The translations under genes were made by a program, and so were the position numbers. A stretch of DNA of 64,000 nt, taken from the NCBI RefSeq assembly GCF_029626105.1, contig NZ_JARUBH010000009.1, positions 6,324,001 to 6,388,000 of the forward strand, written 5' to 3'. The notes beneath the pieces were generated by a model. That model did not search any database and had not been told where the DNA came from. It saw only the letters and a program-made list of their open reading frames with translations. Shown piece after piece: positions 1 to 64,000 of the stretch. Position 1 is the stretch's first letter, and the number at the start of each line of letters is the position of its first letter. The DNA comes from Solwaraspora sp. WMMD792. Lineage in GTDB: Bacteria; Actinomycetota; Actinomycetes; Mycobacteriales; Micromonosporaceae.

Positions 1-1029
1 GGCACCGGCCTGCTCACCACGGTCGGCGTGATCGTGGCGATGGACACCTTCGGCCCGATCTCCGACAACGCGCAGGGTATCGCCGAGATGTCCGGTGACA
101 TCGACGAGGCTGGTGCCCGTACCCTCACCGAGCTGGACGCGGTCGGCAACACCACCAAGGCGATCACCAAGGGCATCGCGATCGCCACCGCCGTGCTCGC
201 CGCGACGGCGCTGTTCGGCTCCTACACCGACACGGTCAGCATCGCGCTGAACGACGCCGGTATCGACGACGTGCCGGGCTACCTGGCCGACTCGCTCAAC
301 GTCGCCAACCCGGGCAACCTGGTCGGACTGATCATCGGTGCCGCAGTGGTCTTCCTCTTCTCCGGGCTGGCCATCAACGCGGTGTCCCGCTCGGCCGGCG
401 CCGTCGTGCTGGAGGTCCGCCGCCAGTTCCGCGACAACCCCGGAATCATGGAGCGGACCCAACGGCCGGAGTACGGCAAGGTGGTCGACATCTGCACCCG
501 CGACGCCCAGCGGGAGCTGCTCACCCCGGGTCTGCTGGCGGTGCTGGCGCCGATCGCGGTCGGTTTCGGCCTCGGTGCCGGTGCACTCGCCGCGTACCTG
601 GCCGGCGCGATCGGCACCGGTGTGCTGATGGCAGTGTTCCTGGCCAACTCCGGTGGTGCCTGGGACAACGCCAAGAAGCTGGTGGAGGACGGCGCGCACG
701 GCGGCAAGGGGTCCGAGGCGCACGCCGCCACGGTCATCGGCGACACCGTCGGCGACCCGTTCAAGGACACCGCCGGCCCGGCGATCAACCCGCTGCTCAA
801 GGTGATGAACCTGGTGGCGCTGCTGATCGCCCCCGCGGTGATCATGTGGGGCGTGGGCACCGACCAGAACGACCCGCTGCGCATCGCCATCGCGGTGGTG
901 GCGACCCTGGTCGTGGTGGCCGCGGTGGTGTTCACCAAGCGCAAGCCGATGGCGATGGGGGAGAACATCGACGGCGGCCCGGCCGGCGGCGGCAGCACCG
1001 GGTCCGAATCGGAGCGCGTGAGCGTCTGA
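1..1029 (+). CDS. hppA: Membrane-bound proton-translocating pyrophosphatase, C-terminal part
   Basis: The reading frame is open at base 1, so only the last 342 residues are present. The family hydrolyses cytoplasmic pyrophosphate and pumps H+ (or Na+) out across the membrane. The conserved block DTFGPISDNAQGIAEM is visible at residues 15-30, followed by several long hydrophobic membrane segments and an Asn/Lys-rich catalytic-face stretch (GAWDNAKKLVEDG). The motif GNTTKAITKG carries Lys where K+-dependent family members have Ala, so by established subfamily rules this should be a K+-independent, H+-pumping enzyme. The C-terminus ends in a short Gly/Ser tail. A long hairpin follows the stop. 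The start, and any upstream partner, lies outside the window. Confidence 0.95.
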   Translation, partial: GTGLLTTVGVIVAMDTFGPISDNAQGIAEMSGDIDEAGARTLTELDAVGNTTKAITKGIAIATAVLAATALFGSYTDTVSIALNDAGIDDVPGYLADSLNVANPGNLVGLIIGAAVVFLFSGLAINAVSRSAGAVVLEVRRQFRDNPGIMERTQRPEYGKVVDICTRDAQRELLTPGLLAVLAPIAVGFGLGAGALAAYLAGAIGTGVLMAVFLANSGGAWDNAKKLVEDGAHGGKGSEAHAATVIGDTVGDPFKDTAGPAINPLLKVMNLVALLIAPAVIMWGVGTDQNDPLRIAIAVVATLVVVAAVVFTKRKPMAMGENIDGGPAGGGSTGSESERVSV

Positions 1030-1078
1030 CCGACCTCCGACCGACCGGTCGCAGGCTGACCGGTCACCGTCCGACCGA

Positions 1079-1122
1079 CCGGTGGCTCCGCCCGATCCCT
1101 GTGGACCGGGTGGAGCCACCGG
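1079..1122 (+). terminator. Hairpin terminator after the pyrophosphatase gene
   Basis: CCGGTGGCTCC at 1079-1089 pairs perfectly with GGAGCCACCGG at 1112-1122. The loop can extend the pairing through CCCG/CGGG. It lies 50 nt after the stop codon and has no T tract, as is common for actinobacterial terminators. Confidence 0.6.
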
Positions 1123-1175
1123 CTTCGACGTACCGCCGACCGGCGGCGGGCCGTACGGCTGTCGTCACCGGTGCG

Positions 1176-1181
1176 TACGCT
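1176..1181 (+). promoter_or_regulatory. -10 box of a leaderless promoter (TACGCT)
   Basis: TACGCT is followed by 7 nt and then ATG at 1189, with no SD sequence. This spacing puts transcription start at or next to the start codon and selects ATG 1189 over the upstream GTG at 1171. Confidence 0.55.
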
Positions 1182-1188
1182 GCACAGC

Positions 1189-1734
1189 ATGGGAGCGCGC
1201 CGCGTGGTGTCAACTGCCCGGATCGCAGTGCTGCTCACTGCCGTGGCGTTGACGCTGTCGGGCTGCGGCGGAGGGCCCAGCCCGGTCGTCTGGGCGGCCG
1301 AGGTGTGCACCGCGCTGCGCCCGTGGCGGGCCGAGATCAGCAATCTGACCAGCAGCACCCAGCAGCAGATGACCGCGCAGACGACCCCGGCGCAGGCGCA
1401 GGAGAACCTGGTCCGGCTGCTGTCCGGCGCGGCCGCCGCGACCGAGACCGCCCGGGTCCGGGTGGTGGAGGCCGGGGTGCCCGACGCGGACCAGGGTGAG
1501 CAGGTGGCCACCGGGTTCGCCGACTCGCTCGGCGCGGTGCGCGACGCGTACGGCAAGGCCGAGGAGGGCATTGCCGGGCTGGACGCCACCGGACCGGCGG
1601 ACAGCTTCTACGACGGGGTCGAGGCGGTGCTCGCCACCCTCACCGACGACTACCAGCGCAGCGCGCTGGACACCAGCTCACTGGATTCCGCGGAGCTCAA
1701 TCGGGCCTTCGACGAGGTCCCGGAGTGTCGCTGA
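1189..1734 (+). CDS. Secreted lipoprotein of unknown function
   Basis: The product is 181 residues with a classic lipoprotein signal: basic N-terminus, hydrophobic core, and lipobox LSGC with Cys26 as the predicted lipidated residue. The mature part is mostly helical and alanine-rich, with only two further cysteines (VCTAL near the start and PECR at the C-terminus) that could form a disulfide. I recognise no enzymatic motif. It follows the pyrophosphatase and its 3' end overlaps the next gene by 10 nt, so the two may be co-translated. ATG 1189 is preferred because a leaderless promoter ends 7 nt before it. Function unknown; a cell-envelope lipoprotein is as far as the sequence goes. Confidence 0.75.
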   Translation: MGARRVVSTARIAVLLTAVALTLSGCGGGPSPVVWAAEVCTALRPWRAEISNLTSSTQQQMTAQTTPAQAQENLVRLLSGAAAATETARVRVVEAGVPDADQGEQVATGFADSLGAVRDAYGKAEEGIAGLDATGPADSFYDGVEAVLATLTDDYQRSALDTSSLDSAELNRAFDEVPECR

Positions 1735-2465
1735 CGCCGCCGACCGACTCCTCCGCCGGTGCCCCGACGGCCCGGCAGTTGTCGCTGTTCGGCGTGGCGG
1801 CGGCGGATCCGACGCCGGGCGACCTGGCGGGTCTGCTCGCCGGTCCGGGCCGGATCAGCCGGATGGGCGGCACGGTACGGGTGTCGGTGGACGTCGAGCC
1901 GGCCTGGCGGGTGCACGTGCTGGTGGCCGAGTTCCGGCGGCGCGGGCTGGCGCCGAGTTGGCGTCAGCTGCCGGACGGCCGGCTGACGGTGCGGACGGCG
2001 TACACGGCGGTGCTGGCCCGGCTCGGCGCGGCCTGGCTACATCCGCCGACGCCGGACCAACCGGACGCCGACCTGCCGGAGGCCGCCCAACCGGACGCCG
2101 ACCTGCCGGAGGCCGCCCAACCGGAGGCCGACCTGCCGGACGCCGGGCCGGTGCGCGGCGAGGACGACCGGCTGGTGAAGCGGCCGCCGACCGGTTTCCA
2201 CCTGGCTGGTCAGCGGCTGCGGTTGTGGGCGGCGGCGGCCGGCGCCAGGGACCCGCTCGGCTACCGGTTGCAGCTGGCCGAGTCGGACGCGGACAACTGG
2301 CCCCAGGTGGGTGCCGCGCTCGCCGCGATCGGGCTGCCGGCGGTGCTGCTCGATGCCCGGTCCGGCGGTCCGGCGTACCGGATCGTGGGCCGACGCCGGC
2401 TGACCAGACTGGCCGAGCTGCTCGGCGACCGGCCCGCCGCCGCCCCCGAGGACGGCTGGGCGTGA
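1725..2465 (+). CDS. Hypothetical protein with internal PDADLPEAAQ repeats
   Basis: The product is 246 residues with no signal peptide or membrane segment. Two globular-looking halves flank an acidic proline-rich linker built from three copies of a 10-residue unit (PDADLPEAAQ). The N-terminal half contains a GRISRMGG turn and a beta-rich segment. The C-terminal half (from about residue 150) has a similar alternation of strands and helices and ends near RRRLTRLAELLGD, so the two halves might be duplicated domains, perhaps nucleic-acid-facing since they are Arg-rich. The gene overlaps the lipoprotein gene by 10 nt and lies 420 nt upstream of topA. No function is assigned. The coding frame is supported by the overlap and by strong third-position GC. 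Confidence 0.7.
   Translation: MSLTPPTDSSAGAPTARQLSLFGVAAADPTPGDLAGLLAGPGRISRMGGTVRVSVDVEPAWRVHVLVAEFRRRGLAPSWRQLPDGRLTVRTAYTAVLARLGAAWLHPPTPDQPDADLPEAAQPDADLPEAAQPEADLPDAGPVRGEDDRLVKRPPTGFHLAGQRLRLWAAAAGARDPLGYRLQLAESDADNWPQVGAALAAIGLPAVLLDARSGGPAYRIVGRRRLTRLAELLGDRPAAAPEDGWA
2057..2143 (+). repeat. 30-bp in-frame tandem repeat, about 3 copies
   Basis: Two identical 30-bp units (2057-2086 and 2087-2116) are followed by a diverged third. The repeat keeps the reading frame and encodes the acidic Pro/Ala linker of the surrounding protein, so copy-number change would only alter linker length. Confidence 0.85.
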
Positions 2466-2884
2466 TGCCGCGACCCCGTACGACCCGGTCTGACCCGGGG
2501 TCCGGCTGCGGTCCCGGCTGCTGTCCGACCCGGTCCGATCGCTGTCTGATCGCTGACAGAACAGCCGGGACATCGACCGACGCCAGCGGCTGCTGCGGTG
2601 CGGTGCGCCACGTCACGCCGGCCGGTGGGTGTACCGTGTCGCCGTTGGTGCGGTAGGAACGAGCTGGGTCGGCATCGGGTGGGCTGCTGACCGGCTGCGG
2701 TGAACCAACCGGACGACCGACGCAAATCGGGCCGAAGGCTTGGGTGCGTGTGCTCCACCGGCCCCGGGTTCGCGTTACGTTGGACATCGTGACCGTCGCC
2801 CGCCCGCTTGTCGTGGCGGGCGCCGGTCGATCTGGGCCGCCGCCTGTCGCCGGGCGGTCCGAGTGGGTCGAGGTCAGGAGAGAC
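2466..2884 (+). other. Non-coding region upstream of topA with promoter candidate
   Basis: This 419-nt gap has no convincing gene. TACGTT at 2776-2781 is a good -10 box. Seven nt later comes GTG 2789, which is in frame with topA and could be a leaderless start for a 1,024-residue form. The SD-led start at 2885 is favoured. In that case the box would give a topA leader of about 95 nt. Confidence 0.5.
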
Positions 2885-5863
2885 GTGCCGAGCAACACCT
2901 CAACCAGCCGTCTGGTCATCGTCGAGTCGCCGGCGAAGGCCAAGACGATCTCGGGCTACCTGGGCCCGGGGTACGTCGTCGAGGCGAGCCTCGGGCATGT
3001 CCGGGACCTGCCGCGCAACGCCGCCGACGTGCCGGCCCGCTACAAGAAGGAGCCGTGGGCCCGGCTCGGCGTCGACGTCGACAACGGCTTCGCCGCGCTG
3101 TACGTCGTCTCGGCCGACCGTAAGCAGCAGATCGCCAAGCTGACCAAGCTGGCCAAGGAGGTCGACGAGGTCCTGCTCGCCACGGACGAGGACCGCGAGG
3201 GCGAAGCGATCGCCTGGCACCTGGTGGAGACCCTCAAACCCAAGGTGCCGGTGCGCCGGATGGTCTTCCACGAGATCACCCGGGCAGCCATCCGGGCCGC
3301 GGTGGCCAATCCCCGGGAGATCGACCGCAACCTGGTCGACGCCCAGGAGGCGCGGCGGATCCTGGACCGGCTGTACGGCTACGAGGTCTCGCCGGTGCTG
3401 TGGAAGAAGGTGATGCCCCGGCTGTCCGCCGGCCGGGTGCAGTCGGTGGCCACCCGGATCGTGGTGGAGCGCGAGCGGCAGCGGATGGCGTTCCGTACCG
3501 CCGAATATTGGGACATCCAGGCCACCCTGGCGGTGACCGGTCAGCCGGCGGCCGACGCCGACGGACCCCGCTCGTTCACCGCCAACCTGATCGCGCTCGG
3601 CGGCGACCGGATCGCCACCGGCAAGGATTTCGAGCCGAGCACCGGACGGGTCCGCCCGGAGGCGTCGGTGGTGCACCTGGACGGCGACGGGGCGCGGGGC
3701 CTGGCGGCCCGGCTCGACGGTCGACCGTTCACCGTCACCCGGGTCGAGGAGAAGCCGTACCGCCGGCGGCCGTACGCACCGTTCATCACCTCCACCCTGC
3801 AGCAGGAAGCGGCCCGCAAGCTGCGGTTCTCGTCGCAGCAGACGATGCGTACCGCGCAGCGGCTGTACGAGAACGGCTACATCACCTACATGCGGACCGA
3901 CTCGGTCAACCTGTCGGAAACGGCGATCGCCGCCGCCCGCAGCCAGGTCGCCGAGCTGTACGGCGACCGTTTCGTTCCACCGGAGCCGCGCCGGTACACC
4001 GGCAAGGTCAAGAACGCCCAGGAGGCGCACGAGGCCATCCGCCCCGCTGGTGACCAGTTCCGCACCCCCGGGGAGTTGGCCAACGAACTGTCCGCCGAGG
4101 AGTTCAAGCTCTACGAGCTGATCTGGCGGCGGACCATCGCGTCCCAGATGACCGACGCGGTGGGTTCCAGCGTGTCGGTACGGATCCGGGCCGTCTCGAC
4201 CGCCGGCGAGGAATGCGACTTCGGTGCGACCGGCAAGACGATCACCGACCCGGGCTTTCTGCGCGCCTACGTCGAGTCCTCCGACGACGAGTCGGCCGAG
4301 GCGGAGGACGCCGAGCGCCGGCTGCCGAACCTGGCCAAGGATCAGCCACTCACCGCGCGGGAGCTGGCGGCGGTCGGGCACAGCACCCAGCCGCCGGCCC
4401 GCTACACCGAGGCCTCCCTGGTCAAGGCATTGGAGGAGCTGGGCATCGGGCGGCCGTCCACCTACGCGTCGATCATGCAGACCATCCAGGACCGGGGGTA
4501 CGTGGCCAAACGCGGTCAGGCGCTCATCCCGTCGTTCCTGGCCTTCGCGGTGATCGGGCTGCTGGAGCGGCACTATCCGCGACTGGTCGACTACAACTTC
4601 ACCGCCAGCATGGAGAACGAGCTGGACGAGATCGCGTCCGGCGACCACCAGGCAGTGGACTTCCTCACCTCGTTCTACTTTGGCAGCGACACCGCCGGGG
4701 ACGAGTCGGTCGCCCGCTCCGGTGGCCTCAAGCGGCTGGTCACCGAGAAGCTCGCCGAGATCGACGCCCGCAGCGTCAATTCGATCCCGCTCGGTGTCGA
4801 CGACGAGGGCCGTCAGGTCGTCGTCCGGGTCGGCCGCTACGGCCCGTACCTGCAGCGGTTCCTGCCCGACACGGAGGGTGCCGACCACGCGGCGGCCGGG
4901 CCGACCGGTGGCGGCCCAGCGGCCGGGGCGAACGGTGATGGCTCAGCGGCCGCGCCCACAGCTGGCGCTGCCGGCGGTGCCGAGCCGGCGGCCGGTGGCG
5001 GTGACGAGGCGGAGGGGGCGGCAGCCGGAGCCGGCGGGGACCGCGTCTCGCTGCCGGAGGGGATCGCGCCGGACGAGCTGACCCCGGAAAAGATCAACGA
5101 ACTGTTCCTCGGCGGTGGTGGCGAGCGCAAGCTCGGCGAACACCCGGAGACCGGCGAGCCGATCGTGCTCAAGTCCGGCCGGTTCGGCCCGTACGTCGCC
5201 AGTGGCGAGCGCCGATCCTCATTGCTGCGCTCCCAGTCACCGGAGACGCTGAGCATCGCCGAGGCGCTGCGGCTGCTGTCGCTGCCCCGGGTGGTCGGGG
5301 TGGCACCGGACGGTGCCGAGGTGCTCGCCGCCGCCGGCCGGTACGGCCCGTACGTCAAGAAGGGCGACGAGTTCCGGTCGCTGGAGTCCGAGGAACAGTT
5401 GTTCACCGTCTCGCTGGACGAGGCGCTGACGTTGCTCGCCGCGCCGAAGACCCGGCAGCGGCGGGCCGCCGCGCCGCCGTTGCGGGAGATGGGCGCGGAT
5501 CCGCTCACCGAGCGCCCGTTGGTGATCAAGGACGGCCGGTTCGGCCCGTACGTCACCGACGGCGAGAGCAACGCCTCGCTGCGGCGTGGCCAGACGCCCG
5601 AGTCGTTGACGATCGAGCAGGCGTCGGAGATGTTGGCCGAGAAGCGGGCGAAGGGCCCGGCGCCGCGTAAGAAGGCGGCGAAGAAAGCGCCGGCGAAGAA
5701 GTCCACCGCCAAGAACGCCGGTGCGAAGAAGACTGCGGCCAAGGCGACCACCGCCAAGGCGACCGGTGCGAAGAAGGCCACGGCCAAGAAGACTGCGGCC
5801 AAGAAGGCGGCGCCGAAGAAGGCCACCGCCAGCCGGGCCACAGACCAGTCCGACGACTCCTGA
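2885..5863 (+). CDS. topA: DNA topoisomerase I (type IA)
   Basis: This cytoplasmic enzyme relaxes negatively supercoiled DNA by cutting one strand through a 5'-phosphotyrosine. The 992-residue product starts with a TOPRIM domain (VIVESPAKAKTI near residue 14, acidic TDEDREGEA near 105). The catalytic Tyr335 is in ITYMRTDSVN. Instead of Cys4 zinc fingers, the C-terminus has repeated RFGPYV-type modules (about residues 640-900), interrupted by a Gly/Ala-rich linker near 670-710. It ends in a long Lys/Ala tail (many AKK units), as in other actinobacterial TopA. GTG 2885 is chosen because AGGAGA precedes it by 5 nt and conserved residues begin soon after. An in-frame leaderless GTG at 2789 is the alternative. 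Confidence 0.97.
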   Translation: MPSNTSTSRLVIVESPAKAKTISGYLGPGYVVEASLGHVRDLPRNAADVPARYKKEPWARLGVDVDNGFAALYVVSADRKQQIAKLTKLAKEVDEVLLATDEDREGEAIAWHLVETLKPKVPVRRMVFHEITRAAIRAAVANPREIDRNLVDAQEARRILDRLYGYEVSPVLWKKVMPRLSAGRVQSVATRIVVERERQRMAFRTAEYWDIQATLAVTGQPAADADGPRSFTANLIALGGDRIATGKDFEPSTGRVRPEASVVHLDGDGARGLAARLDGRPFTVTRVEEKPYRRRPYAPFITSTLQQEAARKLRFSSQQTMRTAQRLYENGYITYMRTDSVNLSETAIAAARSQVAELYGDRFVPPEPRRYTGKVKNAQEAHEAIRPAGDQFRTPGELANELSAEEFKLYELIWRRTIASQMTDAVGSSVSVRIRAVSTAGEECDFGATGKTITDPGFLRAYVESSDDESAEAEDAERRLPNLAKDQPLTARELAAVGHSTQPPARYTEASLVKALEELGIGRPSTYASIMQTIQDRGYVAKRGQALIPSFLAFAVIGLLERHYPRLVDYNFTASMENELDEIASGDHQAVDFLTSFYFGSDTAGDESVARSGGLKRLVTEKLAEIDARSVNSIPLGVDDEGRQVVVRVGRYGPYLQRFLPDTEGADHAAAGPTGGGPAAGANGDGSAAAPTAGAAGGAEPAAGGGDEAEGAAAGAGGDRVSLPEGIAPDELTPEKINELFLGGGGERKLGEHPETGEPIVLKSGRFGPYVASGERRSSLLRSQSPETLSIAEALRLLSLPRVVGVAPDGAEVLAAAGRYGPYVKKGDEFRSLESEEQLFTVSLDEALTLLAAPKTRQRRAAAPPLREMGADPLTERPLVIKDGRFGPYVTDGESNASLRRGQTPESLTIEQASEMLAEKRAKGPAPRKKAAKKAPAKKSTAKNAGAKKTAAKATTAKATGAKKATAKKTAAKKAAPKKATASRATDQSDDS

Positions 5864-5935
5864 CCGCGCCGCAGACCGCGCACGCAGACCGCGCACGCAG
5901 ATCGCGCGCCAGGTAGATGACTCCTGGCCGTGCTC

Positions 5936-5964
5936 CTGGCCGGCGGTGGCCCGCCGCCGGCCAG
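5936..5964 (+). terminator. Hairpin terminator after topA
   Basis: CTGGCCGGCGG (5936-5946) and CCGCCGGCCAG (5954-5964) form an 11-bp perfect stem with a 7-nt loop, 73 nt after the topA stop. No T tract follows. Confidence 0.65.
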
Positions 5965-5970
5965 ATTGTC

Positions 5971-5998
5971 ATGAATGATCTTCGTAAATGATCTTCAT
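5971..5998. promoter_or_regulatory. Repeated AATGATCTTC element before the TetR gene
   Basis: AATGATCTTC occurs at 5974-5983 and again at 5987-5996, a 13-bp period. The outer edges also form an inverted pair (ATGAA/TTCAT, 5971-5975 and 5994-5998). It sits in an unusually AT-rich pocket about 135 nt upstream of the TetR start. A regulator binding site is inferred; autoregulation by the adjacent TetR protein is one possibility. Confidence 0.4.
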
Positions 5999-6129
5999 GG
6001 TCAGGATGATGTGGGACAGGTGAATACCGATATCCGTTTCGCTCGTTAATCCGAGTAACGTTTTTGATCTCACTGCTGCCGACGGTGGTTCCGACGCGCG
6101 GGGGATCTTTCTCGGAAGGAGTGGGACGA

Positions 6130-6861
6130 GTGTCGACACCAGCCGTCACCAGTGGCCCGCTGCGGCGGGTGCCGGTCCAGGGGCGCAGTCTCGCCCGGGT
6201 CCAGCGCATGCTCGACGCGTGCGCCGAGATCGTGGACGAGGTTGGCTACGAGGGTCTGACGACGACCCTGCTCGCCGAACGAGCCGAGGTGGCCATCGGT
6301 TCCGTCTATCAGTTCTTTCCGGACAAGCGGGCGATCGTGCAGGCGCTGACGCTGCGCAACATCGAGGCGTACGTGCAGCGGCTCAACGAGCGGTTCACCG
6401 GCGGTGAGTTCGACCACTGGTGGGACGGCGTCGCCGCCGGCATCGACGAGTACATCTGCATGCACCGGACGGTGCCCGGATTCCGCACCCTGCACTTCGG
6501 TGACGTGGTCGACGTACGGCTGCTGGACGAGAGCAGGGACAACAACGCGGTGATCGCCAGTGAGCTGTCCAAGGTACTGGTGGGGCGGTTCGGCATCCCG
6601 GACGAACCCCGGCTGCGGTTCGCGCTGCAGATCGCGGTGGAGGCCGCCGACGCGCTGATCAAACTGGCCTTCCGGCGTACCGCCGAGGGCGATGAGAGCG
6701 TACTGCGCGAAGCAAAGGCACTGATCCGCGAATACCTGCACCGCCACGTCGACCCCGCCGCGACCGGTGACCGCGACCGTGACCGTGACCGTGACCGCGA
6801 CCGTGACCGTGACCGCGACCGTGACCGTGACCGCGACCGTGACCGTGACCGACCGGGCTGA
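6130..6861 (+). CDS. TetR-family transcriptional regulator with Asp-Arg repeat tail
   Basis: The product is 243 residues. The N-terminal helix-turn-helix is clear (TTTLLAERAEVAIGSVYQFFPDKRAIVQAL, split here as TTLLAERAEVAIGSVYQ plus FFPDKRAI, residues 37-66), followed by a helical ligand/dimer domain containing Trp, His and Arg-rich helices. After about residue 213 the protein ends in 14 consecutive Asp-Arg dipeptides, not a family feature and predicted to be a disordered or charged-helix tail. GTG 6130 is used because GGAAGGAG lies 8 nt upstream; earlier in-frame starts lack this. The stop is only 16 nt before the MFS-thymidylate kinase gene, so they are probably co-transcribed. Ligand and targets are unknown. 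Confidence 0.88.
   Translation: MSTPAVTSGPLRRVPVQGRSLARVQRMLDACAEIVDEVGYEGLTTTLLAERAEVAIGSVYQFFPDKRAIVQALTLRNIEAYVQRLNERFTGGEFDHWWDGVAAGIDEYICMHRTVPGFRTLHFGDVVDVRLLDESRDNNAVIASELSKVLVGRFGIPDEPRLRFALQIAVEAADALIKLAFRRTAEGDESVLREAKALIREYLHRHVDPAATGDRDRDRDRDRDRDRDRDRDRDRDRDRDRPG
6769..6852 (+). repeat. Hexanucleotide repeat (GACCGY)14 coding for (Asp-Arg)14
   Basis: Fourteen tandem hexamers of GACCGT or GACCGC (last unit GACCGA) run to within two codons of the TetR stop. Unit number changes would not break the frame, so this is a potential variable-number locus. Confidence 0.95.
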
Positions 6862-6877
6862 GCGCCAGGATTAGAGT

Positions 6878-9124
6878 GTGACCGGGGCCCCGCCGCCGGG
6901 CCGACGGGGAGGAACGGTCATCGACGACAACGCCACCAGGCCGCAGCGCGGTGGTGCGCCCGACACACCGCCGGCCGACCAGGCTGCCGCCCCGGTCGAC
7001 CTGTCCGGTCTGCCGGCGCTGCGTTCGGTGCTGCGCATCCGTCCGTTCCGGCGGCTGTGGATCGTGCTCGGGGTCGCCTCGTTCAGCGACTGGCTGGGCC
7101 TGCTCGCCACCTCGATCTTCGCGGCCGGGCAGGTCTCCGGCGGTGCGGCGCAGGGCGCGGCGTTCGGCGGTGTCATCGCCGTACGGCTGCTGCCGGCGTT
7201 GGTCCTCGGCCCGGTCGCCGGGGTGCTCGCCGACCGGTTCGACCGCCGCTACACGATGGTCATCTGCGACCTGCTCCGGTTCGTGCTGTTCGCCTCCATC
7301 CCGCTGCTGCCGATGTTCGGCGCGAGCGGTGCACTCACGGTCGCCTGGGCGGCGATCGCGATCTTCCTGATCGAGACGATCACGTTGATCTGGATCCCGG
7401 CGAAGGAGGCGGCGGTCCCCAACCTGATCCCCAAGGCCCGGCTGGAGATCGCCAACCAGCTCACCCTGATCGCCACGTACGGGTTCACCCCGGTGCTCGC
7501 CGCGATCAGCCTGGCTGTCCTCGACGCCGCCGTCCGGGCGGCGGCGGTGACCGATCTGCCGGCCTGGGCGGAGCCGGCGCAGTTGGCGCTGTTCTTCAAC
7601 GCCGCCTCCCGGCTGGCCACGGCGATCGTGGTCTTCTACGGCATCAAGGAGATCAGCGGACGGGCCGGCGCCGCCGGGCACGCCGACCAGAGCCTGATCC
7701 GGCAGTTCGTCGAGGGGTGGCGGTTCATCGGCCAGACCCCGCTGGTCCGGGGCCTGGTGCTGGGCATCTTCGGCGCGTTCGCCGGTGGTGGCATCGTGAT
7801 CGGCACCGCGAAGTTCTTCACCGCCTCGCTGAGCGCCGGTGACGCCGCGTTCTATCTGCTCTTCGCGGCGATCTTCGTCGGTCTGGGCGCCGGGATCGGG
7901 CTGGGCCCGACGGTGGTGCGTGACCTGTCCCGGCGGCGCTGGTTCGGGCTGAGCATCGTGCTGGCCAGCGGCTCGGTGCTGATCCTCGCCCTGTCCATCC
8001 ACCTGTCCATGGCCATCCTCGGCGCGGTGCTGGTCGGCGCGGCGGCCGGGATGGCGTTCCTGGCCGGGATCACCCTGCTCGGCGGCGAGATCGCCGACGA
8101 CGTCCGGGGCCGGGTCTTCGCCGTGGTGCAGACCGGCACCCGGGTGGTGCTGATGCTGGCCATCTCGGTCAGCAGCGTGCTGGTCGGCGTGGGCGGCTCC
8201 CGCCAGCTGCAGATCGCCAACCTGGGCGTCTCGTTCTCCTCGACCCGGTTGTTGCTGCTGCTCGCCGGGGTGTTCGGCATCTTCGCCGGGCTCAGCGCCT
8301 TCCGCCAGATGGACGACAAACCGGGCGTTCCGGTCCTGGCCGACCTGTGGGGGTCGATCCGGGGGCGGCCGTTGACGTCGGCGGAGCCGTTCACCGCCAA
8401 CGGGGTCTTCGTCGTCTTCGAAGGCGGCGAGGGCGCCGGCAAGTCGACACAGGTGACAGCGTTGGCGCAGGCGCTGCGCGAGCGGGGCCGGGAAGTGGTG
8501 GTGACCCGCGAACCGGGGGCCAGCGGGCTCGGCGAGAAGATCCGCCGGCTGGTGCTCGACGGCGGCCCGGACGCGCCGTCGCCCCGCGCGGAGGCCCTGC
8601 TGTACGCCGCCGACCGGGCCCACCATGTGGCGACCGTGGTCCGGCCGGCGCTGGCCCGGGGCGCGGTCGTGATCAGCGACCGCTACGTCGATTCGTCGTT
8701 GGCGTACCAGGGTGCCGGGCGGACCCTGCCGGTCGATGAGGTCTCCTGGCTCTCCTCCTGGGCCACCGGGGGCCTCAAACCCGACCTGGTGGTGCTGCTG
8801 GACATCGAGCCACGGGCCGGCCTGGACCGGGCGCAGCGGCGCGGGGCCGGTGCCGACCGGCTGGAGAGCGAGTCGCTGGCGTTCCACGAACGGGTCCGGT
8901 ACGCGTTCCTCGACCTGGCCGCCGCCGAGCCGAAACGCTATTTGGTGCTGGACGCCACCCGGGGCGTCGACGAGGTACGCGGCGCGGTGCTCGACCGGGT
9001 CGAGGTGCTGACCGGCCGGGCCGACCCGGCGGCACCCGTCGCCGCCACCGAGCCGAACGCCGCCACCGAGCCGAACGCCGCCACCGAGCCGAGGGCCGAT
9101 GCTGAAGCGGGGCGACCGACGTGA
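6878..9124 (+). CDS. tmk: MFS transporter-thymidylate kinase fusion
   Basis: The 748-residue product joins two proteins. Residues about 45-480 form an MFS-type permease with about 12 membrane segments and the cytoplasmic signature DRFDRRYTM. Residues about 505-715 are a full thymidylate kinase, which phosphorylates dTMP to dTDP: P-loop GGEGAGKST near 517, the TREPG motif, DRYVDSSLAYQGAGR and a lid region with RAQRRG. A short tail repeats ATEPNA three times. MFS-fused dTMP kinases are known in actinomycetes, so the join is likely genuine; the transported substrate is unknown. The start GTG has AGGA 7 nt upstream. The last four bases overlap holB. No other dTMP kinase is seen in the window, so the kinase half is probably essential. 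Confidence 0.93.
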   Translation: MTGAPPPGRRGGTVIDDNATRPQRGGAPDTPPADQAAAPVDLSGLPALRSVLRIRPFRRLWIVLGVASFSDWLGLLATSIFAAGQVSGGAAQGAAFGGVIAVRLLPALVLGPVAGVLADRFDRRYTMVICDLLRFVLFASIPLLPMFGASGALTVAWAAIAIFLIETITLIWIPAKEAAVPNLIPKARLEIANQLTLIATYGFTPVLAAISLAVLDAAVRAAAVTDLPAWAEPAQLALFFNAASRLATAIVVFYGIKEISGRAGAAGHADQSLIRQFVEGWRFIGQTPLVRGLVLGIFGAFAGGGIVIGTAKFFTASLSAGDAAFYLLFAAIFVGLGAGIGLGPTVVRDLSRRRWFGLSIVLASGSVLILALSIHLSMAILGAVLVGAAAGMAFLAGITLLGGEIADDVRGRVFAVVQTGTRVVLMLAISVSSVLVGVGGSRQLQIANLGVSFSSTRLLLLLAGVFGIFAGLSAFRQMDDKPGVPVLADLWGSIRGRPLTSAEPFTANGVFVVFEGGEGAGKSTQVTALAQALRERGREVVVTREPGASGLGEKIRRLVLDGGPDAPSPRAEALLYAADRAHHVATVVRPALARGAVVISDRYVDSSLAYQGAGRTLPVDEVSWLSSWATGGLKPDLVVLLDIEPRAGLDRAQRRGAGADRLESESLAFHERVRYAFLDLAAAEPKRYLVLDATRGVDEVRGAVLDRVEVLTGRADPAAPVAATEPNAATEPNAATEPRADAEAGRPT

Positions 9125-10359
9125 CGACCGCGACCGACGTGACGACCGTGAGCATGCCCGCTGACGTCTTCGCCGACCTGGTCGGCCAGGACGAGGCGGT
9201 GCAGACCCTGCGCCGGGCCGCTGCGGCAGCTGGCGAACTGCTCGCCGCCGGCGACGGCGACCCGCCGCCGTCGGCCGGAGCGATGACCCACGCCTGGATT
9301 TTCACCGGGCCGCCCGGCTCCGGGCGGTCGGTGGCCGCCCGCGCGCTGGCCGCCGCGCTGCAGTGCCTGCACGGGCAGGGCTGCGGCCGGTGCGCCGGCT
9401 GCCACACCACCCGGGCCGGTACGCACGCCGACGTCCGGTTCGTCGTGCCGGACGGCCTGTCGATCAGCGTCGGCGAGATGCGCGCGCTGGTGCTGCGGGC
9501 CGCCAGCACCCCGTCGGCCGGACGCTGGCAGGTGCTGGTGATCGAGGACGCCGACCGGCTCACCGAGGCGGCCGGCAACGCGCTGCTCAAGGCGATCGAG
9601 GAACCGCCGCCCAGGACGGTGTTCCTGCTCTGCACGCCGTCCACCCACCCGGACGACATTTCGGTGACCATCCGGTCCCGCTGCCGGGTGGTCAGCCTGC
9701 GGCAGCCGCCGGCCGAGGCGGTCGCCCAGGTGCTGGCCGAGCGGGACGGCGTACCGGCGGAGACCGCCACCTGGGCGGCGGCGGCCGCGCAGGGGCACGT
9801 CGGCCGGGCCCGGCGGCTGGCCCAGGACCAGCAGGCGCGGGAGCGCCGGGAGGCCGTCCTGGCGGTGCCGCGCCGGCTGACCACGGTCGGAGCCTGCTTC
9901 GACGCCGCGTCGGCGTTGATCGCCGCCGCCGAGGCGGAGGCCGAGGCGGCGGTCGCCGAGGTCGACGCGGCGGAGCGTACGGCGCTGCAGACCGCGCTGG
10001 GCGCCGGCGGTACCGGGCGCGGTGCCGCCAGCGCGGCCCGGGGGACCGCCGGGCAGATCAAGGAGCTGGAACGGCGGCAGAAATCCCGGGCCACCCGGGC
10101 GCAGCGGGACGCGTTGGACCGGGCGCTGGTCGATCTGGCCGGCTTCTACCGAGACGTACTGGTTTCCGCGCTGCGGGCCCCGGTGGCCCCGGTGCACACC
10201 GACATCGCCGGGCTCACCGGCGCGGCTGCCGAAAAGTGGACAGCGGAGTCGGCGCTGCGCCGGCTGGAAGCGGTGCTGAGCTGCCGAGAAGCGATCACCG
10301 GCAACGTCAAGCCAAGGATCGCCGTCGAAGCGATGATGCTCAGCCTCTGGCGCGGCTAG
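9121..10359 (+). CDS. holB: DNA polymerase III delta-prime subunit
   Basis: This is a clamp-loader component acting with DnaX and the delta subunit to load the beta sliding clamp. The 412-residue product has an AAA+ fold. The P-loop is degenerate (GPPGSGRS, Arg in place of Lys), as expected for delta-prime, which does not hydrolyse ATP. A four-cysteine zinc module (CLHGQGCGRCAGC, near residues 81-93) follows, then a Walker B-like VIEDADRL, and the sensor-1/SRC region (IRSRCRVVSL). Alanine-rich helices form the C-terminal collar domain. The GTG start overlaps the tmk stop by 4 nt, indicating translational coupling of two DNA-replication genes. Stop at 10359; the next gene has its own promoter candidate. 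Confidence 0.93.
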   Translation: MTTATDVTTVSMPADVFADLVGQDEAVQTLRRAAAAAGELLAAGDGDPPPSAGAMTHAWIFTGPPGSGRSVAARALAAALQCLHGQGCGRCAGCHTTRAGTHADVRFVVPDGLSISVGEMRALVLRAASTPSAGRWQVLVIEDADRLTEAAGNALLKAIEEPPPRTVFLLCTPSTHPDDISVTIRSRCRVVSLRQPPAEAVAQVLAERDGVPAETATWAAAAAQGHVGRARRLAQDQQARERREAVLAVPRRLTTVGACFDAASALIAAAEAEAEAAVAEVDAAERTALQTALGAGGTGRGAASAARGTAGQIKELERRQKSRATRAQRDALDRALVDLAGFYRDVLVSALRAPVAPVHTDIAGLTGAAAEKWTAESALRRLEAVLSCREAITGNVKPRIAVEAMMLSLWRG

Positions 10360-10405
10360 GTTGCTGCCGGTACGGTTCGGTGCCGTAGCGCAGCCCCATC
10401 CGTAC

Positions 10406-10411
10406 GTAGGG
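10406..10411 (+). promoter_or_regulatory. -10 box (TAGGGT) before the small secretion-like genes
   Basis: TAGGGT would start a transcript near 10418, giving a short leader with GGTGAGGA in front of GTG 10456. It argues against using the GTG at 10411 as a start. No clear -35 box. Confidence 0.35.
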
Positions 10412-10455
10412 TGCAGACCGGTCTGTGCCCGCTTGCCGACGATGGTGAGGACCCC

Positions 10456-10782
10456 GTGGTACGGCAGATCGACGAGGCGTGGATCGAGGACGCGGTCGAG
10501 CGGTACCGCCAGATCGAGGCCCGGCAGGTCGAGTTCGACAAGGCGGTGCACACCGTCGAGGTGACGGTGCGCTCGCCGGACGGGTCGGTCGAGATCGTGG
10601 TCAACGCCGCCGGCACCGTGACCGACGTGCGGATCCTCGGTCCCCTGCACACCCGGAGCAACACTGAACTGGCCGCCGCCGTGCGCTCCACGGTGACGGC
10701 GGCAGCCGACGCCGCCCGCTGGGCGCGCGAGAAACTGTGGGCCGAGACGTTCGGTGCCCACCCGTCGCTGCGGGAGGTCTGA
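10456..10782 (+). CDS. YbaB/EbfC-family-like small protein
   Basis: The product is 108 residues. A basic/acidic amphipathic N-terminal helix (about 1-30) precedes a beta-rich core (VEVTVRSPDGSVEIVVNAAG) and a C-terminal helix with several Ala and Arg. This pattern matches the YbaB nucleoid-associated fold. In actinomycetes such paralogues commonly sit next to type VII secretion (ESX)-type small proteins, as here, so a chaperone or adaptor role for the downstream pair is an alternative to DNA binding. GTG 10456 is used because AGGA lies 4 nt before it and the conserved core starts shortly after. One nucleotide separates its stop from the next start codon. Confidence 0.7.
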   Translation: MVRQIDEAWIEDAVERYRQIEARQVEFDKAVHTVEVTVRSPDGSVEIVVNAAGTVTDVRILGPLHTRSNTELAAAVRSTVTAAADAARWAREKLWAETFGAHPSLREV

Positions 10783-10783
10783 C

Positions 10784-11146
10784 ATGGACGCCACCGCGCA
10801 GCTGGTCGCCGCCGAGCTGGCGCGCTGCGCCGACCAGCTGACCGTTACCGCGAGCCAGCTGACCGGGCTGCGCGACAACGCAGACCGTGGACTGGGCGGC
10901 GGGCTGGGCGGCGAGTTGAGCGGCGACGTCGACAGCGGGCCGCAGGCGGCGTCGGCCGGCCGGTTGGGCGCGCTCACCGCAGCGCTGGGCCGGCAGTGGC
11001 GGGACGCGGTGGCGCAGCGGGCGGCCGAAGCGGACGAGGCCGGCCGGCGGCTCGCTGACACCGCAGCCGGGTTGCGGTCCGTGGTCGGCGCGTACCGGGA
11101 CGTCGACGTGACGGCCCGCCGCCGGCAGTCGACGGAGGGCAGCTGA
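10784..11146 (+). CDS. EspC/WXG100-like small secreted protein candidate
   Basis: The product is 120 residues, entirely helical by composition, with a Gly-rich turn (LGGGLGGEL, around residues 36-48) between two long helices. There is no Sec signal. Near the C-terminus is YRDVD, which fits the Y-x-x-x-D/E export signal of type VII (ESX) secretion. A Trp in GRQWRD is the only one. The start ATG has GGGAGG 6 nt upstream. The gene sits between the YbaB-like and the WSG-containing genes and its stop overlaps the next start (TGATG). Export by an ESX system is inferred; no ESX core gene is in the window. Confidence 0.65.
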   Translation: MDATAQLVAAELARCADQLTVTASQLTGLRDNADRGLGGGLGGELSGDVDSGPQAASAGRLGALTAALGRQWRDAVAQRAAEADEAGRRLADTAAGLRSVVGAYRDVDVTARRRQSTEGS

Positions 11147-11862
11147 TGGACGTGTTGGACCGGGTCGCCGGGCCGGCCCGGGAGCTGCTGGCCCGGGTGG
11201 ACGCGCTGCTCGTCGGCAACGGCGCGCCGCCGGGGCATCCGGTCTGGCCGCTGCTGCGTCAGGTGCGGGCGTTGCCCGGCGACGCGGTGGCCGCGTTCGT
11301 CGCGGTGCGCCCGGGGCCGCTGGCCGCCGCTGGCGCCGCGCTCCGCCCGCACCTGGACGGGTACGCCGAAGCGGTCGACGTACTGGCCGGCCGGCTCGAC
11401 TGGTCCGGCCCGGCGGCCCAGGCGTACGACGCGGCACGCCGTACCCTCGCCACCCGGCTGACCGGCGGCGGCACCGACCCGGACAGCTTTGCCGGTCGTT
11501 TGGCGGCCACCGCCGGGTACGCCGAGGCGGTCGCCGACTGGGCGGCGCTGAGCCGGGCCGGCCTGGCCGCCGTGCTGGCCGAGGCGCTGGGCTCGGCCGA
11601 GGCGGTCACCGTACGGACCGCCGTCGACGCCGAACCCGGATGGTCCGCGTTTGGGCAGGTCGGACCGTTGGGGCCGGGAGCGGCCGACGCCGCCGCCACG
11701 ATCGCGGCGGCGGTGCTGACCGCGATCCTGGAAATCACCGAGCGGGGCGAGGAGCTGCTGGAGCGCTGGCGGCCCCGGTTGGCACCGGCCGGCGGGCACC
11801 GACCGGCCGACGTCGCCAGCCCAGGGGCCGGCGCTGACGGGACGATCCGGCTGCGCTACTGA
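11146..11862 (+). CDS. WXG-type helical protein, type VII secretion-associated
   Basis: The product is 238 residues without a Sec signal. It contains a WSGPAAQAY motif near residue 85, the W-x-G turn that joins two helices in WXG100/PPE-like proteins, followed by a second helical bundle rich in Ala. The end is a short proline/glycine tail. Translation is coupled to the preceding small gene (TGATG). Together with its two upstream neighbours it forms a compact three-gene set. Role as a secreted structural protein or as a helical carrier for an ESX substrate is inferred; there is no toxin domain. Confidence 0.65.
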   Translation: MDVLDRVAGPARELLARVDALLVGNGAPPGHPVWPLLRQVRALPGDAVAAFVAVRPGPLAAAGAALRPHLDGYAEAVDVLAGRLDWSGPAAQAYDAARRTLATRLTGGGTDPDSFAGRLAATAGYAEAVADWAALSRAGLAAVLAEALGSAEAVTVRTAVDAEPGWSAFGQVGPLGPGAADAAATIAAAVLTAILEITERGEELLERWRPRLAPAGGHRPADVASPGAGADGTIRLRY

Positions 11863-12137
11863 CGGGGCTACCGGCCCAGCAGGGCGCAACGATGCCGGAA
11901 GAAGGCAACGGCGCCGGAAAAGGCCACGGCGCCGCGCTCAGGAGCACGGCTTTTCGCCTGTTGCTCCGGCTGCGACGCCGTGACCTTTTTCCTGCACCCC
12001 CCGCAGGCTCTTGATACCGAAGGGAACGCTGCCGGCCCGGACCGGTTGCGGGCCGCCCGGCACATTCACCCGTTCAGCCGACCCCGTCCGGCGGATCGGC
12101 TGTCGCCGGCTGCCTTCTCGATGCCGGGAGGTCGACG
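11863..12137. other. Gap with a short direct repeat
   Basis: No gene is visible. Two near-identical 18-19 nt units (GCCGGAAGAAGGCAACGGC at 11894-11912 and a variant at 11913-11930) lie in tandem. A TTGC/GCAA-rich stretch follows. Function unknown. Confidence 0.4.
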
Positions 12138-12143
12138 TAGGGT
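12138..12143 (+). promoter_or_regulatory. -10 box of a leaderless promoter (TAGGGT)
   Basis: TAGGGT is followed by 6 nt and ATG 12150; there is no SD. This fixes the start of the PSP1-family gene. Confidence 0.6.
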
Positions 12144-12149
12144 AGGGCC

Positions 12150-12983
12150 ATGGGGATGCTCTGCGCGGTCAGCTTCAACCGGTACGGGCGCCTCTTCTAC
12201 CTCGACCCCGGTGACCTGCGACCGGCGGTCGGCGACAAGGTGCTGGTGCCCACCGACGACGGCACCGAGGTCGCCGAGTGCGTCTGGGCCCCGCAGTGGG
12301 TCGACGACCCCACCGACGGCTTTCCCCGGCTGGCCGGCCTGGCCACCGAGCAGGACCTGCATCGTGACGAGGTGCAACGCAAACGCAAGGCGGAGGCGAA
12401 GGTCGCGGCGAAGCGGCTGATCCGCGAGCACGGGCTGCCGATGAAGGTGGTCGCCGTCGACCACGTGTTGGAGCCGGGGTCGCTGCACAGCGCCCGGGCC
12501 ACGATCTACTTCACCGCGCCGCACCGGGTCGATTTCCGGTCGCTGGTGCGCGACCTCGGCGCGACCCTGCACTGCCGGGTGGAGCTGCGGCAGTTGTCGG
12601 CCCGCGACTCGGCCCGGGTGCAGGGCGGCATCGGCTCCTGTGGTCGGGACCTGTGCTGCGCCACCTTCCTCACCGACTTCGAGCCGGTGACCATCCGGAT
12701 GGCCAAGGACCAGGACCTGCCGCTCAACCCGCTACGCATCTCCGGGGCCTGCGGCCGGCTGATGTGCTGCCTCAAGTACGAACATCCGCTGTACGCGGAG
12801 AGCGGCAGCTACCCCACGTCGGGTCAGCGGGTCGAGACCCCGGACGGGCCGGCCAAGGTGGTGTCCCGGCATCCGCCGAGCGAGTCGGTCACCGTACGGC
12901 AGATTGCCGACGGGGCGGTGAAACGGTGCGCCCTGGCCGACGTCTGCGGCCCGCGCCGCGCCCACGACCAGGCGTACGGCTGA
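12150..12983 (+). CDS. ricT: PSP1-domain protein, RicT (YaaT) family
   Basis: The 277-residue product belongs to the PSP1 C-terminal family. In Bacillus the homologue RicT works with RicA/RicF as a Fe-S-binding complex promoting RNase Y-dependent RNA maturation; the actinobacterial role is unproven. The hallmark cysteine motifs are present: GSCGRDLCCATFL near residue 162 and SGACGRLMCCLKYE near 197, together supplying four or more cysteines for a metal or Fe-S site. A basic helix (KRKAEAKVAAKRL) lies near residue 75. The N-terminus begins directly at a leaderless promoter. In many actinomycetes this gene follows tmk/holB, and the order here (tmk, holB, three small genes, ricT) retains that neighbourhood. 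Confidence 0.92.
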   Translation: MGMLCAVSFNRYGRLFYLDPGDLRPAVGDKVLVPTDDGTEVAECVWAPQWVDDPTDGFPRLAGLATEQDLHRDEVQRKRKAEAKVAAKRLIREHGLPMKVVAVDHVLEPGSLHSARATIYFTAPHRVDFRSLVRDLGATLHCRVELRQLSARDSARVQGGIGSCGRDLCCATFLTDFEPVTIRMAKDQDLPLNPLRISGACGRLMCCLKYEHPLYAESGSYPTSGQRVETPDGPAKVVSRHPPSESVTVRQIADGAVKRCALADVCGPRRAHDQAYG

Positions 12984-13010
12984 CCGCACGGCGCACCGGA
13001 CGTCGCCGGC

Positions 13011-14792
13011 TCAGCGGATGGTGATCGGCTCCTCGGCGAGTCGGGTGGCCAGCGGCTGCTCCGGCACGATCCACGGGGCGTGCACGGGGGCCTGCGGGTC
13101 GGCCCGCCAGCGCTGGCACACCCGGTCGACGGCCACCGGGTAGAGGGTCAGCGACCCGTCGGCGGCGATCCGCATCCGGATGAAGCACTTCGAGTCCTCG
13201 ATGCCCTGCCCGGCGAACAGTTCGTTGAGGTTGACGTCGAACGCGCCGGCCAGCACCAGGTAACCGGCGGTCAGCTGGCTGGCGACCAGCCCGGCGATCG
13301 GGCCGTAGACGACCGCGGCGGCGACCACCGGCAACGGCCAGGGCCAGTCGACGAACGGTAGCTCCAGCCAGATCAGCGCACCGACCCAGGCCAGCGCGAT
13401 GTGCGCGACACCGTGGCCGAGCCCGAGCAGCCAGTGCCGGGAATGCCGGACACCGCTGGCGCTCGGCGGCTTGGCGAAGACCACCGACGCGGCGAGGGTG
13501 AGCACCACCATCGCGACCAGCGGGATGCTGAACAGCCGCTGGTTGTCGGGGTCTGCCCAGGAGACGATGACCCCGGCGACGGCCAGCATCAGCAGCGTCT
13601 GCAGGGTGCCTAGCAGGGCGGCGAAACCCGGGTTGCGGCGCGGCAGCCGGTGGAAGATCCCCCAGCTGTAGCGGCGGGACCGGGCCGCCTCCGGGTAGCG
13701 GCCGGCCAGCTCGTAGTCGCGTTGCGGGCTGGCGTTGCGGGCGATGGTGTCGACCGGCGGTACGGTGATCCGCTCGGGCAGCTTGTGTGTCGCCGTCAGG
13801 TAGGCGCCGCCGCCCCCGCAGGTGATCAGTTGCCGGTCCGGGTTGGCGTAGCGGGCGTAGTGATGCTGGTCGCCGGAGATCATCAGCGGCACCCGGGCAC
13901 CGGTCGGCTTGATCACCGTACGGAGGAAGTAGTCGACCGCGTCGTAGGCCTGCGGGTCGCCGACCGCCTTGACCCAGGTCGGTTCCGGCACCGCCAGGAT
14001 CACCCGGTCGCCCGGCTTGAGCTGCTCGGCCGCCTTCTCGAAGTAGATCAGCTGCGGGTCGTCCAGGTACGCGCCGAACTGCTCGTCGATGGCGAACAGC
14101 CACCAGTCATTCGGCAGTCGGGTGGCGAAGTACGACCGTTTCTGCTCGGTCCGCCAGCCGCCGATGGTGGCGTCGCGCCGGCGGGCGAACAGCCGCAGGA
14201 ACGCGGTGAGCCCGTCGTACCAGTCGTGGTTGCCGGGGATGGCGTACAGCGTGGGTCGCGGCTGCCCGGCCGGCGGCTTCGGGAAGGCCGCCTGGTACGG
14301 CCCCTTGCTCCGGTCCTCGTACGCCTCGCCGCTGGCCGCCGGGTAGACCTGGTCGCCGCCCATCACCAGCAGGTCGCCGCGGCGCAGCCGGCCGGCGCCG
14401 TCGACGTCCAGCTCCGGCTGCGCCAGCAGGTACGCCAGCGAGTAGGTCGCCGGGAAGCCGTCACCGAGGTCGGCCACGTAGTCGATCCACAGCTCCCCGT
14501 CGACGGCGTCGTGGTGGTGCACGTCGTCGGGGAGCGCGCCCTGCAGTTCCCGCTTGTCGAGGTACGCGCCGAACAGCATCGCCAGCAGGGTGCGCAGCCC
14601 GGTGCTGAGCAGCAGCATCGGGGCCAGCCAGGGCACTGGAGGCCGGGGGGTGAAGCCGAGCTCCCTCGGGTCCAGCGACCGGGGGCGGTGATGGTCGGCG
14701 GCGGCCGGGTCCGGTTCGACCGGTCCGGGGCTGGCCGGGTCGGGGCCGGCCGGGTCGGCGGCTGGGGCAGGCGTGCTCGGTTCGTCCGTCAC
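13011..14792 (-). CDS. Membrane-anchored metallophosphoesterase
   Basis: The product is 593 residues. A Pro/Asp-rich N-terminus (1-45) and one hydrophobic segment (about 55-75) precede a calcineurin-like phosphoesterase core with the metal-binding motifs GGDQVYP, IPGNHDWYDG and SGDQHHYARY. The C-terminal third carries about five hydrophobic segments (residues about 395-520), so the enzyme is probably membrane-bound with its catalytic domain in one compartment; which side cannot be told from sequence. The substrate is unknown. The GTG start lies 8 nt after a TAGGCT box with no SD, indicating a leaderless transcript. Its 3' end faces ricT, 27 nt away. It is divergent from tRNA-Thr. Confidence 0.85.
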   Translation of the reverse strand: MTDEPSTPAPAADPAGPDPASPGPVEPDPAAADHHRPRSLDPRELGFTPRPPVPWLAPMLLLSTGLRTLLAMLFGAYLDKRELQGALPDDVHHHDAVDGELWIDYVADLGDGFPATYSLAYLLAQPELDVDGAGRLRRGDLLVMGGDQVYPAASGEAYEDRSKGPYQAAFPKPPAGQPRPTLYAIPGNHDWYDGLTAFLRLFARRRDATIGGWRTEQKRSYFATRLPNDWWLFAIDEQFGAYLDDPQLIYFEKAAEQLKPGDRVILAVPEPTWVKAVGDPQAYDAVDYFLRTVIKPTGARVPLMISGDQHHYARYANPDRQLITCGGGGAYLTATHKLPERITVPPVDTIARNASPQRDYELAGRYPEAARSRRYSWGIFHRLPRRNPGFAALLGTLQTLLMLAVAGVIVSWADPDNQRLFSIPLVAMVVLTLAASVVFAKPPSASGVRHSRHWLLGLGHGVAHIALAWVGALIWLELPFVDWPWPLPVVAAAVVYGPIAGLVASQLTAGYLVLAGAFDVNLNELFAGQGIEDSKCFIRMRIAADGSLTLYPVAVDRVCQRWRADPQAPVHAPWIVPEQPLATRLAEEPITIR

Positions 14793-14800
14793 ACGTCCGG

Positions 14801-14806
14801 AGCCTA
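14801..14806 (-). promoter_or_regulatory. -10 box of a leaderless promoter (TAGGCT, minus strand)
   Basis: Read on the minus strand, TAGGCT is 8 nt before GTG 14792. It serves the metallophosphoesterase gene. Confidence 0.5.
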
Positions 14807-14896
14807 CTGTCGGTCATCGACGCCTGTCACCCGTGGCCGGGCCCGCTTGCACCCGTCGGTGCACCGGCCGGCCGGCGTGATCTCCGCCCGGTGCCG

Positions 14897-14902
14897 TACA
14901 CT
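14897..14902 (+). promoter_or_regulatory. -10 box for tRNA-Thr (TACACT)
   Basis: TACACT lies 11 nt upstream of the mature tRNA 5' end. The -35 region is poor. Confidence 0.5.
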
Positions 14903-14913
14903 GGTTGATCGTT

Positions 14914-14986
14914 GCCGCCTTAGCTCAGTCGGCAGAGCGACGCACTCGTAATGCGTAGGTCGACGGTTCGATTCCGTCAGGCGGCT
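14914..14986 (+). tRNA. tRNA-Thr (anticodon CGT)
   Basis: The sequence folds as a 73-nt cloverleaf. The acceptor stem is GCCGCCT/AGGCGGC, the D stem GCTC/GAGC, and the anticodon stem ACGCA/TGCGT with loop CTCGTAA. The T stem is GACGG/CCGTC with TTCGATT in the loop, and the discriminator base is T. The anticodon CGT reads ACG threonine codons. The 3' CCA is not encoded. A strong intrinsic terminator follows 7 nt downstream. No integrated element is visible next to it, so it does not look like an occupied attachment site. Confidence 0.97.
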
Positions 14987-14992
14987 CAGAGA

Positions 14993-15033
14993 GATGCCCT
15001 GACCAGCAGGTTCGCTGGTCAGGGCATCATTTT
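14993..15033 (+). terminator. Strong intrinsic terminator after tRNA-Thr
   Basis: GATGCCCTGACCAGC (14993-15007) pairs perfectly with GCTGGTCAGGGCATC (15014-15028) around a 6-nt loop, followed by ATTTTC. It is one of the few T-tract terminators in the window. Confidence 0.93.
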
Positions 15034-15289
15034 CATCGATGGGGTTTTCAATCGTCCCCCGAACTCCCCAGAAACGCCTACCGGCGATCAGGTTCCGCGT
15101 ATCTGTCGGCGGGATGCGGGGCCCCTGGGTCTGCCCACGGCGTCGGTTGTCGACCCTCCACAAGCGGAACGGCGATGCCCACAGCGATGGCGGTGCGGTC
15201 CGCCGCGCTTGACATGGCGTCGACGCACCAGTTTCCTAGAGGTGATCGATCGAAGTCGATAACTGGTCCGTGTCAATGGAGGGACAGCC
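15034..15289 (+). promoter_or_regulatory. Promoter region of the fibronectin-III protein gene
   Basis: TTGACA at 15209-15214 is followed after 17 nt by TTTCCT (15232-15237), a plausible -35/-10 pair. Around the expected start site, ACCAGTT (15227-15233) and AACTGGT (15261-15267) form an inverted repeat enclosing GATCGATCG, a possible operator or leader hairpin. The rest of this gap shows no gene. Confidence 0.45.
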
Positions 15290-16783
15290 GTGCGTACCCC
15301 GTCTCACTGGCGCGGCGCCGCCGCGCTGACCAGCGCCGCACTCATCGCCGTCATCGCGCTCGGCGCATCCCCCGCCGTCGCGCGGTACGGCGGACCGGCC
15401 GGCCCGACGACCCCGACCGCGCTCTGGGCCAGCACCAACGGCGTCGCGATCAGCCTGACCTGGCAGCAACCGCCCACCGGGCCACGGGTCCACTCCTTCC
15501 GGGTGTACGAGGGCGGAGAAGTGGTCGCCCGCACCAGCACCACGTCGACGACGATGAACGTGCCCTTCGGGTCGTCGCACGCGTACACCGTCACCGCCGT
15601 CGACCGGCACGGGCGGGAGTCGGCGCCGACCGACCCGGTAACCGGCCGCTCCTGGCTTTCCGGGGTCAACCCGGAGTGTCTGCCGACCCCGACCCTGCCG
15701 ATCACCGTCACCGCCGTGACCGCGTCGGCGGTCTCGCTCTCCTGGCCCCGGCACCCGCTCGGCGACGAGCTGGAACTGCGGGTGAACGGCGTCAGCCTGG
15801 GCTGGACGTCGCTGACCAGCGCCCGGGTCGGCGGTCTGGCACCCGCCACCGATCACCAGATCCAGCTCTACCGGCTCAACCCATGCGGTCCCGGATCCGC
15901 CGAACCGGTCGGCTCGGCCAGCGCCACGACCGCCGCTGGCGATCCCGCGCGGCACGGCCCGCCTACCGGCCTTACCGTCACCGGGCGCACCGACACCACA
16001 ATCAGCCTGGCCTGGACCGCGCCGGCCGGACCGCCGCCGGACCGGTACGCGGTCTACGAGGGTGGCACCCGGGTCGCCGTCAGCGTCGGCACCACGGCCA
16101 CCGTCCAGCGGCTCTTCCACGCCACCTGGCACCGCTTCACCATCGCCGCCCTCGATTCCGCCGGCAACGAGTCGGCGCACAGCCCAGCGGTGTCAGCCAG
16201 CACCGAGACCTGCCTGAGCAGCCCGCCCCGGCCGGTCGGGCTGGTGGCGACCGCGCTCTCCCCGTCGTCGGTGCGGCTGAGCTGGACCTTCGACGCCACC
16301 GCCACTTCGTACACCGTTTGGGACGGCGACACGGCTGTCGCCACCTCCCGCTACCCGGAGACGGTGGTCTCCGGGCTGCCGTCCGCGTCCCGGCATGTCT
16401 ACCGGGTCAGCGCGACCCTCCCCCAGTCCTGCGGCGAGACCCCACGCTCCGCTCCGGCGCGGGTCACCACCGCACCCGGTCCTGCCGCCCGGCCGGCGGC
16501 GCCGGCGTCGCTCGAGGTGACCGGCAACGCCCCCGGCAACTGGCCCACCGACGCTCGGCTCACCCTGGTGTGGTCTGCCTCCACTGGAGGCGAGCCTGCT
16601 GTCAGCTACCGGGTGTACGAGGGAGCGACCGTCGTCGGCGAGACCGACGGGACCCAGCTGACGCTGCCGGTGGGCGGGGCGACCTGGCACACGTACACGG
16701 TGGTCGCCGTCGACGCCGCCGGCAACGAGTCGGCGGCCAGTCCGTCGGTGACCGCGCAGGGCATGTTCTACCCGCCGCCGTAG
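15290..16783 (+). CDS. Secreted protein of five fibronectin type III domains
   Basis: The product is 497 residues with a Sec signal peptide (about 1-31, cleavage near SPAVA/RYG). The rest is made of five repeats of about 90 residues, each with the FnIII pattern (W in strand B, a YxVYEG or YRVSA strand, then VxxLxxxxxHxYTVxAxDxxGNES). The clearest copies lie at about 35-125, 130-215, 225-305, 315-395 and 405-490. No catalytic or carbohydrate-binding domain is attached. It ends in FYPPP. An extracellular adhesive or scaffold role is inferred. The GTG start has GGAGGGACA about 5 nt upstream. No partner genes adjoin; the neighbours are tRNA-Thr and the convergent rRNA methylase. Confidence 0.85.
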   Translation: MRTPSHWRGAAALTSAALIAVIALGASPAVARYGGPAGPTTPTALWASTNGVAISLTWQQPPTGPRVHSFRVYEGGEVVARTSTTSTTMNVPFGSSHAYTVTAVDRHGRESAPTDPVTGRSWLSGVNPECLPTPTLPITVTAVTASAVSLSWPRHPLGDELELRVNGVSLGWTSLTSARVGGLAPATDHQIQLYRLNPCGPGSAEPVGSASATTAAGDPARHGPPTGLTVTGRTDTTISLAWTAPAGPPPDRYAVYEGGTRVAVSVGTTATVQRLFHATWHRFTIAALDSAGNESAHSPAVSASTETCLSSPPRPVGLVATALSPSSVRLSWTFDATATSYTVWDGDTAVATSRYPETVVSGLPSASRHVYRVSATLPQSCGETPRSAPARVTTAPGPAARPAAPASLEVTGNAPGNWPTDARLTLVWSASTGGEPAVSYRVYEGATVVGETDGTQLTLPVGGATWHTYTVVAVDAAGNESAASPSVTAQGMFYPPP

Positions 16784-17158
16784 GACAGGCGACGCGGCCC
16801 GAGGGGGTTCCGGTCCGACCGTCGCACGCGCGGGGCTGCGGCAGACCGGCCGTACGTAGGCGGGCGAGGTGGAGCCGGCCGGAGTTCACCCGTCGTACAG
16901 GGGCACCGTGAGTGGCGGGTGGTGGTCGGTGCGTCGGCGAGATGCCCCTCGCCGGCTCCGAGGGGCCAAGGGTGTGTTCGATGACGTGATGCCAGAGGTG
17001 CATCTTGATGCACCTCTGGCATCAAGCCTGAACCGGTAGTCCGGACCATGGAGGTAACCTATCGCTGCAAGGGCAGCACCTAAAGTCACCAACGCGTATA
17101 GACGTCGACGATGGACCCGATCTGCGGTGGCAGCCGGCGGATCAAGCCGCTGAGGTGG
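16784..17158. other. Convergent intergenic gap carrying a palindrome
   Basis: This 375-nt gap lies between the ends of the FnIII gene and the rRNA methylase gene. No ORF is convincing. Its one striking feature is the 18-bp-arm palindrome listed separately. Confidence 0.6.
16987..17024. repeat. Dispersed palindrome, copy 1 (bidirectional terminator or REP-like)
   Basis: TGATGCCAGAGGTGCATC (16987-17004) is followed by TT and its exact reverse complement (17007-17024). The same element occurs at 48981-49018. There the middle AGAGG/CCTCT is ACAGG/CCTGT, a paired change that keeps the stem intact. Both copies lie between convergent genes. Confidence 0.85.
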
Positions 17159-18058
17159 TCAGCGGCGGCGGCCCGGCCCGCCGGAGGACGCAGGCCTCCT
17201 GCTACGGCGCTTGGCGGGCTGTTGACCGGATGCCGTGGCCGGTGGCGGGCGCCGCCGGTCGGCGAGGTTCCAGTGGTAACGCTCGTACAGTGCGATCCCG
17301 GCGCAGACGGAGACGTTCAGCGACTCCGCGGCCGGGTCGATGGGGATCGACACCGAATGGCGGGAGATGTTCTCGAAGGAGCGCGACGTGCCGGTCTTTT
17401 CGCTACCCAGCAGCAGGGCGAGCTGCTCGTCCGCGTCGCGTAGGTCGCTGACCGCGAGATCGCCGTCGGCGTCGAAGGCGATCAACGGAATGCCGGTACG
17501 CCGGAAGTAGCCGGTCGCCTCGGCCCGCGACGCGAGCACGATCGGCAGCGAGAAGACGTAGCCCCGGCTGGCCCTGATCAGACGCCGGTCCGCGATGGTG
17601 GTCAGGTCGCTGTCCACCAGTACGATGCCACCGGCGCCGAGCGCGAACGACGTCCGCACGATGGCCCCGATGTTGCCGACGATCTTCACCCCGTCCAGGA
17701 CGACGAGGTCGCCAGTCGTACGGGACAACTCGTCGAAGCTCCACGGTCTCGGGACCCGGGCAATCCCGAACGCCTTGGGCTTCTTGTCGGTCCGGAACAG
17801 GTCGTTCATGATCGGGGCCGCGACCAGGCGGACCGGGATTCCTTCCCGCCGGCATGCGGTGATCACCTCGTCGGGCAGCGGGCTGGTCTGCACCCCGTAG
17901 ACCTCGATGAACTCCAGCCCGGCGTGGATCGCCTGGACCAGCGGCTCGGCGTCCTCGATCAGCACGGTCCGCACGACGGATCGCGAATGCTTGGTGACGT
18001 CGATGATCCGCTGGACGGCCGGATCCGACCGCTCGGTGATGACATCGAGTTCCGCCAC
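17159..18058 (-). CDS. tsnR: Thiostrepton-resistance-type 23S rRNA 2'-O-methyltransferase
   Basis: The 299-residue product closely resembles Tsr/NshR, SPOUT-family dimers that methylate the 2'-O of A1067 in 23S rRNA and confer thiopeptide resistance. The N-terminal recognition domain shows SDPAVQRIIDVTKHSR and LEFIEVYGVQ. The knotted catalytic domain shows VVLDGVKIVGNIGAIVRTS, DSDLTTIADRRLIRASRGY, LLLGSEKTG and LNVSVCAGIALYER. A basic tail of about 30 residues (Arg/Pro/Ser) extends beyond the usual 269. GTG 18058 starts 7 nt after TAGGGT, a leaderless arrangement also giving the right N-terminus. No thiopeptide biosynthetic gene is nearby, so this is self-resistance displaced from a cluster, acquired resistance, or a housekeeping homologue. 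Divergent from hsp20. Confidence 0.92.
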   Translation of the reverse strand: MAELDVITERSDPAVQRIIDVTKHSRSVVRTVLIEDAEPLVQAIHAGLEFIEVYGVQTSPLPDEVITACRREGIPVRLVAAPIMNDLFRTDKKPKAFGIARVPRPWSFDELSRTTGDLVVLDGVKIVGNIGAIVRTSFALGAGGIVLVDSDLTTIADRRLIRASRGYVFSLPIVLASRAEATGYFRRTGIPLIAFDADGDLAVSDLRDADEQLALLLGSEKTGTSRSFENISRHSVSIPIDPAAESLNVSVCAGIALYERYHWNLADRRRPPPATASGQQPAKRRSRRPASSGGPGRRR

Positions 18059-18065
18059 GGCAACG

Positions 18066-18071
18066 ACCCTA
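18066..18071 (-). promoter_or_regulatory. -10 box of a leaderless promoter (TAGGGT, minus strand)
   Basis: TAGGGT on the minus strand lies 7 nt before GTG 18058 of the rRNA methylase gene. Confidence 0.55.
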
Positions 18072-18216
18072 ACCCACCCCGGGTCCGGCCCCGCCGTCGA
18101 GCGCCGGCACCGCACCGGGTTTGCCGCCCAGATCCGGGGGTACGCGCCGGGGATGCTGCCCCACTGACCGGGCGGGTCCACCCTCCCGCCCGGCCGAACC
18201 GCACGGGAGGTGTCCG

Positions 18217-18825
18217 ATGAGCCAACCCCGCGACCAGATGCAGGAACGCGGCTGGGATCCGATCGGCAGTCTGCAGTCGCTCTGGTCGGAGCTGGGCCGG
18301 GTCTTCGGCGGCGACGCCGGCGTACCCGAGGTCGAGCTGCTGGACACCGACGACGGCTGGCGGGTGGTCGCCCGGCTGCCCGGCGTCGCACCGGAGGAGG
18401 TGGCGGTCGAGATCGACGGCGCGGACCTGTGCCTGCGGGGCCGGTCCGAGCAGGAGGTCAACGTCGACAACGGGCTGCCGGACACCGGTTCGACCGAGCG
18501 CGGCTTCGAGTACCGGCTGCGCCTGCCCAGCGGGGTGGACGTACACCGGATGGACGCGGTGATGGACCACGGACTGCTCACCGTCACGATGCCCCGGGCC
18601 GAGCCGGGTGGCCGCCGGTCGATCACCGTGGGCCGGCCGCAGCACCAGCAGCCGACCGCCGGTTCGGCCGCCGCCCGGTCCGGCCGCGCCGAACAGGTCA
18701 GGATCACCACGGACGGCACCGGGATCGCCGCCGAGGAGATCGATCCGGCCGCCGACCGGGAGATGCACCATCCGTACGCGGGTGAGGCGGACCCGCAGCG
18801 GCAGCAGGCCAGCACCGCGCGATGA
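18217..18825 (+). CDS. Hsp20/alpha-crystallin small heat-shock protein
   Basis: The 202-residue product has an alpha-crystallin domain at about residues 30-130 (PEVELLDTDDGWRVVARLPG, then VEIDGADLCLRG, FEYRLRLPSGVD and HGLLTVTMPRAE). These chaperones hold unfolding proteins without ATP. The C-terminal 70 residues are Gln/Ala/Arg-rich and lack the usual IxI motif, so oligomer assembly may differ from the standard type. ATG 18217 is preceded by GGGAGG at 6 nt. The stop overlaps the glycosyltransferase start by 4 nt (ATGA), so the two are translationally coupled. No HspR (HAIR) site was recognised upstream. Confidence 0.9.
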   Translation: MSQPRDQMQERGWDPIGSLQSLWSELGRVFGGDAGVPEVELLDTDDGWRVVARLPGVAPEEVAVEIDGADLCLRGRSEQEVNVDNGLPDTGSTERGFEYRLRLPSGVDVHRMDAVMDHGLLTVTMPRAEPGGRRSITVGRPQHQQPTAGSAAARSGRAEQVRITTDGTGIAAEEIDPAADREMHHPYAGEADPQRQQASTAR

Positions 18826-20084
18826 CCGCCGAACCGGCCCGGCCGGCAGCACCGGGCCTGACCGCCGAACCGGCCCGGCCGGCCACGCTGGGCCTGACCG
18901 TCGACGCTGCCGGTGACCGGCTGGTGCCGGACGTGCACCGGATCGCGGTGCTGCGCGCCAACGCGCTCGGTGACTTCATTTTCGCCGTACCGGCGTTGAC
19001 GGCGTTGCGGGCCGCGTACCCGCAGGCGGAGCTGGTGCTGCTCGGCGCGCCCTGGCATGCCCGCTGGCTGGATGCCCGGCCGGTGGCCGACCGGCCGGGC
19101 CCGGTGGACCGGGTGCTGGTGGTGCCGGCCGCGGACGGTATCCGGGCGGCGCAGCCCGATGACGAGCCGGTCACGATGACCCAGTTCCTGGACCGGGCCC
19201 GGCGTGAGTCGTTCGACCTGGCGGTGCAGTTGCACGGCGGCGGCCGCAACAGCAATCCGCTGGTCGCGGCGCTGGGCGCGCGGGTCACCGCCGGACTGCG
19301 GGCGGACGACGCGCCGCCGCTGGATCGCTGGATCCGGTACGTCTACTACCAGCCGGAGGTGTTCCGCTACTTGGAGGTGGCCGGGCTGGTCGGTGCCGAA
19401 CCGGTGACGCTGCAGCCCAAGGTGCCGGTGACCGGCGCCGACCGGGCCGAGGCGGACCGGGTGCTCGGCCCGGCCCGGCAGCCCAGGGTGGTGCTGCATC
19501 CGGGGGCCAGCGACCCGCGTCGCCGGTGGCCGGCGGATCGGTTCGCGGCGGTCGCCGACGCGCTGACCGACCGTGGTTTCGAGGTGCTGGTGACCGGCAC
19601 CGGGCCGGAGCGGGACGTGGTCGCCGAGGTCAGCGCGGCGACCGCCCGGCCGGTGCGGACCGTGGTGGACGAGTTGAGCCTGGGCGGCCTGGCCGGGCTG
19701 CTGGCCAGCTGCACGGTGCTGGTCGCCAACGACACCGGCCCGCTGCACCTGGCGGCGGCGGTCGGCGCGCCGACGGTCGGCATCTACTGGATCGGCAACC
19801 TGCTCAACGGTGCCCCGCCGGTACGCGGCCGGCACCGCCCGCTGGCCGCGTTCACCATCCACTGCCCGGTGTGCGGGATGGACGTCAGTACGGTCGGCTT
19901 CCCGGCCCGGGGCGGCGGGGACAACTGCGGCCATCAGGAGTCGTTCGTCACCGACGTGCCGGTCGCCGAGGTGGTCGACGCGGTGCTGGAGCTGGCCCCT
20001 GCGGCATCCGGCGCACCGGGCGGCGGGCACCGACGGTCCGCCCGGGTGCCGGCCGCCGTCAGGGCGGCGGGTCGCCCGGCCTGA
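18822..20084 (+). CDS. Family 9 glycosyltransferase (heptosyltransferase-like)
   Basis: The product is 420 residues. After a 30-residue duplicated leader (AEPARPA..GLT repeated), it matches the GT9 fold used by lipopolysaccharide heptosyltransferases: RANALGDFIFAVPALTALRAAYP near residue 46 (broken here as RANALGDFIF and ALTALRAAYP), LHGGGRNSN, VVLHPGASDPRRRWP, and the nucleotide-sugar site VANDTGPLHLAAAVGAPTV (residues 305-323). A CPVCGM motif near 347 adds a Cys pair. Actinomycetes have no LPS, so the acceptor must be another glycoconjugate. The HldE-like enzyme at 25673 could supply ADP- or NDP-heptose. It overlaps the response-regulator gene on the opposite strand by 26 nt. Confidence 0.85.
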   Translation: MTAEPARPAAPGLTAEPARPATLGLTVDAAGDRLVPDVHRIAVLRANALGDFIFAVPALTALRAAYPQAELVLLGAPWHARWLDARPVADRPGPVDRVLVVPAADGIRAAQPDDEPVTMTQFLDRARRESFDLAVQLHGGGRNSNPLVAALGARVTAGLRADDAPPLDRWIRYVYYQPEVFRYLEVAGLVGAEPVTLQPKVPVTGADRAEADRVLGPARQPRVVLHPGASDPRRRWPADRFAAVADALTDRGFEVLVTGTGPERDVVAEVSAATARPVRTVVDELSLGGLAGLLASCTVLVANDTGPLHLAAAVGAPTVGIYWIGNLLNGAPPVRGRHRPLAAFTIHCPVCGMDVSTVGFPARGGGDNCGHQESFVTDVPVAEVVDAVLELAPAASGAPGGGHRRSARVPAAVRAAGRPA

Positions 20085-20733
20085 CCAGCTGGTGCCGGTA
20101 GGCGAACACCACCAGCTGGGCCCGGTCCCGGGCGGCCAGCTTGATCATCGTACGGTTGATGTGGGTCTTGACGGTCAGTGGCGACAGATGCAGCCGTTCG
20201 GCGATGTCGGCGTTGGACAGTCCGTGCGCGACCAGCACCAGGATCTCCTTCTCCCGGTCGGTGACCAGGTCGAGCTCCGGTGGCCGCCGCACCGGCGGCT
20301 GGAGGTCGCGGATCAGCCGGCTGACCAGCCCACGGGTGGCCCGGGGCGACAGCAGCGCCTCGCCTTCGGCGACCACCCGGATGGCGGTGACCAGATCACC
20401 GGGGGCCACGTTCTTGCCCAGGAACCCGCTCGCCCCGGCCTGGAGGGCGTGGACCACGTTGTCGTCGTTGTCGAACGTGGTGAGCACCAGCACCCGGACT
20501 CCGGCGAGTCGCTCGTCGGCGCCGATGCGCCGGGTCGCCTCGATGCCGTCGACCCGTGGCATCCGGATGTCCATCAGGACGACGTCGACCCGGTGGCGGT
20601 GGCACAACTCGACGGCTTCAGCGCCGTCGGCGGCCTCACCGACGACCTCCAGCCCCGGCGCCGCGTCCACGATCATCCGGAACCCGGCGCGGATGAGTGC
20701 CTGATCGTCGGCGAGCAGAACCCGGATGGTCAC
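20059..20733 (-). CDS. NarL/FixJ-family response regulator
   Basis: The product is 224 residues. The receiver domain (1-120) has the acidic pocket ADD, phosphoacceptor Asp55 in LMDIRMP, Thr in LTTFD and Lys in GFLGKN. A LuxR-type helix-turn-helix follows at about 158-218 (LTDREKEILVLVAHGLSN, LSPLTVKTHINR). It is encoded 3' of, and overlapping by 4 nt, the histidine kinase gene, so the two form one operon. The divergent MMPL exporter at 22180 is the likeliest target by position, inferred only. Its 3' end overlaps the glycosyltransferase gene by 26 nt in convergent orientation. Confidence 0.93.
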   Translation of the reverse strand: MTIRVLLADDQALIRAGFRMIVDAAPGLEVVGEAADGAEAVELCHRHRVDVVLMDIRMPRVDGIEATRRIGADERLAGVRVLVLTTFDNDDNVVHALQAGASGFLGKNVAPGDLVTAIRVVAEGEALLSPRATRGLVSRLIRDLQPPVRRPPELDLVTDREKEILVLVAHGLSNADIAERLHLSPLTVKTHINRTMIKLAARDRAQLVVFAYRHQLVRPGDPPP

Positions 20734-21995
20734 GTCACCTCTCCTCGGTGGTGCCGGTGCTCGGTGGTGCCGGCGGGAGCGGGCGCCGGCGGTGGCCGGT
20801 CCGGCGGGTTGAGCCGGTCGACCGCGCGGTCGTCGGTGGGCAGCTCGGCGCGTACCCGGAACCGGCCGTCGCCGGTCGGTCCGACGGTGATCGTGCCGTT
20901 CGCGGCGGTGGCACGCTCCCGCATGCCGAGCAGCCCGAACCCGGTACCCCGGCCGGCACCGGACCCGGTACCCGGATCGGATCCGGCGGTGACCCGGTTG
21001 GTGACCTCGACGCGGAGCGTGTCGACGGCGTACTCGAGGTCGAGGGTGGCACCGCTGTCACCGTACCGGTGGGCGTTGGTCAACGCCTCCTGCACGATGC
21101 GGTACGCGGCCAGGTCCACCACCGCCGGCAGCGGCCGGGGCTCGCCGTGCTGCCGGTGCCGTACGGCGAACCCGGTGGCCGCCATCGCGGCCAGCAGGTC
21201 CGGCACCCGTTCCAGGCCGGGGGCCGGTTCGGCGTCGCGTACCTCGTTCGGGTCGCGGAGCACGCTGATCACGGACTTGATCTCCGCCAGGACGGTGTCG
21301 GCGGCGGTACGGATGTGCCCGAGCACCGGCCACACCCGGTCCGGCTCGTGGCGCAGCACGTGGTCGGCCGCCCCGGCGTGCACACTGATCACCGCGATGT
21401 GGTGGGCGACGACGTCGTGCAGCTCCCGGGCGATGCGCAGCCGCTCGTCGACCACCCGGCGGCGGGCCTCCTCCTCCCGGGACAGCTCCGCCTGCCGGGC
21501 CCGTTCGGTGACCTCGGCGATGTACGCCCGGCGCATCCGGACCGAGTCGCCCACCCCGGCACCACCGAAGATGATCGCCGCCACGGTCAATTGCTCGGTG
21601 TTCCACCAGTCGGGCAGGTAAACGGCTGTGCCGGTGGCCATCAGCGCAGCCCAGACGAGTCCGGCGTAGAACCATGGCCGGCGACGCGGGCTGTACAGCA
21701 CGGCCGAGTAGGTCAGCAGCCCGACGGTGATGAACAGCCCGTCCGGTGGGCGACCCAGCGTGATGGTGACCATGGCGAGCACGGTGGCGACCGTCAGCAC
21801 CCGGACCGGCCGCCACCGGCGGATCAGGGTCAGCGCGGCGCACAGCAGCGCCAGCACCGTCATCCCGGGGTGGGTCGAGGTGACGCCGATGAACAGCACG
21901 GACAGCACCCCGGTCGCGGTCAGCACCACGTCGCCGACCAGGCCACGGTAGCGGTCGTAGGGCTGGAAACTCCGTCGACCGCGCACCGCTGACAC
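20730..21995 (-). CDS. Sensor histidine kinase (HisKA_3 type)
   Basis: The product is 421 residues. About five membrane segments (residues 25-155) form an integral-membrane sensor without a large external loop. A helical linker precedes the phosphoacceptor RELHDVVAHH. An ATP-binding domain follows with the N box (ALTNAHRYG) and glycine box (GFGLLGMRER). A Pro-rich tail ends the protein. Two in-frame GTG codons lie at 22001 and 21995. The second sits exactly 7 nt after TACCGT and is preferred as a leaderless start. Partner is the overlapping NarL-type regulator. The arrangement resembles LiaSR/DesKR-type envelope-sensing systems. Confidence 0.92.
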   Translation of the reverse strand: MSAVRGRRSFQPYDRYRGLVGDVVLTATGVLSVLFIGVTSTHPGMTVLALLCAALTLIRRWRPVRVLTVATVLAMVTITLGRPPDGLFITVGLLTYSAVLYSPRRRPWFYAGLVWAALMATGTAVYLPDWWNTEQLTVAAIIFGGAGVGDSVRMRRAYIAEVTERARQAELSREEEARRRVVDERLRIARELHDVVAHHIAVISVHAGAADHVLRHEPDRVWPVLGHIRTAADTVLAEIKSVISVLRDPNEVRDAEPAPGLERVPDLLAAMAATGFAVRHRQHGEPRPLPAVVDLAAYRIVQEALTNAHRYGDSGATLDLEYAVDTLRVEVTNRVTAGSDPGTGSGAGRGTGFGLLGMRERATAANGTITVGPTGDGRFRVRAELPTDDRAVDRLNPPDRPPPAPAPAGTTEHRHHRGEVT

Positions 21996-22002
21996 GGTCA
22001 CG

Positions 22003-22008
22003 ACGGTA
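22003..22008 (-). promoter_or_regulatory. -10 box of a leaderless promoter (TACCGT, minus strand)
   Basis: TACCGT on the minus strand, 7 nt before GTG 21995, serves the two-component operon. Confidence 0.5.
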
Positions 22009-22179
22009 GAACGCCGGGCCGGTCCGCAGCGACCTGTTCCTGCGGTACCGGCGACCCTCGCGGCTACCGCATCCGCAGTACCCGGCCGCCTGCACCGGTC
22101 GGACGACGCACCCGCCCGCCCCCCGCGATCGTGTAACCACCCCTGAATCCCAGGGTTTCACCAGCAACGGAGGATGGTC

Positions 22180-24417
22180 GTGGCGACCTTGTTCTACCGG
22201 CTCGGGCGGGCGAGTTTCCGGCACCGCCGACTGACCCTCGTCGTCTGGGTGGTCCTGCTCGTCTCGTTCGGGCTCGGCGCGGCCAAACTGTCCGGGCCGA
22301 CCAGCGACGCCCTGTCCCTGCCCGGCTCGGAGTCGTGGCGGGCGATGGACGTGCTGGGCGAGGAGTTCGGCATCGGCGCCACCGCCTCGGTGAAGGTGGT
22401 GTTCACCGTGCCGGACGACGCGACGTTGACCGGCCCCGACGAGCAGGAGGCTGTGCGGGCGACAGTCGCCGAGCTGCGGCGACTACCGCAGGTCGCGACG
22501 GTTGACGACCCGTACGAGACGCAGACGATCGCGCCCGACGGCCGGACCGGTTACGCCGACGTCTCCTACGCGGTGGACGACCACGAGGTGACCGCCGAGT
22601 CCCGGGCGGCGCTGCTCGCCGTCGGCGACACCGCCCGGCAGGCCGGTGTCGGCGTCGAGTACGCCGGCGATGTGGTCACCGAGGCCGAGGAGGGCACTGC
22701 CGCCGAGGCGTTCGGTCTGGCGGTGGCCGCCGTCGTCCTGCTGATCACCTTCGGTTCGCTCGCCGCCGCCGGCCTGCCGTTGCTGACCGCGCTCGTCGGG
22801 GTCGCGGTCGGCCTGCTCGGCATTGGAATCGCCTCCGGCTTCCTCGACCTCACCTCGAACACCTCCGCCCTGGCCACCATGCTGGGCCTGGCGGTGGGGA
22901 TCGACTACGCCCTCTTCGTCATCTCCCGCTACCGGCAGGAACTCGCCGCCGGCCGCGACGCGGCAGAGCCTCCGGACCGCGACGCGGCCGAGGCTGCCGG
23001 CCGGGCCGTCGGCACCGCCGGGTCCGCCGTCGTCTTCGCTGGCCTGACCGTGATCATCGCTCTGGTCGCGCTCGCCGTGGTCCGGATCCCGTTCCTGACC
23101 GCGATGGGGATCGCCGCCGCCGGAACCGTCGCCGTCGCGGTGCTGATCAGCCTGACCCTGCTGCCGGCCCTGCTCGGCTTCGCCGGCCACCGGGTGCTGC
23201 CGAGGGCCCAGCGGAGCCGGCCCACCGGCAGTCGGATCCCCTTCGGCGAGCGCTGGGCGCGCGGCGTGGTCCGGCACCGCGTACCAGCGCTGGTCCTGTC
23301 GGTCGTCGCGGCCGGCATCGCCGCGACCCCCGCGCTCGACCTGACGCTTGCGTTGCCCGACGCCGGCACCGCCGCTCCCGAGTCGACCCAACGCAAGGCG
23401 TACGACCAGCTCGCCGCCGCCTTCGGAGCCGGCGTCAACGGTCCACTGCTCGTCGTGGTGGAGACCGCACCCGGCGCGGCGATGGCCGCCGCCGAACAGG
23501 CCCGGCGGTACGTCGCCGGCCTCGACGACGTCGTGGCGGTCACCCCGGCGGCGGCGAACCCGACCGACGACACCGCCATCCTCCAGGTCGTTCCCGCGCA
23601 CGGGCCGACCAGCGAGGACACCAAGCAGCTGGTCCGCGCGATCCGCGCCCACCAGGCGGACTTCGGCGCGGCCGGCGCCGGCGCGGCGCTGTCCGTCACC
23701 GGCCGGGCCGCGATCGACCTGGATGTGTCGGAGCAGATCGACGACGCGTTGCTGCCCTATCTGGCCGTCGTGGTCGGCCTCGCGTTCGTTCTGCTGATGC
23801 TGGTGTTCCGCAGCGTTCTGGTGCCGATCAAGGCGGCGGCGGGTTTCCTGCTGTCGGTGGCCGCCTCGTTCGGTGCCCTGGTCTTCGTGTTCCAGCAGGG
23901 CCACTTCGCCGACCTGCTCGGCATCGCCGCGATCGGTCCGGTCGTCAGTTTCATCCCGATCTTCCTGGTCGGCATCCTGTTCGGCCTGGCCATGGACTAC
24001 GAAATGTTCCTGGTCACCCGGGCCCGGGAGGAGTATGTACACGGCGCCGCCCCGGACGACGCCGTGGTCGCCGGCATGCGGCACAGCGCCCGGGTGGTCA
24101 CCGCCGCCGCACTGATCATGGTCAGCGTCTTCGCCGGCTTCATCCTCGCCGAGGACAGTGTCGTCAAGTCGCTCGGGTTCGCGCTCGCCTTCGGCGTCGC
24201 CGTCGATGCCCTGCTGGTCCGGATGACCATCGTCCCTGCGGTGCTGTCGCTACTCGGCCGGTCCGCGTGGTGGCTGCCGAGGTGGCTCGACCGGGTCCTG
24301 CCGAACGTCGACGTCGAAGGTGAGCGGCTCACCCGGCGGCTGGCGTCAGCCGGCGCCGACGGCGCGCACCTGGACCGGCGGGGGGAACAACTCCCGGACG
24401 TCGTCGGGCAACGGTAG
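22180..24417 (+). CDS. MMPL/RND-family membrane transporter
   Basis: The product is 745 residues with the duplicated RND layout. TM1 near residue 15-35, then an extracytoplasmic loop to about 170, five TMs to about 340, TM7 near 370, a second external loop to about 520, and five more TMs ending near 690. GLDYALF-type signatures are present (GIDYALFVISRYRQE near 247 and AMDYEMFLVTRAREEY near 607); Asp in these is the proton-relay residue in the family. MMPL proteins export lipids or drugs. GTG 22180 is preferred because GGAGG lies 6 nt before it; ATG 22174 would overlap the SD. It is divergent from the two-component system. Its last 72 nt overlap the convergent small gene. Confidence 0.9.
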   Translation: MATLFYRLGRASFRHRRLTLVVWVVLLVSFGLGAAKLSGPTSDALSLPGSESWRAMDVLGEEFGIGATASVKVVFTVPDDATLTGPDEQEAVRATVAELRRLPQVATVDDPYETQTIAPDGRTGYADVSYAVDDHEVTAESRAALLAVGDTARQAGVGVEYAGDVVTEAEEGTAAEAFGLAVAAVVLLITFGSLAAAGLPLLTALVGVAVGLLGIGIASGFLDLTSNTSALATMLGLAVGIDYALFVISRYRQELAAGRDAAEPPDRDAAEAAGRAVGTAGSAVVFAGLTVIIALVALAVVRIPFLTAMGIAAAGTVAVAVLISLTLLPALLGFAGHRVLPRAQRSRPTGSRIPFGERWARGVVRHRVPALVLSVVAAGIAATPALDLTLALPDAGTAAPESTQRKAYDQLAAAFGAGVNGPLLVVVETAPGAAMAAAEQARRYVAGLDDVVAVTPAAANPTDDTAILQVVPAHGPTSEDTKQLVRAIRAHQADFGAAGAGAALSVTGRAAIDLDVSEQIDDALLPYLAVVVGLAFVLLMLVFRSVLVPIKAAAGFLLSVAASFGALVFVFQQGHFADLLGIAAIGPVVSFIPIFLVGILFGLAMDYEMFLVTRAREEYVHGAAPDDAVVAGMRHSARVVTAAALIMVSVFAGFILAEDSVVKSLGFALAFGVAVDALLVRMTIVPAVLSLLGRSAWWLPRWLDRVLPNVDVEGERLTRRLASAGADGAHLDRRGEQLPDVVGQR

Positions 24418-24750
24418 CTGCACCCGGTACAGCACCCCGTCCGGGCAGTAGCCGGCGATGCGGTCCAACGCGGACCGCACCCCGTCGCGTACCGTCCGGT
24501 CGTCGGTGTCGTACCGGGCGGTCCGGCGGCGGACCCGCCGGACCAGCTCGGCGGCATCGAACCGCTCCGGCCGGTGCTCCGGGTCCGGTCGGTGCTCCGG
24601 GTCCGGTCGGGCCGCCATCGCCAGCAGCGGCGGCAGCGCGTCGACCAGCAGCGCCGCCTCGCCGTCGGGCAGCAGCTCGACGAGGGTACGCAGCACCGCC
24701 ACGTCCAGCTGCCAGATCGTGGTGGTCGGGCGGACCAGCCGTGCCGTCAC
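24346..24750 (-). CDS. Small DUF2267-like protein (tentative)
   Basis: The product is 134 residues with no signal or membrane segment. It is made of two helical units: LDVAVLRTLVELLPDGEAALLVDAL, given here in parts, and VRDGVRSALDRIAGYCPDG. The closing PLPDDVRELFPPP resembles the LP-x-(D/E)-(I/V)-RELW ending of DUF2267 proteins. A short duplicated PDPEHR unit lies in the middle. Translation is coupled to the upstream glycosyltransferase (GTGA overlap, AGGAGG 7 nt before GTG 24750). The 3' end overlaps the MMPL gene by 72 nt. No function is known for the family. Confidence 0.6.
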   Translation of the reverse strand: MTARLVRPTTTIWQLDVAVLRTLVELLPDGEAALLVDALPPLLAMAARPDPEHRPDPEHRPERFDAAELVRRVRRRTARYDTDDRTVRDGVRSALDRIAGYCPDGVLYRVQLPLPDDVRELFPPPVQVRAVGAG

Positions 24751-25676
24751 GGCCCGACCTCCTGCCGCTGGTGGCGCGGCCCGCCGCCGGCCGCCGCCGG
24801 GTCGTACCCGGCGGCGGCCTCCTCGTCGAGCAGCAGCTGCCAGCATTCGACCCGCCGGTCGGTGACCGTGGTCGGCGATTCCAGGTGGAACGCGCCGCTG
24901 GGCACGATGCCGGCACCGCCGTAGCGGCTGAGCACCGCCAGTTGGGCGGCGACGTCCTCGCCCTGGTGGTCGACCGGCATCCGGGGCCAGAAGTCGAAGC
25001 CACCGGCGGCGACCAGCTTGGCCCGGTCGAACAGCACGCACCCGCCGATCCAGGACACCCGGTACGCCCGCCACTGGCCCTCGCCCAGCTGGAGCCGCTC
25101 GGTGACGTGCAGCAGGTTGGCGGCCGAGTGCAGCCGGGCCCGGGACCACTGCGGCGTACCGGGCCGGATCCGCTCCGGCTCCGGCCGGCCGTCCCATTCG
25201 ACGTACCCGTCGTGGTCCTGCGGCCGCACATCATCCAGATAGGACAATCCGTGTACGGCGTTGCCGACGAAGCCGCAGCGCAGTTCGGCGATCGCGGTGA
25301 CCAGTCGGTCGATGGTGCCGGGGGCGAGCCAGACGTCGTCGTCGAGCATCAGCACCAGCCGGGCGGTGGAGAGACTCAGCAGGTACGCCCGGTGTTCGGC
25401 CAGCCCGCGCCGGGGCAGCCGCCGGGTGAGCAGCACCGGGTGACCGGTGTGCCGCAGCGCCCGCACCATGGTGGCGGCGGCCGGGTCGGCCCACGCCGGT
25501 CCGCCGTCGGACTGGTCGCTGACCACCACCCCGAACCCGTCAGGGGCATCCTGTGCGGCGAGCCCGGCGAGGGTGGCGGCCAGCTCGGCGGGTCGGTTGC
25601 GGGTCGGGACGAGTACGTCGAGCAGCCGGTTGCGGCGGAACTCGACCGGGTCCCCGGGCGGCAACGGTCGACTCAT
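24747..25676 (-). CDS. Family 2 glycosyltransferase
   Basis: The product is 309 residues with a GT-A fold: LDVLVPTRNRPAELAATLAG near residue 18, the VVVSDQSDGG strand, and the metal-binding acidic motif LMLDDDVWLAPG near 112. An acceptor-side WIGGCVLFDRAKL and a candidate catalytic base in DHQGEDVAAQL follow. It transfers a sugar from a nucleotide donor to an unknown acceptor, acting in the cytoplasm. It sits between the HldE-like gene and the DUF2267-like gene with 4-nt overlaps on both sides. This suggests a shared glycoconjugate pathway, possibly with the family 9 transferase 5 kb away. Confidence 0.88.
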   Translation of the reverse strand: MSRPLPPGDPVEFRRNRLLDVLVPTRNRPAELAATLAGLAAQDAPDGFGVVVSDQSDGGPAWADPAAATMVRALRHTGHPVLLTRRLPRRGLAEHRAYLLSLSTARLVLMLDDDVWLAPGTIDRLVTAIAELRCGFVGNAVHGLSYLDDVRPQDHDGYVEWDGRPEPERIRPGTPQWSRARLHSAANLLHVTERLQLGEGQWRAYRVSWIGGCVLFDRAKLVAAGGFDFWPRMPVDHQGEDVAAQLAVLSRYGGAGIVPSGAFHLESPTTVTDRRVECWQLLLDEEAAAGYDPAAAGGGPRHQRQEVGP

Positions 25677-27412
25677 CGGGCTCCTTCCGGGTGTGTGTCG
25701 GGTTCCGGGTGTGCTTCGGGTCGGCCGGCCGACCCGCCGGCCGGGCCGGCCGGGGCGGCTGCCGACCGGATCCGGTCGATGACCGCCGAGGTGGACCGGT
25801 CCGCGACGTAGCCGAGGATGTGCACCGCCCCGCCGAGCCGGCGGACCAGCGGCGCTTCGGGCACCATGTCCGGCGGGTAGTCGCCGCCCTTGACGTAGAC
25901 GTCCGGGCGGATCCGCTCGATCAGCCCGGCCGGGGAGTCCTCCTCGAAGACCACCACGTGGTCGACGCTGGTCAGCGCGGCGAGCACGGCGACCCGGTCC
26001 TCGACCGGGTTGACCGGCCGGTCCGGACCTTTCAGCCGCCGCACGCTGTGGTCCGAGTTGACGGCAACGATCAGCAGGTCACCGAGGGCGGCGGCCTCCG
26101 CCAGGTAGCCGACGTGGCCGCGGTGCAGCACGTCGAAGCAGCCGTTGGTGAAGACGATCCGGGCTCCGGCGGCACGCTGTACGCGTACCTGTTCGACCAG
26201 GTCGGCGGGGTCGGTCCCGGCGGCCGGGGTCGCAGCCGGGGTGGTGACCCGCCGGCCGCCGCCCGAGGCCGCGGCCGGGAACGCCTCGCTCAGCGCGGCG
26301 GTCAGCGCGTCGCGGTGGCAGATACAGGTGCCGCAGTCGCGCACGGTCAGCGCGGCGGCGAGCTGGGCCAGTTCGGCTGCGACCGGCAGGGTGGCGCCGG
26401 CGACCACCGACAGGGTGAGAGCGGCCAGATAGGCGTCGCCGGCGCCGACCGCCCGGCTGGCCGCGACCGGTTCGGTACGGCAGTGGTGCGTGGCGCCGCT
26501 GCGGTCGCCGACCACCGAGCCGTCGGTGTCCAGGGTCACCGCCACCAGGTCCGCCCCGGTTGCGGCGTGCAGCCGGGGCAGCAGTCGCCGGGCGGCGGCG
26601 ACCCGGTCGCGGTCCGGCGTGGGTTCGCCGACGGCCGGTGCGGCCTCGGCGACGCTGGGCGTGATCAGCGTCGGCCGCAGTCCGGCCCACCGGGTGAGGT
26701 CGTGGGCGTCGAGGGCGACGGTGCCGTAGCGGTCCCGGTGCCGGATCAGCCACTGCCGGATCCGGTCGGGCAGCGCACCGAGCCCGTAGTCGCAGATGAC
26801 CAGGTCGGGCCGTACCACGTCGGGATTCGCCCCGGTGCCGTCGACATCCGGCTCGGCGGGGCCGAGCCGGATCTCCTCGGTGCTGGCGACGAGCGCGGCG
26901 AGCAGCCGTTCGACCTGTTCGGCGGGGAGTGGACCGGCCGGCCCGCCGTCGTCCTCGCGGAGCAGGATCTGGTCGGCGGCGAGCAGCCGACGTTTCACCG
27001 GGGTACGGGTGCCCGGCTGGGCGATCATCCGGTCCTGCACGCCGGCCCGGTGCAGGCAGCGCGCCACCTGGTCGCCGACTTGGTCGACGCCGATCGGGGC
27101 GACCAGCAGTGGGCGGGCGCCGAGCGCGGCGAGGTTGACCGCGGTGTTCGCGGCACCGCCGGCGGCGACCTGCCGCCGGTCCAGGGTGAGCACCGGGGCG
27201 GGTGCCTCGCGGCAGAGCCGGGTGGAGGTGGCGAACCGCCATTCGTCGAGCATCGCGTCCCCGACGACCAGGACGGGTCGCCCGGACCACAGCTCGACGA
27301 GGTCGGTGGGACCGGCGCCGTCCGACGGCCCGGCGGGGCCCGCCGGTCTGGCATTGCCGGTGGGGCCAGCCAGGCCGGCGCGGTGCCGCCGGTCGTTGGA
27401 CGAGGGCCGCAT
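25673..27412 (-). CDS. hldE: HldE-like heptose-7-phosphate kinase / heptose-1-phosphate nucleotidyltransferase
   Basis: The product is 579 residues with two domains. A PfkB sugar kinase occupies about 35-400: VLVVGDAMLDEW, AAGGAANTAVNLAALG, and catalytic GAGDAYLAAL. A cytidylyltransferase-type domain occupies about 430-560: FTNGCFDVLHRGHVGYL, VNSDHSVRRLKG, and YVKGGDY. In Gram-negatives HldE phosphorylates D-glycero-D-manno-heptose 7-phosphate at C1 and then makes ADP-heptose. A CICH cysteine pair lies between the domains. The start is uncertain: ATG 27412 and ATG 27463 are both possible and neither has an SD. GmhA and GmhB homologues are not in the window. First gene of a three-gene overlapping operon. 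Confidence 0.88.
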   Translation of the reverse strand: MRPSSNDRRHRAGLAGPTGNARPAGPAGPSDGAGPTDLVELWSGRPVLVVGDAMLDEWRFATSTRLCREAPAPVLTLDRRQVAAGGAANTAVNLAALGARPLLVAPIGVDQVGDQVARCLHRAGVQDRMIAQPGTRTPVKRRLLAADQILLREDDGGPAGPLPAEQVERLLAALVASTEEIRLGPAEPDVDGTGANPDVVRPDLVICDYGLGALPDRIRQWLIRHRDRYGTVALDAHDLTRWAGLRPTLITPSVAEAAPAVGEPTPDRDRVAAARRLLPRLHAATGADLVAVTLDTDGSVVGDRSGATHHCRTEPVAASRAVGAGDAYLAALTLSVVAGATLPVAAELAQLAAALTVRDCGTCICHRDALTAALSEAFPAAASGGGRRVTTPAATPAAGTDPADLVEQVRVQRAAGARIVFTNGCFDVLHRGHVGYLAEAAALGDLLIVAVNSDHSVRRLKGPDRPVNPVEDRVAVLAALTSVDHVVVFEEDSPAGLIERIRPDVYVKGGDYPPDMVPEAPLVRRLGGAVHILGYVADRSTSAVIDRIRSAAAPAGPAGGSAGRPEAHPEPDTHPEGAR

Positions 27413-27513
27413 GGGGCAGCGGGTGCCCGGGACGGGCACGGTCAAACGTGCGGGTCGGTACATGTCGGGGATCACAGATAAATCGGTTGGCTTTCCGCCC
27501 CGGCATGGCAGAA

Positions 27514-27528
27514 TGCTTGTAGCAAGCA
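27514..27528. promoter_or_regulatory. Palindromic operator before the MarR gene
   Basis: TGCTTG-TAG-CAAGCA is a perfect inverted repeat 26 nt before the MarR start, in the region shared with the divergent hldE promoter. Position and symmetry suggest autoregulation by the MarR protein. Confidence 0.55.
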
Positions 27529-27553
27529 ACTATCGGATGGGGTGAGATCGGCG

Positions 27554-28063
27554 GTGCACACCGACCCGCCGACCGGTCCCGACGCGGAGCTCATCGCCCT
27601 CGGCAAGCAGTTCGGCGTCTTCCACCGGTCCGTGCACATGTTCTACCAACGGCTACGGTTCGACCCGCCGCTGGAGCGGGCGGCGTACACCCTGCTGGTG
27701 CGGATCGCCGGCGACCGGCCGGCCCGGCTCAGCGTGCTCGCCGACGGCCTCGGCCTGGACCTGTCAACGGTGAGCCGCCAGGTCGCCGCGCTGGAGGCGG
27801 CCGGCCTGGCCACCCGTACGCCGGATCCCACCGACCGGCGGGCCAGCGTGATCGCGGCGACCGAGCTCGGCGTGCAGGTCTACACCCGCAACCGGGCCGT
27901 CTGGGTGGGCGCGATGCGGGACCTGCTGGCCGACTGGACCCCGGCCGAGATGAGCGAGTTCGGGCGGCTGCTGACCCGGCTCAACGAGACGATCACCACC
28001 CGCTACGGGGGGACGGATCCGGCGGATCGCTGTCCGCGGGGGGAAGGGGAAACACCACAATGA
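27554..28063 (+). CDS. MarR-family transcriptional regulator
   Basis: The product is 169 residues, a winged-helix dimer family. The recognition region is LSVLADGLGLDLSTVSRQVAALEAAGLATR (shown in parts: LSVLADGLGLDLSTVSRQ, ALEAAGL), with the wing DPTDRRASVIAAT. GTG 27554 is favoured because GGTGAGA lies upstream at proper spacing; GTG 27542 is the alternative. The stop overlaps the DHA2 exporter start (ATGA), so regulator and exporter form one operon, typical of drug-responsive MarR pairs. The palindrome at 27514 is the probable operator. The inducer is unknown. Confidence 0.9.
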   Translation: MHTDPPTGPDAELIALGKQFGVFHRSVHMFYQRLRFDPPLERAAYTLLVRIAGDRPARLSVLADGLGLDLSTVSRQVAALEAAGLATRTPDPTDRRASVIAATELGVQVYTRNRAVWVGAMRDLLADWTPAEMSEFGRLLTRLNETITTRYGGTDPADRCPRGEGETPQ

Positions 28064-29643
28064 CGACCACCGAGGAGCGGGTCGCGCCAGCGCTCAGCCG
28101 CCGGCAGATCCTGCTGCTGCTGGCCAGCCTGATGACCGGCATGCTGCTGGCCGCGCTCGACCAGACCATCGTCGGGGTGGCGCTGCCCACCATCGTCGGC
28201 GAGCTGGGCGGGATCAACCACTACTCGTGGGTGGTCACCGCTTATCTGCTGGCGTCCACCGCGTCGACGCCGCTGTACGGCAAGACCGCCGACCTGATCG
28301 GCCGCCGACCGGTGTTCCTGTTCGCGATCGGGATGTTCCTGCTGGGCTCGCTGCTGGCTGGCATGTCGCAGAACATGACCCAGCTGATCGTCACCCGGGG
28401 CCTGCAGGGGCTCGGCGCCGGCGGCCTGATGACCCTGGCGTTCACCATCATCTCGGACGTGGTGTCGCCCCGCGACCGCGGGCGCTACCAGGGCCTGTTC
28501 GGCGCCGTCTTCGGCCTGTCGTCGGTGGCCGGTCCGCTGGCCGGCGGCTACTTCGCGGAGACGAACTGGCGCTGGATCTTCTACATCAACGTGCCGCTGG
28601 CGATCGTCGCGATGGTCATCTGCTGGTACGTGATGCGGCTGATCCCGTTCCGGCGGCGCGACCACGCCATCGACTGGCTCGGCGCGACCCTGCTGGTGGC
28701 CGGGGTCAGCGCCATCCTGCTGGCGCTGAGCTGGGGCGGTGGCGAGTTCGCCTGGGGATCCCCGGTGATCATCGGACTGTTCGCCGTCGGCGCGGTCCTC
28801 GCCGCGATTTTCCTCGTCCAGGAGTCCCGGGTCGCCGAGCCGATCCTGCCGCTGAGGCTGTTCCGGGAACCGACCTTCGCGCTGGCCAACGCCGCCGGCT
28901 TCGTGCTCGGTCTGGCCATGTTCGGCTCGATCATCTTCATCCCGCTCTACCTGCAGATCGTCAAGGGTGCCTCGCCGACGGCCAGTGGTCTGCTGATGCT
29001 GCCGATGATGGCCGGCATCATCGTCACTTCGGTGGCCGCAGGGCGGGCGATGACCCGGTACGGCCGGTACAAGTGGTTCCCGGTGGCCGGCTCGGGGGCG
29101 CTGGTCGCCGGCGGTCTGCTCTTCACCCAGCTGGAGGTGACCAGCCCGCTCTGGCAGGCGTTCCTGGTGATGGTGGCGGTCGGCGTCGGGCTCGGGCTGT
29201 CCATGCAGTCGCTGGTGCTCGCCGTGCAGAACGCGATCCCGCTGCGCGACCTGGGTGCCGGCACTTCCACGGTGACCTTCTTCCGGACGCTCGGCGGCTC
29301 GTTCGGGGTCGCGATCCTCGGCGCGGTGCTCAACGCCCGGCTGACCGGCGAGATGGCCGACCGGATGCCGGCCGCGATCGCCCAGTTGCCGCCGGAGCAG
29401 GCCACCGAGATCGCCGCCGCCGGGGGCGCGGAGATCTCGATCGACCAGCCGGCGGTGATCCTGGCGTTGCCCGACCCGGTCCGGGAGGCCATCCAGTACG
29501 CCTTCGTGGAGTCGCTGCACACGGTGTTCCTGGTGACCGGCCTGGTCGCGGTGATCGCCGTGCTGATCACGCTGGTGCTGCCGGACCGGGAGCTGCGCGG
29601 CGAGGTCGAGTCGCAGGCCACCTCCGCCGACCTCGCCGGATAG
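28060..29643 (+). CDS. DHA2-family drug:H+ antiporter (EmrB/QacA type)
   Basis: The product is 527 residues with about 14 membrane segments. Family signatures are present: motif D1-like LDQTIVGVALPTIVGELGG near residue 30, motif A GKTADLIGRRPVFL near 75, and the GxxxGPxxGG motif C region (SVAGPLAGGYFAE) near 155. The DHA2 family exports lipophilic drugs and dyes using the proton gradient. The start has AAGGGGAAA upstream and overlaps the MarR stop. A perfect hairpin follows the stop. Substrate unknown; control by the co-transcribed MarR is inferred. Confidence 0.93.
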   Translation: MTTTEERVAPALSRRQILLLLASLMTGMLLAALDQTIVGVALPTIVGELGGINHYSWVVTAYLLASTASTPLYGKTADLIGRRPVFLFAIGMFLLGSLLAGMSQNMTQLIVTRGLQGLGAGGLMTLAFTIISDVVSPRDRGRYQGLFGAVFGLSSVAGPLAGGYFAETNWRWIFYINVPLAIVAMVICWYVMRLIPFRRRDHAIDWLGATLLVAGVSAILLALSWGGGEFAWGSPVIIGLFAVGAVLAAIFLVQESRVAEPILPLRLFREPTFALANAAGFVLGLAMFGSIIFIPLYLQIVKGASPTASGLLMLPMMAGIIVTSVAAGRAMTRYGRYKWFPVAGSGALVAGGLLFTQLEVTSPLWQAFLVMVAVGVGLGLSMQSLVLAVQNAIPLRDLGAGTSTVTFFRTLGGSFGVAILGAVLNARLTGEMADRMPAAIAQLPPEQATEIAAAGGAEISIDQPAVILALPDPVREAIQYAFVESLHTVFLVTGLVAVIAVLITLVLPDRELRGEVESQATSADLAG

Positions 29644-29672
29644 GCCGGAGACCGGACCGGACAGTCCGGACA

Positions 29673-29710
29673 CCGGAGCGGACCGGGCCGGAAGGTCCGG
29701 TCCGCTCCGG
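29673..29710. terminator. Bidirectional hairpin terminator
   Basis: CCGGAGCGGACCGG (29673-29686) pairs perfectly with CCGGTCCGCTCCGG (29697-29710), 14 bp with a 10-nt loop. It sits between the convergent DHA2 and Nudix genes. Confidence 0.8.
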
Positions 29711-29712
29711 CG

Positions 29713-30207
29713 TTACTTCAGCACCAGCTGGCCGGAGTGCTCGAAGGCGGCCAGGTCGGTGAGGGTCTCGCTGACGGTGCCGGCCAACGGGGCCGGCACC
29801 TCGGCGTGCGCGAAGAACCCGGCGTCGGTGGTCTCGTCGGTGACGGTCAGCAGCTCGCCGGCGAAGCCGTCGACCCGGAAGCAGACCACGAACAGCTGGT
29901 ACGTGTCGTCGAACATGTTGGTGAAGGTGTAGTCGGCGCCGGTGTGCATGGCGAACGGGGTGACCCCGGCGGCCCGCAGCCCGGTCTCCTCGAAGACCTC
30001 CCGGGCGGCGCAGCCGGCGATCGACTCGCCGAGCTCCATCGCGCCGGCCGGTAGCGCCCACAGCCCGTTGTCCGACCGCCGGATCAGCAGGACCCGGTCG
30101 TCGGCGTCGCGGACCACGCAGCGGGCACCGACGAACATCAGGGTCCGGTCGCCGGCCAGTGCCCGCAGTTGTCCGAGGTACGAATCCGCCCAGGAGATGC
30201 TGGCCAT
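29713..30207 (-). CDS. Nudix hydrolase
   Basis: The product is 164 residues. The complete Nudix box GAMELGESIAGCAAREVFEETG lies near residues 57-78 (split: GAMELGESI, REVFEETG), giving the Mg2+-binding REVFEE helix. The N-terminus has a conserved start (SYLGQLRALAGDRTLMF) seen in ADP-ribose/NADH-type Nudix proteins of actinomycetes. It hydrolyses an X-linked nucleoside diphosphate; which one cannot be told. ATG 30207 is used; a weak GGTTGC precedes it. The 3' end is 2 nt from the shared terminator. Confidence 0.9.
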   Translation of the reverse strand: MASISWADSYLGQLRALAGDRTLMFVGARCVVRDADDRVLLIRRSDNGLWALPAGAMELGESIAGCAAREVFEETGLRAAGVTPFAMHTGADYTFTNMFDDTYQLFVVCFRVDGFAGELLTVTDETTDAGFFAHAEVPAPLAGTVSETLTDLAAFEHSGQLVLK

Positions 30208-30308
30208 GGAGCAACCTTAGGCGAGGCGGGTGCCGGCCGGGCCGGCTGATCCACGCCCCGAGCGACGGCTGGTCAACCGCCACCGAACCCGACTGACTCC
30301 GCGCCCCG

Positions 30309-30337
30309 TTGGCGGGCTGGCCCTGACCTGTTACGCT
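30309..30337 (+). promoter_or_regulatory. Promoter TTGGCG-17-TACGCT
   Basis: A -35 box TTGGCG (30309-30314) and -10 box TACGCT (30332-30337) are separated by 17 nt. It serves the ArsR-type gene and its operon. Confidence 0.7.
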
Positions 30338-30367
30338 TTCACCTGTCAGAAAAACATGACATGTGAA
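30338..30367 (+). promoter_or_regulatory. Operator for the ArsR-type regulator
   Basis: TTCACCTGTCA (30338-30348) and TGACATGTGAA (30357-30367) form an inverted repeat matching at 10 of 11 positions. It covers the transcription start and runs into the SD, so a bound repressor would block transcription. Confidence 0.7.
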
Positions 30368-30375
30368 GGAGAGCG

Positions 30376-30729
30376 ATGACATCGGCCACGCCCTCCGGCG
30401 ACGATCTGGTCGAGAAGCTGGCGGCGCTGGCCAACCCGCTGCGGCTGCGGATCATCGGCCGGCTCGCCGCCGGTCGGGACTACGTCAGCCACCTCTCCCG
30501 CGAGATCGGCATCAGCCGGCCGCTGCTGCACATGCACCTGCAGCGGCTGGAAGCCGCCGGCCTGATCGTCGGGAGTCTCGAGCTGTCCGAGGACGGCAAA
30601 GCCATGAAGTACTACGAAGTCGCCGATTTCACCCTGCACCTGACCCCGTCGATGCTCGCCGCAGCGGCGGCGACCCTCACCGGACCGGACCCGTCGGCAG
30701 CGGGCCCCGCGCGTAAGGAGAAGTCCTGA
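30376..30729 (+). CDS. ArsR-like winged-helix regulator
   Basis: The product is 117 residues. LAALANPLRLRIIGRLAAG is a typical ArsR opening. The recognition part SRPLLHMHLQRLEAAGLI and a wing (ELSEDGKAMKYYEV) follow. No metal-binding Cys cluster (such as ELCVCDL) is present, so metal sensing is unlikely; this resembles the HTH-20 subgroup. ATG 30376 has GAAGGAG 6 nt upstream. The stop overlaps the next start (TGATG), making a three-gene operon with a small membrane protein and a quinone-oxidoreductase-like enzyme. The inverted repeat at its own promoter suggests autorepression. Confidence 0.88.
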   Translation: MTSATPSGDDLVEKLAALANPLRLRIIGRLAAGRDYVSHLSREIGISRPLLHMHLQRLEAAGLIVGSLELSEDGKAMKYYEVADFTLHLTPSMLAAAAATLTGPDPSAAGPARKEKS

Positions 30730-31016
30730 TGTACGTCTTCGCCGCCGAGGGCGGCAACACCTGGCCAGATGTCGTGTTCATCCTCGGCGTACTGACCCTC
30801 GGCGTGTTTTTGATCGTGGTGGTCGTCGCCTCTCTGCACGAGTTCCGCAAGACGAAGCTGCTCGCCAGCCAGGAGGAGGCGATGCGTCAGCTTGTCCGCC
30901 GCTACGAGCAGCTCGCCGAGAACTCGGTCGATACGCAGCAGCGGGTCGCGGCCGACCTGGCCGAGCTGCGGACCAGGACCAGCGCCATCGAGCAGATCCT
31001 GCGGACCGTCGAATGA
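30729..31016 (+). CDS. Small single-span membrane protein with coiled coil
   Basis: The product is 95 residues. One membrane helix (DVVFILGVLTLGVFLIVVVV, residues 14-33) is followed by a basic stop-transfer segment (HEFRKTK) and a heptad-like helix to the end (residues 45-93). No enzyme motif. It sits between the regulator and the oxidoreductase gene with 1-nt and 4-nt overlaps, so its synthesis is tied to theirs. Possibly a membrane partner of the regulator, an inference from position only. Confidence 0.75.
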   Translation: MYVFAAEGGNTWPDVVFILGVLTLGVFLIVVVVASLHEFRKTKLLASQEEAMRQLVRRYEQLAENSVDTQQRVAADLAELRTRTSAIEQILRTVE

Positions 31017-32032
31017 GCGCCGGTCGGACCACCCCCGTCACCGACACCATGCGGGCCGTCGTCCAGGACCGCTACGGGTCCGCCGAGGTGCTGACCGTGC
31101 GGCAGCTGCCGTGTCCGTCCATCACGGACAAGGACCTGCTGGTACGGGTACAGGCTGCCTCGATCAACTACGCCGACCTGGTGTTCGTCACCGGTGAGCC
31201 GTACCTAGCCCGGTTGGCCTTCGGCCTGTCCGGCCCCCGGGCGAAGGTGCGCGGGCGCGACGTCACCGGCGAGGTCGTCGCGGTTGGCGCGGCGGTCTCC
31301 GGGTTTCAACCCGGTGACCGGGTGTACGCCGAGATCGACAGCGGCAGCTTCGCCGAGTACGCCGCCGTCCCCGCCGACCGGGCCTGGCGTACCCCGGCCA
31401 ACGTCACCCCGGTGCAGGCGGCGACAGTGCCGCTCGCCGGCGTCACCGCCTGGCAGGGGTTGCGGGACCACGGCCGGCTCCAGCCCGGTCAGCGGGTGCT
31501 GGTCAACGGCGCCTCCGGTGGGGTCGGCACCTTCGCGGTGCAGCTCGCCAAGGCGCTCGGTGCCGAGGTCACCGGGGTCTGCCGGGACCGCAACGTCGAC
31601 CTGGTGCGCTCGCTCGGCGCGGACGACGTGATCGACTACACCCGCGAGGACTTCACCCGGTCGGGCCGGCAGTGGGATCTGATCTTCAACGTGGCGGGTC
31701 GGCACCGGCTGACCGACTGCCGCCGGGCGCTGACCCCGCGCGGGACGTTGGTCCTGTGCGGCGGTACGGGTAGTCGCTGGTTCGGCCCGGTGGGCCGGCT
31801 GCTGCGGTCGAAGGTCTGGGCACCGTTCGTCAGCCAACGGGTGACCGGGTTCCTGTCCGCGCCCGGACAGCAGCCGCTGCGGGAGCTGACCGAGTTGATC
31901 GAGGCCGGCCGGATGGTCCTCCCGGTGGAGCGGACGTTTCCGCTGGACCGTGCGGCCGAAGCGGTGCGGCTCTTCGCCGAGGAGCACCCCCGGTCGAAGA
32001 TCGTCATCGAGGTGGCCCCGGCCAGCTCATGA
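31013..32032 (+). CDS. NADPH:quinone reductase-like zinc-independent alcohol dehydrogenase
   Basis: The product is 339 residues of the medium-chain dehydrogenase/reductase family. A GroES-like N-terminal half (to about 130) shows GRDVTGEVVAVGAAVSGFQPGDRVYAE, read here as GRDVTGEVVAVG and GFQPGDRV. A Rossmann half follows with VNGASGGVGTFAVQLAKALG near residue 160. The Cys/His residues that bind zinc in alcohol dehydrogenases are absent, placing it with quinone oxidoreductases/enoyl reductases. Cofactor likely NADPH. It is the last gene of the ArsR operon (4-nt overlap). Substrate unknown. Confidence 0.9.
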   Translation: MSAGRTTPVTDTMRAVVQDRYGSAEVLTVRQLPCPSITDKDLLVRVQAASINYADLVFVTGEPYLARLAFGLSGPRAKVRGRDVTGEVVAVGAAVSGFQPGDRVYAEIDSGSFAEYAAVPADRAWRTPANVTPVQAATVPLAGVTAWQGLRDHGRLQPGQRVLVNGASGGVGTFAVQLAKALGAEVTGVCRDRNVDLVRSLGADDVIDYTREDFTRSGRQWDLIFNVAGRHRLTDCRRALTPRGTLVLCGGTGSRWFGPVGRLLRSKVWAPFVSQRVTGFLSAPGQQPLRELTELIEAGRMVLPVERTFPLDRAAEAVRLFAEEHPRSKIVIEVAPASS

Positions 32033-32156
32033 TCGACACGCGGTGGTCGGCGCGGGTACCCGGCCGAGCCGCCGGTGCGCGACACTTGTCGACGACCCGA
32101 CAGCGGGAACGAGCCGTGCACGGGAGCGGAGCCTCGGCGGATCGGAGGTGGGTGGC

Positions 32157-32996
32157 GTGCTGGACCGGCGATGGGTCGTGGCGCTGCTGGCCGCCGTCGT
32201 GGCGGTCGCCGCGACGGCGGGATGCACCGGGTCTCGGTCGGCCGAGCCGGCGCTGGTGCCGGTCGTCCCCGGGCGGGCCGCGTCGGCCGCGCCCACCGAG
32301 CAGTTGCGGGTCGAGGTGCTGGCCCGCTACCCGCACGACACCGCCGCGTTCACCCAGGGGCTGGAGCTGGCCGGTTCGGACCTGTACGAGGGCACCGGCC
32401 AGTACGGCGAGTCCGAGTTGCGGGTCGTCGACCTGGCCAGCGGCACGGTGCGGCACCGGGTGAGCTTGCCGGACACCGCCTTCGGTGAGGGCATCACCGT
32501 GCTGGAGTCGCGCATCTGGCAGATCACCTGGCGGGAGGGGGTCGCGTACGAGCGCGACCGGGAAACCCTCGACGTGCTGCGCGAGGTGACCTACGACGGC
32601 GAGGGCTGGGGCATCTGCCACGACGACGCCGGGGACCGGCTGGTGATGAGCGACGGCACCGACCGGCTCACCTTCCGCGACCCGGCCACGTTCGACCCGA
32701 CCGGGTCGGTCGCGGTGACCCGCGACGGCGCGCCGCTGCGCGACATCAACGAGCTGGAGTGCGTCGACGGCCAGGTCTGGGCGAACGTCTGGCGGACCGA
32801 CGAGATCGTCCGGATCGACCCGGCGACCGGGCAGGTGGTCGCCGAGGTCGACGCCGGTGACCTGCTGACCGGTGCGGAGCGGGCCGGTGCGGACGTGCTC
32901 AACGGCATCGCGGCGGTGCCCGGCACCGACGATTTCCTGATCACCGGCAAGTACTGGCCGGCGCTGTTCCGGGTCCGGTTCGTCCCAGGCTCCTGA
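32157..32996 (+). CDS. Glutaminyl-peptide cyclotransferase, lipoprotein
   Basis: The product is 279 residues. A lipoprotein signal ends at ATAGC (Cys23). The rest is a five-bladed propeller of the plant-type glutamine cyclotransferase family: YPHDTAAFTQGLEL, LYEGTGQYGESELR, FGEGITVLESRIWQITW, YDGEGWGICHD, LRDINELECVDGQVWANVW and VLNGIAAVPGTDDFLITGKYWP. The family forms N-terminal pyroglutamate on exported proteins. Attachment outside the membrane is predicted. GTG 32157 has GGAGG 8 nt upstream; earlier in-frame starts overlap the preceding gene and lack an SD. It is followed by a convergent TetR gene. Confidence 0.92.
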   Translation: MLDRRWVVALLAAVVAVAATAGCTGSRSAEPALVPVVPGRAASAAPTEQLRVEVLARYPHDTAAFTQGLELAGSDLYEGTGQYGESELRVVDLASGTVRHRVSLPDTAFGEGITVLESRIWQITWREGVAYERDRETLDVLREVTYDGEGWGICHDDAGDRLVMSDGTDRLTFRDPATFDPTGSVAVTRDGAPLRDINELECVDGQVWANVWRTDEIVRIDPATGQVVAEVDAGDLLTGAERAGADVLNGIAAVPGTDDFLITGKYWPALFRVRFVPGS

Positions 32997-33046
32997 GTCC
33001 TGGCCGGGCGCTGTCGGCGCCGGCGGCGCTGCCCGGTAGCTGCTGG

Positions 33047-33658
33047 TCAGCGTGGTGCACCGACGACGGCGCGGAGCGCGATGTCGACGGAGGCCTGCAG
33101 CTCCTCGCGGCTGGCGCCGGCCGCCGCCTGGACGGCGTGTCCCTCGCTGAGCGCCATCACGAACCGGGCCAGCGCCCGGGCGTCCACCCCGTCGGGCAGG
33201 TCGCCGTCCTCGGCCGCGCGGGACAGCCGTGCGGCCACGGCGGCTTCGGTGGCGGCCCGGCCGGCGGCCAGCATCTCGGAGATCCGGGCGTTCTCCGGCG
33301 AGCAGCTCAGGCCGCCCTGAACGGAGAAACAGCCGGCCGGGTGGCTGTCGGCGGTGAGGCCGTCGGCGCTGGCGCGCAGGAGAGCTTCTATCGCGGCGTA
33401 CGCGGTGGGCTGGTCGAGCGCGGTGCGCACGGTGGCCAGCTGAGCGTCCTGGTAGCGGGCGAGGGCGCGCTCGAATAGCTGCTCCTTGCTGCCGAACGCG
33501 GCGTACAGGCTCGGCCGGTTGATGCCCATCGCGGCGGTGAGGGTGCTCAGCGAGGCGCCTTCGTAGCCGTACCGCCAGAAGACCTCAGTGGCCCGGTCGA
33601 GGACCGCTTCCTCGTCGAAGGCCCGGGGTCGGCCGGCGGGGTGTGTCCCTGTGCCCAT
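33047..33658 (-). CDS. TetR-family regulator
   Basis: The product is 203 residues. The helix-turn-helix is at about 28-58 (LSTLTAAMGINRPSLYAAFGSKEQLFERAL, in parts LSTLTAAMGINRPS, LYAAFGSKEQLF). The effector domain includes CFSVQGGLSCSPENAR, found in AcrR-type members that control oxidoreductases. It is divergent from an SDR gene, and three copies of ACCGMTCGGTACAGA lie in the shared promoter region. Repression of itself and the SDR gene is the likely role. No SD is seen before ATG 33658. The ligand is unknown. Confidence 0.9.
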   Translation of the reverse strand: MGTGTHPAGRPRAFDEEAVLDRATEVFWRYGYEGASLSTLTAAMGINRPSLYAAFGSKEQLFERALARYQDAQLATVRTALDQPTAYAAIEALLRASADGLTADSHPAGCFSVQGGLSCSPENARISEMLAAGRAATEAAVAARLSRAAEDGDLPDGVDARALARFVMALSEGHAVQAAAGASREELQASVDIALRAVVGAPR

Positions 33659-33669
33659 GCGCCCACTTT

Positions 33670-33754
33670 ACCGCTCGGTACAGATCGTGACCGGGCTCAC
33701 CAACCGATCGGTACAGAATCTGTTACGGTTCCTCCCAACCGATCGGTACAGAAT
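33670..33754. promoter_or_regulatory. Three tandem operators for the TetR regulator
   Basis: Sites are at 33670-33685 (ACCGCTCGGTACAGAT), 33703-33719 and 33738-33754 (both ACCGATCGGTACAGAAT). Spacing is 33 and 35 bp, close to three helix turns. The core ACCGATCGGT is a perfect palindrome. Confidence 0.8.
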
Positions 33755-33793
33755 GAGGGGCGGACCGGTTCCGCCGCCGCTGGGAGGAGACAC

Positions 33794-34480
33794 ATGTCAG
33801 TCGCACTGGTCACCGGCGCCAACAAGGGCCTCGGGTTCGAGACCGCCCGGCAGCTTCTCGCGTTGGGCCACACCGTCTACCTGGGCGCCCGCGACGTCGA
33901 GCGGGGCGAGCGGGCCGCGGCGACGCTGGGCGCGCGGTTCGTGCAACTCGACGTCACCGACGACGCATCGGTACGCGACGCCCTGGCGGTGGTCGCCTCG
34001 GCCGAGGGCCGCCTCGACATCCTGGTGAACAACGCGGGCGTCCTCGGACTCGACGCCGCCGACGGGCCGGCGGCCCTGCGGGTGTTCGACACCAACGCGG
34101 TCGGCATCTACCGCGTCACCGAGGCGGCGTTGCCGCTGCTGCGCAAGTCCGAGAACGCCACGGTGGTCACGGTGTCGAGCAGCATGGGTTCCTTCTGGGC
34201 GGTGACCAACCCGCAGCGCCCGGAGTTCGGCCTATCGGCGACGCTGTACGCGGCGTCCAAGGCGGCGGCCACCATGCTCACCGTCCAGTACGCAAAGTCC
34301 GAGCCGGGCATCAGGTTCAACGCGGTCGAACCCGGTTTCACCGCCACCGACATGACGGCCGCCATGGCCGGCGGACGGCCGGCGGCGGACAGCGCCCGGA
34401 TCATCGTGCGCTGGGCCACCCTCGACGCCGACGGTCCAACCGGGACCTTCCACGACGAGTCCGGTCCGCTGAGCTGGTAA
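33794..34480 (+). CDS. Short-chain dehydrogenase/reductase
   Basis: The product is 228 residues, a classical SDR: NAD(P)-binding TGANKGLG (residues 7-14), NNAG near 82, catalytic Ser in SSSMGS near 127 and YAASK near 154. A basic Arg in LGARD suggests NADP preference. Substrate unknown. ATG 33794 is used because GGAGGAG lies 5 nt upstream, although the frame extends further 5'. Three regulator sites cover its promoter and control by the divergent TetR protein is inferred. Confidence 0.9.
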   Translation: MSVALVTGANKGLGFETARQLLALGHTVYLGARDVERGERAAATLGARFVQLDVTDDASVRDALAVVASAEGRLDILVNNAGVLGLDAADGPAALRVFDTNAVGIYRVTEAALPLLRKSENATVVTVSSSMGSFWAVTNPQRPEFGLSATLYAASKAAATMLTVQYAKSEPGIRFNAVEPGFTATDMTAAMAGGRPAADSARIIVRWATLDADGPTGTFHDESGPLSW

Positions 34481-34503
34481 CGGGCAGGAGAGGGGGAGGA
34501 ACA

Positions 34504-34644
34504 GTGACTGACCGGCCGAAGACGCAGCCGGTGGGAACGACGATCGGGACCACTCCCGACGTCCAAGGTTGCCAAGGCGTTCACCCATATCCAGGCTCCC
34601 CGGCTGCTCACCTCCGGCCGGCCATCAGAGCCGTGACGAGTTGA
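34504..34644 (+). CDS. Possible small ORF or gene remnant
   Basis: GTG 34504 has a strong GGGGGAGGA 3 nt upstream and opens a 46-residue frame (begins VTDRPKTQPVGT) without recognisable features. A different frame just downstream reads DELIVNLRKARRVIHG to a stop at about 34685. The two pieces could be remains of one gene broken by frameshifts. Weak evidence only; it lies between the SDR gene and the ABC operon. Confidence 0.25.
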   Translation: MTDRPKTQPVGTTIGTTPDVQGCQGVHPYPGSPAAHLRPAIRAVTS

Positions 34645-34701
34645 TCGTCAACCTGAGGAAGGCGCGGCGGGTGATCCACGGCTGACCCCCGTACCCCTGC
34701 T

Positions 34702-34729
34702 TTGACCTGCGGCGGAGCCGTGCTAGCTT
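34702..34729 (+). promoter_or_regulatory. Promoter TTGACC-16-TAGCTT, leaderless
   Basis: TTGACC (34702-34707) and TAGCTT (34724-34729) with 16-nt spacing end 6 nt before ATG 34736. The ABC importer mRNA is therefore probably leaderless. Confidence 0.7.
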
Positions 34730-34735
34730 GCCGAC

Positions 34736-35746
34736 ATGAAAACCGTTACCGTTTCCGTCGGGGTGGCGGTGGTGCTGGCGGTCGGCCTGGCCGGCTGCGC
34801 CACCGCCAGCCCCGACGCCGCCGCCGGCACCGCCACGACCCCGGCGGCCGACGTCGTCGAGATCACCAACTGCGGCACCACGCTGACCGTCGCCGCACCG
34901 CCGCGCCGGGCCCTCGCCATGGAGCAGAACGCCACCGAGATCCTGCTCAGCCTCGGCCTGGCCGACCGCATGATCGGCACCAGCTACCAGACCGACCCGG
35001 TGCTGCCCGAACTCGCCGACGACTACGCGGCCGTACCGGTGCTCGCCGACCTCTACCCCAACCGCGAAGCCGTCCTCGACGCCGCGCCCGACTTCGTCTA
35101 CTCCACCTTCACCTCCGCGTACAGCCCGGAGGCCGCCGGCCCGCGTGCCGACCTGGCCGCCCTCGACGTGCCCGCCTACCTGTCCCGCTTCGCCTGTGAG
35201 GACCCCACCACCGGCGAGACGACGGTCGACTTCGACGGCATCTTCGCCGAGATCACCGAGATCGCCACCATCTTCGGCGTCACCGAGCGGGGTGAGGCAC
35301 TCGTCGCCGACCAGCGTGGCCAGCTCGACGCCGCCACCGCGGCCGCCACCGCACCGGCCGACACCAGCCTGCTCTGGTACTACTCCGGCACCGCCACCCC
35401 GTACGTCGCCGGATCCGGCGGTCTGCCCGACGCGATCAGCACCCAGCTCGGCGTCACCAACGCCTACGGCGATGCCGAACAGACCTGGCCGGCCGGCAGC
35501 TGGGAGGAGATCGCCGCCCGCAACCCCGACGTCATCGTGCTGGCCGACCTGACCCGGGGCGGCGACGGCGACAGCGCCCAGGCGAAGATCGACTACCTGC
35601 GGAGCAACCCGACCACAGCCGAACTCGACGCCGTCAAGGCTGGCCGGTTCATCACCGTCTCCGGATCCTCGATGGACCCGTCCATACGCAGCGTCACCGC
35701 CGTCGAAGCGGTCGCCGCCGGCCTGGCCCAGCTCACCGACTCCTGA
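34736..35746 (+). CDS. ABC importer substrate-binding lipoprotein (siderophore/cobalamin/F420-0 class)
   Basis: The product is 336 residues. Lipobox LAGC places the lipidated Cys at 21. The mature part has the two-lobed type III binding-protein pattern: VEITNCGTTLTVAAPPRRAL, MEQNATEILLSLGLADRMIG, then a connecting helix and WEEIAARNPDVIVLADL. A late LDAVKAGRFITVSGS segment closes the fold. The N-lobe stretch YPNREAVLDAAPDFVYSTF resembles my recollection of the actinobacterial putative F420-0-binding subfamily rather than standard FepB/BtuF; a profile search is needed. Start follows a leaderless promoter. First gene of a four-gene operon with a methyltransferase, permease and ATPase. Confidence 0.85.
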   Translation: MKTVTVSVGVAVVLAVGLAGCATASPDAAAGTATTPAADVVEITNCGTTLTVAAPPRRALAMEQNATEILLSLGLADRMIGTSYQTDPVLPELADDYAAVPVLADLYPNREAVLDAAPDFVYSTFTSAYSPEAAGPRADLAALDVPAYLSRFACEDPTTGETTVDFDGIFAEITEIATIFGVTERGEALVADQRGQLDAATAAATAPADTSLLWYYSGTATPYVAGSGGLPDAISTQLGVTNAYGDAEQTWPAGSWEEIAARNPDVIVLADLTRGGDGDSAQAKIDYLRSNPTTAELDAVKAGRFITVSGSSMDPSIRSVTAVEAVAAGLAQLTDS

Positions 35747-35757
35747 GGAACAACCTG

Positions 35758-36540
35758 ATGACCGACCTGATGACCGACCAGTTCACCCCGGCCGACGCGC
35801 GTCGACTGCTCGACCTGTGGGACACCCAGCAGGCCGCGTACGTCGCCCACCGGGAGAACCGCTTCCAGGCGATGCGCGACGTGCTGCGCCTGCACCTCGG
35901 CGACCGGCCGGCCACCGTACTCGACCTGGCCTGCGGACCCGGCGCCCTCACCGACCGGGTGCTCACCGAACTGCCCGCCGCCCGCTGCGTCGCCGTCGAC
36001 TACGACCCGATGCTGCTGCGCATCGCAGCCGCCGCGCTCGCCGACCACGGCGACCGCGCCGACGTACGCGACCTCGACCTGGTCGCCGACGACTGGGCCG
36101 ACCGGCTCGGCGTCGACACCATCGACGCGGTGGTCAGCTCCACCGCCCTGCACTGGCTCTCCCCGGCGCAACTGCTCGCCGTCTACACCGCCGCCGCCCG
36201 GCTGCTACGCCCCGGCGGCATCCTGCTCAACGCCGATCACCTGCGGTTCGGCCCCGAGCAGCCGACCCTGGCGACGCTGGCCCAGCGGCACGACGAGCAG
36301 ACCCAGCAGGCCGGGTTCGCCGCCGGAGCGCTGCGCTACGACGCCTGGCACACCGAGGCGGCCCGCACCCCCGCCCTCGCCGCCCTGACCGCGGAGCGGC
36401 AGCGGCGCTTCGCCGACCGGCCGCAGCAGCCGGACTCGCCGCTGCAGTTCCACCTCGCCGCGCTGCGTACCGCCGGCTTCGCCGAAGCCGGCACCGTCTG
36501 GCAGTACCTCGACGACTACGTGGTCTTCGCCCGCCGATGA
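35758..36540 (+). CDS. Class I SAM-dependent methyltransferase
   Basis: The product is 260 residues. The SAM-binding motif VLDLACGPGALTDRVL (near residue 58), acidic VDYD at the end of strand 2 (near 82) and the DAVVSSTALHWLSPAQLLAV motif IV-V segment (near 124, in parts) are clear. The repeated N-terminal MTDLMTDQF suggests two possible start codons (ATG 35758 or 35770). It lies between the binding-protein and permease genes, overlapping the latter by 4 nt. A role in modifying the imported ligand, or simple hitch-hiking, cannot be decided. Cytoplasmic. Confidence 0.85.
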   Translation: MTDLMTDQFTPADARRLLDLWDTQQAAYVAHRENRFQAMRDVLRLHLGDRPATVLDLACGPGALTDRVLTELPAARCVAVDYDPMLLRIAAAALADHGDRADVRDLDLVADDWADRLGVDTIDAVVSSTALHWLSPAQLLAVYTAAARLLRPGGILLNADHLRFGPEQPTLATLAQRHDEQTQQAGFAAGALRYDAWHTEAARTPALAALTAERQRRFADRPQQPDSPLQFHLAALRTAGFAEAGTVWQYLDDYVVFARR

Positions 36541-37603
36541 CCATTGCGCCGTCGCGGACCCCGACGTCGCCGGTCCGGGTGCGGGCAGCACGGGGTGCCC
36601 GCACCCGGGGGCCGGTCCTCGCCCTGGCCCTGGCCGTCCTGACCCTGAGCGTCGCCGCCGCGACCACCATCGGCACCGCCGACCTGACCGTCGCCGACGT
36701 GTTCCGCACCCACGCCGTCCACCTCGGACTGCCGGTGACCGGGCTGCCGCCGCTGGCCGACAGCATCGTGTGGAACCTGCGTACCCCCCGGGTCCTGCTC
36801 GCCGGCCTGGTCGGCGGCGGCCTCGCGGTCTGCGGCGCGGTCCTGCAGGCGTTGACCCGCAACCCGCTGGCCGACCCGTACCTGCTGGGCATCTCCGCCG
36901 GGGCGTCGACCGGCGCGGTGTCGGTGCTGGTCTTCGGCCTCGGCGTCGGCACCGCCGCGCTCACCGGCGGCGCGTTCGTCGGCGCCGTCGCCGCGTTCGC
37001 CGCCGCCCTGGCGATGGCCGGCCGACGCTGGACCGAACCGTCCCGGATCCTGCTCGCCGGGGTCGCCGTCGGCCAACTCTTCGCCGCCGTCACCAGCCTG
37101 ATCGTGGTCTCGGCCGCCTCACCGCAGCAGACCCGGGGCGTCACCTTCTGGCTGCTCGGTTCGCTGACCATGGCCAGCTGGCCGTCGGTGGCGCTGGCCG
37201 CCGCGGTCACCACCGTGGCGGTGGGAATCTGCTGGACGGCCACCCCGGCGCTGGACGCGTTCACCTACGGCACCGACGTCGCCCAGTCCCTCGGTTTCGC
37301 CCCGGCGAAGGTCCGGGCGGCGCTGTTCACCACCACGGCGTTGCTGGCGGCGGTCCTCGTCGCGGCCAGCGGCGCGATCGGCTTCGTCGGGTTGACCGTG
37401 CCGCACGCCGCCCGGTTCCTGGTCGGCTCCCGGCACCGGATCCTGCTGCCCACCTGCGCGATCATCGGCGCCACCTTCCTGATCTGGGCCGACACCGCCG
37501 CCCGGACCGTGTTCGCGCCGCAGGAGGTGCCGGTCGGGGTGGTCACCGCCCTGCTCGGGGTGCCGGCGTTCGCGCTGCTCATCCGCCGTCGGCAGGCGCC
37601 GAC

Positions 37604-37607
<4 letters not shown>
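36537..37607 (+). CDS. FecCD-type ABC importer permease
   Basis: The product is 356 residues with about nine to ten membrane helices, as in BtuC/FhuB. Family motifs: RTPRVLLAGLVGGGLAVCGAVLQALTRNPLADPYLLGISAGAS (in parts: RTPRVLLAGLVGGG, LQALTRNPLADPYLLG, ISAGAS) near residues 80-125. The ATPase-coupling loop is GAIGFVGLTVPHAARFLVG near residue 283. Coupled to the methyltransferase (ATGA) and ATPase (ATGA) genes. It forms the channel for the ligand delivered by the lipoprotein at 34736. Confidence 0.93.
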
Positions 37608-38374
<767 letters not shown>

Positions 38375-38480
38375 CGCGTCCACCGGCCGGTCGGGGGCGG
38401 TCCCGCTACGATGCCGCCACACTGGCCCACGTCTGCGGGGCGTCGTGGCCGGTGCCCCCGTCGATCCGAAGGAGTCACCT

Positions 38481-38975
38481 GTGCCCACCCGTCCGCTGAT
38501 CGTCCGCACCGACGACCTGGAGTTCGAGCCGTGCGTGGTGCGCACCGACTACTCCGACGAGGTGGCCTGGCAGCAGGTCCTGCGCCGGTGCAACGACAAC
38601 CCGGACTACTCCACCGGTATGAGCCCGGCGGCCATCGTCGACGACCCTGCCTTCGACGGCGCCACGATCGAGGAGATCCGGGCGGCGGTCGCGGCGGACG
38701 AGAGCCTGCCGGTCTTCTTCGTCGCCGACGCCGTGACCATGCGTGGTGAGCAGCCGCTACTCGCCGTCAAGGTCGACGAGGACGATGACGAGGGCGACGA
38801 CGGCTTTGACGAGGACGACGACGATCTCGTGGAGCCTGCTCGGAACCAGCCGTTCCGCCTGCTCCCGGAGATGGTGCTGAGCGTGCACGGCAACCTGGCA
38901 CTGGCCAACATGGATTTCGATGAGTTCGGCCCAGGATCCGCCGACCCATCCACCTACGTCCACCGAGGATTCTGA
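38481..38975 (+). CDS. DUF6924-like protein with acidic insert
   Basis: The product is 164 residues, cytoplasmic. IVRTDDLEFEPCVVRTDYSDEVAWQQ opens the domain (in parts: LIVRTDDL, VVRTDYSDEVAWQQ), followed by VDDPAFDGATIEEI, VFFVADAVTMR and the closing block SVHGNLALANMDFDEFG. This pattern fits the actinobacterial DUF6924 family, function unknown. Between strands lies an insertion of almost only Asp/Glu (DEDDDEGDD.. about 17 acidic residues, 95-115). GTG 38481 has AAGGAG 8 nt upstream. It stands alone between the ABC operon and a convergent MarR gene. Confidence 0.75.
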   Translation: MPTRPLIVRTDDLEFEPCVVRTDYSDEVAWQQVLRRCNDNPDYSTGMSPAAIVDDPAFDGATIEEIRAAVAADESLPVFFVADAVTMRGEQPLLAVKVDEDDDEGDDGFDEDDDDLVEPARNQPFRLLPEMVLSVHGNLALANMDFDEFGPGSADPSTYVHRGF

Positions 38976-39067
38976 TGACCGCTCTGCGTTGAGGCATCCG
39001 TTGGCGGTGATGGATCAACCCCGTAGCGTGGCCCGCGTACCGGCACAGGGCGCGCAGGCCGCCGCGC

Positions 39068-39553
39068 TCAGCGCAGGCAGGAGTCGTCGGGGTCGATGGT
39101 GGTGGTGATGCGTCGGCCGATGTCGCGTAGCTGCCGGCACTGGGCCTTCGTCATCGGGTCGAAGACGAGTCGGCGCACCTCGGCGACGTGCCCGGGTGCC
39201 GTGGCGACCAGCTTGTCCCAGCCGTCGTCGGTCAGCGTCGCGAGCGTGTAGCGGCCGTCGGTCGGGTCCGGCGTACGGCAGACCCAGCCGCGCTTCTCCA
39301 GCCGGGTGACGACCTGCGACAGCCGCGACAACGACCCGTCGGCGATCATGGCGAGCCGGCTCATCCGCATGGTGCGCTCGGGCGTCTCGGACAGCGCGGC
39401 CATCACCTGGTACTCGAAGTGGCTGATCCCGGCGTCGCGCTGCAACTGCCGGTCGAGGGCGCCCGGCAGCCTGGCCAGTACGCCGACGAGGGCGAACCAG
39501 GTCTCCAGTTCCTCCTTGTCGAGCCAGTGCGGCTGCTCGGTCGGGGTGGTCAT
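39068..39553 (-). CDS. MarR-family regulator
   Basis: The product is 161 residues. A winged helix (MSRLAMIADGSLSRLSQVVTRLEKRGWVCR, in parts MIADGSLSRLSQVVTRLEK, GWVCR) and wing (DPTDGRYTLATLTD) are visible; GISHFEYQVMAAL precedes it. ATG 39553 lies 7 nt after TAGACT, a leaderless start that excludes upstream in-frame codons. It is divergent from the DoxX gene, and a 16-bp-arm inverted repeat lies between the two start regions. It probably represses both directions. A closing DDSCLR holds one Cys near the C-terminus, but redox sensing is only speculation. Confidence 0.92.
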   Translation of the reverse strand: MTTPTEQPHWLDKEELETWFALVGVLARLPGALDRQLQRDAGISHFEYQVMAALSETPERTMRMSRLAMIADGSLSRLSQVVTRLEKRGWVCRTPDPTDGRYTLATLTDDGWDKLVATAPGHVAEVRRLVFDPMTKAQCRQLRDIGRRITTTIDPDDSCLR

Positions 39554-39560
39554 GTCGTCG

Positions 39561-39566
39561 AGTCTA
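39561..39566 (-). promoter_or_regulatory. -10 box of a leaderless promoter (TAGACT, minus strand)
   Basis: TAGACT on the minus strand is 7 nt before ATG 39553 of the MarR gene. It borders the inverted-repeat operator. Confidence 0.6.
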
Positions 39567-39568
39567 GC

Positions 39569-39614
39569 TTCAAGCGTCAAGTGATCACGAGAGCTGTGTC
39601 ACTTGACGCTTGAA
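39569..39614. promoter_or_regulatory. MarR operator: 16-bp perfect inverted repeat
   Basis: TTCAAGCGTCAAGTGA (39569-39584) and TCACTTGACGCTTGAA (39599-39614) are exact reverse complements separated by 14 bp. Each arm also contains an internal TTCAAG/CTTGA half-site pair. Confidence 0.85.
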
Positions 39615-39650
39615 GTCATCGCGGACTAGCCTCGCTTCAAGCTTAAAGCG
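39603..39650 (+). promoter_or_regulatory. DoxX promoter with second operator
   Basis: TTGACG (39603-39608), an 18-nt spacer and TAGCCT (39627-39632) form the promoter. CGCTTCAAGCTTAAAGCG (39633-39650) is a near-perfect palindrome of the same TTCAAG type just downstream of the -10, so the promoter is bracketed by two sites. Confidence 0.7.
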
Positions 39651-39670
39651 ATCCGACATCGGAGACAGAC

Positions 39671-40045
39671 ATGAACATCGTTCTTTGGGTACTCGCCGGC
39701 CTGCTCGCCGCAGCGTTCCTCGGCGCGGGGCTGATGAAGGTCAGCCAGCCGAGGGAGAAGCTCGTCGAGAGGGGCATGGGCTTCGCCGCGGACTTCCCGA
39801 TGGGTCTGGTGCGGACCATCGGCGCGCTGGAGATCCTCGCCGCGATCGGCCTGATCCTGCCGGCGGTCACCGGGATCGCCCCGGTGTTCGTGCCGCTGGC
39901 CGCCCTCGGCCTGGTCGCGATGATGATCGGTGCCGCGATCGTGCACTTCCAGCGCAAGGAGTACCCGGCGATTCTGCCCAACCTGGTCCTCCTGGCGATG
40001 GCCGCCGTCGTCGCCTGGGGCCGATTCGGCCCGTACGCCTTCTGA
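39671..40045 (+). CDS. DoxX-family membrane protein
   Basis: The product is 124 residues with four membrane helices (about 3-22, 47-65, 72-90, 100-117). LGAGLMKVSQPREKLVERG and the short loops match small DoxX proteins, often linked to redox stress and associated oxidoreductases. ATG 39671 has GGAGA 6 nt upstream. It is followed 55 nt later by an Old Yellow Enzyme gene, probably in the same transcript. The divergent MarR regulator and its operators control the promoter by inference. Confidence 0.88.
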   Translation: MNIVLWVLAGLLAAAFLGAGLMKVSQPREKLVERGMGFAADFPMGLVRTIGALEILAAIGLILPAVTGIAPVFVPLAALGLVAMMIGAAIVHFQRKEYPAILPNLVLLAMAAVVAWGRFGPYAF

Positions 40046-40100
40046 TCCGACCCTGCTCGATCCGACCCCGCCGGGGTCACAACCGGAAGAGACCTGACCA

Positions 40101-41198
40101 ATGCCTGAGCTGTTCGAGCCGGTGACCATCGGCAAGTGGAACCTGCCCAACCGGGTCTTCATGGCACCCATGACCCGCAACCGGGCGCAGCCCGACGGGG
40201 TACCCAACGAGCACGCCGCCACCTACTACCAGCAGCGGGCCACCGCCGGCCTGATCATCACCGAGGGGGTGCAGCCGAGCGCCGTCGGGCAGGGCTACCC
40301 GAACACCCCCGGCCTGCACACACCCGCGCAGGTCGACGGCTGGCGGCGGATCGCCGACGCGGTGCACGCCGCCGACGGGCGGATCGTCGCCCAGTTGATG
40401 CACGCCGGCCGGATCGCCCACCCGGACAACAAGCATGGGCAGGAGACGGTAGCGCCGAGTGCCGTCGTCGCCGACGGCACCATGATCACGGCCACCGGCA
40501 GGCAGCCGTACCCGACACCGCGCGCCCTGACCACCGACGAGCTGCCGCAGGTGGTCGACGAGTTCCGGCAGGCGGCGCGGTCGGCCGTCGACGCCGGCCT
40601 CGACGGGGTCGAGCTGCACGGCGCCAATGGCTACCTGCTGCACCAGTTTCTCGCCCCGGTGACCAACCAGCGCACCGACGGGTACGGCGGTTCGCCGGCC
40701 GCCCGCGCCCGGTTCGTCGCCGAGACGGTCGCCGCCGTCGCACAGGAGATCGGCCCGGAACGGGTCGGCCTGCGGCTCTCCCCGGCCAACGGCGCCAACG
40801 GCCTGATCGAGGACGACCCGGCCGAGACCGCCGCTACCTACCGGGCGCTGGTCGACGCGATCGCCCCGCTCGGCCTGGCCTTCCTGCACCTGTCGATCGA
40901 CCCGGCCGATCCGCTGCTCGCGGACCTGTCGGCCCGGTTCGGCGGCCCGGTCGTCGTCAACACCGGGTTCGCGACGGTCACCGACCAGGAAACCGCGCAG
41001 ACCCTGGTACGCAGCGGGAAGGCGGCGGCGGTCGCGGTCGGCCGGCCGTTCATCGCCAACCCCGACCTGGTACGCCGCTGGCGTGAGCAGGCTCCGCTCA
41101 ACGAGGTCGACCAGGCGACGGTGTACGGCGGTGACGCCCACGGCTACACCGACTACCCGTTCCTGGACGGCGCCAGCACGCCGGCCGACGCCGGATAG
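40101..41198 (+). CDS. Old Yellow Enzyme-type alkene reductase (NemA-like)
   Basis: The product is 365 residues, an FMN-dependent TIM barrel that reduces activated alkenes or nitro esters with NADPH. Motifs: APMTRNRA near residue 22, ITEGVQPSAVGQGYPNTPGL near 53, QLMHAGRIAH near 100, the substrate-binding HGANGYLLHQFLAP near 174 (His and Asn for the enoate oxygen), NQRTDGYGGS near 191, and the late VGRPFIANPDLVRR. It follows DoxX in the MarR-controlled unit, consistent with electrophile or quinone defence. An AGAGACCTGACCA leader gives a weak SD. Confidence 0.94.
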   Translation: MPELFEPVTIGKWNLPNRVFMAPMTRNRAQPDGVPNEHAATYYQQRATAGLIITEGVQPSAVGQGYPNTPGLHTPAQVDGWRRIADAVHAADGRIVAQLMHAGRIAHPDNKHGQETVAPSAVVADGTMITATGRQPYPTPRALTTDELPQVVDEFRQAARSAVDAGLDGVELHGANGYLLHQFLAPVTNQRTDGYGGSPAARARFVAETVAAVAQEIGPERVGLRLSPANGANGLIEDDPAETAATYRALVDAIAPLGLAFLHLSIDPADPLLADLSARFGGPVVVNTGFATVTDQETAQTLVRSGKAAAVAVGRPFIANPDLVRRWREQAPLNEVDQATVYGGDAHGYTDYPFLDGASTPADAG

Positions 41199-41336
41199 GC
41201 CCCGACGGCAGCACTGCGGCCCTGCGGGGCTCCGGTCTCGCGGCACTGCGGGTTCAACGGACACGATGCCCGGAAATCCGGACAGGTCGCGACCGGGGCC
41301 TCGTCACCGGCCGCCGGCCCCGGCACCGTGATCGGT

Positions 41337-41879
41337 ATGACCTCGAATCTGCTGCACCGCTGGCCGAGCGCGCTCGGCCTGGGGTGTGCCGTGCTGGTGC
41401 TGGTGGCCGGGGCCGGGCGTGAAGTCCTGGCGGTCGTGCTCGGTGTCGCCGTGCTCTGCTACCTCACCGCCGCCGCGACCCGGCGGCGCTGGATGGCCTG
41501 GGTAGGCCTCGGCGCCGGCTCGGGGGTGGTCGCGGCGAGTGAGCTGACCGGCCTGCCGTGGTGGGCCGGCCTCGGCTTAGTCGCGGTGGTGCTGGTGGCC
41601 GGTGGCCTGGTCGGCGGTGTGCCGAGGGCGCCGCTCACCGCGCAGACGGTCGCGCTGCTCGGCTACGGAGGGCTCGCGGTCACTGCGGTGCTGGTCGTGC
41701 CGGCTGTCGGGATGGTGCTGGCCGGGCTGGCGTTGGCCGCGCACGGCGTCTGGGACGTCATCCACCACCGGCGTGACGAGGTGGTGCCCCGGTCGCTGGC
41801 CGAGTTCTGCGTCCTGCTGGACGTCCCGTTAGGACTCGGCTTCCTGGCCCTCGCCGTCACCGGCACCGTTTCCGGCTGA
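41337..41879 (+). CDS. Integral membrane protein of unknown function
   Basis: The product is 180 residues with about six hydrophobic helices connected by short loops (RRRW near 44, PRAPLTAQT near 92, HHRRDEVVPRS near 140). A GVWDVIHHRRD segment carries two His in a row at a membrane edge. No transporter family was recognised. ATG 41337 is preferred over GTG 41328, though neither has a strong SD. Its last 51 nt overlap the 3' end of the convergent GlxA-type gene. Confidence 0.7.
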   Translation: MTSNLLHRWPSALGLGCAVLVLVAGAGREVLAVVLGVAVLCYLTAAATRRRWMAWVGLGAGSGVVAASELTGLPWWAGLGLVAVVLVAGGLVGGVPRAPLTAQTVALLGYGGLAVTAVLVVPAVGMVLAGLALAAHGVWDVIHHRRDEVVPRSLAEFCVLLDVPLGLGFLALAVTGTVSG

Positions 41880-42938
41880 CCCAGGTGACCCAGGTGACCC
41901 AGGTGATCCGGCGGATCCGGCCGGGTCGTCCGCCGCACCGGTGCGGCTGCTGCGGTACGCGGCCCGGTAACCGGACGGGGTGATGCCGTACCGGTCCATG
42001 AAGGACTGGCGCAGCGCGTCGGTCGAGCCGAAGCCGCACCGGGCGGCGATCGCGGCCAGCGGTAGCCGGCTGGTGACCAGCAGGTGGGCCGCCGCCTCGG
42101 TCCGTACGTCTCGCACGAAACGGGCCGGGTTCTGCCCCAGGTGGGCGACGAACAACCGGGTGAGGTGACGTTCGCTGACCGCCGCGCGGGCGGCGAGCGC
42201 CGGCACACTCAGGTCGGCGTCGGGCGCGTCCCGGATCGCCCGGACCAGTTCGCGGACCAGGCTGTGCTCGGGGACCGGGGCGCTCAGGAACATGCTGACC
42301 TGGGCCTGGTTGGCGGGCCGCTGCAGGTAGGTGACAAGCGCGCGGGCGACGTGGCGGGCGAGTTCCGCGCCGTGGTCCTCCTCGACGAAGGCCAGAGCGA
42401 GATCGAGGGCACTGGTGACGCCGGCCGCCGTGGTCACCACGCCGTCGCGGATCCACAGCGGACGGGCGTCCACCCGTACGGCCGGGTGGCGGGCGGAGAG
42501 CTGGTCGGCGTACATCCAGTGGGTGGTGGCCCGCCGCCCGTCCAGCAGCCCGGCGGCGGCCAGCACCGACGCGCCGGTGCAGACCGAGGCGACCCGGCGG
42601 GACTCCCGGGCCAGCCGCCGTACGTGGGCGACCAGCCGGGAGTCCCCGGCGGCGGCGAGATGCCCCTCCCCGCCCGACACGATCACCGTGTCGAGCGGGC
42701 CACGGAGCCGTTCGAGCGCCGCCTGGGCGTGCAGCGTCAACCCGGACTGGCAGCTGATCGGCCGCCCCGCCGGGGCGGCGACTACCAGCTCGTACGGTGG
42801 GTCCGCGCCCCGGTTGGCGTAGTCGAACGTCGTGGTCAGGCAGGCGATGTCCAGCAACTCGGCGTCCGGGTAGCCGATCACGGCCACCACCCGGGGCGGG
42901 GCAGCGCGGTGGCGGGTCACCTCACCAGCGTGCCGCAC
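41829..42938 (-). CDS. GlxA-family AraC-type regulator (DJ-1/PfpI domain fused)
   Basis: The product is up to 369 residues. An N-terminal DJ-1/PfpI-like domain (about 15-190) shows VSGGEGHLAA and the nucleophile-elbow motif SVCTGASVLAAAGLLDGRRATTHW (in parts SVCTGASVLAAAGLL, RRATTHW). A C-terminal AraC DNA-binding domain (about 225-325) shows LAARAAVSERHLTRLF and GFGSTDALRQSFMDRYGITPSGYR in two pieces. A repetitive tail follows (SPG repeated), from a 9-bp DNA repeat near 41880. Domain order matches GlxA/FtrA-type amidase regulators. GTG 42938 or 42920 may be the start. It is 13 nt downstream of the ricin-lectin gene on the same strand. Target genes unknown. Confidence 0.88.
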   Translation of the reverse strand: MRHAGEVTRHRAAPPRVVAVIGYPDAELLDIACLTTTFDYANRGADPPYELVVAAPAGRPISCQSGLTLHAQAALERLRGPLDTVIVSGGEGHLAAAGDSRLVAHVRRLARESRRVASVCTGASVLAAAGLLDGRRATTHWMYADQLSARHPAVRVDARPLWIRDGVVTTAAGVTSALDLALAFVEEDHGAELARHVARALVTYLQRPANQAQVSMFLSAPVPEHSLVRELVRAIRDAPDADLSVPALAARAAVSERHLTRLFVAHLGQNPARFVRDVRTEAAAHLLVTSRLPLAAIAARCGFGSTDALRQSFMDRYGITPSGYRAAYRSSRTGAADDPAGSAGSPGSPGSPGSAGNGAGDGEGQEAES

Positions 42939-42951
42939 ACCCGCCAGCTAT

Positions 42952-43479
42952 CTACATGTTGCCGTCGGCCCGCCAGTTCTGGTAATTGCCGCCGTTGCAC
43001 GGCATGGTGTAGACCTTCCCTTGGCGGTCGCTGTCCAGGCAGACGTTTCCGTGGATGTAATGCTGGAACTGGATGCGGTAGTAGTTGCAGCAGCTGCGGT
43101 TCCAGTTGGTCGGCTTCCACCGCTGGTACGGATTGTCCCTGGCACATGGCGAGGTGTAGACCTGCCCGGCCTGGTTGGCGTCGAGACAGCGACCAGTCTG
43201 CTTGTTCACGATCTGGTAGCGCTCCCCGTTGCTGATCCAGCCTTCGTCCCAGTTCTGGTAGTTGCCGCCGTTGCAGCTCATGGCGTAGACGTCGCCGTTG
43301 TGGTTGCTGTCGAGGCACAGACCGGTCTGCCAGTTGCGGATGATGCCACCGTCGCCCGGAAGTGCCGCAGCCGGCGACGCTACGAGGGTGAGTGTGGCGA
43401 AAATTGAGATGATGGCCAACGCGCTTCGGGCCATTCTCCGCTGCCAGATCCTGCCGGTCGTACTGTTCTTTTGTGACAT
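42952..43479 (-). CDS. Secreted ricin B-type lectin domain protein
   Basis: The product is 175 residues. A signal peptide (about 1-43, ending SPAAA) precedes a single beta-trefoil-like lectin domain with the three QxW repeats: GNYQNW, NPYQRW and GNYQNW, each preceded by a C-LDxN or CLDSD pattern. Cys pairs are placed as expected for disulfides. No catalytic domain is attached, so it is a free lectin, probably binding extracellular glycans. ATG 43479 is used because GAGGAAA precedes it; the earlier in-frame ATG would put 49 unlikely residues before the signal. Spacing of 13 nt to the GlxA gene may allow read-through. Confidence 0.9.
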   Translation of the reverse strand: MSQKNSTTGRIWQRRMARSALAIISIFATLTLVASPAAALPGDGGIIRNWQTGLCLDSNHNGDVYAMSCNGGNYQNWDEGWISNGERYQIVNKQTGRCLDANQAGQVYTSPCARDNPYQRWKPTNWNRSCCNYYRIQFQHYIHGNVCLDSDRQGKVYTMPCNGGNYQNWRADGNM

Positions 43480-43630
43480 GCGTGTTTCCTCGCGGCGTAC
43501 GATTGTGCACTGAGTCGCCGTTGACCTACGTGCTATTCGGTCGCCCGAGGCTATTTCGCCGACTTTGCGCCGAGCAACACTTCGTCCATGATCACTGGGC
43601 GATTGCCGGGTGCCGGGCGCGGGCACCGGT

Positions 43631-43665
43631 CGACGAGGGCCCGCCGCAGCGGCGGGCCCTCGTCG
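43631..43665 (-). terminator. Hairpin terminator after the CBM2 protein gene
   Basis: CGACGAGGGCCCGCC (43631-43645) and GGCGGGCCCTCGTCG (43651-43665) are exact reverse complements with a 5-nt loop. It lies 6 nt after the stop of the minus-strand CBM2 gene. Confidence 0.9.
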
Positions 43666-43671
43666 CCGCCG

Positions 43672-44808
43672 TCACTGCGCAGGCCCGACCGTGACTGTTG
43701 TCGTGGCCGGCAGACAGGAGTTGGTGTCGGCGGTCGCGGTGACCCGGGCGACCGCTCCGGCGCTGCCGGGTGCGGCGGTGATGGTGACCGGATGCTCCGG
43801 GCTGCCGGGCCGGGTGACCGTCGGGGTGACGCTGACCCCGGGGTCGCCGGTGACGGTCAGGTGCAGCGCCGCCGAGGTGGTGCAGGCGGACACCACGAAC
43901 GTCACGATCGCGGTGCCGCCCTCAGGCACCTCCACCTGCGACGGGCAGGCGATCACCATCAGCGCCGGCGGCATCGGCGCGGGTGTGAAGCCGACCTCGG
44001 GCGAGTCGGCGGTGGCCGCCGGGGCGACGGTGACGACCCGGGCGAACGCGGTGTGGCGGGGGATGCTCGGCGAGCCGTTGCGCAGCGCCGGATGGTCCGG
44101 TGGGACGTCGATGCCGTACGGGGCGCTGCTGTCGCTGCCGACCAGGATGTCGTTGATGTAGAACTCGACCCGGTCGATGGTCCCCACGTCGGTGCTGGCG
44201 TCGGCGGTCATCCGGACCGCGCAGACCGACACCAGGTAGCTGCCGTCGACCGGGCTGGTCAGCGTCACCTCGGGTGCCGGCCCCGGCCCGGTGCCGTCGC
44301 ACGGGTCACCGTTGATGGTGCAGCCCGGATCCTGCGGTCGGCCGCCGGTCCAGGCGCCGACGTACCCGATCTCGACCGACCCGCCGGCGGCGATGACGTT
44401 GTTCCACGTTGTCGGGGTGGCGGTGGGGGTCCTGCCGTCCAGGGTCCAGTTGGCGTTCCAGCCCTGCTGGACTGTCTCACCGGCCGGCAGCGTCAGCACC
44501 AGTTTCCAGCCGTTGACCGCCGTGGCGCAGTTGTTGGTGATGGTGATGTCACGGAAGACGCCACCGCTGTCCGGGCCGTTGTTCCAGTAGCTGCTCTCGA
44601 TTGTCACCGTCAGGCATCCGGCGTTGGTGGCGGCCCCGGCGGTCGTGCCGGCCGCGTGTGCTGGGGCGCTGGTCGCCGCCGTACCGCTGGTGGCGAGAAG
44701 CATCGCGGCGGCGACGCCGGCCGCGGCCCGCCACCACGAGGTCCGTCGGCGGCTGCGGGGCAATTCATCGGTACGGTGACGCGTCGGTGGGGTGGACGAC
44801 AACAACAT
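43672..44808 (-). CDS. Secreted CBM2 protein with Ig-like domains, no catalytic domain
   Basis: The product is 378 residues. A twin-arginine-rich leader (RSRRRTSWWR) precedes a hydrophobic segment ending APAHA, so export by Tat or Sec is expected. A family 2 cellulose/chitin-binding module occupies about 60-165 (SSYWNNGPDSGGVFRDITITNN, in parts; GWNANWTLDGRTPTATPTTWNN). A Big_9/Ig-like region follows (VTLTSPVDGSYLV, FYINDILVGSDSSAPYGIDV) at 190-280, then a final beta-rich domain. No glycosidase is present. ATG 44808 has GAAGGAG 9 nt upstream. Likely a substrate-binding accessory. Neighbours are two other small secreted proteins. Confidence 0.88.
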   Translation of the reverse strand: MLLSSTPPTRHRTDELPRSRRRTSWWRAAAGVAAAMLLATSGTAATSAPAHAAGTTAGAATNAGCLTVTIESSYWNNGPDSGGVFRDITITNNCATAVNGWKLVLTLPAGETVQQGWNANWTLDGRTPTATPTTWNNVIAAGGSVEIGYVGAWTGGRPQDPGCTINGDPCDGTGPGPAPEVTLTSPVDGSYLVSVCAVRMTADASTDVGTIDRVEFYINDILVGSDSSAPYGIDVPPDHPALRNGSPSIPRHTAFARVVTVAPAATADSPEVGFTPAPMPPALMVIACPSQVEVPEGGTAIVTFVVSACTTSAALHLTVTGDPGVSVTPTVTRPGSPEHPVTITAAPGSAGAVARVTATADTNSCLPATTTVTVGPAQ

Positions 44809-44994
44809 GGGGGCTGGTCTCCTTCGATCCCAGGAACCCGTGCCGACCGGGTGGGCCGGCAGGACGGACGGTCCCACAGCTGTCCGCCGGCCCAGGCCAC
44901 TGTAGGCATCCTCATCGTTACATCAGTGGCTGTCGATGCACAACGGGTGTGATGACGTCTTGGGCATGGCGTGGTGGTTGACATGCCGGGTGTT

Positions 44995-45030
44995 GGTGGG
45001 TGGGTCCGGGCACACCCGGACCCACCCACC
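44995..45030 (-). terminator. Hairpin terminator after the Cys-rich protein gene
   Basis: GGTGGGTGGGTCCGGG (44995-45010) and CCCGGACCCACCCACC (45015-45030) form a 16-bp stem with a CACA loop. It follows the presumed original stop of the minus-strand gene at 45063 by 32 nt. Confidence 0.85.
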
Positions 45031-45114
45031 GCTCTAGCCCAATGTCAGCTCACGTCCGGCGGTCACCAGTCGCCGTTGATCGCCTTCGACACGGTCGTCC
45101 GGGTGCAGTAGAGG

Positions 45115-45579
45115 TCACCGCCGGCGGACCGGTTCTGGGTAGCACGTCTTCCAGTAGACGATGCCGTCCTCGTCCATGTTGTAGTTGCACGACGCCCAGG
45201 TGCCGGCGCCCTCGGAGTTGTAGCAGATACCGGACCGGCCGTAGTCGGTCCACCAGTACGCGGCCGCCGACGCGCCGTCGGAGTCGCCGTCGTACACGTG
45301 GAACCAGTCGCCGTAGTCCTCGAAACAGGCCTGGTTGCCGGTCGAACCCTGGATCAGGCACCGATCCCAGAGCAGGCCGACCTCGGCGGCACCCTCTGGT
45401 GCGCTGGACTTCGGGCCGTACGCGATCGTGTCGACGCTCGCCGGATCGACGGCGACGGTCGTCTCCGCCGTGCCGGAGGCATTCGCCGTGCCTGATGGCG
45501 CCGCCGATGCCGGGGCGGCCATGAACGCTGCGGCCGTGACTGCTGCGAACAGCGCAGCAAGGCTGGTACGGATCTTCAC
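45115..45579 (-). CDS. Secreted Cys-rich small protein, apparently truncated by frameshift
   Basis: The product is 154 residues. A signal peptide (about 1-28, cleavage after ASA) precedes an unrecognised domain with Cys at RCLIQG, ACFEDYG, ICYNSEG, SCNYN and TCYPE. The frame stops at 45115 with the odd ending PEPVRRR. If one C is restored in the CCC run near 45138, the frame continues QNRSAGGDLYCTRTTVSK to a stop at 45063, adding a sixth Cys and a hydrophilic end, and ending just before the terminator. A 1-nt deletion (real or a sequencing error) is therefore likely. GTG 45579 is the start; the SD is weak. Confidence 0.65.
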   Translation of the reverse strand: MKIRTSLAALFAAVTAAAFMAAPASAAPSGTANASGTAETTVAVDPASVDTIAYGPKSSAPEGAAEVGLLWDRCLIQGSTGNQACFEDYGDWFHVYDGDSDGASAAAYWWTDYGRSGICYNSEGAGTWASCNYNMDEDGIVYWKTCYPEPVRRR

Positions 45580-45819
45580 TTGTGGATCCACTTCAGGTAT
45601 GGGCCCGGTAACCTGAGGTCCCCCAACATGCATAGCCTTCGCTGCCTTCGTGACTCGTCGTCGCGTTCGTGACAGCGGTCCCGGCCCGCCCTGCTGGGAC
45701 GGCCGCCCGGTGCCTACTCCGAGCGTCGGAAACACGGCTTGCACGGTATTTGTTCCCTATCTGGCGGGACTCCACGTCACTGACCGTCAACGGTGCAGAG
45801 TGGTGCCCACTCCGCTCAT
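45580..45819. other. Region upstream of the Cys-rich protein gene
   Basis: No gene is seen. The octamer TTCGTGAC occurs twice (45647-45654 and 45666-45673), 19 bp apart, on the upstream side of the minus-strand gene; it could be a regulator site but has no other support. Confidence 0.35.
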
Positions 45820-45879
45820 GTCGAGGTGAGGCTGACGCACGTCAAACTGCGGAATAACGTGCGTCAGCCTCACCTCGAC
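45820..45879 (-). terminator. Long hairpin (23-bp arms) after the GntR gene
   Basis: The 23-nt arm beginning GTCGAGGTGAGGCTGACG (45820-45842) is exactly complementary to 45857-45879, with a 14-nt loop. It lies 250 nt beyond the minus-strand GntR stop. It is longer than most terminators here, so a degenerate mobile-element end pair is an alternative. Confidence 0.6.
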
Positions 45880-46130
45880 GCGGAGGTCCGATGTTGACCG
45901 CCCGTCCTGGCATTGGCGATAACTGAGAGCGAGAGTGAAGTCGGGTAGGCGAGCCTGACTTCGGCGTGGGGGTCTGACGAGGGCGGAGGTTCTGGTCGTA
46001 GTCCGAGCGTGGTGATCGAATGCGCGCCTTCTGACAGGCTGTCGGCGTGTCGAGTCGATGAGGCGTAGTGGATCATCGCCCGGCAACGCCTGACGGGGCG
46101 GCGGAGGTCACCGGTGACCGGGCGAGGGGC
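45880..46130. other. Gap without recognised features
   Basis: No plausible gene, promoter or repeat could be identified between the long hairpin and the GntR stop. Confidence 0.4.
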
Positions 46131-46370
46131 CTACGGCTTGCGCATCCACGTCGCCGGGTCGGTGATGAAGACACCTTTGCCCTGGTGACGGTCGATGACC
46201 TCGAGGGCTTCGAGCCGCACAAACACCAGGCGGATTGTTGACGGGCTCACCTCATACTGCTTGCAGAGCTGGGCAATCGACGGCAGTTTGTCGCCCGCCT
46301 TCAGTTTGCCGTTCTTGACGTCGGCAACGATGGCGTTCGAGATCTTGAAGTAGTCGGGCAAAACAGGCAT
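46131..46370 (-). CDS. Small GntR-family regulator
   Basis: The product is 79 residues, consisting only of the GntR winged helix: ISNAIVADVKNGKLKAGDKLPSIAQL (in parts: IVADVKNGKLKAGDKLPS, QLCKQYEVSPSTIRL) and the wing GKGVFIT. There is no effector domain, as in small GntR proteins found near actinobacterial mobile or developmental genes. ATG 46370 is preceded by GAGGGAG at 5 nt. An 18-bp copy of the same leader occurs 118 bp upstream, before a 17-codon ORF. Target unknown. Confidence 0.85.
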   Translation of the reverse strand: MPVLPDYFKISNAIVADVKNGKLKAGDKLPSIAQLCKQYEVSPSTIRLVFVRLEALEVIDRHQGKGVFITDPATWMRKP

Positions 46371-46371
46371 G

Positions 46372-46507
46372 GCGCTCCCTCGCGTGGCACCTCCATTCGA
46401 CCACGTCACTTATGTGTGGAGCAAGGTTTAGGTAGCCTCCACGCGGAGGTTGACATCGGCGACATCCGCACATAAGTTCATCGCTACGAGCGCTCCCTCG
46501 CGTGGCA
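46372..46507 (-). repeat. Duplicated 18-bp ribosome-binding leader
   Basis: GCGCTCCCTCGCGTGGCA (plus strand) occurs at 46372-46389 and 46490-46507. On the minus strand it reads as an SD-bearing leader (GCGAGGGAGCGC) placed before ATG 46370 and before ATG 46481. Confidence 0.75.
46428..46481 (-). CDS. Possible 17-residue leader peptide
   Basis: ATG 46481 opens a 17-codon frame (MNLCADVADVNLRVEAT). It follows the second copy of the 18-bp leader, with GAGGGAG about 12 nt upstream. It could be translated ahead of GntR, but such a short frame has limited evidential value. Confidence 0.3.
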   Translation of the reverse strand: MNLCADVADVNLRVEAT

Positions 46508-46859
46508 ACGACGGGGTGCTCGTGCACTGGTCGGGGCGGGGTGGTGGCGCGCGGCTTGCCCGCCCCGACCGCCCTACCCGAGTGAGTCCCCGCAAAACCC
46601 GTAAACCCGTGAGCAGCAGAGATCCAGCATGAGCCGCTCCGGGGTCGTACTCGCCGAACGAGGCTGCGACCGCCGGAGCTGGGGCGACCCGTCGGCTGCG
46701 AGTCCTCCCGCTTCGGCCTGCCCGGCCGGCGGGTCGCCCCGTCCAAGCACACAGATACGCAGCACCAGCACCGGGAGCAGATCAGGCACAGCACCAGCGC
46801 GGCATCGCGTCGGCGGCACCAGCTGCCGGCGTACTCCTGACCGAAGGGGAACCCCGACG
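46508..46859. other. Divergent gap with two long-armed hairpins
   Basis: GGTCGGGGCGGG (46529-46540) pairs with CCCGCCCCGACC (46559-46570), and GGGGCGACCCG (46681-46691) with CGGGTCGCCCC (46730-46740). No credible gene; a frame opening at 46629 that runs into the DivIVA gene is rejected. Confidence 0.5.
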
Positions 46860-47207
46860 ATGCGCAACCTTCTCCACCGGATCTTCAACCGACCAGGCCG
46901 GCGAGCAAACCGGGTGGTCGAGCCACCGCAGCACCTGCGGCCCCGCAACGCCGGAGTGCTTCGCAACGCCGGAGTGTTCCGCCGGCCGCCGTTGCGGCCC
47001 CGGATCCACCCCGGCCAGGTCCGCGACCGCCGGTTCCGCGAGGTGCGGCGCGGCCTCGACCCCGTCGAGGTGTACGCCTTCCTGCACTACGTCGCCGAGG
47101 ACCTGACCGCCCTGCGGGACGACCTGCGGCGCACCGACGACGAGAACCTGCGGATCAAGCGGGCGCTGCGCGAATGGCAGTCCACCCAGACCCGGATGTA
47201 CGTATGA
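46860..47207 (+). CDS. DivIVA-domain protein
   Basis: The product is 115 residues. A basic N-terminus (RIFNRPGRRANR) and an Arg/Pro spacer precede a short DivIVA-type segment: RDRRFREVRRGLDPVEVYAFL near residues 57-77 (in parts FREVRRGLDPVEVYAFL), then a coiled-coil LTALRDDLRRTDDENLRIKRAL. Two tandem NAGVLR/NAGVFR units lie near 30-40. Such domains target proteins to curved membrane or polar sites in actinomycetes. ATG 46860 has GAAGGGGAA upstream. The stop overlaps the next gene by 4 nt. Confidence 0.8.
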   Translation: MRNLLHRIFNRPGRRANRVVEPPQHLRPRNAGVLRNAGVFRRPPLRPRIHPGQVRDRRFREVRRGLDPVEVYAFLHYVAEDLTALRDDLRRTDDENLRIKRALREWQSTQTRMYV

Positions 47208-48952
47208 CCGCCGGGCCGCGTACCCAACTGGTGCTGACCGTCGCGAACCTGGACACCGGCGCGGTCGCCTCCACCAGCGTGATGCCCGGCGACATCGAGC
47301 CGGAGCCGGCACCGCACGGCGGCTGGGAGATACCACTGTGGCCGGTGCGCGACGAGCTGGCAGCGCAGGTCAAAGTCGACCGGTCGACGCTGCGTGACCT
47401 GCGCTATCCGGACGTCGAGCGGGCCGCCGGGCTCGCGGCGGCGCACACCGGTCCCGGCCACCCGGCCTGGTCGATCCACTTCGGGCGTACGGTGGCTGAG
47501 CCGCCGGTCAGCGTCGACGAGTCGTTGGGCCGGCTGTGCGCGCTGGCCGACCTGCTCTGCCTCGACCTGGTCGTCGAGGCCCGGTGGGGGGTGTTCGCGG
47601 CCGGCCTCAACTGGGACATCAGGTTCGAGACGCCCGGCGCGGCCGTGCCGCGTGACCAGCGCGGGTACGCCGCGAGCCTGCCCGCCGCCGTCGACCGTAC
47701 CGCTGTGGCGGACGCGTTGGCCGGGCTGGCCGAACGGTCGTTGACCGCACCGGCGCACTTCCTGCTGCCGGCGTTGCGGTCGGCGGCACCGCCCGACGAA
47801 ATCGACGTCGAACGGCTGGAGCGCCGCATCGTCCAGGACTGCGGTACGCCGCCGCCGGTCCCGGCCGGCGCGGGGGAGTGGACCGCCGGGGCGCAGGCCA
47901 TCTGGCGGGATCGCCGCTGGCGGCACACGTCGCTGTGCCGGATCCCGGGCCCTCGGCCGGCGATCCCCGAACTGGCCCCGGTGCTGCGCCGGACCTGGCA
48001 GCCGCCGCTGCCGCCGTGGCTCGGCGAGCCGATCCCCAGCGTGCCGTGCCCGGACTGTCACGCTACCGGCTGGCGGCACCCGGTGCTGACCTGCCGGCGG
48101 TGCGGCGGCCACGGCCGGCAGTTCGACGGTGCCGTCGTCACCGTCACCAATCTGCGGGACCGGGCGACGCACGTCGAGTGGCGGCCGAGCCGCACCACGA
48201 GCGGGGACACCGCTGCGTCCGTCCTGGAGTCGGGTGGGCCGCCGGTGGTGCGGTTGCCGGAACGGTTCCGGCTGAGCCGGCTGGCCGGCGTGTTCGGCGT
48301 ACGGCCGGTGGACCTGCTCGACCTCACCGGGGAGCGGGTGGTCCCGCAGGAGCTGCGCGAGGCAGTGGTGCCGGTGCTCGGCGACGGGCCGGACCCGATC
48401 CGGCGGTATGTGCGGGCTGCCGCCGCCGGCCGGCCCGGTGCCCGCCTGCTGGTGCACGCCACCGACTGGGCCGAACTGCCGGCGTTCGACGCGTTCGCCG
48501 CGCTGGTGGTCGGGCTTGGTCTGGCGCTGCGGGTGACCGCCCGGGACATGCGGCCGTACGTCGACGACCCGATGGTGGTGCACGACCTGCTCTGGGGCGT
48601 CGAGGCGTTGCCGGTGACCAGCACTGCGGCCGGCGGGACGAACCCGGCCGGTGGGACGGAGCCGATGGACGAGCCGGAGCCGGTGGATGAGCCGGAGCCG
48701 GTGGACGAGCCGTTGAGTCGCAGCGTGCAGCAGGCGCTCGGCCGCTGCCTGCGCTACCTGGAGCTGGCGGTGGTCGAGTCGCTGCCGGCCGACCCGGCGC
48801 GGCCGATCCCGGTACCGCAGCAGTTGGCGCCGCCGGCCGTGCCGGACATCGTCGGGCAGCTAACCGAGCTGGCCGCCGCACACGCCGGGCAGGTGGTGGC
48901 CGCGCATCTGGATCAGGCCGGCTGCCGCTTCTGGGTCGCCCCGAGCCGCTGA
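47204..48952 (+). CDS. Unknown protein with DnaJ-like zinc finger
   Basis: The product is 582 residues, cytoplasmic, no recognised enzyme motif. At about 283-308 is CPDCHATGWRHPVLTCRRCGGHG (in parts CPDCHATG, CRRCGGHG), two CxxCxGxG-type knuckles as in DnaJ zinc domains. Before it are several Trp-rich beta segments. A repeat of EPVDEP (about residues 490-505) links to a helical C-terminal domain. The last codons are duplicated downstream in DNA. It is translationally coupled to the DivIVA-domain gene (ATGA). Possible scaffold or RNA/protein-binding factor at the DivIVA site; nothing firmer can be said. Confidence 0.75.
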   Translation: MTAGPRTQLVLTVANLDTGAVASTSVMPGDIEPEPAPHGGWEIPLWPVRDELAAQVKVDRSTLRDLRYPDVERAAGLAAAHTGPGHPAWSIHFGRTVAEPPVSVDESLGRLCALADLLCLDLVVEARWGVFAAGLNWDIRFETPGAAVPRDQRGYAASLPAAVDRTAVADALAGLAERSLTAPAHFLLPALRSAAPPDEIDVERLERRIVQDCGTPPPVPAGAGEWTAGAQAIWRDRRWRHTSLCRIPGPRPAIPELAPVLRRTWQPPLPPWLGEPIPSVPCPDCHATGWRHPVLTCRRCGGHGRQFDGAVVTVTNLRDRATHVEWRPSRTTSGDTAASVLESGGPPVVRLPERFRLSRLAGVFGVRPVDLLDLTGERVVPQELREAVVPVLGDGPDPIRRYVRAAAAGRPGARLLVHATDWAELPAFDAFAALVVGLGLALRVTARDMRPYVDDPMVVHDLLWGVEALPVTSTAAGGTNPAGGTEPMDEPEPVDEPEPVDEPLSRSVQQALGRCLRYLELAVVESLPADPARPIPVPQQLAPPAVPDIVGQLTELAAAHAGQVVAAHLDQAGCRFWVAPSR

Positions 48953-48980
48953 GGCCTGGGTCGCCCCGAGCCGCTGAGGC
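48931..48980 (+). repeat. 25-bp perfect tandem duplication at a gene end
   Basis: The 25 bp at 48931-48955 (begins CTGGGTCGCCCCGAG and contains the stop codon) are repeated exactly at 48956-48980. The palindrome copy 2 begins at the next base. Confidence 0.95.
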
Positions 48981-49018
48981 TGATGCCACAGGTGCATCTT
49001 GATGCACCTGTGGCATCA
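48981..49018. repeat. Dispersed palindrome, copy 2
   Basis: TGATGCCACAGGTGCATC (48981-48998), TT, and the exact complement (49001-49018). Same element as 16987-17024, with one compensated base pair changed on each arm. Again between convergent genes. Confidence 0.85.
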
Positions 49019-49095
49019 AGCTGCAAATCGCATCTGCCCCGGGCACGGCCCGATGCATCTGAATAGCCCGTTTTATCCAGCACGACTTGGGTGGT

Positions 49096-50202
49096 TCAAG
49101 CGGACTTGCGGTCAGTGGTCTTCTTCGCAGCGGTCTTGCGGGCACCGGACTTCTGCGTGCCGCTGGTCTGTCGCGTACCGCCGGTCTTCTGGCCGGCGGT
49201 TTTCGCGGCGGCCTTGCGGGCCTGGGCCTTCTCCGGTTGCGCCTTCTTGGCGGTGGTCTTCTTCTGGTCGGCGGCCGCTGCCTTCTTCGCCGGGGCCGTC
49301 TTCCTGGCCGGGGCCGCCTTCTTCGCCGCCGGAGCGGCGGCGGCCTTGGCCGACTTGGCCGAGGTGATCGGGGTCGGCTCGGCCGGCTCCCGGTCCTCGC
49401 CAGCAGCCTCGCCGGGGGCCTCTCCGCGCGCCACCCGGGCCCGCTCGACCGAGGCGCGCAGCGCGGCCATCAGGTCGACCGCGGCGGCCGGTGCCTCCTC
49501 TTCCTCCTCCGGGGCGACGATCTCCCGGCCCTCCACCTTGGCGTCGATGACCTCCTGCAGCGCCGCCCGGTAGTCGTCGGTGTACTCGTCCGGGGCGAAC
49601 TCGCCGGCCATCGAGTCGATCAGCGAGGCGGCCATCGCCAGCTCGGGCGGGCGGACCTGGATGTCGTCGTCGAGGAAACCGAACGACGCCTGCCGGATCT
49701 CGTCCGGCCAGAGCATCGTGTTGAGCACCAGCACGTTGTCACGTACCCGCAGGGTGGCGAGCTGTTCACGTTGCCGGATCGCGACCTTGACGATCGCCAC
49801 CCGGTCCGAGTCGGCCAGGGCGTCGCGCAGCAGCACGTACGGCTTCGTCGCGGTGCCTTCCGGCTCCAGGTAGTAGGCCTTGTTGTAGAGCATCGGGTCG
49901 ACCTGGTCGGCCGGCACGAACTCCAGCACGTCGATCGCCCGGGAGGTGCTCAACGGCAGGTCGGCGAAGTCCTCGTCGGTGAGGATCACCATCTCGCCGC
50001 CGCCGAGGTCGTAGCCCTTGGCGATGTCGTCGTAGCTGACCTCCTCGCCGTCGACCGAGCAGACCCGCTTGTACCGGATGCGACCGCCGTCCTCCCGGTG
50101 CACCTGGTGGAACCGGATGTCCTTCTCCTCGGTGGCGGAGTACAGGCGTACCCCGATCGACACGAGGCCGAACGACACCGCGCCTTTCCAGATCGCGCGC
50201 AT
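49096..50202 (-). CDS. ku: Ku protein for non-homologous end joining
   Basis: The product is 368 residues. The Ku core is at 1-255: AIWKGAVSFGLVSIGVRLYSATE, IRYKRVCSVDGEEV, VILTDEDFADLPL and LVLNTMLWPDEIR. It forms a homodimeric ring on DNA ends and recruits the LigD-type enzymes. The C-terminal 110 residues are Lys/Ala-rich (AAKKAAPARK units), a DNA-binding extension seen in some actinobacterial Ku. ATG 50202 is used because AAGGGAT is 7 nt upstream; earlier in-frame codons add a nonconserved segment. Divergent from the ligase and polymerase genes. Confidence 0.95.
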   Translation of the reverse strand: MRAIWKGAVSFGLVSIGVRLYSATEEKDIRFHQVHREDGGRIRYKRVCSVDGEEVSYDDIAKGYDLGGGEMVILTDEDFADLPLSTSRAIDVLEFVPADQVDPMLYNKAYYLEPEGTATKPYVLLRDALADSDRVAIVKVAIRQREQLATLRVRDNVLVLNTMLWPDEIRQASFGFLDDDIQVRPPELAMAASLIDSMAGEFAPDEYTDDYRAALQEVIDAKVEGREIVAPEEEEEAPAAAVDLMAALRASVERARVARGEAPGEAAGEDREPAEPTPITSAKSAKAAAAPAAKKAAPARKTAPAKKAAAADQKKTTAKKAQPEKAQARKAAAKTAGQKTGGTRQTSGTQKSGARKTAAKKTTDRKSA

Positions 50203-50337
50203 GGCTGATCCCTTCGCCACCACCGGCGGCCGCCGACCTGTCCCGCCCTTCCCCAAGGTCAAGATCGCCAGGTCGGCCCGGTGTTGATCCAGGATCGCAT
50301 CCGACAGAACTCAGCGCGACCACTTCGTTGCTGGTTT

Positions 50338-50343
50338 TACAGT
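50338..50343 (+). promoter_or_regulatory. -10 box of a leaderless promoter (TACAGT)
   Basis: TACAGT is followed by 6 nt then ATG 50350; no SD is present. It drives the ligase-polymerase pair, divergent from ku. Confidence 0.6.
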
Positions 50344-50349
50344 GGCAGG

Positions 50350-51321
50350 ATGCCGGGTGGACCGCTGCGGCCGATGCTCGCGACGACCGGGGAGCTGCCC
50401 ACAGGCCCCGGCTGGTGGTACGAGTTCAAATGGGACGGCGTGCGCGCTCTGGCGGATATCTCCGGTGGTGGGCAGCGGCTGTACGCCCGGTCCGGTGCCG
50501 AGATCACCATCGCCTACCCGGAGCTGTCCGGGCTGCCCCGCGCCCTGGACGACGCCCTGCTCGACGGGGAGATGGTGCTGCTCGACGCCGCCGGCCGACC
50601 GTCGTTCACCCTGCTCGCCGAGCGGATGCACGTGCGGGATCCGGCAAGGGCGGCCCGGCTGGCCGCCGGTGCGCCGGCCACGTACATGATCTTCGACCTG
50701 CTGCGGCTGCGCGGCGCGGACCTGACCGGCTGGCCGTACCGGGACCGGCGGCACGCGCTGGAAGCCCTCGGGCTGGCCGGGCCGGCGTGGGCGGTGCCGC
50801 CCAGCTTCACCGACGGGCCGGCCACCCGGGCCGCCGCCGCCGAACACGGGCTGGAGGGCGTGGTTGCCAAGCGCCGCGACGCGATCTACCGGCCGGGTGC
50901 CCGCAGCCCCGACTGGGTCAAGGTCAAGATCGAGCTGACCCGGGACTTCGTCGTCGGTGGCTGGCGTCCCGGGGTGCGTCGGCTCGGCGGCCTGCTGGTC
51001 GGCGTACCGGTGCGGGACGCGACCGGCGCGGCGACCGGCGCGCTGCGGTTCACCGGCCGGGTCGGCGGCGGGATCGGGTCGGCGGCCGAGCGGTCCCTGC
51101 TGGCCGCGTTGGAGCCGCTGCGTGCCGAGTCGACGCCGTTCGACACGCCGCTGCCCCGGGAGGACGCCCGCGGCGCGAACTGGGTACGCCCAGAGGTGGT
51201 GATCGAAGTACGGTACGGCCAGCAGACCCCGGACGGGCGGCTGCGGTTCCCCCGGTTCCTGCGGATCCGCCCGGACGTGCCGGCCACCGACGTCACCGAG
51301 GAGGATGCCGATGCGGGCTGA
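50350..51321 (+). CDS. ATP-dependent DNA ligase (LigD ligase-domain type)
   Basis: The product is 323 residues. Adenylation motif WYEFKWDGVRA (nucleophile Lys near 27) starts motif I; motif III ATYMIFDLLRL, motif IV EGVVAKRRDAIYRPG and motif V DWVKVKI follow. The OB-fold with GLLVGVP and FTGRVGGGI completes the enzyme. The ligase domain of LigD is here a separate gene, not fused to the polymerase. Leaderless start at ATG 50350. The stop overlaps the polymerase start region by 11 nt. Confidence 0.93.
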   Translation: MPGGPLRPMLATTGELPTGPGWWYEFKWDGVRALADISGGGQRLYARSGAEITIAYPELSGLPRALDDALLDGEMVLLDAAGRPSFTLLAERMHVRDPARAARLAAGAPATYMIFDLLRLRGADLTGWPYRDRRHALEALGLAGPAWAVPPSFTDGPATRAAAAEHGLEGVVAKRRDAIYRPGARSPDWVKVKIELTRDFVVGGWRPGVRRLGGLLVGVPVRDATGAATGALRFTGRVGGGIGSAAERSLLAALEPLRAESTPFDTPLPREDARGANWVRPEVVIEVRYGQQTPDGRLRFPRFLRIRPDVPATDVTEEDADAG

Positions 51322-52264
51322 CCGCGGTCTCGGCGCGGGCAAGCGCCGGATCCGGGTGGACGTCGCCGGCCGGTCGCTGGAGTTGTCCAACCTGGACAAG
51401 GTGCTGTACCCGGCGGCCGGGTTCACCAAGGGCGAGGTGATCGACTACTACACCCGGGTCTCCGGTGCGCTGCTGCCGCACCTCGCCGACCGGGCGCTCA
51501 CCCGGATCCGCTACCCGAATGGCGTCGACGGCCAGTTCTTCTTCGAGAAGAACGCCCCGGCGAGCACCCCGGACTGGGTGCGTACCGAACGGCTGCCCAC
51601 GCCCGGGTCGTCACGGGGCCGCGACGAGCTCGACTTCGTGATCGCCGACGACCTGCCCACCCTGGTCTGGCTGGCCAACCTGGCCGCGCTGGAGCTGCAC
51701 ACCCCGCAGTGGCGGGTCGGCGCCGACCCCGACCTGCTGGTCGTCGACCTCGACCCGGGGGCACCGGCCGGGATCGAGGAGTGCTGCGCGGTCGCGGTGC
51801 TGATCCGCGACCGGTTCGCCGACGACGGCATCGCCTGCTTCCCGAAGACCTCCGGCCGCAAGGGCATGCAGCTCGGCGCGCCGGTGTCGGCCGGGCAGCC
51901 GGCCGACGTCGTCTCCGGCTACGTGAAGCGAGTCGCCGAGGAGCTGGAACGCCGCTCACCGAAGACCATCACGTCGAAGATGGCCAAGCGGCTGCGCCCC
52001 GGCCGGGTCTTCATCGACTGGAGTCAGAACAACGCGGCGAAGACGACGGTGGCGCCGTACTCGCTGCGGGCCGGCCCGGTGCCGGCCGCCTCCGCGCCGC
52101 TGACCTGGCCGGAGGTGGAGGCCGCGGCGGCCGGCGAGCCGGGCGTCGTCCGCCAGTTCACCGCCGCCGAGGTGCTGGACCGCCTGGACGAGTACGGCGA
52201 CCTGCTCGCCGACCTGCTGACCGTCGGGCCGCCGGTCCCGGACCGCCGACAAGGGTCAGGGTAG
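51311..52264 (+). CDS. LigD-type primase-polymerase domain protein
   Basis: The product is 317 residues. It matches the AEP-type polymerase domain of LigD that fills and templates DNA ends: LSNLDKVLYP near residue 27, ALTRIRYPNGVDGQFFFEKNAP (in parts), metal-binding LLVVDLDPG near 139, FPKTSGRKGMQL near 175 and VFIDWSQNN near 232. ATG 51311 has GGAGG 6 nt upstream; ATG 51305 would overlap the SD. It overlaps the ligase gene by 11 nt and the convergent helicase gene by 9 nt. Probable partner of Ku and the ligase. Confidence 0.93.
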   Translation: MRADRGLGAGKRRIRVDVAGRSLELSNLDKVLYPAAGFTKGEVIDYYTRVSGALLPHLADRALTRIRYPNGVDGQFFFEKNAPASTPDWVRTERLPTPGSSRGRDELDFVIADDLPTLVWLANLAALELHTPQWRVGADPDLLVVDLDPGAPAGIEECCAVAVLIRDRFADDGIACFPKTSGRKGMQLGAPVSAGQPADVVSGYVKRVAEELERRSPKTITSKMAKRLRPGRVFIDWSQNNAAKTTVAPYSLRAGPVPAASAPLTWPEVEAAAAGEPGVVRQFTAAEVLDRLDEYGDLLADLLTVGPPVPDRRQGSG

Positions 52265-53926
52265 GGCGGGGCCGAGGACGTCGTCGGCGTCGACGATCGT
52301 GTACGCGTACCCCTGCTCGGCGAGGAACCGCTGCCGGTGCGCGGCGTACTCGGTGTCGATGGTGTCCCGGGAGACCACGGTGTAGAAGTGCGCCTGCCGG
52401 CCGTCGGCCTTGGGCCGCAGCACCCGGCCGAGCCGCTGCGCCTCCTCCTGCCGGGAGCCGAACGTGCCGGAGACCTGGATCGCCACCGCCGCCTCCGGTA
52501 GGTCGATGGAGAAGTTCCCGACCTTGGAGATGATCAGCGTGGGGATCTCACCGTTGCGGAACGCGTCGAACAGCCGTTCCCGCTCCTTGTTGGTGGTGGA
52601 GCCCTGCACGATCGGCGCGTCCAGGAATTCACCGAGCTGGTGCAGCTGGTCGATGTACGCCCCGATGACCAGCACCTGCTCGCCGCGGTGCCGGTCGACC
52701 AGCGCCTTGACCACCGGCAGTTTGGTACGCGCGGTGGCCGCCGCCCGGTACCGCTCCTCGGTCTCGGTGACCGCGTACCCCATCCGTTCCGCGTCGGTCA
52801 GGGTGACCCGGACCTCGACGCATTCGGCCGGGGCGATCCAGCCCTGCGCCTCGATGTCCTTCCACGGCGCGTCGTAGCGTTTCGGCCCGATCAGCGAGAA
52901 GACGTCGCCTTCCCGGCCGTCCTCGCGGACCAGGGTGGCGGTCAGCCCGAGTCGGCGGCGGGCCTGCAGGTCGGCGGTGAACCGGAAGATCGGCGCCGGC
53001 AGCAGATGCACCTCGTCGTAGATCACCAGGCCCCAGTCGCGGGCGTTGAACAGGTCGAGGTGGGTGAAGGCGCCCTTGCGGCGCGAGGTCAGCACCTGGT
53101 ACGTGGCGATGGTGACCGGGCGGATCTCCTTGCGCTCGCCGGAGTACTCGCCGATCTCGTCGGCGGTGAGCGAGGTGCGGGCGACCAGCTCCCGCTTCCA
53201 CTGCCGGCCGGCGACCGTGTTGGTGACGAGGATCAGGGTGGTCGCCTTGGCCTCGGCCATCGCCGCCGCGCCGACCAGCGTCTTGCCGGCGCCGCAGGGC
53301 AGCACCACCACTCCGGAGCCGCCGGCCCAGAACTGCTCGACCGCCTCCTGCTGGTAGGACCGCAGCGACCAGCCGGGCTGCCCGTCGCCGCCGGCGGTGT
53401 CCAGCTCGATCGGGTGCGCCTCGCCGTCGACGTAGCCGGCCAGGTCCTCGGCCGGCCAGCCCAGCTTGAGCAGGCCCTGCTTGAGCCGGCCCCGTTCGGA
53501 CGGGTGCACCGCCACCGTGTCGTCGTCGATCTTGTCGCCGAACATGCCGGCGAGCTTCTTGCTCTTGGTCACCTCGGTCAGCACGGCCCGGTCGGTGGTC
53601 CGCAGCACCAGCCCGTACGCGGGGTCGTTGGCCAGCTGCAGCCGGCCGTACCGGTCCATGGTGTCGGCGACGTCGACCAGCAGCGCGTGCGGCACCGGGT
53701 AGCGGGAGAACTTCAGCAGCGCGTCGACGACGCTCTCGGCGTCGTGCCCGGCGGCGCGGGCGTTCCACAGGCCGAGCGGGGTGAGCCGGTACGTGTGCAC
53801 GTGCTCGGGTGAGCGCTCCAGCTCGGCGAACGGGGCGATCGCCATCCGGCACGCGGTGGCGTCCGGGTGGTCGATCTCCAGCAGCAAGGTCTTGTCCGAC
53901 TGGACGATCAGCGGTCCGTTGTTCAC
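52256..53926 (-). CDS. XPB-like DNA repair helicase
   Basis: The product is 556 residues, an SF2 helicase of the bacterial XPB/ERCC3 group. An N-terminal specific domain (1-190) precedes the helicase core: Walker A LPCGAGKTLVGAAAM near 220, Walker B YDEVHLLPA near 307, LGLTATLVREDG (motif III) and the C-terminal lobe VLVIGAYIDQL, IQVSGTFGSRQEEAQRLGRVLRP (in parts SGTFGSRQEEAQRLGR). GTG 53926 is favoured because GGGGGAT lies 8 nt before it. Next to the end-joining genes, but functional linkage is inferred only. Confidence 0.93.
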   Translation of the reverse strand: MNNGPLIVQSDKTLLLEIDHPDATACRMAIAPFAELERSPEHVHTYRLTPLGLWNARAAGHDAESVVDALLKFSRYPVPHALLVDVADTMDRYGRLQLANDPAYGLVLRTTDRAVLTEVTKSKKLAGMFGDKIDDDTVAVHPSERGRLKQGLLKLGWPAEDLAGYVDGEAHPIELDTAGGDGQPGWSLRSYQQEAVEQFWAGGSGVVVLPCGAGKTLVGAAAMAEAKATTLILVTNTVAGRQWKRELVARTSLTADEIGEYSGERKEIRPVTIATYQVLTSRRKGAFTHLDLFNARDWGLVIYDEVHLLPAPIFRFTADLQARRRLGLTATLVREDGREGDVFSLIGPKRYDAPWKDIEAQGWIAPAECVEVRVTLTDAERMGYAVTETEERYRAAATARTKLPVVKALVDRHRGEQVLVIGAYIDQLHQLGEFLDAPIVQGSTTNKERERLFDAFRNGEIPTLIISKVGNFSIDLPEAAVAIQVSGTFGSRQEEAQRLGRVLRPKADGRQAHFYTVVSRDTIDTEYAAHRQRFLAEQGYAYTIVDADDVLGPALP

Positions 53927-54256
53927 TGTCGGTATCCCCCTTCTGGCCGACCCACCAGTCTCGCACGCGACCGCCCGACACTGGGCGGTTCCGGTGACCG
54001 ACGCCACTGTCGGAGTGACGATCGTTGCGTACCTGGTGAATATCGCAACCTCAGCGGCCGCTGCGGCGTCTTACCTCACGACGGCTGTCCTGGTCAGGAC
54101 ATGACCTGGAGGTACGCCAGGGCAGCGTCACACTGGCCGGTGCCGACGGACGCGTTCGATCCGCACCGTGACCCGTCCGGGCCGGAGAGGCAGCCCGGGG
54201 AGCGGCGACGCGGGCGGAGTAACGGGGGCGGGCGGTCCACACCCGTGCGACGGCCA
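53927..54256. other. Gap between the helicase start and the GH32 terminator
   Basis: No gene is supported. A 36-codon frame opening at GTG 53995 encodes a hydrophobic Ala-rich peptide but lacks an SD. No distinct promoter for the helicase was seen. Confidence 0.45.
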
Positions 54257-54311
54257 GGTGGTGGCCGCCGGCTGCTGGCGACTCTCCAGCGAGCAGCCGG
54301 CGGCCGCCACC
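54257..54311 (-). terminator. Hairpin terminator after the GH32-like gene
   Basis: GGTGGTGGCCGCCGGCTGCT (54257-54276) pairs with 54292-54311 in all but one position, itself a G-U pair in RNA. It begins right after the stop codon. Confidence 0.85.
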
Positions 54312-55253
54312 TCAGCGAGCGGGGGTGAGCCCGACGCCGGGGGTGTACCGCACCGGGACCGGGTCGATGATCTCGCCGACGAACCGGCCGTCCAGGTGGT
54401 CCAGGAAGCCGATCAGCTGCCAGCCGCCCTGGTCGGTGTCGGGTACGAGGCGCGGTGCGTACAGGCCGGGGTGGGTGAACGGCTGGGCGGCGGCGACGTC
54501 CCACGGGCCGGTGGTGGCGGTGCCGGGCACCACCCAGATCTGGTCGGTGGTCGCGCCCCGGGCCGGCGAGACGGCGTTGTTGGTGCAGAACAGCAACAAC
54601 GGCTGTCCGTCGATCACCACCACCTGCGGGACCTCCAGGTGCCCGAAGCCTGCGGGTACGGACAGCGGCGGCCGGACCCGCCAGGTGGTCAGGTCGTCCG
54701 AGGTGGCGTGCCCGATCACGCCCCGGGTGTCGGCCGGGCCGGTGGCGGACCGGGCGGTGATCAGCATGTGCCAACCGGCGCCGGCCGGGTCCGGGAAGAC
54801 CCACGGGTCGCGCCACGCCTGTTCGTACCAGGCGTCCCGGTCGAGTAGCTCGTACCAGGTCGGGTCGGCCTCGACCAGCGGTTCGGTGCCGTGCCGGTGC
54901 CAGGTCATCAGGTCGTCGGAGACGGCCAGACCGATCCGCTGCACCAGTCCTTGCTCGGCCCGGCTGACTCCCGTGTAGAAGAGGTACCAGCGGCCGTCCG
55001 GACCCCGGACGGTGCTGCCGGTCCAGGTGGCGAGGTCGTCCCAGGCGGGTGCGTCCGCCGGGACCAGCGCGTCGGCGACCAGCCGCCAGTTGCGCAGGTC
55101 GGTGGAGACCGCGTGGCCGATGCTGGCGCGGTGGTGCCGCCGGTGCGGGTCGCCCAACGCCCGGGAGGCACGCAGGAAGAACACGTGCCAGCGGCCGCTG
55201 TCGTCCCGTGCGTACCAGCTGTCCCACACCCAGTGATCCGGTAGCCGAAGCAT
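54312..55253 (-). CDS. GH32/GH68-clan (beta-fructosidase-like) glycoside hydrolase
   Basis: The product is 313 residues, no signal peptide, so cytoplasmic. It has five-bladed propeller repeats: LPDHWVWDSWYARDD (WxxD-type nucleophile region), WTGSTVRGPDGRWYLFYTG, the RDP motif in AWRDPWVFPD near 155 and the acid/base region HLEVPQVV near 207. These are the three landmark sites of GH32-type enzymes, although WDSW differs from the usual WMNDP. ATG 55253 lies 7 nt after TAGGTT (leaderless). A LacI-type operator half-overlaps the promoter. Substrate likely a fructoside or related sugar; a GH43/130-like role is possible. Confidence 0.78.
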   Translation of the reverse strand: MLRLPDHWVWDSWYARDDSGRWHVFFLRASRALGDPHRRHHRASIGHAVSTDLRNWRLVADALVPADAPAWDDLATWTGSTVRGPDGRWYLFYTGVSRAEQGLVQRIGLAVSDDLMTWHRHGTEPLVEADPTWYELLDRDAWYEQAWRDPWVFPDPAGAGWHMLITARSATGPADTRGVIGHATSDDLTTWRVRPPLSVPAGFGHLEVPQVVVIDGQPLLLFCTNNAVSPARGATTDQIWVVPGTATTGPWDVAAAQPFTHPGLYAPRLVPDTDQGGWQLIGFLDHLDGRFVGEIIDPVPVRYTPGVGLTPAR

Positions 55254-55260
55254 GCCGGGA

Positions 55261-55284
55261 AACCTAGCAGTGAATCGGTTTAGC
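55261..55284 (-). promoter_or_regulatory. GH32-like gene promoter with LacI operator
   Basis: On the minus strand TAGGTT (55261-55266) is the -10 box. Immediately upstream, 55269-55284 matches the LacI palindrome GCTAAATCAGTTTAGC at 11 of 16 positions, with an intact TTTAGC half-site. A repressor there would block RNA polymerase. Confidence 0.65.
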
Positions 55285-55347
55285 GCCAAGTTCGTGTCGT
55301 TACCCGCTGTGCTGGGACGGCCTCCAGAGGCCAGTTGGCGTCGCGGC

Positions 55348-56376
55348 TCAGGTGCTGTCCGCTGGCGCGGCGATCGACTTCCGGCGGTGCAGCGGCATCG
55401 GCACCATGCACCGCTCGGTGGACTCGCCGTCGAGCAGGATCTCCACCGCCCGCTGGCCCATCCGCTCGTGCGGCAGCGCCGCGGTGAACAGACCGGGCCG
55501 CAGCCAGGTGGCGATCGGGTCGTCGTCGAACGAGACGACCGAGATGTCGGTGGGCACGGTCAGCCCGGCGTCGGCGATCGCCTGGTACGCGCCGAAGGCG
55601 AGGCGGTCGTTCATGCAGATCACCGCGGTGGGTGGGACGGATCGGGCGAGCAGGGTGCGCATCGCGGTGTAGCCGTGCTCGGGCAGCCACTCCCGGCAGA
55701 ACGGCTCGGCGTACAGCGTGGCGTCGGCAGCCGACAGGGCGTGCCGGATGCCGAGCAGCCTGGCCTCGGCGGCCAGCGACACCTCCGGGTCGCGTTCCTT
55801 GAGGCGGTTGCGCCCGATCAGCGCGATCCGTTGCCGGTGGCCCTGCTTGAGCAGGGCCTCGGTGACCGCCCGACCGGCCAGTTCGTCGTCCGGCAGCACG
55901 CAGGGCAGGTTGTCCGGGCTGGTGGCGTTGAGCAGCACCACCGGGCCGCCCAGGATGGCCGGCGGCACGGTCAGCCGGCGGGTGGCCATCGCGGCGTAGA
56001 TCACCCCGTCGACCTGCCGGTCCAGCATGGCTTCGATCGCGTACCGCTCGAACTCGGCGTCGCCCTGCGTCTCGGTGATCAGCAGTACGTGGTCGCGCTC
56101 CCGGGCGGCGTCCAGTGCGCCCCGGATCAGCCCACCGGCAAAACGGGTAGTTGCCACGATGTCGGACACGAAGGCAATCGTGGCGGTTTTCCTGGTCCGC
56201 AGACTTCGTGCGGCGACGTTCGGGCGGTAGCCTAGTTCTTCGGCGGCGGCGAAGACCCGCTGGTGCGCCTCGACGGAGAGGCGCGTTCCCTCCCGCCCGT
56301 TCAGCACCATCGACGCGGCGGTCTTGGACAGGCCGGCCCGGCGGGCGACATCGGCCAAGGTGGCCCTGTTCCGCAC
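55348..56376 (-). CDS. LacI-family transcriptional regulator
   Basis: The product is 342 residues. The HTH (ATLADVARRAGLSKTAASMVLNG near residue 4, in parts VARRAGLSKTAASMVLNG) and hinge (GYRPNVAARSLRTRKT) precede a sugar-binding periplasmic-protein-like domain, ending VSFDDDPIATWLRPGLFTAALP. Its likely operator GCTAAATCAGTTTAGC fits LacI-type half-sites. GTG 56376 is favoured because GAGGA lies 6 nt upstream. It lies between the GH32-like gene and the ABC operon and probably represses both until the sugar is present. No clear operator was seen at its own promoter. Confidence 0.92.
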   Translation of the reverse strand: MRNRATLADVARRAGLSKTAASMVLNGREGTRLSVEAHQRVFAAAEELGYRPNVAARSLRTRKTATIAFVSDIVATTRFAGGLIRGALDAARERDHVLLITETQGDAEFERYAIEAMLDRQVDGVIYAAMATRRLTVPPAILGGPVVLLNATSPDNLPCVLPDDELAGRAVTEALLKQGHRQRIALIGRNRLKERDPEVSLAAEARLLGIRHALSAADATLYAEPFCREWLPEHGYTAMRTLLARSVPPTAVICMNDRLAFGAYQAIADAGLTVPTDISVVSFDDDPIATWLRPGLFTAALPHERMGQRAVEILLDGESTERCMVPMPLHRRKSIAAPADST

Positions 56377-56527
56377 TGTTGATCCTCTTGATGGGGGTTC
56401 ACTGTCCACAGCACTGCCTCCGCCGGTCATGCCCATGCTCCATCATCCGATGCCGCCCCTGGTCCGGGGCAGGCGGGTGACCCGCCACCTGTGAACGAGC
56501 CGTTTCCGGACCGTTGCCAACTGGTCC
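56377..56527. other. Divergent gap between the LacI gene and the ABC operon promoter
   Basis: No gene and no further LacI-type site found in this stretch; it carries the lacI promoter on the minus strand, not clearly recognisable. Confidence 0.4.
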
Positions 56528-56575
56528 TTGACAGCAACGAGCTTTTCGCAGCATGCTCTGCTAAATCAGTTTAGC
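56528..56575 (+). promoter_or_regulatory. ABC operon promoter with LacI palindrome
   Basis: TTGACA (56528-56533), 18-nt spacer, CATGCT (56552-56557), then GCTAAATCAGTTTAGC (56560-56575) at the expected start site. The same arrangement occurs at 61058-61105. Confidence 0.85.
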
Positions 56576-56705
56576 TAGACGATCCGCCAGGCCACTCATG
56601 GCGGAACCCCAGACGACGGTGCACCGGAGCCGTCGCAGGCGAAACATCACGAACCGCTACGCCGCGTGGGATCGGCGGGGCGGCGACAACTCAAGGAGTC
56701 CCGAG

Positions 56706-58067
56706 ATGCGTAGATATGCGCGGAAGCTCCACGCCGGTCGCCCGGCGCTGGTGCTGGCGCCGCTGATGGCGGCCACCCTTGCCATCACCGCCTGCTCGGC
56801 CCCGGGTGCCGACCCGGTCACCGAGGACGACGGTGACACCGAGGTCAGCACCGAACTGGGCAGCGACCCGATCACCCTGGAGATGTACGCCGAGACCGGC
56901 TTCCCGCTGGCCAAGGCGCTCGCCGACGAGTTCAGCAACCAGTACCCGAACGTCACGTTCAACGTGCGTGAGGACCAGTTCACCGTCATCGTCGAGAACG
57001 CACCCCGGGTGCTGGCCGGCGACAACGCGCCGGACATCATCCGGCTGCCCACCATGATCGACCTGGTCTCCGACGGCCTGCTGAAGAACCTCGACCCCTA
57101 CTTCGACGCGTACGGCTGGGACAGCTTCCCCGCCTCGCAGCTGGAGCAGCTGCGGATCACCGACGACGGCACCCGGGGCAGCGGCTCGCTCTACGGCATG
57201 GGCCTCGGCTACAGCGTCACCGGCGTGTTCTACAACAAGGAACTCGCCGAGCAGGTCGGGATGACCGAGCCGCCGGCGACCATCGCCGAGTTCGAGGAGC
57301 TGCTCGCCGCGGCCAAGGACGCTGGCATCCAGCCGATCATGCAGTTCAACCAGGACACCGCCGGGATCAACTTCCCGCACCAGGCGCTGCAGAACCAGTA
57401 CGGCGACCCGCAGGAGATCGCCGACTGGATCTTCCAGAAGGAAGGCGCCACCTTCGACACGCCGGCCGCGCTCAAGGCCACCCAGACCATCGAGAAGTGG
57501 GCCCAGGCCGGCTACTTCCCGGCGGACGCCAACGCCATCGACTACACCGCGATGATGGGCCAGTTCCAGGAGGGCAACGGCCTGTTCATGTTCAACGGTG
57601 ACTGGGAGTCGGGCAACCTGGACAGCAACATGCCGGGCGAGGTCGGCTTCTTCCTGTTCCCGGGGGAGACCGCGGACGCCTCGCACGTGGCGATGTCCGC
57701 CCCGAACACCTTCGGGGTCGGCGCCAAGGCGAAGAACCCCGACGCCGCCGCCTTCTTCCTGAACTGGGTGCACACCAACGAGAAGGCCCGGGAGATCTCG
57801 GTGCAGGTCGGTGGCTCCAGCCCGGGCGGCCCGGCCGACCTCGAAGTGCCGACCGCCGCCGAGGGCACCGTACTCGCCCAGACCCTCGCCGCCAGCGGGC
57901 AGCTGGCCGAGGAGAACGGCGCGGTGGACTTCACCGCCAACGCGACCGGCTCGATCTTCGCCTCGGCGATCACCCCGGAGCTGCAGAAGCTGATCGTCGG
58001 CGAGCAGACCCCGGAAGGGTACGTGCAGGCGGTCCAGGCCCAGTACGAAGAGGAACTGTCTCGATGA
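56706..58067 (+). CDS. Sugar ABC transporter substrate-binding lipoprotein
   Basis: The product is 453 residues. Lipobox ITAC gives lipidated Cys30. The mature protein is of the family 1 extracellular binding type (MalE-like): LEMYAETGFPLAKALADEF, FNVREDQFTVIVENAPRVLAG, YGMGLGYSVTGVFYNKELAEQ and MFNGDWESGNLDSNMPGE. AAGGAG lies 7 nt before ATG 56706. Coupled to the permease (ATGA). It brings a sugar to the two membrane permeases. No ATPase gene follows, so a shared MsiK-type ATPase from elsewhere is presumed, which is the rule in actinomycetes. Confidence 0.93.
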   Translation: MRRYARKLHAGRPALVLAPLMAATLAITACSAPGADPVTEDDGDTEVSTELGSDPITLEMYAETGFPLAKALADEFSNQYPNVTFNVREDQFTVIVENAPRVLAGDNAPDIIRLPTMIDLVSDGLLKNLDPYFDAYGWDSFPASQLEQLRITDDGTRGSGSLYGMGLGYSVTGVFYNKELAEQVGMTEPPATIAEFEELLAAAKDAGIQPIMQFNQDTAGINFPHQALQNQYGDPQEIADWIFQKEGATFDTPAALKATQTIEKWAQAGYFPADANAIDYTAMMGQFQEGNGLFMFNGDWESGNLDSNMPGEVGFFLFPGETADASHVAMSAPNTFGVGAKAKNPDAAAFFLNWVHTNEKAREISVQVGGSSPGGPADLEVPTAAEGTVLAQTLAASGQLAEENGAVDFTANATGSIFASAITPELQKLIVGEQTPEGYVQAVQAQYEEELSR

Positions 58068-58990
58068 CGCTGCCCGCTACCGGCAGCACGTCACCCGCGC
58101 GGGCCCACCGGAACCGGTGGGCCCGTTCGGGCCGCTGGTCCGGCTGGTTGTGGGTGGTGCCGGCCCTGGTGATGTACGTGGTCTTCGTGGTCCGCCCGTT
58201 GACGCTCACCTTCCAGTACTCGCTCTACGACTGGAACGGCATCGGCGTCGCGCGGTGGGCCGGGCTGGACAACTACCTCACCGTGTTCACCGACTCCGAC
58301 CTGCTGAAGATCATCGGGAACGCGTTCGTGCTGATCATCTTCTTCAGTTTCATCCCGGTCGGGGTCGGGTTGCTGGTGGCCAGCCTGGTCCGGCGGATGG
58401 CCACCGGGCTGTTCGGCACCGCCGTACGGACGATTCTGTTTCTCCCGCAGGTCATCCCGCTGGTCGCCGCCGGCATCGCGTGGAGCTGGCTGCTCTCGTC
58501 GTCCGGCGTGGTCAACCAGGCGCTGCGCGCCGTCGGCCTGGGCGGGCTGGCCCGGCCGTGGCTCGGCGACTTCGACACCGCCCTGCCGTCGGTCGGCATG
58601 ATCGGCGCCTGGGTCTCCCTCGGCCTGTGCACCATCCTGCTGATCACCGGGATCGGCAAGATCGACCCGAGCCTGTACGAGGCGGCCCGGATGGACGGCG
58701 CCGGCCCGGTCCGGGAGTTCTTCGCGGTCACCCTGCCCGGCCTGCGCCGCGAAATCGGCGTCTGCCTGACGGTGACCGTCATCGCGGCGCTGGCCAGCTT
58801 CGACATCGTCTACATCTCCACCAGTGGCGGACCGGGTTACCAGACCACCGTGCCGGGCCTGGAGATCTACCGGCTGGCGTTCGCCCAGCGGCAGGTCGGC
58901 CTCGCCTCCGCGTTGGCCATCGTGCTGATGGCGCTGGTGCTGCTCTGCGTACTGCCGATCCAGCGTCTGACCCGGGAGGAGAAGGGATGA
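58064..58990 (+). CDS. Sugar ABC transporter permease (MalF-like)
   Basis: The product is 308 residues with six membrane helices. The EAA loop is at about 205 (YEAARMDGAGPVREFFAVTLPGL, in parts EAARMDGAGPVREFF). Family: binding-protein-dependent sugar permeases. Overlaps the preceding and next genes by 4 nt. It pairs with the MalG-like permease at 58987. Confidence 0.94.
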   Translation: MTLPATGSTSPARAHRNRWARSGRWSGWLWVVPALVMYVVFVVRPLTLTFQYSLYDWNGIGVARWAGLDNYLTVFTDSDLLKIIGNAFVLIIFFSFIPVGVGLLVASLVRRMATGLFGTAVRTILFLPQVIPLVAAGIAWSWLLSSSGVVNQALRAVGLGGLARPWLGDFDTALPSVGMIGAWVSLGLCTILLITGIGKIDPSLYEAARMDGAGPVREFFAVTLPGLRREIGVCLTVTVIAALASFDIVYISTSGGPGYQTTVPGLEIYRLAFAQRQVGLASALAIVLMALVLLCVLPIQRLTREEKG

Positions 58991-59811
58991 GGCTCAGCCG
59001 CAGCGAGCAGGTGACCGGGCGGGTCTTCCTGATCCTGCTGGTCCTGGTCACCCTGCTGCCGTTCGTGAGCATGCTGTCGGCGGCGTTGCAACCCCGCGGG
59101 ACGGTGCCGACCGGGTTGACCTGGCCGTCCGACCCGCAGTGGGGCAACTTCGCCGACGCCTTCACCGTGGCCAACATGGGCGCGCTGCTCAAGTCCAGCG
59201 GCCTGATCGTCGCCGGGGTGGTACCGGTCGCCGTGGTGATCGCCACCATGGCCGGCTTCGGCCTCGGCCACCTGAAGATCCCCGGCGCCCGGTTCGTCTT
59301 CGTCTTCTTCCTGCTCGGCCTGACCATGCCGTTCGAGGCGGTGATCACCCCGCTGTACTACCAGATCCAGGACTTCGGGCTGCTGAACACCCGGTGGGCG
59401 ATCATCCTGCCGCTGATCGGACTCTTCATGCCGTTCGGCGTGTTCTGGATGCGTACCCACTTCATCAACGTGCCGGCCGAGTTGTCCGAGGCCGCCCGGG
59501 TCGACGGCAGCAGCACCTGGCAGCTGTTCTGGCGGATCCACCTGCCACTGGCCCGGCCGGCGATCGCCTCGCTGACCATCCTGCTGTTCCTCTGGACGTG
59601 GAACCAGTTCCTGCTGGCCATCGTGCTCGTCGACGACGGCACCAAGCGGACCATGGCCGGCGCGCTCGGGGCCTTCCAGGGGCAGTGGGGCACCGACCAG
59701 GTGCTGCTGTGCGCCGGGTCGCTGCTGATCCTCACCCCGACGCTGATCGTCTTCCTGATCTTCCAGCGTCAGTTCATCAAGGCCCTGCTGCAGGGGTCGG
59801 TGAAGGGGTGA
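58987..59811 (+). CDS. Sugar ABC transporter permease (MalG-like)
   Basis: The product is 274 residues with six membrane helices. The EAA loop is near 165 (SEAARVDGSSTWQLFWRIHLPL, shown as EAARVDGSSTWQLFW). MalG-type C-terminal signature LWTWNQFLLAIVLVDD is present. AAGGG precedes ATG 58987, which overlaps the MalF-like stop. The stop overlaps the serine hydrolase start (GTGA). Confidence 0.94.
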   Translation: MRLSRSEQVTGRVFLILLVLVTLLPFVSMLSAALQPRGTVPTGLTWPSDPQWGNFADAFTVANMGALLKSSGLIVAGVVPVAVVIATMAGFGLGHLKIPGARFVFVFFLLGLTMPFEAVITPLYYQIQDFGLLNTRWAIILPLIGLFMPFGVFWMRTHFINVPAELSEAARVDGSSTWQLFWRIHLPLARPAIASLTILLFLWTWNQFLLAIVLVDDGTKRTMAGALGAFQGQWGTDQVLLCAGSLLILTPTLIVFLIFQRQFIKALLQGSVKG

Positions 59812-60965
59812 CCGTGTCCAACGATCCGATCGTCCACGGTGACGTCGCCGACGGCTTCGGCCGGGTCGCCGACGTGTTCCGGGACAACTTCGCCACCCGG
59901 GGCGAGGTCGGCGCCGGCCTGGCCGTCTACGTCGACGGACGCCCGGTCGTCGACCTGTACGGCGGGCTCGCCGATCCGCGTACCGGACGGGTCTGGCAGC
60001 AGGACACCCCGGCGGTGGTGTTCTCCTGCACCAAGGGCATCCTGGCGGTCTGCGCCTACCTGCTGGTGCAGTCCGGCCGGCTGGACCTGGCCGCCCCGGT
60101 CACCCGCTACTGGCCCGGGTTCGGTCGCAACGGCAAGGCCGACATCGTGGTCCGCGACCTGCTCACCCACCGGGCCGGCCTGCCGGCGCTGGACCGTGAC
60201 CTGACCCGCGAGCAGGTGCTGGCCTGGGATCCGGTGATCGCCGCGATCGAGGAGCAGACCCCACTGTGGCAGCCGGGTACGGCGTACACGTACCACGCGT
60301 TGACCTACGGCTGGCTGGTCGGCGAGGTGATCCGGCGGGTCACCGGCGTACCGGTGGGGGAGTTCTTCCGCGACACCCTGGCCGGGCCGCTCGGCCTGCG
60401 GACCTGGATCGGGCTGCCGGCCGCCGAGCGGGACAGCGTGGCCTGGACGCTGGCCCCGCCGGACAACCCGGTCAGCTACCCGGACCGGGTCAGCGAGCGG
60501 TCGCTGACCATGGGTGGCGCGTTCGACTTCCCGGCGGACGCCGCCGGCCTGGTCAGCTTCAACGACCCGGCCGTCCAGGCGGCCGAGGTTCCCGGAGCCG
60601 GCGGGGTGAGCTCCGCCGCCGGCCTGGCCCGGCTGTACGCCGCCTGCGTCGCGCCGGTGGCCGGACCCCCGCTGCTGACCACCGCCTCGGTGGACGACGC
60701 GGTGGTGGTGCGCTCGCAGGGCCGGCAGCGGTACGGCGGCCCGGACGCCGGGCAGCGCTGGGGGACCGGCTTCCTGCTCGGGTCGCCCCGAATCCGCCCG
60801 ATGCTCGGCGACCGCAGCTTCGGTCACGACGGGGCGGGCGGGCATCTGGGCTTCGCCGACGACCGCTACCGGGTCGGGTTCGGGTACGTGCTGAACCAGA
60901 TGGGGCCGGCGGACGACGACCGGGCCAACCGGCTGACCGCCGCGTTGCGGGACTGCCTGGACTGA
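59808..60965 (+). CDS. Class C beta-lactamase-like serine hydrolase
   Basis: The product is 385 residues, no signal peptide, so cytoplasmic. The class C fold motifs are SCTKG (SxxK, residues about 71-74), the YHA/LTYGW stretch near 165 supplying the Tyr, and HDGAGG near 343 in the KTG position. The family includes esterases that act on acylated or lactone substrates. Location in the sugar operon suggests it deacylates an imported compound. GTG 59808 overlaps the permease stop. Nothing follows within 90 nt but the next promoter. Confidence 0.88.
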   Translation: MTVSNDPIVHGDVADGFGRVADVFRDNFATRGEVGAGLAVYVDGRPVVDLYGGLADPRTGRVWQQDTPAVVFSCTKGILAVCAYLLVQSGRLDLAAPVTRYWPGFGRNGKADIVVRDLLTHRAGLPALDRDLTREQVLAWDPVIAAIEEQTPLWQPGTAYTYHALTYGWLVGEVIRRVTGVPVGEFFRDTLAGPLGLRTWIGLPAAERDSVAWTLAPPDNPVSYPDRVSERSLTMGGAFDFPADAAGLVSFNDPAVQAAEVPGAGGVSSAAGLARLYAACVAPVAGPPLLTTASVDDAVVVRSQGRQRYGGPDAGQRWGTGFLLGSPRIRPMLGDRSFGHDGAGGHLGFADDRYRVGFGYVLNQMGPADDDRANRLTAALRDCLD

Positions 60966-61057
60966 GGCTCCGACCGGTCATTCCCGTCGGGCTCGGAGCG
61001 GGTATCCCCCGTCCCACCAGCAACAACTATATGTCCAGCCGATTTCTGGCACGTGTC

Positions 61058-61105
61058 TTGACATGGCCTGATCATCGCGAGCATGCTCAGCTAAATCAGT
61101 TTAGC
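61058..61105 (+). promoter_or_regulatory. Second promoter with the same LacI palindrome
   Basis: TTGACA (61058-61063), 18-nt spacer, CATGCT (61082-61087), GCTAAATCAGTTTAGC (61090-61105). The element from GCATGCTC through the palindrome matches 56551-56575 except one base. Confidence 0.88.
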
Positions 61106-61203
61106 GTCGATCTACTCGCCCAGCTTGACTGCCGGTCCCCCGCTTGTGACCCCCACCCGCAGGCCTGGCTGGGCACACGCGCTCGCGCGGGAAGGAAGGA
61201 CGC

Positions 61204-62526
61204 ATGACCCTCCGCAAGAAGGCGGTTGCCCTGCTCGCCGTAGCCGCGGTGCTGAGCACCGCCGGGGCGGCGAACGCTCAGGGTGGCAACGGCGGCGGCA
61301 TCACCACCGGCATCCAGAGCATCACCCCGATCACCGAGGTCTACACGTACGGCCAGCGGGTCTCCGCGGTGGCGGTCGAGTACGGCGAGATCGTCAACCC
61401 CGACTCGATCGACCCGAGCACCTACACCGTGTCGGACACCGTGTACAACTTCCGGTTCAACCCGATCGAGGACCTGACCAAGATGGCCGACCGGACCATC
61501 ACCAACGTCTACACCAACAGCCGGGCGCACACCCGGTTCGACCAGCGGTCGGTCACCGGACGCTACGTGATCATCGAACTCGACCCGGCCGACGTGGGCG
61601 GCTGGACCGTGATCGTCTCGAAGTGCCCGACCTTCCTGTGCACGGTCAAGGTCAACCCGGATCTGCCGACCACGCTGACCCAGCGCAAGCGGATCCACGC
61701 CAAGCCGGGCAACGGCAACGGTCTGGGGCCGGTGCTCGCACCGGGCACCCCGCACCGGGTCCGGGCGATGACCGAGGAGCCGGTGAACCTGCTGGTCGAC
61801 GAGTTCGCCTATGACTCGTACCTGAGCGGCGGCATGGTGCTGCCGTACCACTACCACCTGCCGAAGAACTACGACCCGGCCAAGCGGTATCCGCTGATGG
61901 TCGTGCTGCCCGGCCACGGGATGGGCTTCGACGGGGACAACACCGGGGTACAGATCGCGGCGGACATTCCCGCGGTGGCCTGGCTGGAGCGTAAGTGGAC
62001 CGGCAGCGACGAGGACGTGATCGTGCTCGCCCCGCAGAACCAGCGGGTCGGTGCGGCGGCCGAGGCCGCGCTGCTGATCAAGCTGATCGACCAGTTCGTC
62101 GACGAGTACAGCGTCGACCCCACCCGGATCTACACCACCACGGTCTCCTACGGATCACAGCTGGCCTGGGCGGCGTTCGAGCAGCGGCCGGATCTGTTCG
62201 CCGCCGGTCTGATCACCGGTGGGTTCCAGATCAACGAGGAGCAGGCCGCCGCGGTGGCCGAGGCGGAGATGCCGGTGTACGTCACCCACGGCGTCAACGA
62301 CCACCTGCTGAACATCTCGCTGGGACGCAACTCCCGCGACGCGCTGCAGGCGGCGCACGCGGCGCAGGGCAAGAGCGAGCAGGAGATCGCCGACCTGGTG
62401 CGCTACACCGAGTACGAGAACGACGCGTTCTCGCTGCCCGACTACCATGCCGCCTACGGTCCGACGTACGAGGACCGCAGCATGCTGAAGTGGCTGCTCA
62501 GCCAGCGCAACGACAGCGCCTCCTGA
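61204..62526 (+). CDS. Secreted alpha/beta-hydrolase (esterase-like)
   Basis: The product is 440 residues with a signal peptide (1-25, ANA cleavage). An N-terminal beta domain (about 40-185) precedes an alpha/beta hydrolase domain. The latter has the HGMGFDGDNTGV oxyanion region, the nucleophile elbow TTVSYGSQLAW (Ser in SYG; the first Gly of the usual GxSxG is Thr), a downstream Asp in VTHGVNDHLL and a possible His in LPDYHAAYGP. Related to PHB-depolymerase/CE1-type esterases. ATG 61204 has GGAAGGACGC upstream. Control by the LacI operator links it to the sugar module, perhaps releasing the sugar from an ester-linked polymer outside the cell. Confidence 0.82.
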   Translation: MTLRKKAVALLAVAAVLSTAGAANAQGGNGGGITTGIQSITPITEVYTYGQRVSAVAVEYGEIVNPDSIDPSTYTVSDTVYNFRFNPIEDLTKMADRTITNVYTNSRAHTRFDQRSVTGRYVIIELDPADVGGWTVIVSKCPTFLCTVKVNPDLPTTLTQRKRIHAKPGNGNGLGPVLAPGTPHRVRAMTEEPVNLLVDEFAYDSYLSGGMVLPYHYHLPKNYDPAKRYPLMVVLPGHGMGFDGDNTGVQIAADIPAVAWLERKWTGSDEDVIVLAPQNQRVGAAAEAALLIKLIDQFVDEYSVDPTRIYTTTVSYGSQLAWAAFEQRPDLFAAGLITGGFQINEEQAAAVAEAEMPVYVTHGVNDHLLNISLGRNSRDALQAAHAAQGKSEQEIADLVRYTEYENDAFSLPDYHAAYGPTYEDRSMLKWLLSQRNDSAS

Positions 62527-62583
62527 GCCGACGGACCCGGATCCAAGCAACCGGGTCCGGGTCAGCCTGACTACCGCCCGACC

Positions 62584-62625
62584 GTGAGCCCGTCGGAGGA
62601 TCGCCGGATCCTCCGACGGGCTCAC
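62584..62625 (+). terminator. Hairpin terminator after the secreted hydrolase
   Basis: GTGAGCCCGTCGGAGGATC (62584-62602) pairs perfectly with 62607-62625 around a GCCG loop, a 19-bp stem. No T tract. Confidence 0.9.
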
Positions 62626-62669
62626 GCGTGTCTCCGGTCGCCAGCCCTGGCTCCGCGGTCCGGCAACCT

Positions 62670-62707
62670 CTCGAAACGATTCGAGTCAATGTTGTTATCG
62701 TAAACAA
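62670..62707. promoter_or_regulatory. Two LacI-like palindromes upstream of GH43
   Basis: CTCGAAACGATTCGAG (62670-62685, 6-bp arms) and TTGTTATCGTAAACAA (62692-62707, 5-bp arms) lie 22 bp apart, centre to centre. Both have LacI-family-type CG centres. They precede the better palindrome at 62823. Confidence 0.5.
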
Positions 62708-62817
62708 GCAGCGGCTGGCTGAAACTGCTCGGCGGGTCGATGGGCAGTGAGGGTACAGCAGCTTTCCCAGTTGCATCGTTACAATGCGCCCGAGACAGAT
62801 CTAGTTCTCTCGATGTA

Positions 62818-62846
62818 TTGAAGGTGTTAGCGATAACACCTATGCT
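62818..62846 (+). promoter_or_regulatory. GH43 promoter with operator inside
   Basis: TTGAAG (62818-62823) and TATGCT (62841-62846) are 17 bp apart. Between them GGTGTTA-GCGA-TAACACC (62823-62840) is a perfect 7-bp-arm palindrome, a typical LacI-family site. The leader to GTG 63170 would be about 320 nt. Confidence 0.75.
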
Positions 62847-63169
62847 CCTGCTGTGGGGCGCGGGGCACGTCCCACCTGCTTCCACCGGCCTTGTCGGGAG
62901 TCGGCCGGGTGTGGTGGCCGGCAGCGTTCCCGCCTTCCGAGCCGGGCCTCGGGCGCCGGGCGTTGCGGGCCGGGCGAGTCCACCTCGGTGAAGCGTCCCC
63001 GGGCCACGCCGTGCGACGCGGCTGTCCGGCGGTGCCGGTGCCTGCTGGCGTCGGCCACGGTGCCCAGCCCGCACCGTGGCCGACGCCGCCATCCCAACTT
63101 TGCGATTCCGCTGAACCTTGCTGCCTGGGTACCCGGCGCCGTCGGCGCCCATCCCGGAAAGGAACTCCA
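62847..63169 (+). other. Long leader of the GH43 gene with a 17-bp hairpin
   Basis: GGCGTCGGCCACGGTGC (63047-63063) pairs exactly with GCACCGTGGCCGACGCC (63071-63087), 82 nt before the start codon. It could be an attenuator, an mRNA stabiliser, or a terminator of a short transcript. No gene was accepted here. Confidence 0.6.
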
Positions 63170-64000
63170 GTGCGACAAACAGCTGTCAAACGAGCAGCGC
63201 TGCTCGCGGCGGCCGGTGGCCTGGTCGCCTCGGCGGCGACCGTGGTCCTGCCCGCAACCGCTGCCGCAGCAGCCGGGTGCTCAGTGGACTACGCCGTGTC
63301 GTCCCAGTGGCCCGGCGGATTCGGCGCCAACGTCACCGTCACCAATCTCGGTGATCCGATCGACGGCTGGACCCTCACCTGGTCGTACACCGCTGGACAA
63401 CAGGTCACGCAGGCGTGGAACACGTCGTTGACCCAGAGTGGGGCACAGGTGACCGCGCGCAATGTCAGCTGGAACAGTGCGATCGCGACGAACGGCACCG
63501 CCTCGTTCGGGTTCAACGGCTCCTGGAACAACAGCAGCAACCCGACGCCCGGCTCGTTCACCCTCAACGGAACGGTCTGCACCGGAGGCGTGACCGACCC
63601 GACCACCGCTCCGCCCACCACCGTCCCGCCCACGACGGCTCCGCCGACCACCGCCCCGCCCACCACGGCTCCGCCGACGACACCGCCGCCGTCGGGGGAT
63701 TACACGAATCCGGTGGTGTGGCAGGACTTCGCGGATGTGGAGGTGATCCGGGTCGATGACACGTACTACATGACGGCGTCGACGATGCATTATTCGCCGG
63801 GTGCGCCGATTCTGCGGTCGTACGATCTGGTGAACTGGGAGTTCGCGGGGCATGCGGTGCCGAGGTTGGAGTTCGGGTCGAAGTATGACCTGTCGGGGGC
63901 GCAGCGGGGGTATGTGCGGGGGATCTGGGCGTCGACGTTGAACTACCGGCGGAGTAACGGGACGTACTACTGGGCGGGTTGTATCGATTTCAGTCAGACG
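63170..64000 (+). CDS. Secreted CBM2-GH43 glycosidase, N-terminal part
   Basis: The first 277 codons are present; the gene runs off the window. A signal peptide (about 1-35) is followed by a CBM2 cellulose-binding module (about 37-140, CSVDYAVSSQWPGGFGANVTVTN and SWNNSSNPTPGSFTLNGTVC in parts). A Thr/Pro linker (APPTT units, 145-172) follows, then a GH43 propeller start (NPVVWQDFADVEVIRVDDTYYMTAS in parts; ILRSYDLVNWEFAGH; the second metal/acid site is not yet reached). GH43 includes xylosidases and arabinofuranosidases; the first Asp in WQDFADVEV is the expected catalytic base region. GTG 63170 has AAAGGAA 7 nt upstream. Codon usage changes sharply at the GH43 boundary. Confidence 0.9.
   Translation, partial: MRQTAVKRAALLAAAGGLVASAATVVLPATAAAAAGCSVDYAVSSQWPGGFGANVTVTNLGDPIDGWTLTWSYTAGQQVTQAWNTSLTQSGAQVTARNVSWNSAIATNGTASFGFNGSWNNSSNPTPGSFTLNGTVCTGGVTDPTTAPPTTVPPTTAPPTTAPPTTAPPTTPPPSGDYTNPVVWQDFADVEVIRVDDTYYMTASTMHYSPGAPILRSYDLVNWEFAGHAVPRLEFGSKYDLSGAQRGYVRGIWASTLNYRRSNGTYYWAGCIDFSQT

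Follow-up and report, generated by a model that had tools for sequence, protein, structure and literature searches.

The locus analysed here raises the question of whether a LacI-family regulator, a glycosidase, a sugar importer and two putative esterases are controlled together as one regulon, and which sugar such a regulon would serve. It lies in a window of 64,000 nucleotides (the whole stretch of DNA analysed) from Solwaraspora sp. WMMD792, and its features, by position in the window, are as follows.

54312..55253, minus strand: GH32/GH68-like glycosidase (GH; Pfam GH32N 57.9 bits, GH68 31.6 bits, both above cut-off)
55269..55284, minus strand: third, weaker predicted operator, GCTAAACCGATTCACT (3 arm mismatches)
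55348..56436, minus strand: LacI-family regulator (PF00356, PF13377, PF00532)
56528..56557, plus strand: importer promoter (TTGACA, 18-nt spacer, CATGCT at 56552)
56560..56575, plus strand: predicted operator 1, GCTAAATCAGTTTAGC (motif scan, shuffles, comparison)
56706..58067, plus strand: sugar-binding protein (SBP) of the importer (PF01547 90.3 bits; lipoprotein-like signal, by eye)
58064..58990, plus strand: ABC permease 1 (PF00528 48.6 bits)
58987..59811, plus strand: ABC permease 2 (PF00528 66.6 bits)
59814..60965, plus strand: serine hydrolase of the family VIII carboxylesterase type (PF00144 233.5 bits; GTG start)
61058..61087, plus strand: Est promoter (TTGACA, 18-nt spacer, CATGCT at 61082)
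61090..61105, plus strand: predicted operator 2, GCTAAATCAGTTTAGC, identical to operator 1
61204..62526, plus strand: secreted esterase Est (PF18435 96.8 bits, EstA Ig-like; alpha/beta-hydrolase domain; signal peptide by eye)
62581..62629, plus strand: strong hairpin 3' of Est (RNA fold -46.8 kcal/mol, z -9.4; no T tract)

The -35 and -10 elements and the spacer length which the first-pass annotation had described as common to the importer and Est promoters were read directly at 56528 and 61058. The 16 bp described there as an identical palindrome are indeed identical at both places, but the palindrome consists of the two 6-bp arms and excludes the TCAG centre. In the 7.4-Mb genome, the pattern GCTAAAN4TTTAGC occurs only at operators 1 and 2, and a reversed control pattern at 0 places; when 1 mismatch was allowed, one extra place was found for the pattern and also one for the control. 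Of 100 shuffles of the window, none contained a pair of hits to the full 16-mer when 3 mismatches were tolerated, and one contained a pair of GCTAAAN4TTTAGC hits when 2 were tolerated; the real sites are exact. Within the window, no further site was found at up to 2 arm mismatches, and therefore none precedes the GH43 gene; the CBM2-GH43 gene at 63170, having no such site, was rejected as a regulon member. A generic sigma-70 scan of the window detected neither operator-promoter because CATGCT is a poor match to a -10 element, and the two promoter calls therefore rest on conservation: TTGAC is found in 38/38 SBP promoters and CATGCT in 37/38, while TTGAC is found in 27/27 Est promoters, one of which has no placed -10 element. 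These counts, like those for the GH upstream regions below, are of distinct sequences rather than genomes, with repeated rows removed; a near copy of the window (L037) and the second L051 site were left out of the promoter and LacI tally. Downstream of Est, the hairpin at 62581..62629 was not reported by the terminator scan, and could possibly be the end of the transcript.

The conservation of the site was followed in 250 genomes of the family (Micromonosporaceae), 50 with the LacI regulator (LacI+) and 200 without it (LacI-). Of the 73 genomes in which GH was matched, 47 went into one operator search, and a wider search took in all 250; the cross-tabulation of LacI, operator, Est and GH was assembled by hand from separate searches. 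The exact operator is present in 47/50 LacI+ genomes against 5/200 LacI- ones, GH (at least 70% identity) in 46/50 against 1/200, and Est orthologues (at least 63% identity) in 35/50 against 0/200; co-occurrence was counted over related genomes, and the Fisher values overstate its independence. The reversed pattern occurs in 12 of the 250 genomes, all of them LacI-, a frequency similar to the 5/200 for the true pattern in that group. Chance occurrence of the operator is thus ruled out by the shuffles, the whole-genome scan and the scan of 250 genomes. The site is an even palindrome, conserved, placed before several operons and tracking the regulator, as is found for LacI regulons. The regulator itself has both its helix-turn-helix (PF00356, 44.7 bits) and sugar-binding (PF13377, 92.3 bits) domains above cut-off, although its true start may lie further inside the listed ORF. 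Its stretch GLSKTAASMVLNGREGTRLS is identical in 30 of the 35 orthologous proteins whose helix-turn-helix was kept by the gene caller, the remaining 15 of the 50 having been shortened by gene calling and being uninformative on that domain.

The Est site is kept together with its gene. In 34 of the 35 Est orthologues it lies 26-114 bp before the start of the match, and the 35th is located in the importer operon. Est matches EstA of Thermotoga maritima (PDB 3doh, 1.4e-32) and, as in EstA, an N-terminal Ig-like domain is combined with a Ser-Asp-His alpha/beta hydrolase; Ser315, Asp366 and His415 are invariant in an alignment of 17 sequences and are presumably catalytic. At 63% identity or more, Est is absent from 15/50 LacI+ genomes; in two of these, G104 and G146, a relative at 53-55% occurs elsewhere and lacks the site, and G031 has an Est fragment. 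A second secreted esterase, coded by an unlinked CE1 (feruloyl-esterase-like) gene, is present in 26/50 LacI+ against 2/200 LacI- genomes, carries a signal peptide, and has as its best match the part of xylanase Z which we take to be a feruloyl esterase. It is of the same fold class as the EstA-type Est, with 25% identity over 198 residues. A related site, 1 bp off the arms found elsewhere in the regulon, precedes 21/21 of the unlinked CE1 copies examined in LacI+ genomes, with the site pattern and the upstream stretch (from 420 to 1,800 bases) widened after a first look; 25 of the 28 CE1 copies were examined (G112, G167 and G190 were left out). With the intracellular enzyme described next, three predicted esterase types (EstA-type, CE1 and family VIII) follow the LacI regulator. 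Two further sites are suggestive: one in G107 (contig 44) lies upstream of a putative hydrolase without a Pfam match, and one with 1 mismatch in G031 upstream of another putative hydrolase.

No ATPase gene for the importer was seen among the ORFs of the cluster, and the structure model of its SBP (pLDDT 64) was too poor for a fold search. The serine hydrolase that follows the permeases has the pair Ser71-x-x-Lys74 and no signal peptide (by eye). Class C beta-lactamases are characterised by SxxK, YxN and KTG motifs, of which only SxxK was found here. The best PDB relatives of the protein are carboxylesterases (8j5v, 7y3z, 5gmx, 3zyt), and the class C-type label given earlier is better replaced by family VIII carboxylesterase, which is what the enzyme looks like. 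A gene table of the locus was available for 46 of the 50 LacI+ genomes: a serine hydrolase without signal peptide is present in 34, and was not seen within the locus in the remaining 12, one of which (G038) runs off its contig.

The glycosidase probably starts at ATG 55253 rather than at TTG 55289 of the ORF list, which gives a single propeller domain of about 313 residues with no signal peptide (by eye). GH32 enzymes combine a propeller with a C-terminal sandwich and carry a WMNDPNG motif, while GH68 motifs are WD(S/T)W, RDP and E-x-E-R-P. Like the GH68 levansucrases and inulosucrases and the GH32 fructosidases, GH has the propeller, WDxW, WTG(S/C), RDP and the acid/base Glu; unlike them, it is compact, has no C-terminal sandwich, and shows EVPQ instead of ERP or EC. 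With WDSW in place of WMNDPNG and one domain only, it is not a typical GH32 member, although it passes the Pfam GH32N cut-off, and its GH68 score stands against a cut-off of 27. No NCBIfam cut-off was reached, and GH43 was rejected as an assignment, its score being below the Pfam cut-off. The AF2 model has a pLDDT of 90.9, and all 50 PDB matches listed in its fold search are GH68/GH32 enzymes by name, at 14-23% identity; in the profile search, the top PDB hit by sequence is distant (2.7e-13), and beta-mannoside phosphorylases and a beta-galactosidase are among the weaker hits. The five-bladed propeller, Asp nucleophile, RDP Asp and Glu acid/base are those of clan GH-J (GH32/GH68), whose roles we assume for the catalytic residues; D11, D149 and E207 are invariant in an alignment of 30 sequences, and at least one of four motif patterns is broken in 12/78 GH relatives. 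Judging from these features, GH probably acts on fructosyl substrates. The weaker site expected in its promoter was found as GCTAAACCGATTCACT, and seems to sit between a -35 element TTGGCG and a -10 element TAGGTT. A counterpart with 0-3 mismatches is present in 40/40 upstream regions of clade-1 GH genes at a nearly fixed place, and the identical 16-mer, at the same place, in 10/40 other GH upstream regions (L127, which has no WDSW, was left out).

Taken as the first-pass annotation had proposed, LacI, GH, the importer, the serine hydrolase and Est very probably form one regulon: the operator tracks LacI, the Est and GH sites are kept, and the genome scan suggested there finds the exact site, Est and GH all following the regulator.

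Several known systems resemble the locus. According to PMC8605356, the difructose dianhydride I operon of Bifidobacterium dentium comprises LacI, GH32, GH172 and an ABC importer, and thus likewise unites a LacI regulator, a sugar ABC importer and intracellular fructoside-active enzymes at one locus. The likeness is one of locus layout, the B. dentium GH32 being outside the sequence comparison; the window differs in having esterases inside and outside the cell and no GH172 (DUF2961 in 0 of 8 window proteins scanned), the GH172 layout being that of the sister clade of the window GH. Relatives of GH adjoin GH172 (best PDB match difructose dianhydride I hydrolase) and a fructokinase-like PfkB, an arrangement also seen in the B. 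dentium operon. The FruR/BfrR and ScrR-type LacI regulons serve fructose, fructo-oligosaccharides and sucrose, and share with the window even LacI palindromes of at least 16 bp near the start codon and the pairing of uptake with hydrolysis (PMC4052901); operators 1 and 2, which have no CG centre, represent what that study reports as a minority case, while the GH and CE1 sites have CG. The main text of PMC4052901 holds no word starting with "esterase", and a passage search of PMC4746261 yielded nothing on this gene set. Est is homologous to EstA and the serine hydrolase to family VIII carboxylesterases (3zyt, 8j5v), but unlike those enzymes, both appear here to be under a sugar-type LacI.

We consider it likely that the regulon lets the cell import and hydrolyse a sugar that is acylated and probably contains fructose. 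We infer repression, an inducer, the order of the steps and the acylated substrate as follows. In the absence of sugar, the repressor would occupy the GCTAAAN4TTTAGC-type operators, which at the importer and Est promoters directly follow the -10 element and at the GH promoter lie between -35 and -10; the inducer would release it. The secreted EstA-type esterase, and in many relatives CE1, would trim acyl groups from the sugar extracellularly before the importer takes it up; any acyl groups left would be removed in the cytoplasm by the family VIII esterase, and GH would cleave the glycosidic bond, probably yielding fructose.

The earlier proposal of an acylated-fructoside pathway gains some support from the fold and residues of GH, the GH172 and fructokinase-like neighbours of its relatives, and the CE1 gene with its related operator. 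Its ester part is less secure, since part of the LacI+ genomes lack Est at 63% identity or more, or show no serine hydrolase in the locus, so that the core does not need ester cleavage. The core (LacI, importer, GH) could then import an ordinary, ester-free small fructoside such as a fructo-oligosaccharide, with the esterases as side members that loosen plant material or take off protecting groups. Est was found in none of 10 GH-keeping genomes from other families, and the exact operator is present in 6 of these. Of 80 named loci, 17 combine LacI and GH with a third importer type only, and have none of GH172, the kinase, the serine hydrolase and Est at a distance of up to 8 kb. The neighbouring GH clade pairs with GH172, as in the difructose dianhydride operon (PMC8605356). 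The signal-less serine hydrolase in most LacI+ loci would however make sense if esters are imported, and two secreted esterase types track the regulator, so that we regard this explanation as unlikely, if a serious one, and an esterified substrate as the likelier case.

A feruloylated arabinoxylan fragment, with GH as a furanosidase directed at arabinose, or at a pentose like it, instead of fructose, would suit the resemblance of CE1 to feruloyl esterases and the GH43 or CBM2 genes that lie close by, in this window as well as in some relatives. It is improbable given that the profile and fold of GH are best matched by GH68/GH32 and that the GH43 gene of the window lacks a site at the threshold used, although a weaker one would escape. 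As for the common site itself, a recent duplication of one promoter would explain why the two window promoters are alike in -35, spacer length, -10 and operator, and would leave the genes independently expressed. This is very hard to reconcile with an exact site kept across nearly all LacI+ genomes while spacers vary between promoters, accompanying Est even where as much as 34 kb separates the importer and Est sites, and with the site variants borne by the GH and CE1 promoters.

Plants produce many esterified sugars, and among the matches listed in a full-text literature search, none described a bacterial regulon for them. A more specific proposal, which is tentative, is that of a dedicated Micromonosporaceae system catabolising acylated (possibly hydroxycinnamoyl) plant sucrose or fructo-oligosaccharide esters. 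Its dispersed LacI regulon would combine an importer with secreted esterases of two kinds, a deacylase working inside the cell, and a compact glycosidase of clan GH-J that would merit a family of its own. The locus supplies a testable gene set and an exact operator, which alone can reveal unlinked partners such as the CE1 esterase, and it flags a compact group of GH68/GH32-like enzymes widespread in actinobacteria. In many actinobacteria, one repressor appears to govern an importer, an unusual fructosidase-like enzyme, and both intra- and extracellular esterases.

The LacI-linked locus contains two promoters that the first-pass annotation had described as sharing TTGACA, an 18-nt spacer, CATGCT and the same 16-bp site. 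The sequence bears this description out, as it does the weaker site placed in the promoter of the GH32/GH68-like enzyme (GH):

55348-56436, minus strand: LacI regulator, with the GH gene next on this strand
end 15 bp upstream of the likely ATG (55253), minus strand: weaker GH site, GCTAAACCGATTCACT
TTGACA at 56528, plus strand: importer promoter, 18-nt spacer, CATGCT
56560-56575, plus strand: operator 1, GCTAAATCAGTTTAGC
TTGACA at 61058, plus strand: promoter of the EstA-type esterase (Est), 18-nt spacer, CATGCT
61090-61105, plus strand: operator 2, GCTAAATCAGTTTAGC

The plus-strand genes are, in order, those of the sugar-binding protein, two permeases, a PF00144 serine hydrolase and Est. The first four look like one operon because they overlap or are separated by short gaps, and Est has its own, separate promoter. 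Directly behind Est lies a near-perfect long hairpin (62581-62629, -46.8 kcal/mol) without a T run, possibly a terminator of non-canonical type. A CBM2-GH43 gene with a signal-peptide-like start (63170-64000, plus strand) continues beyond the window end, and a search upstream of it that allowed 2 arm mismatches found no site. On the other side of the locus, genes resembling Ku and the LigD ligase and polymerase (49096-52264), which we take as a candidate non-homologous end-joining set, adjoin a helicase-like gene (52256-53932).

Within the 7.4-Mb genome, GCTAAAN4TTTAGC occurs only at operators 1 and 2, and the reversed control pattern does not occur; allowing one mismatch adds one place, the same as for the control. 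Two matches with at most 2 arm mismatches were found in one of 100 shuffled windows, and two near-full 16-mer matches in none. In the importer and Est promoters, 2 nt separate the -10 element from the operator behind it, and the presumed -35 and -10 of the GH promoter flank the weaker site, so that the simplest reading would be repression by LacI at the operators and release by an inducer. LacI operators are for the most part even palindromes, according to PMC4052901.

The single regulon proposed in the first-pass annotation is borne out by the genome scan suggested with it, which was run on 250 genomes of the family and in which site, Est and GH all track LacI. The LacI orthologue is present in 50 genomes, GH matches in 73, Est matches in 39 (35 of them with at least 63% identity) and the exact site in 52. 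The site was found in 47/50 genomes with LacI versus 5/200 without, Est (at least 63%) in 35/50 versus 0/200, and GH (at least 70%) in 46/50 versus 1/200; the reversed control occurs in 12/250 genomes, none of which has LacI. The LacI-linked gene set is thus, as judged from comparative sequence data, a real regulon. The five sites in genomes without LacI differ in their centres: CTTA (G142), TTTC (G017) and GCGC (three genomes of genus g39). The latter (G039, G080 and G094) each carry one perfect palindrome, GCTAAAGCGCTTTAGC, without a window-type LacI, and it is probably the operator of another regulator. Three genomes with LacI lack the exact site. G101 has GCTGAACTGATTTAGC in its place, G105 (locus L128, from the window's genus) has kept LacI (90%, open frame) and a one-mismatch operator, GATAAATCAGTTTAGC, with importer, GH and Est not seen at the locus, and G210 has LacI and the serine hydrolase without GH, importer or site. 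G060 (L040, also of the window's genus) lacks the binding protein and first permease and keeps both operators. In G031 (L056), LacI is present a second time (80%), behind the importer, and the Est adjoining GH is truncated.

The site lies 26-114 bp upstream of the tblastn match start in 34 of the 35 Est genes; the remaining one (G200) is placed after the serine hydrolase, inside the importer operon. In 14/34 genomes, over 8 kb separate the two sites (maximum 34 kb, in G107), with other genes in between in the loci viewed. TTGAC is conserved in all binding-protein (38/38) and Est (27/27) promoter sequences. CATGCT is found in 37/38 of the former and [CG]ATGCT in 23/27 of the latter, which also include 3 close variants and one that was not placed. 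All 40 distinct upstream regions of clade 1, the group of the window's GH, have the GH site with 0-3 mismatches at a near-constant distance, the reversed control giving 3 mismatches in 3/40 and 4-6 in the other regions. Of the 35 LacI proteins readable at the stretch GLSKTAASMVLNGREGTRLS, 30 share it unchanged and 5 differ from it at few positions. Sites were also seen upstream of putative hydrolases of other types, GCTAAATCGGTTTAGC around 5793 of L116 (G107 contig 44) and GCTAACCCGATTTAGC in G031 (L056 621 / L139 5621).

In G200 the second site precedes not Est but an unlinked feruloyl-esterase-like gene (CE1), which would be a further regulon member beyond the window's sequence. Its orthologues occur in 28/250 genomes, 26/50 with LacI and 2/200 without (Fisher 2.6e-19, the genomes being related and hence not independent). 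The site was looked for in 25 of the 28 copies. GCTAA[AT]N4TTTAGC lies 164-500 bp upstream of the start of the 587-residue query in all 21 unlinked copies from genomes with LacI (G200 and 20 others), pattern and stretch having been widened after a first search of 420 bases gave 18/21 at 0-1 mismatch. It reads GCTAATTCGATTTAGC in 20 of the 21, sits behind TTGACA and a CACACT-like hexamer, and was not found within or downstream of the gene at these loci. The left half of the binding-protein site, when reverse-complemented, gives the right half of this CE1 site. The 4 copies without a site are those of G178 and G247 (both without LacI) and G104, which adjoin an Est-like gene (52-55% identity), and that of G055, placed after the permeases. 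The start of CE1 resembles a signal peptide, its PDB matches include xylanase Z and feruloyl esterases, and it is distantly similar to Est (25% over 198 residues). The window's own genome has neither a CE1 match nor a CE1-type site.

The GH protein scores above the Pfam cut-off for GH32N and GH68 and below it for GH43, and reaches no NCBIfam cut-off. The best PDB match of its alignment profile is levansucrase 7bj4 (2.7e-13), weaker ones including beta-mannoside phosphorylases and a beta-galactosidase; for the AlphaFold model (pLDDT 90.9), the best 50 of 772 PDB matches are all named GH68/GH32 enzymes. D11 (WDxW), D149 (RDPW) and E207 (EVPQ) are invariant among the 30 aligned sequences, and all four motif patterns are matched by 66 of 78 GH proteins (gene calls at 80 named loci), the other 12 deviating in at least one. 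The only other GH32N match of the window's genome is weak (23.2 bits, G000:C9:1236496-1236924, L229), within a 1655-residue open frame. Actinobacterial relatives of GH mostly neighbour LacI and an importer, in three types of context: the window-type module (Micromonosporaceae, also Streptomyces, Actinomadura and Amycolatopsis), a GH172 module (8/80 named loci, 7 of these with PfkB), and importer and GH alone (e.g. Cellulomonas, Actinotalea, Tessaracoccus). Within 8 kb, 17/80 of these short loci have a PfkB kinase and 5/80 have Est. Second-clade GH genes lie beside GH172 (DUF2961) in L066-L071, L201, L204-L207, L210, L211 and L215 (assigned by Pfam for L066, by eye or BLAST for the others), mostly with LacI, an importer and a PfkB; the four kinases tested are fructokinase-like, yet under the NCBIfam cut-off. 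The GH172 protein has difructose dianhydride I hydrolase as a match (6e-83), and the second-clade loci are candidate difructose dianhydride loci. A B. dentium operon (LacI, GH32, DUF2961, ABC genes) is linked to difructose dianhydride I by Kashima et al. (PMC8605356).

As for the ester functions, the nearest PDB relatives of the serine hydrolase are carboxylesterases, and it has the SxxK motif; neither YxN nor KTG was found in the motif check. In Est, which matches PDB 3doh (1.4e-32) and carries an EstA Ig-like domain, Ser315, Asp366 and His415 are invariant across 17 aligned sequences. Secreted esterase(s), an importer, a cytoplasmic esterase and a fructosidase-like enzyme together suggest an esterified, fructose-containing substrate, in line with the acylated-sugar pathway proposed earlier. 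Against the esterified part of that proposal, 15/50 genomes with LacI lack a close Est, and 12 of the 46 viewed showed no serine hydrolase at the locus. Among 10 chosen genomes of other families, the exact operator occurs in 6 (control hit in 1), before a binding-protein gene in 5 of the 6, and Est was found in none, an empty answer that carries no weight by itself without a positive control genome. With these gaps and the operator in other families, the sugar core seems to be the older part and the ester functions an addition. The regulon is thus ordinary in kind, a LacI sugar regulon, and unusual in content, with one sugar repressor over three types of esterase and, further, the predicted glycosidase group.
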